DNA of 38,478 nt from a virus, in the IMG/VR virus record IMGVR_UViG_3300042260_000401, positions 1 through 38,478 of that record. One strand, written 5' to 3'. Positions 1 to 38,478 of the stretch are shown piece by piece. Under the pieces are notes generated by a model. That model was not told where the DNA came from and did no database searches. It saw nothing but the letters and a program-made list of their open reading frames with translations. How positions within the stretch are numbered: the stretch's first letter is position 1; each line of letters starts with the position of its first letter. The position numbers and the translations under genes were made by a program.

Positions 1-3000
1 ACCAGGAACTGGTATAGTACCGTTACCACTACCACCTTGTGTGCTATTTTCTGGAGTTACTGTCGCGTTTGGTTTAATATTCGATTTTACACTTCGTATA
101 CTAACCCTTCTACACGCCATAGCATTTGTGGTATATATTTCATTATTTTTATTAGCTGATGGGTCTCCGTCAGAACAATTAAATGGACCTAAGCTACCAC
201 CACCTTTAGATTTTGGAGAAACATTAGTTGCGGATTCTCCTAACGATGCTCCATCAACAATTTTTAATGTTTTACCATCAACATATTTTTTTAATTTACC
301 ACCGTTCCAAGCTCTTAAATAATTTTGAACCGAAGAAATTCTTCGTTGTGATAAATTTTTATTATATGCCGCAGTATTTGGTGCCGACGCACTACCATCT
401 AATACCAACTCAACCTCAGCACTACTCGATAATCCATCCGATGTTTTATTATTTTCAAAAGTCTCAACTAAATCATTTAAAAACTTTTCAGTCTCGGTAT
501 AGTTAAAAATAATAACATCTTTAAAGAACGTATCAACTAAAGGTTTGTTTGCAGCAGTTGCATTATTTTGGTAAGTACTTTGTTTAGCGGTATAGTTTGT
601 ATATAAACTAGCAAAACTATCGTTAGTTGTAGTTTGAGTAGTTTTAGGATTAGGATAATCATTATCAAAATAAAATCCTAAACCAACCCATTTACTTAAA
701 TCAACGTTAGTTGGTACTGGTGTTGGCGGTTTAGTTTGTTCAGTAGTGTCAGGTATGTTTGTACCAATATCTACCACATCCTCAGGTTTTACATTTGGAT
801 TAGTAATGATTTGTTGCATATAGAACAACTCACTAATTGGTATTGTGTTATACTTTCTCGCCAACTCATATATGTCATATTTCTTACATCCCGCAAAAAA
901 CGCATCAACAACACCGTTAATTAAATCTTTATTTTTACCCTTTAATTCTTTTTCAACTATTGTATTTAAAATTGACGGGTGGTCAACAATAATTTTCCAA
1001 TTTAAAGTACCTGTTCTTTGAGTACTTTTATACGTGTATACTGGTTCAGGTCTACCTAAGAAATCTTGTCCTTGGAAACTTGGTGTTATATTCTCATTAA
1101 AACTAATGTCGTATGGTGGAAACCACATAACTCTACCTCCGTTAGGACCTCTTTCACACTCAGGTAAATCAAGATATGTTAAACCAGGTCTGTTTGATGT
1201 TCTCCAAGCTAAATTTTCAAGTGAGAACATATATTTTTTTACTCTACCATCTTTAATATTTGTAGAACTTGAGGTCGATGTACCTTTTAAAGGTGCTATA
1301 TTAAGATTATATGTTTTATCTAAAACCGAATACGAATATCCTCGATGATTACCATCTCTCTTTTGTAAATCGGCATACGTAAAATACGGTGTATCTTTAG
1401 TAAAGACTCTACAATATTCTTTACCAACAACAACCCCTCCTTCATCAACATAACTCATTACTTTAGAACCTTTAGTAATTTCTTTATATCCATCATTAAA
1501 GACTTTACTGATTTGATTAATTGCATTACCTACGTGAGCAGTATCTCCTTCACCCGCCTCAACTAATTTTTGAGTATGCCATAGAATAGACCCTTCTCTA
1601 AAATTTTTATCAGTAGTACTTAAATCAATACTTAAATAAGATTTAGTTTGGTTATATTCGGAATCAATACTAACAGGATTACCATTTTTACCAACTTTAT
1701 AACCAACCTTTGAGTCTGAATTTGCGGTTGACCAAGTTAAACCTCCCGCAAGTCCTCCATTTCCATAAAAAGAGTCACCAGCAAAACCAAATTTAATACC
1801 ATCCAAACCTGGCTCGTACAAGTCCGCCAACACATTAGGTCCGTAAACAGATGTTTGAACTTCTTCTCCAAACATATTTAAAGGTAGTTTCCCCGAAGGA
1901 CCGTCAACATAACTAGGGTCAACTTCTTTACTACCAACGTAATACCCCCCTTTAGTTGGTTTATCTAAAATACTGTTTAATAAGTTTTTAGCACCATCAA
2001 TAAGATTACCAATAATTCCTTTATCATAGTCAGGTCCATATCTGTTAAATCCTAAGGTATAATAAAGTTGTGATTTTTGTCCTCCACCCGTGTTATTAAG
2101 AAATAATTGAGATGCGGACTTTTGATGAGTTAACCTACCAATTAATCCTTTATTACTACTAATACCAAGGGCTTTACCTATTTGACCCGCAAGGTTTAAA
2201 TTCTTAGGGTCGGTTTCAAAATAATCACCAGGAATTTCTGAACCTGGAAAATAAAAACCACCAAGTCTTGCCGCGAAATCCGCGGCTCTGAATAAAATAT
2301 TACCAGGTCGAGTAATAACCCAATCTCTTTCTACTAAAGGTATTTTACCTTGTAACATCTGAACGGCCATTAATGGGTCGTTGGCCGCGTTAGGTAAATT
2401 AATTCTACCCACAGTATTTTTGATTAATTGTCTGTCAATTCTTTCTTTTAACTCTTGTCTAAGAGTTTTTGCACCAAGTTGTACAATATACGAATCCTGT
2501 GATAAACTACCGTCAGAACCTGTCGGGTCGTCTTGTAATAGGATTTGGTAAGGCGTATAGTATGACGGAACAAACGTAAAATACGAAGAAAAACTTGGTG
2601 TTAACTGTTTAGTCTCCACTGAATATAATTCAATATTGGCATTGTCCCAAGAATACTTATTAGCGGTCGGTAATTCCTGTTGTGATAATGCAGGATTATA
2701 CGACGGCCATCCCGCACCTGTTAAACTCTGTTCAGGTAGTGTGGCATTATTTATATCATACTCTTCAAATTTAGGCGCTAAAATAACACTACCAATTGAA
2801 AATAAATTAACATAAGGAGTACTCCATCTATTAACTGAAGGAATATCTTCTTCAGATATTGCGTTAGAATTATATGATGGCCAAGTATTACCATTTAAAC
2901 TTTGTTGAGGTAAACTGGCTAAGTTTAGATTATATTGTTCGTATGTTGGTGATAATATTAAATCATTAATTTGATATAATAGAATTGACGGTAAACCGTA

Positions 3001-3759
3001 TTTGTTAACTGAAGAAATAGTATTTTCATTTATTGCCCCCGCATTGTACGATGGCCACCCTAAACCATTCAAACTTTGTTGTGGTAATGACGCGTGAGTA
3101 ATATCGTATCGAGAATAAATTGGTGTTAGTAACAAATTACCAATTAAAGCTAATTGTACAAAATCAAATGAATATTTGTTTACTGATGGAATATCTTCTT
3201 CAGAAATAGCATTGGCATTGTATGATGGCCAAGTATTACCATTTAAACTTTGTTCAGGTAAACTCGCATTTAATACATCATACTCCTCAAATTTAGGAGT
3301 TAAAAGTAAATTACCAATTTGTGCTAATTGAATCGTTGTAAACGCCCATCTATTAACTGATGTGATATCTTGTTCTGAAATAGCGTTAGAATTATACGAT
3401 GGCCAAGTATTACCATCTAAACTTTGTTGTGGTAATGAAGTATCGGTAATGTCATATACCCCATTATTATTTGATAATACAATTGGTTGTGATTGAGTTA
3501 TAGTATCCCCAAACCCACTAATTGGTCCGTACTCATTTAAATTATATAAACCGTGGAATGTAGGTCCTAAATTTTTAGGGGGGTTCTCAATTAAAGAGTC
3601 GTCCTGATTAAGAACTCCCTCATCTCTAAGAACAGTATCTTTAACTATTGTTCCTGAAGGTGGAACATAACTACCTGGCACCGTATATGGTGATAAGTTT
3701 CGAGCTAATAACTTATTTCTAAACCCTTCTGTTGATGGAAATGTTAACGTACTTGGCAT
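1..3759 (-). CDS. Large tail/baseplate protein with five 58-residue repeats and OmpA-like domain (3' end outside window)
   Basis: An open frame runs on the minus strand from an ATG at 3759 to the window edge without a stop, giving 1253 residues; the C-terminus is missing. Residues about 95-380 hold five copies of a 58-residue repeat with the core LPQQSLNGNTWPSYN and a following SVNKY-type segment. Near residues 1060-1145 there is an OmpA/Pal-type peptidoglycan-binding segment: a VELVLDGSAS strand followed by N-x-x-L-S-x-x-R-x-x-x-V-x-x-x-L, the signature of that family. The gene follows the tape-measure-like gene in the same direction, where T4-like phages keep baseplate and hub genes, so I infer a baseplate or tail-tip protein that contacts the host cell wall. 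I do not recognise the central part. The start is supported by a TATTTAT motif 15 bases upstream. Identity as a structural protein is inferred from context. Confidence 0.8.
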   Translation of the reverse strand, partial: MPSTLTFPSTEGFRNKLLARNLSPYTVPGSYVPPSGTIVKDTVLRDEGVLNQDDSLIENPPKNLGPTFHGLYNLNEYGPISGFGDTITQSQPIVLSNNNGVYDITDTSLPQQSLDGNTWPSYNSNAISEQDITSVNRWAFTTIQLAQIGNLLLTPKFEEYDVLNASLPEQSLNGNTWPSYNANAISEEDIPSVNKYSFDFVQLALIGNLLLTPIYSRYDITHASLPQQSLNGLGWPSYNAGAINENTISSVNKYGLPSILLYQINDLILSPTYEQYNLNLASLPQQSLNGNTWPSYNSNAISEEDIPSVNRWSTPYVNLFSIGSVILAPKFEEYDINNATLPEQSLTGAGWPSYNPALSQQELPTANKYSWDNANIELYSVETKQLTPSFSSYFTFVPSYYTPYQILLQDDPTGSDGSLSQDSYIVQLGAKTLRQELKERIDRQLIKNTVGRINLPNAANDPLMAVQMLQGKIPLVERDWVITRPGNILFRAADFAARLGGFYFPGSEIPGDYFETDPKNLNLAGQIGKALGISSNKGLIGRLTHQKSASQLFLNNTGGGQKSQLYYTLGFNRYGPDYDKGIIGNLIDGAKNLLNSILDKPTKGGYYVGSKEVDPSYVDGPSGKLPLNMFGEEVQTSVYGPNVLADLYEPGLDGIKFGFAGDSFYGNGGLAGGLTWSTANSDSKVGYKVGKNGNPVSIDSEYNQTKSYLSIDLSTTDKNFREGSILWHTQKLVEAGEGDTAHVGNAINQISKVFNDGYKEITKGSKVMSYVDEGGVVVGKEYCRVFTKDTPYFTYADLQKRDGNHRGYSYSVLDKTYNLNIAPLKGTSTSSSTNIKDGRVKKYMFSLENLAWRTSNRPGLTYLDLPECERGPNGGRVMWFPPYDISFNENITPSFQGQDFLGRPEPVYTYKSTQRTGTLNWKIIVDHPSILNTIVEKELKGKNKDLINGVVDAFFAGCKKYDIYELARKYNTIPISELFYMQQIITNPNVKPEDVVDIGTNIPDTTEQTKPPTPVPTNVDLSKWVGLGFYFDNDYPNPKTTQTTTNDSFASLYTNYTAKQSTYQNNATAANKPLVDTFFKDVIIFNYTETEKFLNDLVETFENNKTSDGLSSSAEVELVLDGSASAPNTAAYNKNLSQRRISSVQNYLRAWNGGKLKKYVDGKTLKIVDGASLGESATNVSPKSKGGGSLGPFNCSDGDPSANKNNEIYTTNAMACRRVSIRSVKSNIKPNATVTPENSTQGGSGNGTIPVPG
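2620..3475 (-). repeat. Five in-frame 174-base repeats (58 residues each)
   Basis: The conserved core recurs with its GGCC landmark at 2705, 2879, 3053, 3227 and 3401, exactly 174 bases apart each time. Each unit encodes a Ser-Leu-Pro-x-Gln-Ser-Leu segment, Trp-Pro-Ser-Tyr-Asn, an acidic stretch, then Ser-Val-Asn and a hydrophobic Leu/Ile-rich run. Copies differ at many bases but keep length and key residues, which indicates selection on the protein repeat. Confidence 0.85.
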
Positions 3760-3774
3760 CCCTTAATTTTATCT

Positions 3775-3781
3775 ATAAATA
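3775..3781 (-). promoter_or_regulatory. Candidate promoter element TATTTAT
   Basis: Sense-strand TATTTAT lies 15 bases before the ATG of the OmpA-domain gene. It sits inside a perfect 8-base inverted repeat (TTATCTAT / ATAGATAA), which could also be a regulator site. Function is inferred from recurrence upstream of other genes. Confidence 0.45.
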
Positions 3782-3817
3782 GATAATAGTTTTATTTTTT
3801 TTAAAGTATCTATGATA

Positions 3818-5878
3818 TTATGCAAACGCGGAAGTCGGAGTAAATAAATTACCCGCTTTAGCTTTATTCTCACCACTACCTTTAAGGTCGTTCATCATTC
3901 TTTCAGTTCGACTATTTCCTTGGTAAATTGCACTTGCAACATCAGATTTAGACAACATATCCATAACAAAACTTTCCATACCAACAGGATTTACATTAAC
4001 ACTGATAGACCCGTCAACTTTAACTGTACCTGTTTCAGGTATTGGTGGTGTTGCGTTGTTAGTATTAATAGTTGAATTAGGTAATTGTCCTGGTGTTATT
4101 GTGGCGTTTGGTGTTATTGTAGCGTTTGGTATCACGGTTTGTACATTAGAACTATTAACAGTTTGACTTCCCGATAAACCATTTAACGCAGTATTAATTT
4201 GTTCTTTAACGGTTTCAGTCATTCCTGTTAACATACCACTACTAAGAAGTGTTTTAAGAGCGGTCACATCAACATTACCACCCCACATCTCCTGAGATTC
4301 TGAAAAGTTTTGTGGAACATTACCAACGGCCCCTTTAATTTGTTCGTAAGCCGCTTTACCACCTGACATTATTTCTTGTCCAGCACCTGCAACATCACCT
4401 TTACCAAGTTTATCAAACGATTTACTAAGAACGTCTGTTAACTTTTGAATATTCTTTGATATAGATTCTACGTGAATTTGATTTTTATCATCAGCATCTC
4501 TTTGTAATCCGATAGTTTTATTAATGGTTTCTTGTCCTGTCGCAACTATTTTTCCAAGACTTTGAATGTCTTTAACAAAACTAGGTTGTGTTGCCACCGC
4601 CATTCCTACAACCCCTTTTCTTGCGGCGATTAAACCTTCAATATTTTTTAAAATACCGTTAGCTTCCAACTGCATTTTTGCGGGACTCGCCAATTTTTCA
4701 TTAGTCGCTTTAATTTCATCTAAATCGGTTTTACTAATCTCAGAAACTAATTTTTCGTCACCAGTTGCGGTTTTAATAATATATTGACCTTCAAACTTTC
4801 CTCCCTTTTCACCAAGTTGGGCCATACCCGCAATCATTTTTCTCGAATCTTCATCAGCAAATTCAGGATTAAAGGTAATTTCCCTCATTTTTCTATCAAG
4901 GTCACCAGCATTCATCGCCCATTTAGCAACTTCTTCATTAGACATACCCAATTCTTTTGCAATCTCCCTTAACTGTCCTTGGGCCCCAGGTAATATTCGA
5001 ATACTTTTAGTTTGTTCGTCAAAATATGTCATTGATTTTAATGCCTTACCAACCTCTTCTTGTAGTTTGGCAGGGTCATTTCTTGACATATCCATTAGTT
5101 TATATGGGTCAAGTAAACTAGATACTTGAACTCCTAACCTTTGGAAAGCCGCTGACATTTGAACCGCAGCATCAGGTTCAAATAATTTATCGGCTAAACC
5201 TAAAGTTTTACCCATATCAATTCTTAATAAAGATGCTTGAGCCGCCATCTTGGCCATACCTTGTACTCCTCCATCAAAGTTGTACAAAGCCATTTTACCC
5301 ATCTGGCCTTCTAATTGTTTGTATACGGATTGTGATGTCACACCTAATTCTTTTGCGGAATTAAGAATACCCGTCATTTCATTACCAATATTATTAATTC
5401 CATATCCCGCATTTGCGAACATAGGAATCATTGCAGCGGCCTTAGCTCCAGCGTTTTCACTAGCACCAGCAACTAACGACCCTGCGGCATATAATTCTTT
5501 ATATGACTCGGTATTTAAACTTGATTGTGTCTGTAAACCTTCAATTACCCCTTTTTGAATTTTTGCAACGTCCGTTAAGTCACCACCTAAAGCCCTAACT
5601 GAAGGTGTAGCATCTCTTAAAAGGTCACGAGTATTTTGAGCCATTTGATGACTACCCGCAAATAGTCTTGATACCGAGTTAACAGTCGACTCAACAGTTT
5701 CGATTGAACCTTTAATTTCGTTAGCAAAACCACCTAATTCTTTATTCGCATCGGTCATCGCCTTAATAATCGACTCAAGACCAGGTAATACCTCCAACTT
5801 AACTCTAGACGCCGCCTCGTTTTGTTGAGTTAAAGCATCTAAATCCTTTTGGTTATCATTCTTACCACCTTGTAACAT
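3818..5878 (-). CDS. Tape-measure-like tail protein
   Basis: This 686-residue protein is Ala/Gly/Lys-rich and mostly helical in appearance. The N-terminal 120 residues look like amphipathic helices (LGGFANEIKGSIETVESTVN region). A small-residue-rich hydrophobic segment lies near residues 130-170, and long charged helical stretches follow. The C-terminal 130 residues are different: low-complexity, with a repeated NATITP unit and Pro/Asn/Thr-rich sequence. It lies directly downstream of the gp26-like gene and its overlapping small ORF, the usual place for a tape-measure gene. T4's tape measure gp29 has 590 residues, so length is compatible with a slightly longer tail. No catalytic motif is visible. 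Another internal tail or baseplate protein remains possible. Confidence 0.6.
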   Translation of the reverse strand: MLQGGKNDNQKDLDALTQQNEAASRVKLEVLPGLESIIKAMTDANKELGGFANEIKGSIETVESTVNSVSRLFAGSHQMAQNTRDLLRDATPSVRALGGDLTDVAKIQKGVIEGLQTQSSLNTESYKELYAAGSLVAGASENAGAKAAAMIPMFANAGYGINNIGNEMTGILNSAKELGVTSQSVYKQLEGQMGKMALYNFDGGVQGMAKMAAQASLLRIDMGKTLGLADKLFEPDAAVQMSAAFQRLGVQVSSLLDPYKLMDMSRNDPAKLQEEVGKALKSMTYFDEQTKSIRILPGAQGQLREIAKELGMSNEEVAKWAMNAGDLDRKMREITFNPEFADEDSRKMIAGMAQLGEKGGKFEGQYIIKTATGDEKLVSEISKTDLDEIKATNEKLASPAKMQLEANGILKNIEGLIAARKGVVGMAVATQPSFVKDIQSLGKIVATGQETINKTIGLQRDADDKNQIHVESISKNIQKLTDVLSKSFDKLGKGDVAGAGQEIMSGGKAAYEQIKGAVGNVPQNFSESQEMWGGNVDVTALKTLLSSGMLTGMTETVKEQINTALNGLSGSQTVNSSNVQTVIPNATITPNATITPGQLPNSTINTNNATPPIPETGTVKVDGSISVNVNPVGMESFVMDMLSKSDVASAIYQGNSRTERMMNDLKGSGENKAKAGNLFTPTSAFA

Positions 5879-5892
5879 AAATAATTTTTATT

Positions 5893-5899
5893 ATAAATA
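5893..5899 (-). promoter_or_regulatory. Candidate promoter element TATTTAT
   Basis: Sense-strand TATTTAT lies 14 bases before the tape-measure-like ATG, in the spacing seen at several other genes of this window. It is followed by an A/T-rich leader without Shine-Dalgarno sequence. Confidence 0.45.
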
Positions 5900-5905
5900 G
5901 ATTGA

Positions 5906-6082
5906 CTAATTATTTTTTGGAGTAATTTCTTTAACAAACTGGTCAATTATATATCTCCGTAAATAAACGGGCATAGAAAGAAAGTCTGTATACGACACAT
6001 TTAAGTGTTTAGTACAGACATAATATTCCCAAGATTGGGTTTCTCGATAATTAGAAGAAAGGCCGAAAAAACTCCACCCCAA
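5906..6082 (-). CDS. Short overlapping +1-frame ORF, possible frameshift extension of the gp26-like protein
   Basis: A 58-codon reading frame overlaps the last 32 bases of the gp26-like gene in its +1 frame and runs to TAG at 5908-5906, just before the tape-measure-like gene. It has no ATG or GTG at its head; only TTG at 6082 could start it. The product reads like real protein, with Trp/Tyr-rich segments (ETQSWEYYVCTKHLN, MPVYLRRYIIDQFV). Tail genes upstream of tape-measure genes in many tailed phages make a chaperone and a frameshifted longer form. Here a GGGG run (6080-6077) lets a Gly tRNA on GGG re-pair after a +1 slip, and a TTT TTT CGG stretch follows. T4 has a small gp51 working with gp26, so it may be the gp51 counterpart. 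Independent TTG initiation is the alternative. Confidence 0.5.
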   Translation of the reverse strand: MGWSFFGLSSNYRETQSWEYYVCTKHLNVSYTDFLSMPVYLRRYIIDQFVKEITPKNN

Positions 6083-6806
6083 AGGCTATATTCGCATATA
6101 CCTCTTTTCCTGACGGGGCGTTAACTCTTCTGACTAAGTCTAGTCTTGGTTCATTTTCCTCAACAAAGTTTCTGATAAACTTAGCGTCTGATATAGGTAA
6201 AGAATCAATGGTTTGTGTTATAAACGCAACATCCGAATTACCATCAATTTCCACAACCATTTTATTTAATTTCCAAGTTTGTTTTGGGGCAATTCTACCA
6301 ACAGGGTATTGGTCGGCCATTTTATCCAACTCACTAAGTTCTCCAAATGATAATGGTTTTAATTTTACGGTAGAATTTGACTTTGGTAATTGAACTATGA
6401 AATAACCCTCATCATTGGGTTTTTCTTTAGTTTCTTTGATGTATAACTCATCTAATAAGATAGTTGTCTCAAATTTTTTGTTAGTGTCAGGGTCGGTCAA
6501 TGTGATATTATACTCAGGTCCGAACGCACTATTTCTTAAAAAGATAAGAATTGCTTCTAAATCCCCCTGTAATAATTCGTCAGGTCTTAAATCTGGCTCA
6601 TATAATTTATTACGTAATAACGTAATAACCAAACCATCTTTACCTATACTGTCACCTGCCATTAAGATGTTTTCATCAGCTGCGGTAAGATAACCTACTT
6701 TAACTGATTTCTTTTTATTTTTGTAAAATACTCCTCCTGTAGGTAGTTTTACCACATCGTGTGGTAAAGAGAAGTTTTGTTGTCCATATTGTTGTGTTGT
6801 ATCCAT
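6051..6806 (-). CDS. 26: gp26-like baseplate/tail-assembly protein
   Basis: The 251-residue product resembles the T4 gp26 baseplate family (208 residues in T4): an N-terminal LPTGGVFY segment, then a basic strand, LTAADENIL, an acidic DLRPDELLQGDLEAILIFLR region and the FGPEYNITLTDPDT strand. These form the recognisable family core in residues about 15-130. The remainder (residues 130-251) is helical with an acidic stretch and ends FFRPFF. It lies between the tail-tube gene and the tape-measure-like gene. In T4 gp26 is needed for the central baseplate hub; the position here fits that or a tape-measure chaperone role. The end of the gene overlaps a +1-frame ORF that may extend it. Family assignment is by recall of motif order, not by search. 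Confidence 0.65.
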   Translation of the reverse strand: MDTTQQYGQQNFSLPHDVVKLPTGGVFYKNKKKSVKVGYLTAADENILMAGDSIGKDGLVITLLRNKLYEPDLRPDELLQGDLEAILIFLRNSAFGPEYNITLTDPDTNKKFETTILLDELYIKETKEKPNDEGYFIVQLPKSNSTVKLKPLSFGELSELDKMADQYPVGRIAPKQTWKLNKMVVEIDGNSDVAFITQTIDSLPISDAKFIRNFVEENEPRLDLVRRVNAPSGKEVYANIAFGVEFFRPFF

Positions 6807-6808
6807 AT

Positions 6809-6849
6809 AAAAAAAATAACCATAGAGAGTTTATAGTGTCCCTATGGTT
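6809..6849 (-). terminator. Rho-independent terminator after the tail-tube gene
   Basis: Read on the minus strand, AACCATAG and CTATGGTT form an 8-base stem followed closely by a run of eight T. It lies 40 bases past the tail-tube stop and just before the gp26-like start, so it can cut down read-through from the highly expressed tube gene. Confidence 0.7.
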
Positions 6850-6888
6850 AAATATAGTAGTATGTATTTTTTTATCAATAGTATTGTA

Positions 6889-7377
6889 TTAGTAAACTAA
6901 GATACATCTGTCCATACGTAAAGATGCACTAATTTGTACTAATCCGTCATTTGAGTAACCTAAATCACCAAATGATACGTCAGTTAAGAATGTACCTTCC
7001 AAAATCCATTTCTCAACAACAACACCTGTTGGGTCTAACATTTCAAGGTCGACATTTTTCTTGTAACCCGCAGCATAACCCATACGTCCTGTAACTGATT
7101 CAGCGTGTAAACGAACCCACTCCATAAGTGCTTGTGCAGCTGACGGACCGATTGGGTCACGGAATTTAACAGAAATAGGGTCCCAGTTGAATCTACCTGC
7201 AACGAATGTTGATGTATTTAAAAACTGAATCTCAGTTGGATTAATTTTAATGTGTGGTCTAGAAGTTGATTCTACGAACCATTCGTTAATACCTAATGTA
7301 GAAGGAAAACGTAAGATAAATCGGTTCTGACGTTTCGGTTCGTACGGTATCGGCATTTTCATCAATAAATCAGCCAT
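6889..7377 (-). CDS. 19: Tail tube protein (gp19-like)
   Basis: The 162-residue protein matches the T4 gp19 tail-tube family in length (T4: 163) and pattern: an N-terminal PKRQNRFILRFPS strand, PHIKINPTEIQFLN, the SVKFRDPIGPSAAQALMEWV segment, and a C-terminal DVSFGDLGYSNDGLVQISASLRMDR strand. It forms the stacked hexameric inner tube through which DNA passes. It is followed by a terminator and preceded by a TATTTAT element 40 bases upstream of the ATG, so it is likely its own strong transcript, in keeping with the many copies needed. The leader is A/T-rich without a Shine-Dalgarno sequence. Confidence 0.9.
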   Translation of the reverse strand: MADLLMKMPIPYEPKRQNRFILRFPSTLGINEWFVESTSRPHIKINPTEIQFLNTSTFVAGRFNWDPISVKFRDPIGPSAAQALMEWVRLHAESVTGRMGYAAGYKKNVDLEMLDPTGVVVEKWILEGTFLTDVSFGDLGYSNDGLVQISASLRMDRCILVY

Positions 7378-7417
7378 AGTATTTTATTTTTAATTATTTT
7401 GTTTTTTATTTATTACT

Positions 7418-7424
7418 ATAAATA
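7418..7424 (-). promoter_or_regulatory. Candidate promoter element TATTTAT
   Basis: Sense-strand TATTTAT with flanks GTATTTATAGT lies 40 bases before the tail-tube ATG in the 150-base gap between the HAD-like gene and the tube gene. The rest of that gap is A/T-rich and holds no ORF. Confidence 0.45.
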
Positions 7425-7528
7425 CTTCCAACTTGAAAATTTTTGTATTTACTTTATTTTTTTATTCTGTAATCTTCTACTAGAAAATATCTAGTTATTG
7501 ATTATTTCTAGTTTTTATTATTAATTTA

Positions 7529-8344
7529 TTAATATTTAACTTTTTCACCTCCTGATGTATAATAAGTTTGTAATATATTATCTGGTTTGTCTTCAAAATG
7601 TTTCTTAACTGTTTCTACGTTCTTAAGGTCATCATCAGAAAATCCAATCGTTGGTACAAAATTATTACTCACTTTATTTTTAAGGAACGCTTTTTTATGT
7701 AACTGAGAAGATATTTCTCTAACATATCCCACAAATTCCTCCAAAGCTTTCACTTTTTCCTCTTCAGGATTAGCTTCGGCACCTGTACCAAATGAAACAG
7801 GATAAAATCTACACAAATCAAGATAACTTTTAATCAACTGAGCGTCCGACAATTCACTTTCGTCTGTGAAATTTCGGTACTTTCTTAAATTTTTCAATAG
7901 TTCGTCTTTATCAATACCATTAAATCCTGATACAATATAGTTGTAAACTCCTTCTTTTAAAGTCTTAGGATTGTGACCTCTCGCAGTTACTATCGAAAAA
8001 ATCGAACCATTATTGATACATTCAACAAAATCACTCCAAGCAGGACCTGGTTTTGCTAACATAGCGTCAACTAAAAACGCCTTATCACCAGGGGTTCTAA
8101 AATTTCTAAACGGGTCTTCAGCAAAACCAACAATAGTTTTTCCGTTATAGTCAAACTCTTCTTTACCAATTTTAGACCTGTAATGTGCAAAATCTTCGGT
8201 AGTCATACCAACATCATCACCTTTATCAGATTTCACCATAATTCTTGTTGGCATTGTTACGATATTGTCGTCCCAATCAAAAGCATAATACTTTAAATCT
8301 GGTGTTCCTTCTTGAGTGAATCCTTCTTTTATTCTTCTTTTCAT
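7529..8344 (-). CDS. HAD-superfamily phosphatase-like protein
   Basis: The 271-residue protein carries HAD motifs in order: motif I YYAFDWDDNIV with the nucleophile-type Asp23 and Asp25, motif II SIVTARGH with Thr120, and a C-terminal acidic motif GFSDDDLKN with Asp237-239. The region between motifs I and II (residues 30-110) is a large cap. HAD enzymes usually hydrolyse phosphate esters using Mg2+ and a phospho-Asp intermediate; the substrate cannot be told. The gene lies between the sheath and tube genes on the same strand, an odd place for an enzyme. It could be a polynucleotide 3'-phosphatase-like or nucleotide phosphatase, or a virion-associated protein; this is inference. No TATTTAT element precedes it, so it is probably read from the sheath transcript despite the hairpin in front. 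Confidence 0.75.
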   Translation of the reverse strand: MKRRIKEGFTQEGTPDLKYYAFDWDDNIVTMPTRIMVKSDKGDDVGMTTEDFAHYRSKIGKEEFDYNGKTIVGFAEDPFRNFRTPGDKAFLVDAMLAKPGPAWSDFVECINNGSIFSIVTARGHNPKTLKEGVYNYIVSGFNGIDKDELLKNLRKYRNFTDESELSDAQLIKSYLDLCRFYPVSFGTGAEANPEEEKVKALEEFVGYVREISSQLHKKAFLKNKVSNNFVPTIGFSDDDLKNVETVKKHFEDKPDNILQTYYTSGGEKVKY

Positions 8345-8357
8345 ATTTTAATTTAAA

Positions 8358-8384
8358 GGCTAAAGGTGGGGATTACTCCCCACC
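8358..8384 (-). terminator. GC-rich hairpin after the sheath gene
   Basis: On the minus strand GGTGGGG and CCCCACC form a 7-base GC-rich stem with a 6-base loop starting 10 bases after the sheath stop. The following tract is TTTAGCCTTT, an imperfect T-run, so it may only partly terminate or may stabilise the sheath mRNA end. Confidence 0.5.
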
Positions 8385-8393
8385 ATATAAGTA

Positions 8394-11300
8394 TTAGATA
8401 TTGTCAAATGATGCACCTGTTGGTGTAATCAAGAACTCAATATCGATGAATTCTAACGCTTTAGTTGGTTTGATATAAATCTTACCTACTAATTGGTTTT
8501 TATCTAAGTCTTCAGGAGATGAAGATACCGTTACACGGAAATCGTATAAACCTCTGTCTCTTCTGATAGCGTCTAAGATAGGATTAACCGCATCCAAGAA
8601 ATCTTGTCTAACTTTCGCGTCGTTTTGTTCAAACAGTAATCTAACCGCCACCGCTGAAATCAATTTACGAGCTTGTAATAACAATCTTCTTACGTTGATT
8701 CTATCAAGAGCGGACTCTCTAATTTGTAGAGTTTTATTACCCCAAATTACTGTACCAACATCAGAGAAGGTTGCGATTGGGTTAAGTCTACCTACATATA
8801 AAGTATCTCTATCTTCTTGTGTTAATTTACGTCTTGCTTTAATTGAGTTTACAAGACCTCTTGTGTAACCCGCAGATGCGAACCAAGGGAACGCGATGTT
8901 ATCGGTTAAAGCTAAGTTTCTTGTTACCTCCGCAGTTGCAGGAATGTAAATTTGTGTGTTATTAACAGTATCACGAGTTAATACCCAAGGGTAGTAAGTC
9001 GCCGTGTAGTTAGAGTCAATACCTGTTTGTTCTAAGTTATCTACCGCCTCTTGTGGGAAAATCAAATCTAAACTATCAGTAGTAGAAGGTACAAACATAT
9101 TAAAGTCAGGAGTAGTACAGATGTATAATGAATCCGCTCTATCGTACTCAATCATTTCAATAGCTTGTTCAACTAAGTTACTATTATTTACATAATCAAT
9201 ACCTGGTGTTACGAACACGTTAATGTTCACCGCTTCAGGGTTTGAGAATGTTTTTTGACCTAATAGGTATGCGTAGTAGTCAGTATTTGCCCAATCTTGA
9301 GTATTATCTCCAACAGTGATACGTTTAAACATACCTGTACCTGTTGCGTTTGGATATCTATCTGAGTAACAAGCTCCCGCTAAATAACCTGAAGAACCTA
9401 CTTGGAATCTATCAGAGTTTGTACGGTATTCTCTATAAACGTCCCATCCATCGAAACCTCCGTTAACCATTAATGAGAATTTTCTCGCGTATAATCTATA
9501 ATAAGGGTTATTAGCATTTGTTGGGTCGTTTCTGAATTCAGCATCACCAACTGCGAATGCCGTTCTACCTGAAGTTGCAAATAAATCAGAAATTTTAACT
9601 ACAGTAGCTCCTGAGTCCATATGGAATCCTTTAGTCAAGTAAGACCAATCTTGTAATATTGGGTCACAAGTAGTACCTAAATTTTGTTTACCAACATATT
9701 GGAAGAAGTCTAAATCATAACCAGCACCCGCCGCGGTAGATAAACCTAAGTAAGTTCTTCTTACATTGTCACCCGCACTAATTGCTGGATTATCTTGACC
9801 ATTACTATAACCAAATGGAGGGTTAAAAATAACTTCACCAGGGAAATCGTATTTAGTTTTATAAACAGGGAACGGAGATTTTACTGATTCGTAGTTTCTG
9901 AAAGTATACCCTTCAAAACCACAAGGTAATGAATCTTTCGGTGCGTCTTCATTAATTTCAACCATCACAAATTTAGAGTTCAATGCGTATTCCCCATCAG
10001 CCGTACCAATTTTTTTAGCCACGAAATTATTTAGATTAGGGTCCATAGAACAGTTAGTGAATTTTTCTAACACAACAGGTGCGTCATCAGTATCATACCA
10101 ATCACGGATAACAACATCGAATGTTTGATTTCCGAATGACATATTCATAATTGAAATTTTCAATTGGTCATTTGCCGAATTACCGTCAGCTATTGAGATA
10201 AATTTAAATAATCTGTAAACTTTAGTACCTCTTAATTCAGACACCAACCAAGGTGATTCAGGTGTTTGATATCTTTCACCATAGTATCCAATACTTGAAG
10301 AGTTATTACTTCTTGATTCTGGTGTAGAAATTAATTCCGCTCTTAATCCTCTAATATAACCTTTCTTAAATGCCCAATTCAACATACTTGAGAATGTCTC
10401 CTCAACAAATAATGGAACCTCAGTTCTTGGTTTTGCAAAATTACTTCCACCAAATACTTTTGGTAAGTAAGTCGCATCCGACTCTTGTAATGAAGTTTTA
10501 AATACAAACGTTTTACCTTCATCATTTGTCACATTAATTGCGAATGGTGCGTATGGGTTTTTCTTAACCGCAGAATAACTACCTGTAAAGTCTAATGTAA
10601 CCGCACTTAACGCACTAACTTCATAAGTTGGTCCGTCGTGAGTAGTATCATAGGTTGTTAAACCTCTTGACCTTAAAGTCGACACAATTAAATTATTGTA
10701 GTTACTGTAAGAAGTACCTGTATAGTAATAAATTTTACCGTGAAGGGTACCTGTAAAACAATCAGGTTGTGTTGTCGTAGTCGTAGTTATTGGTGAAGTA
10801 GTTGTTGTGGTAGCACAAGGATTTAATGTAGTCGTTGTTGTTGTAACAGGAACTGTTGTTGTTGTCGTTGTTGTACCTGTTTTAGGTAACATAACCAACT
10901 CTGAAACTACTGTCCAAAAAGACATACCTGAATAACTATCACCACTAAAATTATCAAATAATGAGTAATACCAAGAATCGTTATATGATGAAGAGAAATC
11001 TGTATCCGCTTCATTTACACTTGGTACGTTTAATATGTTATTTGCGTCTGTAAATACAGGTGATAAAATATCATAATCGATATTATCAATACTACCCCAA
11101 TAGTTGATTGAAGTACCACTCAAACTTGGTTGAGCAAATATTGATAATAATTGTTGGTTAATGTCAGTTTTTAAAGTTGACACCCCACCGTTAAATTTAG
11201 TGTATTGGTTGTTGATAATGTTTTGAATTTCATCAGGGAAATTAGTTACATATGTAATAGAACCGTCTTGGTTACTACATCCTGTGAATTCAACATCGAA

Positions 11301-11744
11301 ACTAAGTGATACACCTGTACAAGTAATGTCACAAGTATTATCATTATAGTTAGGAACACTAGCACAAACCTCATCCATTTTAATCGTTGTAGGGTCTACG
11401 TTGGCAATTGTTTGAATTGACCAAGAAGGACCCGCATCGTATCCTGATAAACCTAATACTCTTGTCATAAACATTTGATTAGATTGTTGTAGATATGATT
11501 TTGCAATATACGCCGATTCGTACTTAGGGATTTGTGTGTTTATAAATTTTTCAGGGTTCGTTCCCCCGAAATAAGTTTGGAACTCATCGTAGCTACTAAT
11601 GAAGATAGGTTCAAAAGCGGGACCTTTTAAAGCCTCACCTACAACCCCTAATGTAGTAACACCAACACTTTGAGTAACAAAGCTTAAGTCTCTTTCTGAT
11701 GTGTACACTCCTGGTGACACGAATACTTTACTGTTTGTTGCCAT
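8394..11744 (-). CDS. 18: Tail sheath protein (gp18-like) with Thr-rich insert
   Basis: The 1116-residue product has the sheath hallmarks: N-terminal VFVSPGVYTSERDLS, and a C-terminal domain with the PWFASAGYTRG, ALTDNIAFPW, VIWGNKTLQ and RRLLLQARKLISAVAVRLLFEQND segments shared by contractile sheaths (T4 gp18, 659 residues). It should polymerise around the tube and contract on infection. It is about 450 residues longer than T4's; the extra length lies in the first 600 residues, including a Thr-rich low-complexity stretch at residues about 288-326 with Cys residues close by and a following FTGTLHGKIYYYTG segment. Such inserts in sheaths are usually on the outer surface. A TATTTAT motif lies 33 bases before the ATG. 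Confidence 0.93.
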   Translation of the reverse strand: MATNSKVFVSPGVYTSERDLSFVTQSVGVTTLGVVGEALKGPAFEPIFISSYDEFQTYFGGTNPEKFINTQIPKYESAYIAKSYLQQSNQMFMTRVLGLSGYDAGPSWSIQTIANVDPTTIKMDEVCASVPNYNDNTCDITCTGVSLSFDVEFTGCSNQDGSITYVTNFPDEIQNIINNQYTKFNGGVSTLKTDINQQLLSIFAQPSLSGTSINYWGSIDNIDYDILSPVFTDANNILNVPSVNEADTDFSSSYNDSWYYSLFDNFSGDSYSGMSFWTVVSELVMLPKTGTTTTTTTVPVTTTTTTLNPCATTTTTSPITTTTTTQPDCFTGTLHGKIYYYTGTSYSNYNNLIVSTLRSRGLTTYDTTHDGPTYEVSALSAVTLDFTGSYSAVKKNPYAPFAINVTNDEGKTFVFKTSLQESDATYLPKVFGGSNFAKPRTEVPLFVEETFSSMLNWAFKKGYIRGLRAELISTPESRSNNSSSIGYYGERYQTPESPWLVSELRGTKVYRLFKFISIADGNSANDQLKISIMNMSFGNQTFDVVIRDWYDTDDAPVVLEKFTNCSMDPNLNNFVAKKIGTADGEYALNSKFVMVEINEDAPKDSLPCGFEGYTFRNYESVKSPFPVYKTKYDFPGEVIFNPPFGYSNGQDNPAISAGDNVRRTYLGLSTAAGAGYDLDFFQYVGKQNLGTTCDPILQDWSYLTKGFHMDSGATVVKISDLFATSGRTAFAVGDAEFRNDPTNANNPYYRLYARKFSLMVNGGFDGWDVYREYRTNSDRFQVGSSGYLAGACYSDRYPNATGTGMFKRITVGDNTQDWANTDYYAYLLGQKTFSNPEAVNINVFVTPGIDYVNNSNLVEQAIEMIEYDRADSLYICTTPDFNMFVPSTTDSLDLIFPQEAVDNLEQTGIDSNYTATYYPWVLTRDTVNNTQIYIPATAEVTRNLALTDNIAFPWFASAGYTRGLVNSIKARRKLTQEDRDTLYVGRLNPIATFSDVGTVIWGNKTLQIRESALDRINVRRLLLQARKLISAVAVRLLFEQNDAKVRQDFLDAVNPILDAIRRDRGLYDFRVTVSSSPEDLDKNQLVGKIYIKPTKALEFIDIEFLITPTGASFDNI
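10767..10880 (-). repeat. Thr-codon repeat tract inside the sheath gene
   Basis: Runs of five to seven Thr codons (mixed ACA, ACT, ACC, ACG) are separated by short VPV, LNPCA, SPI and QPDC segments. Mixed codon use within the runs suggests retention of the amino acid rather than pure slippage. Similar I-T6 units occur in the adhesin at 32787-32943. Confidence 0.8.
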
Positions 11745-11777
11745 TATTTTTTAATTTCTATTCAGATTTATTTAATC

Positions 11778-11784
11778 ATAAATA
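11778..11784 (-). promoter_or_regulatory. Candidate promoter element TATTTAT
   Basis: Sense-strand TATTTAT (ATATTTATGAT) lies 33 bases before the sheath ATG. Confidence 0.45.
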
Positions 11785-11833
11785 TTTGTTTTTACACCAA
11801 AAAACTTTACTTTTTAAAACATATTTATATTCT

Positions 11834-11857
11834 GGCAGACTTTTTTCTGCCTTTTTT
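11834..11857 (+). terminator. Terminator-like hairpin directly before the small RHH gene
   Basis: GGCAGA, a 6-base loop and TCTGCC form a stem followed at once by six T on the plus strand. It lies 6 bases before the ATG at 11864. No plus-strand gene lies upstream, so it either ends a short leader RNA or acts as an attenuator for the small gene. Confidence 0.6.
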
Positions 11858-11863
11858 CTACTT

Positions 11864-12034
11864 ATGGATATGGACAAGGAAACCAAAAAAATCAAAAACC
11901 TTAAGATTTCGGTCGAATCACACGAGATATTGAAGAAATATTGTGATAAAAGGGGTATTAAGATTTATAAGTTTATAGAAAATTTAATTTTAGAAACTTG
12001 TAAAGAAAAAAAGGATATATACGGAGAAAATTAA
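11864..12034 (+). CDS. Small ribbon-helix-helix-like regulator
   Basis: The 56-residue product has the layout of a ribbon-helix-helix DNA-binding protein: a basic N-terminus, a short strand (KNLKISV), helix A (SHEILKKYCDKRG) and helix B (KIYKFIENLILETCKE). Such proteins bind DNA as dimers through the strand and often autoregulate. I chose the ATG at 11864, since a longer frame reaching into the sheath gene upstream has no protein-like character. It is the only plus-strand gene in this minus-strand tail block, converges with the gp15-like gene (the stops overlap by 4 bases), and has a terminator-like hairpin right before its start. The target operator is unknown. Confidence 0.6.
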   Translation: MDMDKETKKIKNLKISVESHEILKKYCDKRGIKIYKFIENLILETCKEKKDIYGEN

Positions 12035-13071
12035 ACTATGGTGGCGGTAAATTTCAAATTAGAACTCTGATTTGAATAGGTTTTTGTTATTTGAAACTTA
12101 ACTTCGTCACCTCCGTTTACCTTAATATTAGTTAAATCAGACCCATAATACTCACCATCAATATAGACTTCGTATTTAGAAACGTTATCTGACGACACCC
12201 AACTTAAATCTACTTTATCATAAAAACGTTTAAGGACGAATGTATTTTCATCTGAAAAATCTACATTAACTTCGTAGGTTGATGGGTTGTCTGAATTCTT
12301 TCTTCTTCTACCACCACCGTTACTGTTAGAGGCTTCGTATATTTGAAATACCCTCTCAACACCAGGTTTAACTTCAAACTCATCTTCATCTAAAAGAAAC
12401 CCCATCATAGTAAAGTCATAACTTTGGATGTAATATTTTCTTTTCTCAATATCCATAACTGACTCATCAGATACATTATCCATAATAATTGGAATATAAT
12501 GTCCTTTAATATTTTGATAAGCCTGTCTTGATGAAAATTTTTGTAATATTGTTTTATTAAGTGCGTTCAATTCTCTCATTCGATTACAAATTATCTTAAG
12601 AGAATATTTGATATCGACAGGAACGGGTTGAGGTATTTTATAAACATCAACATTAATTCTATTACCATCAAAACTTGGTACTGACGCGTAATAAAATTGT
12701 CGTCTATTAGGTATCGTATATTGTAATGAAGGTAGAGAACCGTATTTAATCTCAGGGGCTCTTACTACTGTTATAAATGGTGGTGCTGCGTTTTTATCCA
12801 AATCTTGGAATTTCCAAGTTTGAGTAAACTGAGCCCAATTCTGAGTAGTAACTATAATATCAACAGTCGGGATTACTTTACCCTCAACTGATACTTTTAG
12901 TTCCTCTTTTACAAAATCCAAAAACCCTCTATCTAAATCGGCGTGTAATATTGATTTAGGTAAATAAGTTCCGTGTTCGTTAATCTTATCCAATAACTCA
13001 ACCCTTCTTGGATATAAAGTTCTGTAAGGAGTTAACTCAATATTTTTTTTTATTTGTTTAGGAAATCCCAT
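12031..13071 (-). CDS. Probable tail sheath stabiliser/completion protein (gp15-like) with C-terminal beta domain
   Basis: The 346-residue protein has features of the T4 gp15 family (272 residues): an early RRVELLDKINEHG segment, central beta strands, and a conserved PVPVDIKYSLKIICNRMRE motif followed by a helix ending in ILQKF, then a KYYIQSYDFTMMGFLLDEDEF strand. In T4, gp15 caps the tail tube and joins it to the neck. Residues about 275-346 are an added beta domain that resembles a fibronectin III/Ig fold, joined by a Gly/Arg-rich linker (SNGGGRRRK). The next genes upstream look like neck components, in keeping with the T4 order 13-14-15. The assignment rests on motif memory and context. 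Confidence 0.55.
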   Translation of the reverse strand: MGFPKQIKKNIELTPYRTLYPRRVELLDKINEHGTYLPKSILHADLDRGFLDFVKEELKVSVEGKVIPTVDIIVTTQNWAQFTQTWKFQDLDKNAAPPFITVVRAPEIKYGSLPSLQYTIPNRRQFYYASVPSFDGNRINVDVYKIPQPVPVDIKYSLKIICNRMRELNALNKTILQKFSSRQAYQNIKGHYIPIIMDNVSDESVMDIEKRKYYIQSYDFTMMGFLLDEDEFEVKPGVERVFQIYEASNSNGGGRRRKNSDNPSTYEVNVDFSDENTFVLKRFYDKVDLSWVSSDNVSKYEVYIDGEYYGSDLTNIKVNGGDEVKFQITKTYSNQSSNLKFTATIV

Positions 13072-13072
13072 A

Positions 13073-13621
13073 TTAGTATTTTAAAATTTCGTTAATAACG
13101 AATAATTTATTCTTTTGATTAATCATATCGACCTCTTTTGCTCTATATACAGGTTGTTCTGTTGATTTATAAACAAAACTGTCGTATTTGTAAGGGTTAT
13201 ATGTTACTACATTGTCGTTCGATTCCTGAGGCATATTTTCACAAGGATATTTACAATAATCAACTAAGTCACCGATAACAAAGGCGTGTACATTTTTACT
13301 TTTCTCACTTCTAACTTTTTCTTTCCCACCCTTTCTAACTCTGAACTCAACATCACTTAATTTAACATAATCCGCGTGAAGTATTACTTTTGATTTATAG
13401 GTAACTGAAAACGTATGTTTATGTAAGTTATAATAAACCATAACTCGTTTACCTTTAAAATCTTCTTCAGAATTATCGTGACCACACTTATGACAAATAT
13501 AAGGGTCATTACCTCCGTCTGATAAATCCCAAGACCAACCGCATTCATCACAGATAACCTCATCGTTTGTGATGGTTTCCATTATTAAATTTTTTTGTCT
13601 TTCACTAATTAATATTTTCAT
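13073..13621 (-). CDS. Zinc-ribbon protein of unknown function
   Basis: The 182-residue product begins MKILISERQKNLIME, a short basic N-terminus. Residues about 24-47 contain a CDECGWSW ... CHKCGH pair, a four-cysteine zinc ribbon. The middle (residues 58-120) reads VMVYYNLHKHTFSVTYKSK ... KNVHAFVIGDL, which I remember from small uncharacterised phage and bacterial proteins but cannot name. The C-terminal part is Tyr/Lys-rich. Start ATG at 13621 overlaps the stop of the upstream gene by one base, and its stop is one base from the gp15-like start, so the three genes form one operon. A role in neck assembly or nucleic-acid binding is possible; no function is shown. Confidence 0.6.
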   Translation of the reverse strand: MKILISERQKNLIMETITNDEVICDECGWSWDLSDGGNDPYICHKCGHDNSEEDFKGKRVMVYYNLHKHTFSVTYKSKVILHADYVKLSDVEFRVRKGGKEKVRSEKSKNVHAFVIGDLVDYCKYPCENMPQESNDNVVTYNPYKYDSFVYKSTEQPVYRAKEVDMINQKNKLFVINEILKY

Positions 13622-14136
13622 TATAATCCTCTAAATTCGTCAGCGGTTACAGGTGTTGCCACTATGGTTCTGTAGAATGGTTTATACCCACCGTAAGTGT
13701 GTTTATTATCAGACACAACTCTACCGTCATTTGCGACAACATAGTATCTAACTCTTGTTTCAGTTTCATAGTAACCAATATAATCACCGTAGGATACATC
13801 AATACCCAATTCATCTAAATGAGATTGATATACCGAAATTCTCGCATTACCTGGTTCAAATTGTTCGACTTTACTATTACCCATAAATTTATTTTCAGGT
13901 GCAACTATTTGTAAGAACGCATTAAACTGAACAGGTGGAAAGAATTTAATTCCGTCAGAAACAGTTTCACCATAAACATCATCAGTTTTAGTTTTATATC
14001 TATCAACTCTGTATAAAACTAAAGTGAAGTTCATATCACCTTCTAACCATTCTCTACCCATATCAATATCTAAATGATAATCCTCCGCTCCGAAGAACTT
14101 TCCTAATCTTGTAATTGGTACTTTATTTTGACTCAT
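13621..14136 (-). CDS. Possible neck/head-tail connector protein (gp14-like by position)
   Basis: From the ATG at 14136 this gives 171 residues starting MSQNKVPITRLGKFFG. The sequence is beta-rich, with YHLDIDMGREWLEGDMNFTLVLYRVDR, a FNAFLQIVAPENKFMG segment, and a GIDVSYGDYIGYYETETRVRYYVVANDG segment suggesting a small barrel. It is the first gene of an operon with the zinc-ribbon and gp15-like genes. T4 places neck gene 14 directly upstream of 15, so a neck role is likely, but residue similarity to gp14 is not clear to me. An ATG 30 bases further upstream would add ten hydrophobic residues (IINFWIFIN) and would start upstream of the TATTTAT element, so I prefer the shorter form. Confidence 0.55.
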   Translation of the reverse strand: MSQNKVPITRLGKFFGAEDYHLDIDMGREWLEGDMNFTLVLYRVDRYKTKTDDVYGETVSDGIKFFPPVQFNAFLQIVAPENKFMGNSKVEQFEPGNARISVYQSHLDELGIDVSYGDYIGYYETETRVRYYVVANDGRVVSDNKHTYGGYKPFYRTIVATPVTADEFRGL

Positions 14137-14140
14137 ATTG

Positions 14141-14147
14141 ATAAATA
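14141..14147 (-). promoter_or_regulatory. Candidate promoter element TATTTAT
   Basis: Sense-strand TATTTAT lies only 4 bases before the preferred ATG at 14136. If it acts as a -10 element, the transcript would begin at or near the start codon, which would make the message leaderless. Confidence 0.35.
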
Positions 14148-14153
14148 TCCAAA

Positions 14154-14160
14154 AATTTAT
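14154..14160 (+). promoter_or_regulatory. Near-match promoter element AATTTAT
   Basis: This plus-strand near match to TATTTAT lies 17 bases before the helicase ATG at 14178, close to the common spacing. It is divergent from the element at 14141-14147. Confidence 0.3.
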
Positions 14161-14177
14161 TATCATTACATAAATAG

Positions 14178-15956
14178 ATGACTGAGTTGGAAATTAATAC
14201 TTCAAACAATACACCGTTAATAGAAAGAAAAGCACTTGAAATACTAGAGTCGTATTCAGGTGCAAATAACTATTTGTTAAGGTTAAAGAGACAACAAGAC
14301 CTAAATAAGAAGTTTTACCCCACAAGAGCCCAAGCAGAGTACATCGTTACTTTTCACAATATAGTACCTAAAGTCGCCAAAAAATGGGTTGACCTTGACC
14401 CCTACTTTGCTCAAAAAATTGCCGACGAAAAATTATACACAAAAGTACCTGAACAAATATGGATTGAAAAACTTTTAGTTGAAAAAGATAAGTCGTACCA
14501 TATTTGGGGAAAAATATTCGAAAACGAAGAATTACACGAAATATGGTTACCAAAGGGTGCTATCATTAAAACACATAACGTTGAAAAAGTTGAGATTGAT
14601 TATTCAAAATATTCACACAGACCTCCTCTAAATCATCAGAAAGAGGCAATTGAAAAGTTAGTCGGTTGTAAAAGGTTTATACTTGCGGATGATATGGGAT
14701 TGGGTAAAACGACCTCAACAATTATCGCCGCCTTAGAAACAGGTGCCAAAAAAATATTAATAATATCCCCCGCGTCTCTTAAAATTAACTGGATGAGGGA
14801 AATTCAAAACTACACCGACAGAAGTGTATATATTTGTGAAGGTAAAAATTTCTCAACTGAACACGACTTCGTAATTATCAATTATGATATTGTTAAAAAC
14901 TTCTACGATATTAAAGACAAAGAAAATAGTCCAATATATCAAATGAATTTTGATTTAATTATTATTGATGAAGCACATTACTTACAAAACGCACAAGCAC
15001 AAAGAACTAAATTGGTTAATAGTTTTGCGAAGAGGGTTGATAGGTTGTGGTTACTAACAGGAACCCCTCTAACATCAAGACCGATAAATTATTTTAATTT
15101 ACTAAACCTTATCGAATCTCCTGTGGCACAGAATTGGATGGCATATGCTATCCGTTATTGCGAGGGATATCAATTTAAAGCAGGTCCTAGAAAGGTATGG
15201 AATGTAAAAGGGGCCTCTAATTTAGAAGAACTACGAGATAGGACATCAAGACAAGTCTTAAGAAGATTAAAAGAAGACGTGTTAGATTTACCTGATAAAA
15301 TTATCACCCCCGTTTATTTGAGATTAAAATCAAAATTATACGAGGGATTAATGGGAGAATACTTTGATTGGTACCGAGCCAATTCTGAAGAATCCTCATC
15401 ATTAACATTACAATTTTCAAAACTAACAAAAGTTAGACAGATTATTGCCGAAGAAAAAATATCAAGCACAATAGAGTTGTGTGAAAATATAATAGAACAA
15501 GGAAAGAAAGTTATTGTTTTTACTAACTTTACTAACTCACTTCAAAAAATAGTAGAACATTTTGGAAAACAATGTGTTTTCTTAGATGGAAGTTGTAGTC
15601 AACCACAAAGACAATTCGCGGTTGACCAATTTCAAACCAATGATAAAATAAACGTTTTCGTAGGAAACATTAAAGCCGCAGGTGTTGGTATCACATTAAC
15701 ATCCGCAGAGGCCGTCATAATGAATGACTTATCTTTCTTACCATCAGACCACAGTCAAGCCGAAGATAGGGCTTACCGATATGGTCAGAAATCAAACGTT
15801 TCGGTGTATTACCCAATATTTGAAAATACGATTGAAGGGGTTATTTACGATATTCTATCAAAGAAAAAATCTATTATAGAAACAGTTATGGGTGACAACC
15901 TTGATAAGGCAGATTTTGTAGAAGAAGTTTTGAATTCTATAAACAATAGTAGATAA
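14178..15956 (+). CDS. SNF2-family DNA helicase/translocase
   Basis: The 592-residue protein has SF2/SNF2 motifs in order: Q-like LNHQKEAIEKL, Walker A DDMGLGKT with Lys177, motif Ia ISPASLKINW, DEAH at 264-267, LLTGTPLTS at about 292, and in the C-terminal lobe TNFTNSLQKIV, AAGVGITLTSAEAVIMND and the SNF2-type motif VI QAEDRAYRYGQ at about 527-537. It closely resembles SMARCAL1/HepA-type remodelling translocases rather than replicative helicases. Residues 1-150 are an N-terminal region with a basic, possibly DNA-binding sequence. T4 uses the SF2 helicase UvsW for fork and recombination-intermediate remodelling; this may be the functional counterpart. It is transcribed divergently from the gp14-like gene, with 41 bases between the starts. 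Confidence 0.9.
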   Translation: MTELEINTSNNTPLIERKALEILESYSGANNYLLRLKRQQDLNKKFYPTRAQAEYIVTFHNIVPKVAKKWVDLDPYFAQKIADEKLYTKVPEQIWIEKLLVEKDKSYHIWGKIFENEELHEIWLPKGAIIKTHNVEKVEIDYSKYSHRPPLNHQKEAIEKLVGCKRFILADDMGLGKTTSTIIAALETGAKKILIISPASLKINWMREIQNYTDRSVYICEGKNFSTEHDFVIINYDIVKNFYDIKDKENSPIYQMNFDLIIIDEAHYLQNAQAQRTKLVNSFAKRVDRLWLLTGTPLTSRPINYFNLLNLIESPVAQNWMAYAIRYCEGYQFKAGPRKVWNVKGASNLEELRDRTSRQVLRRLKEDVLDLPDKIITPVYLRLKSKLYEGLMGEYFDWYRANSEESSSLTLQFSKLTKVRQIIAEEKISSTIELCENIIEQGKKVIVFTNFTNSLQKIVEHFGKQCVFLDGSCSQPQRQFAVDQFQTNDKINVFVGNIKAAGVGITLTSAEAVIMNDLSFLPSDHSQAEDRAYRYGQKSNVSVYYPIFENTIEGVIYDILSKKKSIIETVMGDNLDKADFVEEVLNSINNSR

Positions 15957-15971
15957 ATCGGAATTACCGAT

Positions 15972-15978
15972 TATTTAT
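15972..15978 (+). promoter_or_regulatory. Candidate promoter element TATTTAT
   Basis: Plus-strand TATTTAT lies 23 bases before the ATG of the superoxide dismutase fusion gene, in the 45-base gap after the helicase. It could start a late transcript covering the fusion, the gp13-like gene and the small gene after it. Confidence 0.45.
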
Positions 15979-16001
15979 TAGAATAATAAAAGCCTTAACA
16001 T

Positions 16002-17669
16002 ATGAAAAATCTAGTAAATAAGATTGAAGCCTTAAAAGAGGAGGTTACACTAGTTGAAACTAAAAAAACCCAAAAATTCTTTTTATCTGAAATGAAAAGA
16101 ATCGGTATTGAAAAATTACCTTACTCTTACACATCCCTTAAACGTTTTATCGACCCTGAAACAATGGACATCCATTATAATAAACATTATAAAGGTTATG
16201 TTGAAAAATTAAATTTGGCGTTAGATAAGAAAAAATTTGGTGATTTGGACTTAGAACAAATTGTAAAAACAATTAGTCGTTTTAATAAAAACGTTAGAAA
16301 TAACGCAGGTGGTGCTTATAACCACGCACTTTTTTGGAAAATGTTAACACCGATGCCGCAAAAACCTAAAGGTTTAATTCTTAAAAAAATAGAGACTGAG
16401 TTTGGTACTATTGGAGCGTTTAAAAAGAAATTTGATGAGATTGCGAAAGAAAGATTTGGTTCAGGTTGGGTTTGGTTAGTTGTTACTAAAAATAATTCAT
16501 TAAAAATTATGTCAACCCCAAATCAAGACAACCCATTAATGAATGACGTTAAAGACGGTGGTTATCCTATTTTAGGATTAGATTTATGGGAACACGCATA
16601 TTATTTAAAATACCGAAACAAAAGAGATGAATATATTAAAAACTTTTGGACTGCGGTTAACTGGGAATTTGTCGAAAAGTTATATAAAATGAAAATTGAG
16701 ACAAGGATTGATGAGGAAATTGTAATGACTCAATTAATGAATTCCTCTAACAAAGATATTCTAAGCGAAGACGAAATAAAATCCCAAAGTTGTTCAACAA
16801 GTGAGGAACAAATGTTTAAAAAACTATTATTTCCCCCTACGGATTTATTAGAGAAATCGGATTTATACGGTAAATTTAAAAAAGAATATATCTCAGGATG
16901 GATGGACATACTTAAAAAATCCTACCCTGAAAATTGGAAAGAAAAAAATTCTATTTTCGTTGGTCACGAAGCTGGACTATATAGTAAACAAAATGTTAGG
17001 TCATTACTTATGAATTTAACATCATCGTATACCGCATTTTGTATTATTCATAAAGACGTTAACGAATATCTTAAAAAGAATAATCAAAACACTATAGAAT
17101 ATGGGGATAACCCAAATACTAATATAGTTGAATTAAGGAAGTTTTTCTCAGTACTCGACGGATTAAGGTCTAACATATTCAAACGAGGTGAACAATCTAA
17201 CACTTTAAAACAAATTGGTGGTGTTTTGAAAAAAACAGATTGTTTAGGTAAACGAAACGAGGAGGCGGCTATGAAAATTATAAATCAAAATTATGGTGAA
17301 GGTGCTTGTACAATCGTTTCAGGTGGAGGTATGACCAAAGATATGTTATCGGGGATTGACGCAACCGTAGTTATGGATGGTAAAGAATATACTTCACAAA
17401 TTAAACCTTTTAAAAATATTTTTGAAAAAGATGGTTATTTTGTGGTCCAAGGGTCCTCAAGTACCCAATCATATAATAAAGTTAATTTACTTATTTTTGT
17501 TAATGTTAAAACAAAACAAGTAAGAATCTATAAAACCCCAAAAACCAGAATTTACCAAGGAAGTTATTACATTCCAAAAGAAAACGAGGTTGCAACCATA
17601 TTTGCGAAAGGAGAATTGGAATTAATCGACTGTAACAAATATTTATCTGAAAACATTATATGGGAATAA
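16002..17669 (+). CDS. Superoxide dismutase domain fused to a PD-(D/E)XK nuclease-like domain
   Basis: The 555-residue product holds a complete Fe/Mn superoxide dismutase domain at about residues 36-227, after a 35-residue basic helix. The four metal ligands are in place: His58 in MDIHYNKHY, His108 in GGAYNHALFW, and Asp194 and His198 in LDLWEHAYYLKY. Gly104 and Gln175 (NQDNPL) are the Mn-type combination. It should convert superoxide to peroxide and oxygen if folded and metallated. Residues 230-555 are unrelated; a segment from about 415 reads KRNEEAAMKI, then GIDATVV (Asp453) and YTSQIKP (Gln466, Lys468), followed by a strand NLLIFVNV. This E...D...QxK layout is that of PD-(D/E)XK nucleases, though I cannot name a family. 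The stop overlaps the gp13-like start by 10 bases, so the two are co-translated, suggesting a virion or assembly role. Confidence 0.85.
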   Translation: MKNLVNKIEALKEEVTLVETKKTQKFFLSEMKRIGIEKLPYSYTSLKRFIDPETMDIHYNKHYKGYVEKLNLALDKKKFGDLDLEQIVKTISRFNKNVRNNAGGAYNHALFWKMLTPMPQKPKGLILKKIETEFGTIGAFKKKFDEIAKERFGSGWVWLVVTKNNSLKIMSTPNQDNPLMNDVKDGGYPILGLDLWEHAYYLKYRNKRDEYIKNFWTAVNWEFVEKLYKMKIETRIDEEIVMTQLMNSSNKDILSEDEIKSQSCSTSEEQMFKKLLFPPTDLLEKSDLYGKFKKEYISGWMDILKKSYPENWKEKNSIFVGHEAGLYSKQNVRSLLMNLTSSYTAFCIIHKDVNEYLKKNNQNTIEYGDNPNTNIVELRKFFSVLDGLRSNIFKRGEQSNTLKQIGGVLKKTDCLGKRNEEAAMKIINQNYGEGACTIVSGGGMTKDMLSGIDATVVMDGKEYTSQIKPFKNIFEKDGYFVVQGSSSTQSYNKVNLLIFVNVKTKQVRIYKTPKTRIYQGSYYIPKENEVATIFAKGELELIDCNKYLSENIIWE

Positions 17670-18772
17670 TAGCAGAACCAAATAGAACAAAATTATATAC
17701 AAGAGTTAAACACCTATTAGGTGCACCTCTTAGAAGTGTTGAATTAGAGGATGAAATGATGGACTCATTATTGGAGTTGTCTATTGGAGATTATTCTCAA
17801 TACATCCAAGATTGGTTAATTGAATCACAATGGTCAGCACTACAAAATCTTAATCTTGACGAACAATCGTTAACAAGAGCTTTCATAACAAGAAGTTTGG
17901 ACTATGAGACAAGATACACTTACGCCTATTCTAAAATTGTAGGTTTACAAGCTGGTGGAGATTGGGTATTAAAAAAGGATTATATTGTAACTGAAAAAAA
18001 TCAACAACTTTACGAAATTCCTAAAGGTAGAGAGATAAATGAACTTTTATGGTTCACTCCCGCAACTATGAATAACGTTATGTTCGACCCATTCGCATTT
18101 GGAGCTATGGGAGGTCCAGGTCTTGGTGGTGTTGGAGGTTTTTCTCAGTTAGGGTATTCAGGTTCATATACTATGATGCCAGCATTCGATATGTTATTAA
18201 GAATGCAAGAGACAAATATCCAAAGACGTATTATTGGTAGTGACTTGACATACAGAATAACCGCATTACCTGATGGTAAAAAAATGATTCACCTAATGAA
18301 TACTCCTGGTGGTAAATGGGATTTTGGTAGTGCTAATTACCATAATGGTAAAGTATGGTATTGGTATTATGATGTTGATGGAGCGGATAGAGATAAATGT
18401 TTAAGTGACAATCCTGATATCGTAAAATTACCTTCAGATGTTCCTTTGGATGAAATCTCTTGGGAGGATTTAAATAACCCCGCACAACAATGGATTAGAA
18501 GATGGTTTATTGGTTTGTGTAAAGAGGCGTTAGGACGAGTTAGAGGAAAATATAGTGGTAATCTTAAAACACCTGATAGTGAACTTACTATGGATTATAC
18601 GAGTTTATTAACAGAGGGTAAAGACGAAAGAGCAAAACTACAAGAGGAATTAATGGCACGTTTAGAAAGATTAAGACCTGAAAAACAAATAGAGAAAGAC
18701 GCATTAATTGCTGAAAATCTAAATAAGGCTTTGAAATTTAGAGCAATGCCAAGACAAATATACGTAATTTAA
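17660..18772 (+). CDS. 13: Neck protein (gp13-like)
   Basis: The 370-residue protein resembles the T4 gp13 neck family (309 residues): an N-terminal LYTRVKHLLGAPLRSVELEDEMMDSLLELSIGDYS region, a helix with WLIESQW, then the YEIPKGREINELLWFTP strand, and a C-terminal helix QQWIRRWFIGLCKEALGRVRGKYSG followed by DYTSLLTEGKDERAKLQEELMARL. gp13 sits under the portal and with gp14 joins head to tail. A Gly-rich loop (residues about 150-175, GAMGGPGLGGVGG) is an extra feature. It starts within the last codons of the superoxide dismutase fusion gene. It is on the strand opposite to the gp14- and gp15-like genes, unlike the single T4 13-14-15 cluster. Confidence 0.75.
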   Translation: MGIIAEPNRTKLYTRVKHLLGAPLRSVELEDEMMDSLLELSIGDYSQYIQDWLIESQWSALQNLNLDEQSLTRAFITRSLDYETRYTYAYSKIVGLQAGGDWVLKKDYIVTEKNQQLYEIPKGREINELLWFTPATMNNVMFDPFAFGAMGGPGLGGVGGFSQLGYSGSYTMMPAFDMLLRMQETNIQRRIIGSDLTYRITALPDGKKMIHLMNTPGGKWDFGSANYHNGKVWYWYYDVDGADRDKCLSDNPDIVKLPSDVPLDEISWEDLNNPAQQWIRRWFIGLCKEALGRVRGKYSGNLKTPDSELTMDYTSLLTEGKDERAKLQEELMARLERLRPEKQIEKDALIAENLNKALKFRAMPRQIYVI

Positions 18773-18776
18773 TTTT

Positions 18777-19112
18777 ATGGCAATAATAAGAAGTACACCT
18801 TCGGAAAGAATAATAAATGGACAGGTCATAGTATCATCTGAGAACGCTTTAGTTTCTGAAACACAATTCAGAACTAAAGGTGAGAGTACTGTTGTTATTA
18901 AAGATGTGGAATTTTCTAAAGTTATTTTAGACCACTCATCAACAGACCACATAGTTATTAAGGCTTTGACTAAAGTACTAATTCTACCAAGTTCGGGTAG
19001 AATTGATGAAGAGTTCGACGAAATTCTAATAGATAAAGGCGCTTGTGTCGAATTTAAATTTATATCAGGTAATTGGTATATTTTAAGTTCAGACGGATTA
19101 AAACAATCCTAA
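18777..19112 (+). CDS. Small beta-rich phage protein, unknown
   Basis: The 111-residue product begins 4 bases after the neck gene stop and is probably in the same transcript. It is rich in beta strands and ends with GACVEFKFISGNWYILSSDG, a type of ending I associate with small virion or fibre proteins of tailed phages. No enzyme motif is visible. A decoration or head-tail accessory protein is possible from its place next to the neck gene. Confidence 0.65.
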   Translation: MAIIRSTPSERIINGQVIVSSENALVSETQFRTKGESTVVIKDVEFSKVILDHSSTDHIVIKALTKVLILPSSGRIDEEFDEILIDKGACVEFKFISGNWYILSSDGLKQS

Positions 19113-19115
19113 AAC

Positions 19116-19156
19116 AAAAAAGGAATATGTAATTTTAACATATTCCTTTTTTTTTT
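19116..19156. terminator. Bidirectional rho-independent terminator
   Basis: AAGGAATATGT and ACATATTCCTT form an 11-base stem with a 7-base loop, with an A-run before and ten or more T after. It lies between the converging small beta-rich gene (plus) and the DNA polymerase (minus), whose last codons reach into the T-run, and works in both directions. Confidence 0.9.
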
Positions 19157-21866
19157 AATTAATATATTCCTCCCAACCTTCATCGGCCAACTCATACATA
19201 TAGTCAGGACTTAATCCTCGTTTACCCCAATAAACCATCTCAGGTTCTGAAATCGCTAATACGTCCTCAAGTTTATCTTGACCTGACTCGTCAAATGGTT
19301 TTCCATTAATTAACTCACATTGTTCTTTAGTAAATAAACCACGTTTTTCAGGGTCCAAAACTAATAACCCATCTCTAATTTCATCTTTAAACACCACCAA
19401 CAATGGTTCAATACGTTTGTTAAATGTAGTAATCGCTCTTGGTACATTATAGTCACCAGTTAAGTCAGGATTGTCTTCTAACTCTTTAGGGTCTAACATA
19501 TAACAATTTAAAACTGTGTCATTACCTTTTTTCTGAACGTCACCGTGAGACGCTCTAAGTCCATTATTAACATAGAAGATAACATCACCAAGATTAATAT
19601 TTAATCCGTGCTTAATCGCTAATTCCATATGAGCCATCTTACTCATAGAACCACCCGATTTAGTTTTTTGAGTACTTCTAATTCGGTAATCTTCTAACGA
19701 TAATTTAACCTTAGCTCTTTGAGCGATTTGTTTTAAAGGAATTCTTCGGTCAAATATTTTCTGTAAGTATTCGTAGTACCATTCAACAAACTCTTGTCCC
19801 TTACCTTCTAATAATAATTTAACCCCCTTATCTAAGAACGCCTCAATATAAAGTGGTAATTTCTTAGATTTAATGGTATTACCAGTTAATTTTACTTTAC
19901 CCTTAGCATCCATAACCGCATAATTTTTACGAGCCAAGTTTATACAAGAAGGCCAAGTACCATCAGTATCTAAAGCCATCTCACCTCTCATAAACAAGTC
20001 ATTGAATTCTGCAACGTCGGCATCATCACCTGTATACTCCTTACCCTCTTTAACTTTCCAATTTAACCCTTTACCAACATAACGTCTGTTTTCCCATCCC
20101 TCAGGTTTAGAGAAGTTGACACCGTCCGTATCCATTACAAGTGGGGTATAACCACGTTTCATAAAGAACTTAATCATCATACGAAGATATTGTCTACCCG
20201 TACAAGTAATCTGTTCTCCCATATACATATCACCCCACGCAAACACCTGTGGGGCGGATAACGCACCGAACATCGAGTTAATAAAAATCTTAATCGGTAA
20301 CTGTTTACGGTCATACGATAGAGATTTTTTAGGGTCTGATTTCTCATACTGACCTGCCAAATTTTTATATAAGATACGAGTATCACGGAAATACTTCAAC
20401 ATAGCTTTCATACCTCCTGTAACGTCACATTCAGGGAATACATCGTGTACTAACTGAATAGAAGGGTACAGGGAACTAAAGTCAAGTTTCAATACGTTTC
20501 TTGAATACCCTACTTTAAGTAATCTTGATAGACCTCCCACAAAATCAGTTTTCTCTTGTTTTTTGGGGATTGCTAATTTGAACTTATATGACCAAGCCAA
20601 CATCAACATTTTCCATAATGTTGCGGTACCCATAGTTGAAACTCTTTCATACGTTGTTGGAATCATAGACGCCAATAAGAACGAACCTTGATTGAATTCG
20701 TCATCCACAATAAGAGTTTCTTCTAAGTCATCGTCAAGATATCTCTCAACTATATTATCACCTGTGGTTTTAATGTAAGTGCCAGGAAATCTTTTGTCTA
20801 AATCGTTAAACGCAGGATTATCAGCTCTTTTATATTTACCGTTTGTAACATTTAACCAATACTCTTCTTTCTTGGCATACATAGGTCCGATATCTAAGTG
20901 GTCAATATAGATACGGTCATCCGCCTCAGCGTCAATATATTGTGTAATATATTTCAAACCTGCAGATTTAATACTTGAATTAATTGCTTGGGCTCTACGA
21001 ACTGAGTGAATAATATCGATAATATTGTAACCCCATATAGACACCTGATTAAATCGCTCAACCTCATTCGCAAGTTTTAACATACTCTCTTTTTGAGATA
21101 TTGTTCTTGCAGGATTTAAAGAACGGCAGGTTTTTTTGATATCTAAGTTAAGTGCCTGACATCTTTCAAAAATCCAAAACCAGTCGAAGTTTGCTGAATT
21201 GTAACCACCAATAATACTTGGTTTTAACTCATCAATAATATTGAAGAACTCAATAAGGCCTTGTCTCTCTTGTTCTTCTGTCGCACATTCGATTACCTTT
21301 TGGTAACCTTTATTGGTTTTTATTCCAATCATAAAGATACGACCGTCCTTAGGTTCAAGTGCGGTCGTCTCTAAGTCGAATACAAGTCGAGTAACATCAT
21401 TGTACTCCTCATATCCTTTAAATAAACGTTTTTCTCTTTGGATTAAGTATTGTTCTACGGGAGGTAGAATCATTATTAAATCTTTGGCTCTTTCACTCCA
21501 AGGGTCTAATCCACCATCTCGAAAGAACTGTATTAAAGTACGATAACCTTTTAGGGATTTTACCATATACTTAAGACCTTGTTCCATTCTATCGTTACCT
21601 TTAGTCTCTAACTTTTCGATAACAATACCATACTTGGTCATATACTCTTTCTGAGCAGCTTTTGAGTTTTGATAAAAATTCAAACCTCTTAAGTCTCCGA
21701 CCCAAGCGAATGCAATAAAACTGTCTTTTTGGATTACTTTACCCTGTCCAGGGATTTCTTTAATTTTATAAACTGAATCTGACACATAATCAAATTCGAC
21801 CGCGACAATGAATTCTTCGGGGTCATTACCTTCTAGGAAGGTTTTAATTTCTTCTTGACTAATCAT
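19155..21866 (-). CDS. 43: Family B replicative DNA polymerase (gp43-like)
   Basis: The 903-residue enzyme (T4 gp43: 898) has an intact proofreading and polymerase core. Exonuclease motifs: LVFDLETTALEP with Asp164 and Glu166, IIGGYNSANFDWFW with Asp228, and YLDDDLEETL. Polymerase motifs: A at about residue 460 (LKLDFSSLYPSI), B (KIFINSMFGAL), and C at about residue 578 (MDTDGVNFS). An NH2-terminal domain of 160 residues precedes. It copies the phage genome. It is a single unsplit reading frame, with no intron or intein seen. Its upstream region has a TATATTTATGTTTG sequence 60 bases away that contains both TATTTAT and a TAnnTTTG box like the Bacteroidetes -7 element, so host RNA polymerase could use it early. 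Confidence 0.97.
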   Translation of the reverse strand: MISQEEIKTFLEGNDPEEFIVAVEFDYVSDSVYKIKEIPGQGKVIQKDSFIAFAWVGDLRGLNFYQNSKAAQKEYMTKYGIVIEKLETKGNDRMEQGLKYMVKSLKGYRTLIQFFRDGGLDPWSERAKDLIMILPPVEQYLIQREKRLFKGYEEYNDVTRLVFDLETTALEPKDGRIFMIGIKTNKGYQKVIECATEEQERQGLIEFFNIIDELKPSIIGGYNSANFDWFWIFERCQALNLDIKKTCRSLNPARTISQKESMLKLANEVERFNQVSIWGYNIIDIIHSVRRAQAINSSIKSAGLKYITQYIDAEADDRIYIDHLDIGPMYAKKEEYWLNVTNGKYKRADNPAFNDLDKRFPGTYIKTTGDNIVERYLDDDLEETLIVDDEFNQGSFLLASMIPTTYERVSTMGTATLWKMLMLAWSYKFKLAIPKKQEKTDFVGGLSRLLKVGYSRNVLKLDFSSLYPSIQLVHDVFPECDVTGGMKAMLKYFRDTRILYKNLAGQYEKSDPKKSLSYDRKQLPIKIFINSMFGALSAPQVFAWGDMYMGEQITCTGRQYLRMMIKFFMKRGYTPLVMDTDGVNFSKPEGWENRRYVGKGLNWKVKEGKEYTGDDADVAEFNDLFMRGEMALDTDGTWPSCINLARKNYAVMDAKGKVKLTGNTIKSKKLPLYIEAFLDKGVKLLLEGKGQEFVEWYYEYLQKIFDRRIPLKQIAQRAKVKLSLEDYRIRSTQKTKSGGSMSKMAHMELAIKHGLNINLGDVIFYVNNGLRASHGDVQKKGNDTVLNCYMLDPKELEDNPDLTGDYNVPRAITTFNKRIEPLLVVFKDEIRDGLLVLDPEKRGLFTKEQCELINGKPFDESGQDKLEDVLAISEPEMVYWGKRGLSPDYMYELADEGWEEYIN

Positions 21867-21928
21867 TTTTTCTATCTTTTACGTGTGGTTCATTAGCTGC
21901 CAAAAAATTCGACATTTACCTTACAAAC

Positions 21929-21935
21929 ATAAATA
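21929..21935 (-). promoter_or_regulatory. Candidate promoter for DNA polymerase (TATTTAT overlapping TAnnTTTG)
   Basis: Sense-strand TATTTATGTTTG lies about 60 bases before the polymerase ATG. It contains the phage motif TATTTAT and the sequence TATGTTTG, which fits the Bacteroidetes TAnnTTTG consensus; no clear TTG box lies at the usual distance upstream. Confidence 0.4.
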
Positions 21936-21960
21936 TAGAAATTTAAAAATCCGAAGTCAA

Positions 21961-22341
21961 TTAACAACAAGCGGTGTCGGAAATAAAACTATCTTGGACC
22001 GTGATAAATAGTTGCTCTCTAATAGGTACTATTAGGTCTCCTTGTTCGTTTTTTAACATAAATTGACCTTCGTAACGACCAACTTTATTAGTATCTTTTT
22101 TAGTAAAAGTATAATAAATATAATATTCGGTTGGGGTATTTGGGTCAATAAATGTTTTTGATACAAACCCAGCTCGTTTAGATACTATTTTAGGAATACC
22201 TGTCTCAACGTCCACCATACTAAATAGTATAGATGATGATTCTATCAAATCCATAAAGTTTTGATAATCACTTCTACCGTCTTTTACGACTTGCATTTTA
22301 AGTACGGGTAATGTTGCGTTTTTTTTGATATAAAATTCCAT
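21961..22341 (-). CDS. BppU-like small baseplate/receptor-associated protein
   Basis: The 126-residue protein begins with a strand-rich Ig-like pattern: ATLPVLKMQVVKDGRSDYQNF, SILFSMVDVETGIPKIV, EYYIYYTFTKKDT, VGRYEGQFMLKNEQGDLIVP and EQLFITVQDSFI. This order matches the N-terminal domain of phage baseplate upper proteins (BppU_N), which connects receptor-binding proteins to the baseplate. It ends with CC. It is the last gene of the glycosyltransferase and fibre block but has its own TATTTAT element 15 bases before the ATG, suggesting separate late expression. Resemblance is by pattern only. Confidence 0.5.
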   Translation of the reverse strand: MEFYIKKNATLPVLKMQVVKDGRSDYQNFMDLIESSSILFSMVDVETGIPKIVSKRAGFVSKTFIDPNTPTEYYIYYTFTKKDTNKVGRYEGQFMLKNEQGDLIVPIREQLFITVQDSFISDTACC

Positions 22342-22356
22342 TAAGGTTTTTTATTT

Positions 22357-22363
22357 ATAAATA
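22357..22363 (-). promoter_or_regulatory. Candidate promoter element TATTTAT
   Basis: Sense-strand TATTTAT lies 15 bases before the ATG of the BppU-like gene. Confidence 0.45.
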
Positions 22364-22365
22364 TT

Positions 22366-22412
22366 AAATTATTGGAAATAAAATCCATCTATCGATTATA
22401 TCCCAATAATTT
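22366..22412 (-). terminator. Weak terminator-like inverted repeat after the tandem glycosyltransferase gene
   Basis: AAATTATTGG and CCAATAATTT form a 10-base, AT-rich stem with a 27-base loop spanning the end of the glycosyltransferase gene. Only a short A/T tract follows, so termination is uncertain. Confidence 0.3.
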
Positions 22413-25068
22413 TAAAAATATGTTCTTTAGATAATTCCCATACAAAGTTAGTATTATCAGAGATACCTCCAGAAAATACTAAGTAGTCCTCAACCTCAAT
22501 GACTGAAGAAACGAAGAATAGGTCGTAAGGAATTAGTTTATGAATTATAGGTCTTGTACAAAACTTAATTGGTAACATATTTTTATCCAAAATTACGGCA
22601 TAATGGTTATATTTTTTTTCACTATAAAATTTGGTATGAATAAAATATAGGTAAACCCCTCGACTTTCTATAAAAATTGGATTTGACGACCCTCCTGTGG
22701 CAATCTTAATTGGACCCCCGACATATGATGTGAAATAAACTTCATTATCAGGAACATTCTCATTTAACGGCCACTCAATATTGATATTTTTTTCAAATTC
22801 CAAAGTTTCAAAATTAACACACTTATACACCACATATCTTGGGGTGGTCGAATAAATAAAATATAATTCACCGTCTTTTTCAAAAAATAACCAGTTTTTC
22901 TCCCATATTTTTTCAGGGCCAACAAATGAAACTCGATTATATTCCTCAATTTTAACGTCTCCCAAAAATTTATATTCCTCATTTAAAATAGACACTTTGG
23001 TGTTGAAGTCCTCATCAATGTAGGAAACACAAAGATAGTTTTTATTCTTATACGTAAACCATCGGTAATCCTCGAATTTTGCAATATCATTAAACCCTGT
23101 AATATGTTTTTCGGATTCGGAAATAATATTAAAATCAAAATCATAATTAATTTCTAATAATGACCGACAATCACCAATAACTTTCATAAAATGAGTTCTT
23201 GACGTATCTTTATCTAATCTACCAACACCTTTATATCCTGTCTTGGTTTTTAGTAGTGTTAAATTATGAGAAATACCAATATTTGATTTATTGGTTTTTA
23301 TTTCCTTATTACTTTTAGACCTCCAAGTACCGTCAAACATATGAACAACATAAACATCATCATCACAATCAAACGGGTTTGAATAGTTTTTAAATGAATT
23401 AGAATGTGACTGATTAGAGCCAAATTTATCAATATTAAACAATACCGACTTATCTTGGTATATATTGTCAGTGTTTAATATGGATAAGTCTTGTCCTGAA
23501 AAATAGTCTATTGCGTGTTTTGTAAATCTACCAGGACCTGTATTACTTATAACATCACCGTTAACTGGGTTATTACAAATGTCTAAAATTAATTTCTTAA
23601 AGAAGTTATGTTTAGGTTTTGCGGCAAAAGTCCAATTACATACTGACACTACATATCCATTATGATTATGTCCGATTTTGTCCATCCCAAAAGTTTCTGC
23701 AACCTCAAGAGGTAAATTAGCTTCAATACCTAAAATTAAATCGTGATTAATTGTCCAAAGGTCTAGAGGTGTATTACAATAAGTGTCGGAGTCGGTATAA
23801 ACACCTCCAAATAAATAAATTATACAATATCTCCAAAAATCAGATTTTTCCCCGCCATTATGTAACGTTAAAAAATACGATAAAGTATCGACACCTATTA
23901 ACGTTTTTAATTCTTCATTGTTTTTTTTAAAAAAATTAAGACATTCTTCATCAGAATAATAGTTTAATTTCCAATAGGGATTTTTCTCCGAAAACGAATT
24001 AACCATATAACTATTAACCCCCAAAGGGTCGTAAGTTGTGTAATAAAGATTTCTTGGTATTTCTCGATAAACAATTTTATTAGTATATAAAGAATAGTAT
24101 GTCGGAATTTTTAATTCCATCATCTCTCTATTTTTATCGGGATATTCAGTATACACCAAATCAATATTCCCTAATTTAATTGTTTTAGTTTCCCAATTAT
24201 GTTTTAATATTTTTACATTAGTCCCATTTAACTCTTGTAACCCTAATTCATACTCATTATTTTCGTTAAGTCCATAAAATTTGTTTACGGTTTTTCCTAA
24301 AAGACTTGGTCCACATATATCCAAATAATACAAATCTTTACGATTAGACACATTTTCAACAATAGAGTCAATCATTTTTTTAAAAATAGGATTTTTAGGT
24401 TCTGACGCCATAAAAGCATTATATAAAAAACTTTTAGACATTGGGTCGTCCCTACCAACAATAAACGAGTCGTTAGGTCCAATGTATTCTTCTAAACTTT
24501 TCAAACATATCATATCAGAATCAACATACACACCACCTTTTTCATATAAAACACAACATCTAAATAGGTCGGCCTTGAACGCTCCTGGAACTAAATCTAA
24601 ATAAGCGTTTAAGACTTTAACCCCGAAGAATTTTTCAATAAAATTTTCACATTCGTTATCGGTATAAAAGTAATGTTCGTATTCGGGGTTTAAAGTTTTC
24701 CAACTACTAATAGAATCATACATCCCTTTAGGAACTTCATTGGTTTTGAATGTTTGATAAATAACTCTAGGTATCTTTTGTGAGGATAGTTCCTTAGAGG
24801 TGTCTAGTAAATCATACTCAACATCAATCAATAACGATTCCCCCCAACCTAAATTTGGATTGTCTGTCCTCCTGATTTGAATAACGTCATCTATTTGAAT
24901 CACTTCAAATGTGTCAGACCATTTTTCAAACTTTCTAGGGTAAAAAACAGGATTCTTATAATGTTTAGATAATTTTAATATTTTAACATTATTCTCTGAA
25001 ATTCCAGCACTAATAATGTCTTTATTACTATTTTTAACGCTCGACGGAGTATAATGAGGTATTAACAT
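22396..25068 (-). CDS. Three-domain protein: two OCH1-like glycosyltransferase domains plus beta-propeller-like domain
   Basis: The 890-residue product has two copies of the DXD sugar-transferase fold (OCH1/GT32 type). Copy one, residues about 98-300, has IPRVIYQTFKTNEVP, FKADLFRCCVLYEKGGVYVDSD with the DxD near 184-186. Copy two, about 335-560, has IPRNLYYTTYDPLG and KSDFWRYCIIYLFGGVYTDSD near 425. Both keep the acidic nucleotide-sugar/Mn motif, so both may be active. Residues about 608-890 are a repeated beta-strand region (YRWFTYKNKNYLCVSY, EKNWLFFEKDGELYFIYS, GGSSNPIFIESRGVYLYFIHTKF) like five-bladed propeller glycosidase/phosphorylase folds (GH130-like), with no confirmed catalytic residue. 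It starts 4 bases after the GT60-like gene. It may build a disaccharide on virion proteins or host glycans. Confidence 0.8.
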   Translation of the reverse strand: MLIPHYTPSSVKNSNKDIISAGISENNVKILKLSKHYKNPVFYPRKFEKWSDTFEVIQIDDVIQIRRTDNPNLGWGESLLIDVEYDLLDTSKELSSQKIPRVIYQTFKTNEVPKGMYDSISSWKTLNPEYEHYFYTDNECENFIEKFFGVKVLNAYLDLVPGAFKADLFRCCVLYEKGGVYVDSDMICLKSLEEYIGPNDSFIVGRDDPMSKSFLYNAFMASEPKNPIFKKMIDSIVENVSNRKDLYYLDICGPSLLGKTVNKFYGLNENNEYELGLQELNGTNVKILKHNWETKTIKLGNIDLVYTEYPDKNREMMELKIPTYYSLYTNKIVYREIPRNLYYTTYDPLGVNSYMVNSFSEKNPYWKLNYYSDEECLNFFKKNNEELKTLIGVDTLSYFLTLHNGGEKSDFWRYCIIYLFGGVYTDSDTYCNTPLDLWTINHDLILGIEANLPLEVAETFGMDKIGHNHNGYVVSVCNWTFAAKPKHNFFKKLILDICNNPVNGDVISNTGPGRFTKHAIDYFSGQDLSILNTDNIYQDKSVLFNIDKFGSNQSHSNSFKNYSNPFDCDDDVYVVHMFDGTWRSKSNKEIKTNKSNIGISHNLTLLKTKTGYKGVGRLDKDTSRTHFMKVIGDCRSLLEINYDFDFNIISESEKHITGFNDIAKFEDYRWFTYKNKNYLCVSYIDEDFNTKVSILNEEYKFLGDVKIEEYNRVSFVGPEKIWEKNWLFFEKDGELYFIYSTTPRYVVYKCVNFETLEFEKNINIEWPLNENVPDNEVYFTSYVGGPIKIATGGSSNPIFIESRGVYLYFIHTKFYSEKKYNHYAVILDKNMLPIKFCTRPIIHKLIPYDLFFVSSVIEVEDYLVFSGGISDNTNFVWELSKEHIFKIIGI

Positions 25069-25071
25069 ATT

Positions 25072-26322
25072 TTATAACTTTCCTTCTAATTTATTACACC
25101 ATCCTTTAGATGTCGAATATGGCCAAACAACCCATTTTGATGGTTTTTCCGAAGTTTGGAATTCCCTCCAAATTTTACAATACCCATCTTTGTCTGACTT
25201 AAGTCTGGCAATTTCATTTTTATCCGCATCTTTTCTAAACAACTCTTGTCCACCGTCTCTCTCAAAAATAACCGCCCAAAATTCATAATCAGTTTCAGGA
25301 ACTTGACTAAATGAAACGTCAATACAGTGTTTAAATACTGACGAAAAACTATTCATCCATTCTTCATCGGTTTCATAAGGATTTGGATTTGGCGGGTACT
25401 TTTTATCTAAAGTATATTGTTGTACGGACCTTTTACTAAAAAGAAGTCCTGAGTATTTTTCATAATCTCTAAGAGTTCTTTCGGTACCAAACCCAAAAAT
25501 ACCAAACTCCTCAGGGTCAAATACTTCACCGTCCATACTAAATAGTCTTCTATTTTTTGCGTGAGCCCTTGAATTCTTTTCCCCCCAAGTTTTATCGTCA
25601 TCCCACTGTTTGGTTCTACCCTTACGAGTGTATTCGTGCCACACAACAACTTTATGTGGGTGAAATAAATCATATCCGTGAGTGTATGCTCTTGCAGCAA
25701 TTGAAATTTCTTCTCCGTGGAAATAAAATTCAGGGTCGTGTTGTACTTCTTTAGAAAATTGACCTACTGTAAATGCAAAGTGTGCAGAATAAAATCTTGA
25801 GGTAACAGGTTCTGTTAAATCTTGCCACCCAGGAATTGTCTCAGGTAGAAAGAAAACCGCACCTTCAGGGATAAATCGGTCAAACGACATTCTCCACGGA
25901 ACCGTAACTCGACCATTAGGGTCGTTTTCAGGGTCAAATGAAGAAACGTAACCCGTTAATAATGGTTTCTTATGGCCTTTCTTTTGTAAACCTTTAATCA
26001 TATCAATTAAAGTCTTATCCCAATTCTTTTCAAATCTCATATGAGAATCGATTTGCATCGTATATTCCTCTTCTTGATATAACTGTTGTGTCAAGTGTCT
26101 AGCCCAACAAACTCCCTTTGATTCTTCGAATGGAATGTTTAGAATTCTAAATCTATCATCATTCTCATACTCAGATAAGTCATCAAACTTATCATCAGGA
26201 TGAAATTGTCTCGCAATTGAAAAAACTAAATTTTTTGGGTTCTTGGCTTTATCAATAGCATCTTTGATTGTTGGTATTAACTGAGGGTCTCGATAAGAGG
26301 CGATTTGAATAAAAATTTTCAT
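25072..26322 (-). CDS. GT60-like N-acetylglucosaminyltransferase
   Basis: The 416-residue protein matches the GlcNAc-transferase family known for modifying Skp1 hydroxyproline in Dictyostelium (GT60): an N-terminal IFIQIASYRDPQLIPTI, GVCWARHLTQQLY with EEYTMQIDSHMRF (the DSH acts as the DXD-type motif, residues about 87-95), TGYVSSFDP, and FHGEEISIAARAYTHGYDLFHPHKVVVWHEYTR. It transfers a sugar from a nucleotide donor to protein, or in phages perhaps to other glycans; the acceptor is unknown. The C-terminal 140 residues after the catalytic domain include a compact Trp-rich end. It lies directly upstream of the tandem glycosyltransferase gene (4 bases between) and just after the collagen-like fibre gene and its terminator. 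Confidence 0.85.
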   Translation of the reverse strand: MKIFIQIASYRDPQLIPTIKDAIDKAKNPKNLVFSIARQFHPDDKFDDLSEYENDDRFRILNIPFEESKGVCWARHLTQQLYQEEEYTMQIDSHMRFEKNWDKTLIDMIKGLQKKGHKKPLLTGYVSSFDPENDPNGRVTVPWRMSFDRFIPEGAVFFLPETIPGWQDLTEPVTSRFYSAHFAFTVGQFSKEVQHDPEFYFHGEEISIAARAYTHGYDLFHPHKVVVWHEYTRKGRTKQWDDDKTWGEKNSRAHAKNRRLFSMDGEVFDPEEFGIFGFGTERTLRDYEKYSGLLFSKRSVQQYTLDKKYPPNPNPYETDEEWMNSFSSVFKHCIDVSFSQVPETDYEFWAVIFERDGGQELFRKDADKNEIARLKSDKDGYCKIWREFQTSEKPSKWVVWPYSTSKGWCNKLEGKL

Positions 26323-26367
26323 ATTAGTATTTTAGATACTAAAATATAGGAAACAAAGAAGTAATAT

Positions 26368-26400
26368 AAATAAAAAATCCCCCAAGAAACTTGGAGGATT
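26368..26400 (-). terminator. Rho-independent terminator after the collagen-like fibre gene
   Basis: Read on the minus strand, AATCCTCCAAG and CTTGGGGGATT form an 11-base stem with one mismatch and a 3-base loop, followed by a run of six T. It separates fibre and glycosyltransferase transcripts. Confidence 0.8.
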
Positions 26401-26420
26401 GATTTTGTAATATTAAAATT

Positions 26421-28118
26421 TTAATAAATTTTATTTAGTATAAATATGTCCGAATATATCGCATTCAAAGCGTTGTTCGTACTAAATTGTGCGGTCACAT
26501 CTAAAGTGTTGGAAACTGTAGTATCAAAGGTTGTCGAATTAACCGTATTAAATGCAAAACCTGTTTGAGCCCCGTTTGATTGTTTTGTTGTATGGAAAAC
26601 ACCTAACGAAACCATCTCCGCAACACCAGCAATACCTGTTTTTCTAACTGTGAAATTTATTGAGAATTGCCAAATATCCCCTGTTCCACCGTCCATATTT
26701 TGTAGTCCACTATCAGCAAGAATTACCCCACTTGTAGTTTTAACTCTCATTCTAATATCATCTCCGTTTCTTGAGTTAATAACCCCCCCAAAGTCAGCTC
26801 TAAAACTATCTCCAACTTGGAATTGGTTAGCACCTACTGTTAAGGTACCAACACCACCATTAATTACTGTTGATTCTACTGTAGTTGCACTAACCACAAC
26901 ACTATTTCCTGTTTGAGCGAATAATCCATATACTAAAGGTAATGGAAACGTTGGTGAAGTACCACTACTTCCGCTTGTACCTGAAGAACCTGATGTTCCT
27001 GAAGTACCGTTAGACCCTGGTGTTCCTGATTCACCTGAAGAACCTGATGTTCCTGAAGTTCCCGATTCTCCTGAACTTCCGTTTGTACCTGAAGTACCGT
27101 TAGACCCTGGTGTTCCTGATTCACCTGAAGAACCTGATGTTCCTGAAGTACCGTTAGACCCTGGTGTTCCTGATTCACCTGAAGAACCCGATGTACCTGA
27201 TGAACCATTACTTGTTCCTGATGAACCTGATGTTCCTGAAGAACCTGATGTTCCACCTAAATAATATAAAGTAGTTGTTCCAAATGAATAATGACTAGTA
27301 CCTTCACTAATAAATGTTAAAGAATATATTTGGTCAAGTAATTTATTATTTTTACCTATCACTTTAACAACTAATCTATCGGTAATATCTAAAGTACTAC
27401 CTGACTGATATACGTCGGTAACATACATAGCAACATTAGGGAAGTATGTGGTTACTGGTACAGGGTCAGTACTAAACAATAAAGTTTCAGTCCCACCACT
27501 ATCTCTTTTATATACGCTACAATATATATCAAAAATCGCACTTGGGCTTTCTTTGTATGCGTGTAAATTAAAGGTCCAAACACCTGGAGGTAATACACTA
27601 ATACCAGGGTATGATACGGGTGTTTGATATTCCGCAATAACCGCTTCAGTTTGTGCCGAAACACTTACCGTTACACCTGTTTCCGAAAAATTATCGGCAA
27701 CGGGGGAAATTTCAAAATAAGGTGATTGAGTATTTTGGGTGTTGAAGAATAAAACTTGTCCACTTGATACTCCATTAACCCCTGATGAACCATCAGTTCC
27801 TGAAGTACCACTTGTACCATCAATACCTGACGTTCCAGACTCACCAGAACTACCCGAAGTTCCCGATGAACCATTACTTGTTCCCGAACTACCTGAAGAA
27901 CCATTAGTACCCGAAGTTCCGTTAGAACCTGGAGTACCGTTAACACCTGACGAACCACTTGTTCCTGATGTTCCATTATCACCATTTCTTGTTATCGCAG
28001 AAAAAGGTATAGATTCGGTTTGACCCGAACTTACTGTATTATAGTTTACGATAACCATTAAGGAGTCTGAATATCCTGTGGTCGCTCTTGGTAATAATGA
28101 TATTGGAGAATCTGCCAT
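26421..28118 (-). CDS. Collagen-like tail fibre/virion fibre protein
   Basis: The 565-residue protein begins MADSPISLLPRATTGYSDSL, a short N-terminal attachment-type segment. Two collagen-like Gly-x-y tracts made mainly of GTSGSSG and GSNGTSG units cover residues about 44-114 and 288-390. Between them is a globular beta domain (residues 115-285, with DIYCSVYKRDSGGTETLL). A C-terminal beta domain (residues 395-565) with FRADFGGVINSRNGDDIRMRVKT and FSINFTVRKTGIAGVAEM looks like a jelly-roll head of a fibre trimer. Collagen-like tracts in phages form trimeric stalks, so this is likely a fibre with shaft and distal head. It begins 8 bases after the small 81-residue gene. Confidence 0.8.
   Translation of the reverse strand: MADSPISLLPRATTGYSDSLMVIVNYNTVSSGQTESIPFSAITRNGDNGTSGTSGSSGVNGTPGSNGTSGTNGSSGSSGTSNGSSGTSGSSGESGTSGIDGTSGTSGTDGSSGVNGVSSGQVLFFNTQNTQSPYFEISPVADNFSETGVTVSVSAQTEAVIAEYQTPVSYPGISVLPPGVWTFNLHAYKESPSAIFDIYCSVYKRDSGGTETLLFSTDPVPVTTYFPNVAMYVTDVYQSGSTLDITDRLVVKVIGKNNKLLDQIYSLTFISEGTSHYSFGTTTLYYLGGTSGSSGTSGSSGTSNGSSGTSGSSGESGTPGSNGTSGTSGSSGESGTPGSNGTSGTNGSSGESGTSGTSGSSGESGTPGSNGTSGTSGSSGTSGSSGTSPTFPLPLVYGLFAQTGNSVVVSATTVESTVINGGVGTLTVGANQFQVGDSFRADFGGVINSRNGDDIRMRVKTTSGVILADSGLQNMDGGTGDIWQFSINFTVRKTGIAGVAEMVSLGVFHTTKQSNGAQTGFAFNTVNSTTFDTTVSNTLDVTAQFSTNNALNAIYSDIFILNKIY
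26958..27255 (-). repeat. Collagen-like GTSGSSG coding repeat (distal tract)
   Basis: A long run of Gly-x-y triplets with an 18-residue-type unit (ESGTPGSNGTSG followed by TSGSSG) repeated nearly identically at about 27003, 27087 and 27147. Near-identical DNA shows recent duplication or recombination. Confidence 0.85.
27775..27985 (-). repeat. Collagen-like GTSGSSG coding repeat (proximal tract)
   Basis: A second run of Gly-x-y triplets near the N-terminus of the fibre, more diverged at DNA level than the distal tract, covering about 70 residues. Confidence 0.85.
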
Positions 28119-28126
28119 CTATAAAA

Positions 28127-28372
28127 TTATTTAATTGTTATTATGTATTCCAAACCTGATTTATTTGGAGTTAAGTCGGTGTCTTCAATTTTACCTGTTC
28201 CATAGTAAAATTCTTCTGAAACTATTTCAAACGGTAAATTTAATTCTGATTTAATTAAATTTTTAACGTCTAAAATAACCATACCTTCAGAAACTGTTAT
28301 TCTTTTTTCTATTCTTTTTAAAATCGTTTTTTCAGATTTTTTTAATTTGACATCTATATTGATACTTTTCAT
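28127..28372 (-). CDS. Small unknown protein between fibre genes
   Basis: The 81-residue product starts MKSINIDVKLKKSEKTILKRIEKRITVSEGMVILDVKNLIKSELN and ends with a Tyr-rich YYGTGKIEDTDLTPNKSGLEYIITIK. A basic first half and a beta-like second half are visible; I do not recognise it. It starts 22 bases after the beta-rich 686-residue gene and ends 8 bases before the fibre gene, so it belongs to that transcript. A fibre-assembly chaperone is one possibility from position only. Confidence 0.55.
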   Translation of the reverse strand: MKSINIDVKLKKSEKTILKRIEKRITVSEGMVILDVKNLIKSELNLPFEIVSEEFYYGTGKIEDTDLTPNKSGLEYIITIK

Positions 28373-28394
28373 ATTTTTAATTTTTTAACTTTTA

Positions 28395-30455
28395 TTAATC
28401 ATTCCACCAAACGTAGTCGTTCATTGAATCGTAATTATCTAAATCTGTGATTTGTCTCATTAATATTGTGTCTTCATTAATCATAATAACATTTATCAAA
28501 CCTTGTGTTGGGAATTTTACTATGAATCTATTTTTAAGTGCTTGAACTCCATTCCAACTTGTAAACTCTGTTTCGTGAGTATTAAGTAAATTACCATTAA
28601 AATCATAAAGATTTATAACTATATTATCGGTATCAACATTAGGATATACAAATAATAATTTATCTTTACCAAGTAGGATGTCATAATCATTATCACTACC
28701 AGGTAATAGGAACTCTGAACTTAATGAATTACCTTTCAAAAATCTACCATATCTTGTATTATTATCATACAAAAATAAAGTGTCAGGGTCTAAAAATGTG
28801 TCAGTAAAGTAAGTACGAACATATCGTATACTATTATAATATGTTGTTGGCGTAAATCCTGTGGTACTATTATTAAGATAAAATGCGTCAGTATTATTAA
28901 TTGTTAAATATAATATGTCCGTTGTTGTCCACCAGTTATAACTCGCCCCTGTGTAGAATAAACTATCTAAAATGACCCCTGAAGAATCGTTATATATAAA
29001 ATTAATATCTGAACCAAAATTATTTGTGATTATACTAATAAAATTATTACCCACAATATCATAATTCCAACTTCCAACAGTACTTCCCGATATCTCGGTA
29101 TTTGACAAAACAACACCATCATTCGAGTTTATACATAAAATATCGCAATACCCCGCCTCATCTGATGCCGAAGTAAACCAACCATTGTTAGTTAAATTAC
29201 CCCAAGGACTAATCACCTTATTAGTATCGGTTACAAAATTATATGTTGTGAATCCTGTCTGACCGCTCAACATATAAACAATGTCACATTTTGAAACTTC
29301 GTATCCAAAATTAACCCAATTTACTATTTGGTGAAATACTATTACTACATTATTCGAAATATTATCATCAGGATAAAATCTGGAATTAGCGTTAATAACA
29401 AATTCAGGATAAAATTCTCTATTATGAGTTTCAATTACCATTGTATTGGTATTACCATCAAAATGATAAATCTTATAATCAACAGTATTATCATTATTAT
29501 CCCAAAAGATTAAAACTATTTTATTGTCACCATAAAAATGATAATTATAATCATTGTATGATGCTCCCGATAAAACATAAGAATCACCAATTATTGCACC
29601 GTTCTCATCTCTAATATCAAATTCTTGGTATCTAGAATTTATCGAATCATAGATTACACCAACCATAAATGTAGAGTCAAATTGTAATTTAAAATCCGCG
29701 GTGTAACCACTTTCAGATAATGTATAAAAGTCCGTTAGTGTACCATCTTGTTTACCAAGATAAAACGTTGAGTCATATCCCTCAATAGTCCCTTTTTCAA
29801 AAACAAATGATTTATCTTTATTAACTGAATCCCAATCCCATTGAATGTCGATATAATTTACATTTGGGTCCCACTCAAAAGTTAGTACGGTGTTTCCATT
29901 AGATGCTTTAAGTATTCCGTTTTCAGCATCCTCAAAAGTAACCCAATTACCATCAAGAGCGTCTAAATCACGATTATCTGTTGTTCCCGTATATGTCCCA
30001 ATAACTTGGTTATTATAGTCCGTGAATAATATATATTTTTCTTGGTAGTTATCTCTACCCTCAAATTCATATAAAAAACCTGATTCTTGAAGTGGGTATA
30101 TATTGTTAATATCCCAATATGTTGCGTCAACACCAAAATCAATAATATCCGCAGTGAAGTCGGTTGAGTTCATAGTAACAACGCCATAGTTATTAGATTC
30201 TATAATTTGCGACACCAAAACAAATAATTCCTTATCATTTATTGGTTGTTCGATAAATAAGGTATATGTGTAGTCATACTCTGTTACGTTAATATTATAA
30301 TACCCGTATGGGTGTGATGAAATATTATTAAAAGGAATTGTTTTCTCCCCAAGATTTTGAGTGTCACCTGAAGTTGTACCAGTGACTGGCGTAAATGTGA
30401 CAGTTGCGGTTTTACCACTTAAATTATCACTTAATATTCTTGCTCCTATTGCCAT
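28395..30455 (-). CDS. Large beta-rich virion protein, propeller-like, unknown function
   Basis: The 686-residue protein starts MAIGARILSDNLSGKTATVTFTPVTG and is made of repeated short beta-strand segments rich in Asn, Asp, Tyr and Thr, with recurring strand-turn units such as DNNDNTVDYKIYHFDGN and YDFNGNLLNTHETEF. This is the texture of beta-propellers or adhesin repeats. There is no enzyme motif that I recognise. It lies directly after the 1441-residue adhesin in the same direction, with a TATTTAT element 14 bases before the ATG, so it is probably a late virion component acting in receptor or glycan binding. Confidence 0.6.
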   Translation of the reverse strand: MAIGARILSDNLSGKTATVTFTPVTGTTSGDTQNLGEKTIPFNNISSHPYGYYNINVTEYDYTYTLFIEQPINDKELFVLVSQIIESNNYGVVTMNSTDFTADIIDFGVDATYWDINNIYPLQESGFLYEFEGRDNYQEKYILFTDYNNQVIGTYTGTTDNRDLDALDGNWVTFEDAENGILKASNGNTVLTFEWDPNVNYIDIQWDWDSVNKDKSFVFEKGTIEGYDSTFYLGKQDGTLTDFYTLSESGYTADFKLQFDSTFMVGVIYDSINSRYQEFDIRDENGAIIGDSYVLSGASYNDYNYHFYGDNKIVLIFWDNNDNTVDYKIYHFDGNTNTMVIETHNREFYPEFVINANSRFYPDDNISNNVVIVFHQIVNWVNFGYEVSKCDIVYMLSGQTGFTTYNFVTDTNKVISPWGNLTNNGWFTSASDEAGYCDILCINSNDGVVLSNTEISGSTVGSWNYDIVGNNFISIITNNFGSDINFIYNDSSGVILDSLFYTGASYNWWTTTDILYLTINNTDAFYLNNSTTGFTPTTYYNSIRYVRTYFTDTFLDPDTLFLYDNNTRYGRFLKGNSLSSEFLLPGSDNDYDILLGKDKLLFVYPNVDTDNIVINLYDFNGNLLNTHETEFTSWNGVQALKNRFIVKFPTQGLINVIMINEDTILMRQITDLDNYDSMNDYVWWND

Positions 30456-30469
30456 AATTTTTTTATTTT

Positions 30470-30476
30470 ATAAATA
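30470..30476 (-). promoter_or_regulatory. Candidate promoter element TATTTAT
   Basis: Sense-strand TATTTAT lies 14 bases before the ATG of the beta-rich protein, followed by an A-rich leader without a Shine-Dalgarno sequence. Confidence 0.45.
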
Positions 30477-30496
30477 TCTTTTATTTTTTGTTTATT

Positions 30497-33400
30497 TTAT
30501 ACGAAAGTCAATTTCCAAGACACAATATTGTGATAATCTTGAGCCCCACCTGTCGCAGCCCCAAATCCTATATAATAAGGTGTTGAGTCAAACGCAAATC
30601 CATTGTATTGTTTATTTGGTGAACCAGGTTTAGTATTCGTGGTATTAAAGTATAAATTAAGTGTTTGAGTTGAGTGTGTATAATCAGCCCAAAAATATAA
30701 TACTTGTCTAAAGTACCCTGAACTAACAGAATCTGTTGATTGTAAAACATTATTCTTAAACCATCTAAAACTATTAATTGTATACGTATAAAACCCTATC
30801 GCATTTATTGTACTAGACTCTGTAATTAAACCAATTCCTCCACCTCCAGAACCGTTAGTATTATTGGTTGTAGTCCATTGGATACAATATCCGTCAGCAC
30901 CTGTTCCACCACCTATATATGATTTCCATTCAAGTGAAAAATCTCTATCATATCTAACTGAGGTTGACCTATAAAGGTTACCTGTTGACGCGACTGTTGG
31001 CGATGTTAAATAAATTTCGTTCGATGTTTGTGTGACATAAGGACCAACTAATTCAAGTCCTGAAATTGATGAAAAATCAGTGTAGTCAAAACCGTCTAAA
31101 TTAGGTGAGGGTGTCGGCGTAGGTGTAGGTGTTAATGTTGGGGTTGGTGTGGGTGTTGAAGTTGGTGTTGGGGTCGGTGTAGGTGTTGGTAATGTGTATC
31201 TTGGTGAATAATCATTATAATTTGATAATATTTCTGAAGACGTTAAAGGTCCGTCCCATATTTTCCAAAGACCAATATACCCTTGGAAATATCCTGAAGC
31301 ACCTCCAAGATAACTATTCGCAGTATCAGTTCTACCTAAACTTAAATAAGTCCCACCAGGGTTTAATTTTACCCCTGAGATAGTTCCCGTACTTACCCCG
31401 TTAATGTATTGTTTTAATGACGTTCCGTCATATGTCATAACAATATTATACCAAGTATTTGATGAGAATAATGGTCCCGTTATATAAGGTGTTGGGGTAA
31501 AACTAGTCGGGTCAAACACTCCCGAATTAATTGTTCCTGAAACAAAGGACATTTGAGCATCATTCCATCCTGTCGGAGGGAACCCACTCCATTCAGAAAT
31601 TAAAGTTCCGTTAGATGTTGTTGTTGGATAGGCCCATACTTCAAAAGTAAATCCGTTAGAATCTAAATTGGTTGCAAACCCGTCATTTGGAAAAACAAAT
31701 GTACTAGTACCATTAAACGAAACCACTTGATATCCGTTATAAGTGTCTAAAGAATACCCCCCACTAATTGTTGCATCATTACCATAAACCGTATTATCAA
31801 TCCAATTATTCACAGTTATCCCTGTAGTCGAATCCAAATCCATTATCAAATTGACGGGAATTGGGGTTTGTGTTGGGGTTGGAGTCGGTGTAGGTGTTGC
31901 AGTAGGAGTAGGTGTTGCGGTAGGAGTAGGTGTTGCGGTAGGTTCTGGTACGTTAATGTTATAATAACTAATACAAACAGGTTCACTTAAATTAAAATTA
32001 CCAATTGAAGGTGTGACTAATGTTAATTGAGGTTGTCCTCCACCTTCACCACTTTCATTGAAAAACATACCTTCAACATAATTGATTGCTCCACTGTATC
32101 CACTATACACCGCATTTCTATTTCCTTGGGTAAATGTTAAAACGAAAGGGTTTTGTAAATTTTCAAAATAGGAGTAGGAACTATTTCCATTTCTGTCTAT
32201 TTCATTCCAATAAACACCACCTAAAGTAAACGTATTAGGGTCTAATGTTGCACCTTCACCCGCAATAAAGTTAGGGAAAATAATGTTTCCATTACTTGGC
32301 GGTTGATAAGGTAGTACTACTAAATTAAATGTTTTACCTGTACAACTTAATATCTCATACCCTAAATCATTATTTGGTATTAAATTATATATAATATCAT
32401 CACTTGGGATAACTTTAAAACTAAAGTCCCCGTTTGGAATTAATGCGTAATTAATATCGTTATTAGGTATTATTGTATAACTAAAATCACCATTCGGTAT
32501 TGTGAGGTAATTCAAATCATTATCGGGAATAATTAAATAACTAAAATCATTACCAGGTATTGGATTACATTGAATTATTAATCTATCACCATTTTCCTGT
32601 AAAATATAGAAACCATTTTCTTGTAATAGAAAACAATTTTGAACAGGAGTTGGTGTGGGTGTTACGGTTGGCGTTATTGTAGGAGTTGGTGTAGGTGTTA
32701 CGGTTGGCGTTATTGTAGGAGTTGGTGTAGGTGTTACGGTTGGTGTTACGGTTGGTGTTATTGTAGGAGTTGGTGTAGGTGTGGGATAAAAAGTAGTTGT
32801 GGTGGTTGTAATAGGTATTATTGTTGTAGTAGTTGTGGTGATAGGATTTATTGTAGTTGTCGTTGTTGTAATAGGATTTATCGTAGTTGTGGTTGTCGTA
32901 ATGGGATTTATTGTTGTCGTAGTTGTTGTAATAGGGATTATTACTGTACAATTAGGACAATCAAAATCAAATAATTCAAATTTATCTTTTAATAATAAAA
33001 AGTTATGTTTAACCTCATCCGCAGATAATGGTTCTGCATACATTCTAAATTGAGATATACCCCCGTCGAATGACCCTGCGAAATTTTGTTCTAATAGTAT
33101 GTTAGTGGTTAGACCCGATAAAGACGTTCCTCCCAATATATTGTTTGGTAAACATTCAGGGTCTTGTTGGTAAACCAGTCCGCTTAACGATTCAGGACAT
33201 CCTGTGAAAGTTAAGTTATTATGTAACCCTTGAGTACCTCCACCCCAAGACACGTTATATGGTACCCCAACCTGTCTTTCTTTTTCAGTGTCTAATGCTC
33301 TTGGTATTATTTCTTCAATATCCTCAAATGTGTGAAAGATTCTTCCGTTAACGTAAACTTTAATTCTACCTTTTCTGTACTCCTTTTCAATTAACCATCT

Positions 33401-34822
33401 TTCATTTAGTCTAACAACTTCAATTCTCTTGTCAATGTCAGGACCAACATCGGATTTTGGTTCGATTAATCTTACAGATTCATTTACCAACGAGAATAGA
33501 TAAGGGTCTTCACTAATTAATCCTAAACCACCTTTATACCATAAATCACAAGTGTCAAACCAAGTATATCTTTCCCATACTAAGTCTAATTGTACCCAAT
33601 GTTCCTGTTGTAAAAACGCAGGATTTACCTGTTGACAAAAATCATATATCCCTTTAGGTGTACATAGATTATCGACAGTATACCCTGTTTGATATGTAAC
33701 TCCTGTAGTTGAGCAAGTTCCTGTGGTAACACAGTCGCCTGTAAATCTTAAAATCCTAACACCTATCTGAGGGTTATGTGGGTCTCCACAAAGTTTAAAC
33801 GCAATTGCGTTTGATAAATCATCTAACTTTGGGTCTTTATCGGGATTAATTATTTCAGGAGTTTCAAGACAACCGCATTCACAATCTATATTATGTGATA
33901 CAGACTCTTGGGTCGGTTGATAAACTTGAATACAGTTTGAATTGGTTATCGCAGTACTTGAACAAGCACAGGTTTTTAAACAAGTTAAACTTTCAGTAAC
34001 CCTTGTATATCCACTATCTGAAATAGGATTTCCGTCCGCTCTATGATAAAATTTATTTTCAGCTCTTGTTCCTAAATAAAAGAAAATATCTTTGTTATTA
34101 GGGTAGAAGTTGTTTAGCGTTGTTTGATATGATGGAGGAGTAAACTCATCTATAAATCTTGGTTTTAATAAAACCTCAACAGACCAACCTTTATTAACCC
34201 TTTCAGGGTATAAAGTATAATCATATCCGAATAACTTGTAGAAGCCCTGATAAAACCCACCATATAATTCGTGGTATACACCTATATTTGGTGAAATTTT
34301 AGACACAACGTTATATGAAATGTCTTTTTGTAATCCTGAAAAACGAATATTCGGACTTGCAGTATAACCTGTAACTTGGTGTAATTTTAATCGTCTATCA
34401 AAAGATAACCTATCAAATTTTTGACTATCCGATAACAACCCCTCTGTTGCGGTGATTGTCACCCCTGTCATTTGTTCAACCAAACCATTATCAATACCTG
34501 TTAACCCTATATCACAAATTGTTTGTGAACTATAACAACTTAAGTCATTATTGTTAGGATTATAGTAATTTGATGATATTAAATTGTTGAATGGGTTATA
34601 GGCGTTATAGTTTAACACAAATAATTCACTATTACTTGAGTTATCTAAATCAAAACTAAATGGTAACCTATTACCATCATCTTCGGCAATAAGTTTAGGA
34701 GAGAAAACTACCTCCTCTTTATAGTCTCTTTCATCCGAAGATAAGGAAAAATCCTGTATCTCGGACTTATTAAGAAGATACCACTTCTTAAAATTATACT
34801 GGTTTATATTTTGATAGGCCAT
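30497..34822 (-). CDS. 1441-residue adhesin/tail fibre with lectin-like domains and Thr- and Pro-Thr-rich linkers
   Basis: The domain order is: residues 1-625, a beta-rich N-terminal part with a concanavalin/LamG-like sandwich (GWSVEVLLKPRF, EHWVQLDLVWERY, GRIKVYVNGRIFHTF, FDGGISQFRMYAEPLSADEV); 626-678, five I-T6 decapeptides; 679-726, Pro-Thr repeats; 755-824, seven decapeptides of the type IPNxDxxY; 825-956, a beta domain; 957-987, Pro-Thr; 990-1205, a LamG domain (FTFEVWAYPTTTSNGTLISEW, WYNIVMTYDGTSLKQYINGV); 1210-1239, Pro-Thr; 1243-1441, an L-type lectin-like domain (FSLEWKSYIGGGTGADGYCIQW). Several Cys pairs occur in the first part (CTCACSS, CECGC). It likely mediates glycan binding during adsorption. 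A TATTTAT element lies 9 bases before the ATG. Confidence 0.85.
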   Translation of the reverse strand: MAYQNINQYNFKKWYLLNKSEIQDFSLSSDERDYKEEVVFSPKLIAEDDGNRLPFSFDLDNSSNSELFVLNYNAYNPFNNLISSNYYNPNNNDLSCYSSQTICDIGLTGIDNGLVEQMTGVTITATEGLLSDSQKFDRLSFDRRLKLHQVTGYTASPNIRFSGLQKDISYNVVSKISPNIGVYHELYGGFYQGFYKLFGYDYTLYPERVNKGWSVEVLLKPRFIDEFTPPSYQTTLNNFYPNNKDIFFYLGTRAENKFYHRADGNPISDSGYTRVTESLTCLKTCACSSTAITNSNCIQVYQPTQESVSHNIDCECGCLETPEIINPDKDPKLDDLSNAIAFKLCGDPHNPQIGVRILRFTGDCVTTGTCSTTGVTYQTGYTVDNLCTPKGIYDFCQQVNPAFLQQEHWVQLDLVWERYTWFDTCDLWYKGGLGLISEDPYLFSLVNESVRLIEPKSDVGPDIDKRIEVVRLNERWLIEKEYRKGRIKVYVNGRIFHTFEDIEEIIPRALDTEKERQVGVPYNVSWGGGTQGLHNNLTFTGCPESLSGLVYQQDPECLPNNILGGTSLSGLTTNILLEQNFAGSFDGGISQFRMYAEPLSADEVKHNFLLLKDKFELFDFDCPNCTVIIPITTTTTTINPITTTTTTINPITTTTTTINPITTTTTTIIPITTTTTTFYPTPTPTPTITPTVTPTVTPTPTPTITPTVTPTPTPTITPTVTPTPTPVQNCFLLQENGFYILQENGDRLIIQCNPIPGNDFSYLIIPDNDLNYLTIPNGDFSYTIIPNNDINYALIPNGDFSFKVIPSDDIIYNLIPNNDLGYEILSCTGKTFNLVVLPYQPPSNGNIIFPNFIAGEGATLDPNTFTLGGVYWNEIDRNGNSSYSYFENLQNPFVLTFTQGNRNAVYSGYSGAINYVEGMFFNESGEGGGQPQLTLVTPSIGNFNLSEPVCISYYNINVPEPTATPTPTATPTPTATPTPTPTPTQTPIPVNLIMDLDSTTGITVNNWIDNTVYGNDATISGGYSLDTYNGYQVVSFNGTSTFVFPNDGFATNLDSNGFTFEVWAYPTTTSNGTLISEWSGFPPTGWNDAQMSFVSGTINSGVFDPTSFTPTPYITGPLFSSNTWYNIVMTYDGTSLKQYINGVSTGTISGVKLNPGGTYLSLGRTDTANSYLGGASGYFQGYIGLWKIWDGPLTSSEILSNYNDYSPRYTLPTPTPTPTPTSTPTPTPTLTPTPTPTPSPNLDGFDYTDFSSISGLELVGPYVTQTSNEIYLTSPTVASTGNLYRSTSVRYDRDFSLEWKSYIGGGTGADGYCIQWTTTNNTNGSGGGGIGLITESSTINAIGFYTYTINSFRWFKNNVLQSTDSVSSGYFRQVLYFWADYTHSTQTLNLYFNTTNTKPGSPNKQYNGFAFDSTPYYIGFGAATGGAQDYHNIVSWKLTFV
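31105..31190 (-). repeat. Pro-Thr linker repeat (C-terminal)
   Basis: PTPTPT-type coding repeat of about 28 residues that separates the LamG domain from the terminal lectin-like domain. Confidence 0.8.
31860..31950 (-). repeat. Pro-Thr/Ala-Thr linker repeat (central)
   Basis: PTATPTPT-type coding repeat of about 30 residues directly before the LamG domain. Confidence 0.8.
32351..32560 (-). repeat. Seven decapeptide repeats of the type IPNxDxxYxx
   Basis: Seven 30-base units (210 bases exactly) encode I-P-N-N/G-D-F/I/L-x-Y-x-x. DNA identity between units is moderate while Ile-Pro, Asp and Tyr (Phe once) are kept. It follows the Pro-Thr linker. Confidence 0.85.
32645..32943 (-). repeat. Thr-rich decapeptides followed by Pro-Thr linker
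   Basis: Sense order: five decapeptides ITTTTTTINP or variants (about 32787-32943), then PTPTPTITPTVTP-type repeats (about 32645-32786). Thr codons are mixed. It separates the N-terminal lectin-like region from the rest of the adhesin. Confidence 0.85.
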
Positions 34823-34831
34823 AATTCTATG

Positions 34832-34838
34832 ATAAATA
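34832..34838 (-). promoter_or_regulatory. Candidate promoter element TATTTAT (adhesin)
   Basis: Sense-strand TATTTAT (GGTATTTATCAT) lies 9 bases before the adhesin ATG, one of a divergent pair. Confidence 0.45.
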
Positions 34839-34851
34839 CCTTGTATCGCAG

Positions 34852-34858
34852 TATTTAT
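34852..34858 (+). promoter_or_regulatory. Candidate promoter element TATTTAT (plus-strand cluster)
   Basis: Plus-strand TATTTAT (AGTATTTATATG) lies 14 bases before the ATG at 34873, 13 bases from the opposite-facing copy for the adhesin gene. Confidence 0.5.
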
Positions 34859-34872
34859 ATGTAAAAAGTAAA

Positions 34873-35730
34873 ATGATTCAAACGAATACAGAGTATTTTA
34901 TTACTCCATATTATTTCTACATTACGGAAAAAAGCGATAAAATATCGTTATACTATTCTATTGCGGATACTTTGGTAGAGTCCAGAAAGAAAGACGAAAA
35001 AATTGACTTCGATAAAAAAGATTTAGAAAAAGTTAAAAAAGGAATTTCTTCAATACTTAAAAACAAAAAAATAAAAACCAAAGGACAAATCAAAAAATAT
35101 TTTGAACCAATTTCAAAAGAAAAATCTGAAATTGAGGAATTGGTTGATTATGACGGAACAATGAATAATTCTAAATACCCACCGATTAATTGGGGGTTAA
35201 CTCAGAAAAATATTACCGATAAAATTGTACCAGCGACAAGAATGCCAGGTAACCCTGTTACTAGAGGTTATAGAAGATATTATGGAGAATCAACAACTGA
35301 AGATAGTAACATAGTAAATGAAGTTGATTATTCTGAAGCGTTTGGTTATGAGGAAACTAAAGATATGGACGGTAAAGAAACTTTCAATTATTTAGTTAAA
35401 AAAATGGGTATGGAACCTGATGATGCCAAAGAAAGAACAATTCAGTTTGGTAAAGACCCTTCAGGTAACAGAACAAAAAACGCACCTAAAAAGATTAGAA
35501 ATAAAAAAGGATTTATCGATAGAATGACTTTGTCTGAAATCCAAAGACAAAAGATGATTAAAGCTATTGATGAAATCTTATTGAATAAGAAAAATTCTGA
35601 CGGAGAATTAGGGGAGAAAGAAGATAAAGCATCTAAAATTATCAAGAAGAACGTCGACTCACTTAAAAAAATGGCGGAAAAAGAAGGTTTAACCATAAAC
35701 CAATTAATTAAAATGTTTAAGAGTGAATAA
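34873..35730 (+). CDS. Unknown phage protein, lysine-rich, first gene of plus-strand cluster
   Basis: The 285-residue product is Lys/Glu-rich. Residues 1-90 are helical and charged (an early FITPYYFYITEKSDKISLYYS segment, then KKDEKIDF and KGQIKKYFEPI). The middle, about 95-145, is a non-charged segment PPINWGLTQKNITDKIVPATRMPGNPVTRGYRRYYGE that looks like a conserved core. The C-terminal part holds KIRNKKGFIDRMTLSEIQRQKMIKAIDEILLNKK and a helix with KKMAEKEGLTINQLIKMFK. I do not recognise a family. The charged helical character would fit an internal head or scaffold-type protein, but this is inference. Confidence 0.6.
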   Translation: MIQTNTEYFITPYYFYITEKSDKISLYYSIADTLVESRKKDEKIDFDKKDLEKVKKGISSILKNKKIKTKGQIKKYFEPISKEKSEIEELVDYDGTMNNSKYPPINWGLTQKNITDKIVPATRMPGNPVTRGYRRYYGESTTEDSNIVNEVDYSEAFGYEETKDMDGKETFNYLVKKMGMEPDDAKERTIQFGKDPSGNRTKNAPKKIRNKKGFIDRMTLSEIQRQKMIKAIDEILLNKKNSDGELGEKEDKASKIIKKNVDSLKKMAEKEGLTINQLIKMFKSE

Positions 35731-36145
35731 AGATTTATATGGGAAAGATTATCAAATCCCCTCACATATTATAGACCATTTACAAAATCATTCTGGAAAT
35801 GAAACTATTGGTAATTTATTATCTAAAGGTAATATTTCTTATTCTTTGTTAAAAAAAATTAAACATAGAATTGAGAATGGTGAAAAGGATTCTTTGGGTG
35901 GTGATAAAATGTTAGGATGGGTCAATCAAACCCTAACTTCAGATAGAGGTTCTTTAGAAAATTCTAAAAACGCTAAAAAGGAAAGTGGATTATCAAATGC
36001 TTATAATAAAAGCCCTAAAGATAACGACCCTAAGGGTTTATCTAATTTAAATAGACCAAGTAAAAGTCATCATACACATAATGATGATATTAAAATAACC
36101 GAAAGTTTAAAACGAATAAACGAAATAATTTCAAAAATAATATAA
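35723..36145 (+). CDS. Unknown small phage protein (GTG start)
   Basis: The 140-residue frame starts with GTG at 35723, overlapping the stop of the previous gene in GTGAATAA, a usual translational-coupling overlap. The N-terminal 75 residues look like a folded helical domain (YQIPSHIIDHLQNHSG, SYSLLKKIKHRIENGEKDSLGGDKMLGWVNQTL); the rest is a low-complexity Lys/Asn/Ser-rich linker ending in a helix ESLKRINEIISKII. No known family is recognised. Operon position suggests a role shared with its neighbours. Confidence 0.6.
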   Translation: MNKDLYGKDYQIPSHIIDHLQNHSGNETIGNLLSKGNISYSLLKKIKHRIENGEKDSLGGDKMLGWVNQTLTSDRGSLENSKNAKKESGLSNAYNKSPKDNDPKGLSNLNRPSKSHHTHNDDIKITESLKRINEIISKII

Positions 36146-36147
36146 TT

Positions 36148-36438
36148 ATGTCACAACAAGAACCTATTGATTTGGCACAAACTGAAAAGAACTCATTAAC
36201 TGAGATTGCTGAACAGGAAAGAAAAAAACTTTTTCCTAAAAACAACTACAACTCAACGAATTCATATTCATCAACTAACCCTGACGCTTTGGCAACAGGA
36301 GATGAGCAAGGTAAAGGTACGGGTGGAGATTTAGATGTTTACAGTACTTTCGCAGGTAGTAGTGTTGATAACGTTGAAAGAAAAAGTGAAATCAAAATTA
36401 ACAAATTTAATTCATCAAAAACATATCCTGATTTTTAA
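36148..36438 (+). CDS. Unknown small, mostly disordered protein
   Basis: The 96-residue product begins two bases after the previous stop and ends in TAATG, its last base shared with the next start. It is hydrophilic, with a short helix (NSLTEIAEQERKKLF) and then Ser/Asn/Gly/Thr-rich sequence (SSTNPDALATGDEQGKGTGG). It ends with KINKFNSSKTYPDF. No function can be told from sequence; it could be a small virion or scaffold-associated protein. Confidence 0.55.
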   Translation: MSQQEPIDLAQTEKNSLTEIAEQERKKLFPKNNYNSTNSYSSTNPDALATGDEQGKGTGGDLDVYSTFAGSSVDNVERKSEIKINKFNSSKTYPDF

Positions 36439-36845
36439 TGAAACTATTAACCACATTTACTAAACTAATCACAGAAACCGCGTCTTACGAGGATTTAATC
36501 GATGCAATTAAACAACGAAAGGTTATGGTTATATACTACGATGGTGATGAACCAGGTGGTAGAGGACTTCGTGAAATCGAACCTGTTTGTATTGGGGTTA
36601 GTAAAGCGAATAATAAAGTAGTTAGAGCTTGGGATAAAGAAGGTTCTTCTCACACGGGTTATAAAGGAGAACAACCTTTACCAGGGTGGAGACTTTTTAG
36701 ACTTGATAAAATATTATCGTCAAAACCAACAGGAGAAGTTTACAATGAACCAAGACCTGGTTATAATTTTAACGGGGATAAAACTATGGCACAAGTTATT
36801 CTTAACGCCAAGTTTGATAATCCACCACAAGAAAACGTAGCATAA
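36438..36845 (+). CDS. Small WYL-domain-like protein
   Basis: The 135-residue protein has a WYL/Sm-like core at residues about 18-100: EDLIDAIKQRKVMVIYYDG, REIEPVCIGVSKANNKVVRAWDKEGSS, and LPGWRLFRLDKILS. WYL domains bind nucleic acids or nucleotides in transcription regulators and phage-defence proteins; here no helix-turn-helix is attached. The N-terminal MKLLTTFTKLITETA is short and basic. Start overlaps the previous stop by one base, and the next gene starts 1 base after its stop, so it is tightly coupled in the cluster. It could sense a small ligand or bind DNA; inferred. Confidence 0.6.
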   Translation: MKLLTTFTKLITETASYEDLIDAIKQRKVMVIYYDGDEPGGRGLREIEPVCIGVSKANNKVVRAWDKEGSSHTGYKGEQPLPGWRLFRLDKILSSKPTGEVYNEPRPGYNFNGDKTMAQVILNAKFDNPPQENVA

Positions 36846-36846
36846 T

Positions 36847-37419
36847 ATGAGTGATTTAATGCAAAAATTGGCGATTTCAAAAGCCATTATGGACAAACAT
36901 AACAATATTGGTAGAGGTGGCGTACCTCAAACAACTAATTATCAAACCCCTGTGGTTGAAAATTATGACGCACCTACCGCTAATTTTAACATACCTAGTG
37001 AATATATTTCTGAATCAAATATACCTACAACTCAATCTGCCGAAACCCCACCAAAAGACAGAATTTTAAATTCAAAATTACCTGACGAAATTAAAAGACT
37101 TATGATTGAAAATCCTATTCAATCTGTAAATCCGTTGTCCGCAAGTAATACTTCGGTGTTAAGCGACGAATTAGTTGAAAAGGCATCTAAATTAATGGGG
37201 ACTAACAGACCTAAACCACAAACTCAAATACAAGAAACTTCTTCTAAAACACCTACTAACCCTGATTTGAGAAAGATGATGAAGGAAGTTGTTCAAGAGG
37301 TGTTAAAGGAGAATGGTTTAATCATTGAGAGTGCTGAGAAGTCAGATGAGATTATGATGATTAAGGTCGGTAAACACCTATTTGAAGGTAAAATATCTAA
37401 GGTTAAAAAATTAAAATAA
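36847..37419 (+). CDS. Unknown phage protein with disordered N-terminus and conserved-looking C-terminus
   Basis: The 190-residue product starts with a short helix (MSDLMQKLAISKAIMDK), then Pro/Thr/Asn-rich disordered sequence up to about residue 75, a helix with LPDEIKRLMIENPIQ, another variable stretch, and a C-terminal part NPDLRKMMKEVVQEVLKENGLIIESAEKSDEIMMIKVGKHLFEGKISKVKKLK. The C-terminal part looks conserved and could bind a partner. It is the last gene of the coupled cluster that begins at 34873. A role in head or prohead assembly is possible, but nothing in the sequence proves this. Confidence 0.6.
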   Translation: MSDLMQKLAISKAIMDKHNNIGRGGVPQTTNYQTPVVENYDAPTANFNIPSEYISESNIPTTQSAETPPKDRILNSKLPDEIKRLMIENPIQSVNPLSASNTSVLSDELVEKASKLMGTNRPKPQTQIQETSSKTPTNPDLRKMMKEVVQEVLKENGLIIESAEKSDEIMMIKVGKHLFEGKISKVKKLK

Positions 37420-37467
37420 CTTTCTTTATTACCTTTTTTTTGTTATTCTTATGGAAAACATAATAGA

Positions 37468-38478
37468 ATGACAAAAATTAATGTATTAGTACTACCATCA
37501 GATAAAACAGGTGTAGGTAAGTTCAGGTCTGTCGACCCACACATCTTTTTACAAAAATTATATCCCGAAGATTTTCACGTAGATATCGATTATCAACCTA
37601 AAGTTGATGACTTGAATTATTGGAAAAAATATCAAATAGTTCATATTCATCGTACTGTTGGTCAAAACTACGATAACACCCCTATGCTTCTTAAAACATT
37701 AAACGATATGGGTATTATCACTATTGTAGATATTGACGATTATTGGATGCCAGGTCCCGAACATCCAATCTACGATTTAATTAAAAATCATAAAATTCAC
37801 GAAAAAATTGTAGCTAACTTAAAGGCAGCGAGATATGTCACAACAACAACTAGTTTATTCGCTAATGAAATTAGTAAAATAAATAAAAATGTTATTGTAT
37901 TACCAAACGCCATAGACCCAAAAGAACCTCAATTTAATGAACCTACATTAGAGTCTGACAAATTGAGATTTGGTTGGTTAGGAGGTTCTTCTCACTTACA
38001 CGATTTAAAATTAATCGAGGGTTCACTATCAAAATTTAATTCTGAAGATAGAAAGGACTTACAAATTTACTTATGTGGTTTTGACACTAGAGGGACTATT
38101 ACCGAAATTAATAGAGATACAGGGGAACAAAAACAAAGGCCTATTAGACCTGAGGAAACAGTTTGGAATAAATACGAACAAATTATGACCTCAAACCGTA
38201 CAGGTTTAAGTGAAGATTATATCAACTACCTTTTGAAATTTAAAGAAGAAGTTTACCCTAATGAACTTGAACAACCTTATGTTAGAGTTTGGACAAGACC
38301 TGTACAATCTTATGCGAAGAATTATTCAAAATTTGACGTATCTTTGGCGCCAATCAAAAACACAATGTTTAATAGAATGAAATCTCAATTAAAAGTTATT
38401 GAGGCGGGTTTTTATAAGAAAGCATTAATCGCATCTGAAATTGGCCCATACACATTAGACTTAAAACACGCATTAAAA
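37468..38478 (+). CDS. GT-B (GT4-like) glycosyltransferase, cut by window edge
   Basis: The frame opens with ATG at 37468 and runs 337 residues to the edge with no stop. An N-terminal Rossmann strand (INVLVLPSDKTGVGKFR) is followed by YQIVHIHRTVG, an acidic IVDIDDYWMPGPEHP near residue 88-100 and a VIVLPNAIDP motif, then the second-domain start LRFGWLGGSSHLHDL. The C-terminal part has FDVSLAPIKNTMFNRMKSQLKVIEAG, typical of GT4 donor-binding loops with the Glu of the E-x7-E type region. It should transfer a sugar from a nucleotide donor. The cluster before it ends 48 bases upstream and no clear TATTTAT precedes it. Together with the other two glycosyltransferase genes it suggests a phage glycosylation pathway. 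Confidence 0.85.
   Translation, partial: MTKINVLVLPSDKTGVGKFRSVDPHIFLQKLYPEDFHVDIDYQPKVDDLNYWKKYQIVHIHRTVGQNYDNTPMLLKTLNDMGIITIVDIDDYWMPGPEHPIYDLIKNHKIHEKIVANLKAARYVTTTTSLFANEISKINKNVIVLPNAIDPKEPQFNEPTLESDKLRFGWLGGSSHLHDLKLIEGSLSKFNSEDRKDLQIYLCGFDTRGTITEINRDTGEQKQRPIRPEETVWNKYEQIMTSNRTGLSEDYINYLLKFKEEVYPNELEQPYVRVWTRPVQSYAKNYSKFDVSLAPIKNTMFNRMKSQLKVIEAGFYKKALIASEIGPYTLDLKHALK

Follow-up and report, generated by a model that had tools for sequence, protein, structure and literature searches.

A widespread phage gene joining an Fe/Mn superoxide dismutase to a predicted PD-(D/E)XK-fold nuclease, with conserved prohead-protease-like sites at both edges of the dismutase

The stretch of DNA analysed here, called the window, is an IMG/VR virus record of 38,478 nucleotides (IMGVR_UViG_3300042260_000401). 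One of its genes encodes an N-terminal part that, judged from conserved residues and fold, is an Fe/Mn superoxide dismutase (SOD) with a complete active site, predicted to have dismutase activity. It is followed in the same frame by a nuclease-like domain. Many members of this phage group carry the fusion, which the window alone could not reveal. The nuclease is the constant core and the SOD is a strongly conserved yet optional cassette. Short sites of the type cut by T4-like prohead proteases lie at both edges of the SOD, and we consider it somewhat probable that the product is an internal-head polyprotein that is split into SOD and nuclease within the prohead, both leaving with the DNA at ejection. 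We infer its timing, packaging, cleavage, ejection, activities and targets from the gene and its relatives. Coordinates are collected in Table 1.

Table 1. Features of the SOD-nuclease locus in the window, with the evidence for each
Feature	Position	Strand	Evidence
Zinc-ribbon-like + PF25735 protein	13073..13621	-	Leader MKILISE-RQKNLIME-T, of [IL]-x-E type; zinc ribbon below Pfam cut-offs
DNA helicase gene, upstream, conserved neighbour	14178..15956	+	phrog_62, 1.3e-109; synteny
SOD-nuclease fusion gene	16002..17669	+	555 aa plus stop; ORF and translation, Pfam, alignment
N-terminal leader, residues 1-30	16002..16091	+	M1 and I8 nearly invariant; low model confidence over residues 19-40
Predicted prohead-protease site 1, L28-S29-E30, cut before M31	16083..16091	+	[LIM]-x-E in 65/65 (from best 80 of 597)
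Fe/Mn SOD module, predicted mature residues 31-238	16092..16715	+	Ligands H58, H108, D194, H198; Pfam, PDB, alignment, model
Predicted prohead-protease site 2, I236-D237-E238	16707..16715	+	[LIM]-x-E in 65/65 (from best 80 of 597)
Possible third site, L254-S255-E256, immediately N-terminal to the nuclease	16761..16769	+	Like [IL]-x-E in many, not all, of 65 linkers
Predicted PD-(D/E)XK-fold nuclease module, residues 262-555	16785..17666	+	Model m397729a88205; fold matches
E420, first acidic residue of the nuclease motif	17259..17261	+	65/65; invariant in 53 sequences
D453 of G-x-D	17358..17360	+	64/64; invariant in 53 sequences
Q466-x-K468	17397..17405	+	64/64; invariant in 53 sequences
Neck / head-tail adaptor gene, downstream	17660..18772	+	phrog_211, 4e-9, part of the protein; synteny
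Small conserved gene 3' of the neck gene	18777..19112	+	Synteny; without PHROG match

The open reading frame starts with ATG and lacks internal stops. Its 3' end overlaps the start of the neck gene at 17660, and the 10-base overlap with a gp13-like neck gene reported in an earlier note on this DNA, along with the position beside that gene, was confirmed. The fusion gene lies between the helicase and neck genes in 24 of 27 drawn loci, with two further ORFs there in L141. Two of the other three (L032 and L033) stop at the contig edge and the third, L082, belongs to another phage altogether (uncultured phage record LR756501, 735 kb), in which a stand-alone relative of the nuclease domain lies at 5686-6612. 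In L141 (3244-5920) a stand-alone nuclease gene is flanked by an HNH-like gene, recognised by eye, and by a second nuclease paralogue. The location, in the neck operon and not the head-core operon, suggests that the fusion gene is expressed late together with the neck gene. Elsewhere in the window, the tail sheath protein (8394-11744, minus strand) is 1116 aa long, about twice the length of the matched profile (phrog_23, 496 positions), and judged by that length probably carries a large insertion.

Relatives were collected by scanning viral contigs. The best 80 of 597 were kept, and the counts that follow describe the closest relatives only. Identical proteins were merged, which reduced 79 to 65 with the window included; L033, L034, L081 (the window itself) and L082 lie outside that set. 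Both halves are in one open frame at 78/80 loci (best 80 of 597), the frame of L020 ending at the contig edge. In the remaining 2/80, L033 and L034, the reading frame is broken at a run of A into two that overlap. The SOD and nuclease frames of these two loci split within 8810-8860 at a run of nine A, as seen in L034. The split may reflect a sequencing error, a true mutation or slippage that yields SOD alone alongside the fusion. The fusion therefore does recur in other phages, as the earlier note had proposed to check, and an assembly join or a chance frame was rejected on the same count.

The SOD half was examined by Pfam, by a PDB sequence search, by alignment and by structure modelling. 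Sod_Fe_N matched residues 37-115 (2.2e-22) and Sod_Fe_C residues 123-226 (3.4e-39). The best solved relative in the PDB search was the MnSOD chain 6gsc (E 6.6e-61 over residues 38-230), and residues 34-233 of the model superimposed on Sphingobacterium MnSOD 5a9g with Z 26.1 and an rmsd of 2.0 Å over 199 residues. Model confidence was modest for the first part of this half (56 to 93 by 10-residue blocks beyond residue 40). His58, His108, Asp194, His198, Gly104 and Gln175 are invariant in 65/65 distinct sequences (from the best 80 of 597 relatives), as are H62, Y66, Q175, E197, Y201 and G192 in the same set. H62, Y66, Q175, E197 and Y201 we take to be second-sphere and dimer residues. The defining features of a SodFM protein were thus found, namely the two-domain fold, in both Pfam domains and the model, and three His and one Asp as ligands. 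The complete Fe/Mn SOD with four ligands and Gly104/Gln175 described in the earlier note is borne out, the fold included. A passage in PMC10172142 gives as a rule for manganese preference a C-terminal Gln together with a Gly two positions ahead of the Asp ligand. By this rule Q175 and G192 suggest manganese, as a tendency and not as proof of metal use.

Conservation differs sharply along the chain. Median identity to the window is 74% (minimum 69%) for the SOD part and 30% (minimum 25%) for the nuclease part; the leader stands at 38% and the linker at 24%. The contrast between SOD and nuclease argues for a working dismutase beside a fast-changing nuclease, although the likeness of the SODs could also be kept by exchange of SOD cassettes between phages. 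With ligands and second-sphere residues invariant and the SOD so much better conserved than the nuclease, we disfavour the suggestion that a former enzyme now serves a structural purpose. When species genomes were scanned with the fusion, 48 loci came up, with SOD identity of up to 51%; the scan was built on peptide patterns of the query, and close relatives are favoured. By record title 41/48 are Bacteroidota, and the others are Halomonas, two Dadabacteria, Dojkabacterium, a relative of Verrucomicrobium and two titles without a phylum.

Because SODs filled the fold comparison of the full-length model, the nuclease module was modelled separately (m397729a88205; mean pLDDT 91.1, pTM 0.86). The best fold match was archaeal Hjc (2wcw; Z 7.6, rmsd 3.7 Å, 104 residues), with NhoI, I-Ssp6803I, SPARDA, DpnI, PvuII and RecU among the further matches. 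The first 31 rows by Z were all nucleases, and these, like the enzymes just named, we take to have the PD-(D/E)XK fold. A Z below 8 is modest and not decisive alone; the E-D-QxK motif adds weight to the assignment of a PD-(D/E)XK fold. The E...D...QxK pattern seen in the earlier note holds across the family, with E420 in 65/65 and D453, Q466 and K468 in 64/64 distinct sequences (from the best 80 of 597), the lower total reflecting the end of L020 at its contig edge. An alignment of 53 sequences from several classes, reaching down to 18% identity to the window, has as invariant columns, in domain numbering, S73, F132, G155, E159, G182, D186, G190, D192, Q205, K207 and Y230. The motif at 420, 453, 466 and 468 is a strong nuclease signature at the level of sequence, and the domain is predicted to cleave DNA.

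The C-terminal domain shares with Hjc and other PD-(D/E)XK nucleases the fold and the E-D-QxK motif. It differs from Hjc in its low identity (12% to 2wcw) and in about 140 additional residues that form a helical N-terminal half, and its motif has Gln where Hjc carries Glu. The PDB profile search reached a best E of 0.2. Pfam searches of 36 C-terminal sequences found no consistent family, the commonest being PF20290 (ABC-3C middle component 4) in 2/36 (best E 1.9e-4), with one match each for the other 24 families shown. PHROG and Pfam scans of paralogues and relatives returned no nuclease family, and phrog_5018, of unknown function, matched one of them at 0.0021. By fold, the matches are to nucleases; a match to a non-nuclease family, which the earlier note had considered fatal to its proposal, was not what emerged. 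A cellular origin of the domain was also tried and found no support, as 15 pattern matches in a scan of genome contigs with the C-terminal alignment yielded 0 confirmed; that scan is pattern-based and leaves absence unproven.

The nuclease is present in 11/11 large contigs and the SOD in 8/11, each time as a single copy that shares its frame with the nuclease. The three contigs without it (G005, G006 and G007; 272-318 kb) have no SOD elsewhere in their records, which may be incomplete. Four of the 11 have a second nuclease copy. A scan with the C-terminal half found 25 loci with the nuclease and without the SOD, and the seven that were drawn occupy the same helicase/neck position. In a tree of the neck protein with 81 distinct rows, 70 with SOD and 11 without, at least two changes of SOD state are forced. 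The SOD-less L110 and L111 are nested in an SOD-bearing clade, and the L110 protein retains EMKKIEIEKL, the piece that leads into the SOD in its relatives. Read at the protein level, this piece is a trace of SOD loss. Aligning the DNA of L110 and L035 paired the leader with the last part of the SOD gene and gave no clean result; the deletion edges were taken from proteins only.

The constancy of the nuclease bears on the main rival explanation, that the C-terminal domain is a head-completion or packaging nuclease, a counterpart of T4 gp4 that works on DNA at the portal or neck, with the SOD as a passenger or oligomerisation module of an uncut protein. T4 gp4 is described in part of PMC7824862 as a REase-fold DNase required for packaging. 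The fusion gene adjoins the neck gene, its nuclease occurs in 11/11 large contigs, and only 1/11 has a recognisable gp4 family (phrog_218), so the role may be vacant. No sequence link to gp4 was seen, however, the C-terminal half lacking a PHROG match at E 0.1, phrog_218 included; paralogues of the nuclease occupy other operons; and the nuclease diverges strongly (median identity 30%) compared with the neck gene (mean column identity 0.84). The conserved cleavage-type sites described below would also be left unexplained. We regard this explanation as unlikely.

A third scan extended the range of architectures. It found proteins of 710-715 aa, eight of them distinct, that consist of an HExxH module, the SOD and the nuclease (L317, L318, L319, L320, L323, L324, L325, L327 and L328; the start of L325 matches another, and L316 is split). 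The gene lies between the helicase and neck genes in seven loci (L317-L320, L325, L327 and L328), and L323 and L324 reach contig ends. The best match of the HExxH module in two Pfam scans (E 0.0094) misses the cut-off. The variable make-up typical of polyvalent proteins was therefore found at one locus, as nuclease alone, SOD-nuclease and HExxH-SOD-nuclease. A further HExxH-like part (HEFLH) occurs in L008 (4248-5630, minus strand), where a 461-aa frame joins it to a zinc-ribbon/PF25735 module with NISE-S between them. The zinc-ribbon gene of the window is fused in some relatives to a nuclease paralogue with further [IL]-x-E motifs between the modules. A zinc-ribbon-like/PF25735 gene with an [IL]-x-E leader is also present in L036, L028, L044, L051, L023, L071 and others, and several stand-alone versions have no [IL]-x-E at their end.

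The edges of the SOD fall in low-confidence linkers of the model, residues 19-40 and 235-261, and each contains a conserved tripeptide. E30 and E238 are both present in 65/65 sequences with L, I or M at position -2 (from the best 80 of 597). Among 30 representatives less than 80% identical to one another, both are kept in 30/30, position -2 is only L, I or M apart from one gap at site 1, the middle position is filled by 9 different residues at site 1 and by 6 at site 2, and the glutamates are written with GAA as well as GAG. Between residues 228 and 263, no column other than E238 is invariant in these representatives. Both sites are kept in 8/8 distinct three-module proteins, as (L/I)-(V/M)-E and (I/L)-K-E, and the N-terminal leader is absent from them. 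Five SOD-less proteins of the neck locus that were inspected have a like leader and an [IL]-x-E before the nuclease.

As a control, glutamates kept in 97% of rows or more, with [ILM] at -2 kept to the same degree, were sought in six neighbouring families, L020 being left out of the fusion row. Flank identity in the fusion is 0.50 at E238 and 0.72 at E30, against 0.96 at E197 in the SOD active site. Such sites in the control families have flank identities of 0.79 to 0.93, and one of the six families has none. The contrast is partly expected, because the control families are more conserved overall (mean column identity 0.72-0.84 vs 0.63).

A candidate protease is encoded in these phages. A gp21 relative (PF03420) was found in 9/11 large contigs and a gp23 capsid gene in the same 9, and the N-terminal region of the capsid protein carries (F/H)LINE↓A in 9/9. 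This position agrees with the T4 gp23 cleavage site. T4 gp21 cleaves after L/I-x-E, as stated in a section of PMC9026906. The mark of a T4-type internal head protein, an [LIM]-x-E after an N-terminal leader, was found in 65/65 sequences (from the best 80 of 597), where cleavage is predicted, and the leader may be a capsid-targeting propeptide. L/I-x-E is a short motif, which counts against reading these tripeptides as processing sites.

The residue after site 1 is Met in 63/65 (from the best 80 of 597), unlike the Ala that follows the capsid site, and Met31 could be a leftover or serve as an internal start. Were it a start, one gene would give a long and a leaderless form, and E30 and E238 would be structural. 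The presence of Met31 in 63/65 of that set and in 8/8 distinct three-module proteins fits this explanation, which accounts for neither E238 nor the hydrophobic residue at -2 of both sites. It appears very improbable. The same sites bear on the idea that the fusion is a late cytoplasmic enzyme, an unprocessed bifunctional protein whose SOD shields phage DNA from superoxide as its nuclease degrades host DNA. Catalytic residues are kept in both domains, as such an enzyme would need, but the invariant [LIM]-x-E at both SOD edges and the leader kept in SOD-less versions are unaccounted for, and we think it quite unlikely. The earlier note had left the choice between a virion protein and an early protein; the conserved prohead-protease-like sites favour the virion protein and leave the early one disfavoured.

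Our preferred explanation, the internal-head polyprotein, can be set out in steps. The fusion would be made late, along with the neck gene, and its N-terminal leader would bring the chain into the assembling prohead. A gp21-like protease would then cut after E30, E238 and perhaps E256, leaving a free Mn-type SOD and a nuclease inside the capsid, and the two would be ejected together with the phage DNA. As the constant payload, the nuclease would probably target DNA of the host or of rivals, or else DNA ends or junctions. Its optional partner, the SOD, might remove superoxide while infection is only minutes old or inside the particle, in oxic waters. Besides the shortness of the motif and the Met after site 1, several points weigh against the internal-head polyprotein, among them that the three-module proteins have no leader, that the gene is in the neck operon, not with the head-core genes, and that the explanation gives no account of how a packaged nuclease spares the phage DNA.

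Leaders of similar type were also sought on other proteins. Starts of the form MK..[IL][TNS]E occur on 11/197 genes of G001 and 25/343 of G003, whereas 500 shuffles gave means no higher than 1.25 and never more than 4; these matches include repeated families and are not independent. The excess in G002 is unconvincing (3/197 vs a shuffle maximum of 4). A loose leader pattern was present in 25/46 distinct proteins of the third scan, a raw count with no control. Among the many such genes of G003, the short leaders MKK.I.LTESDL...[IL].E and MK(Y/F)LITES[KQ] recur on several small proteins. Directly downstream of its gp21-like protease gene G003 has a nuclease paralogue (L208, 2360-3316) that starts MKITISEGQ. 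A polyphosphate kinase 2 (PF03976, 2.4e-71) with the leader MRNLVTE is encoded in the closest relative of the window (L224, 9111-10187), possibly another packaged enzyme. More generally, these phages, taken as Bacteroidota phages of lakes, may have a modular payload system in which HExxH, Mn-type SOD, nuclease and zinc-ribbon modules are strung between prohead-protease sites, targeted in one event, separated in the capsid and injected. We put this forward tentatively, with the balance slightly against it.

In G001, the relative nearest to the window, a gene for ribosomal protein bS21 (L215, 2624-2857; PF01165, 29.4 bits vs a cut-off of 27) is encoded on the other strand from gp21. The bS21 gene is likewise opposite the prohead protease in the bS21 phages, which in the portion of PMC9723584 that deals with them have predicted Bacteroidota hosts, are readily detected in oxic lake samples and express core structural genes highly. 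The bS21 gene of G001 suggests that the phage group of the window and the bS21 phages are related.

If the internal-head polyprotein is real, superoxide threatens a phage at entry or in the particle enough for an antidote to be carried in the capsid, and multi-enzyme payloads can be loaded as one precursor and cut by the phage's own maturation protease. A conserved [IL]-x-E at module edges would then be a simple signature by which to find the packaged cargo of uncultured phages, since their internal proteins are difficult to identify by other means. It might be the first phage seen to carry an antioxidant enzyme in its particle and deliver it; no earlier phage case was found among the titles and abstract openings listed in the literature searches. 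Nor did these mention a SOD-nuclease fusion in a phage. Among 50,697 records none covers 80% of the fusion, though records very near the window may be missing from that set. Members of the family are already public: one database entry of 501 aa, named 'superoxide dismutase [uncultured Caudovirales phage]', is homologous to the C-terminal model. To call this an undescribed system, as the earlier note did, is overstated, for its logic matches that of packaged multidomain phage proteins; the pairing of SOD with nuclease is absent from the titles and abstract openings listed. The parts and the logic are known from T4 internal proteins, polyvalent proteins and the PBCV-1 SOD, and it is the combination and the cassette layout that do not appear among those titles and abstract openings.

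Virus-encoded SODs have precedents. Chlorovirus PBCV-1 encodes a Cu/Zn SOD (A245R) that is reported in a passage of PMC7019647 as the late, virion-packaged product of a viral gene. A245R belongs to the Cu/Zn family and to an algal virus, unlike the fusion, which is of the Fe/Mn family, joined to a nuclease and found in phages. Fe/Mn SODs of the same superfamily do occur in large phages, in PA5oct and its relatives and in Vibrio phage 2.275.O; these SODs are about 26-27% identical to the fusion, with the match limited to the SOD part. Polyvalent proteins (Iyer et al. 2017, PMC5512222), as treated in sections of that paper, resemble the fusion in joining several enzyme domains of variable make-up in one phage protein. 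They often carry a peptidase domain, as some relatives of the fusion carry an HExxH module. The word 'superoxide' occurs 0 times in the main text of that paper. The fusion has fewer domains than polyvalent proteins, and its site pattern suggests a prohead protease and not self-cleavage. The T4 internal proteins IPI-IPIII, which have a capsid-targeting sequence, are cleaved by gp21 and are ejected, share with the fusion an N-terminal leader, an L/I-x-E type site, a gp21-type protease and a gp23-type capsid in the same phages, and optional payloads. T4 also supplies the precedent for loading, in its own internal proteins and in foreign nucleases packaged in its head, as described in parts of PMC3012670 and PMC9026906. 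Unlike IPI-IPIII, the fusion has a longer leader, two or three modules per chain and enzymes as its predicted cargo.
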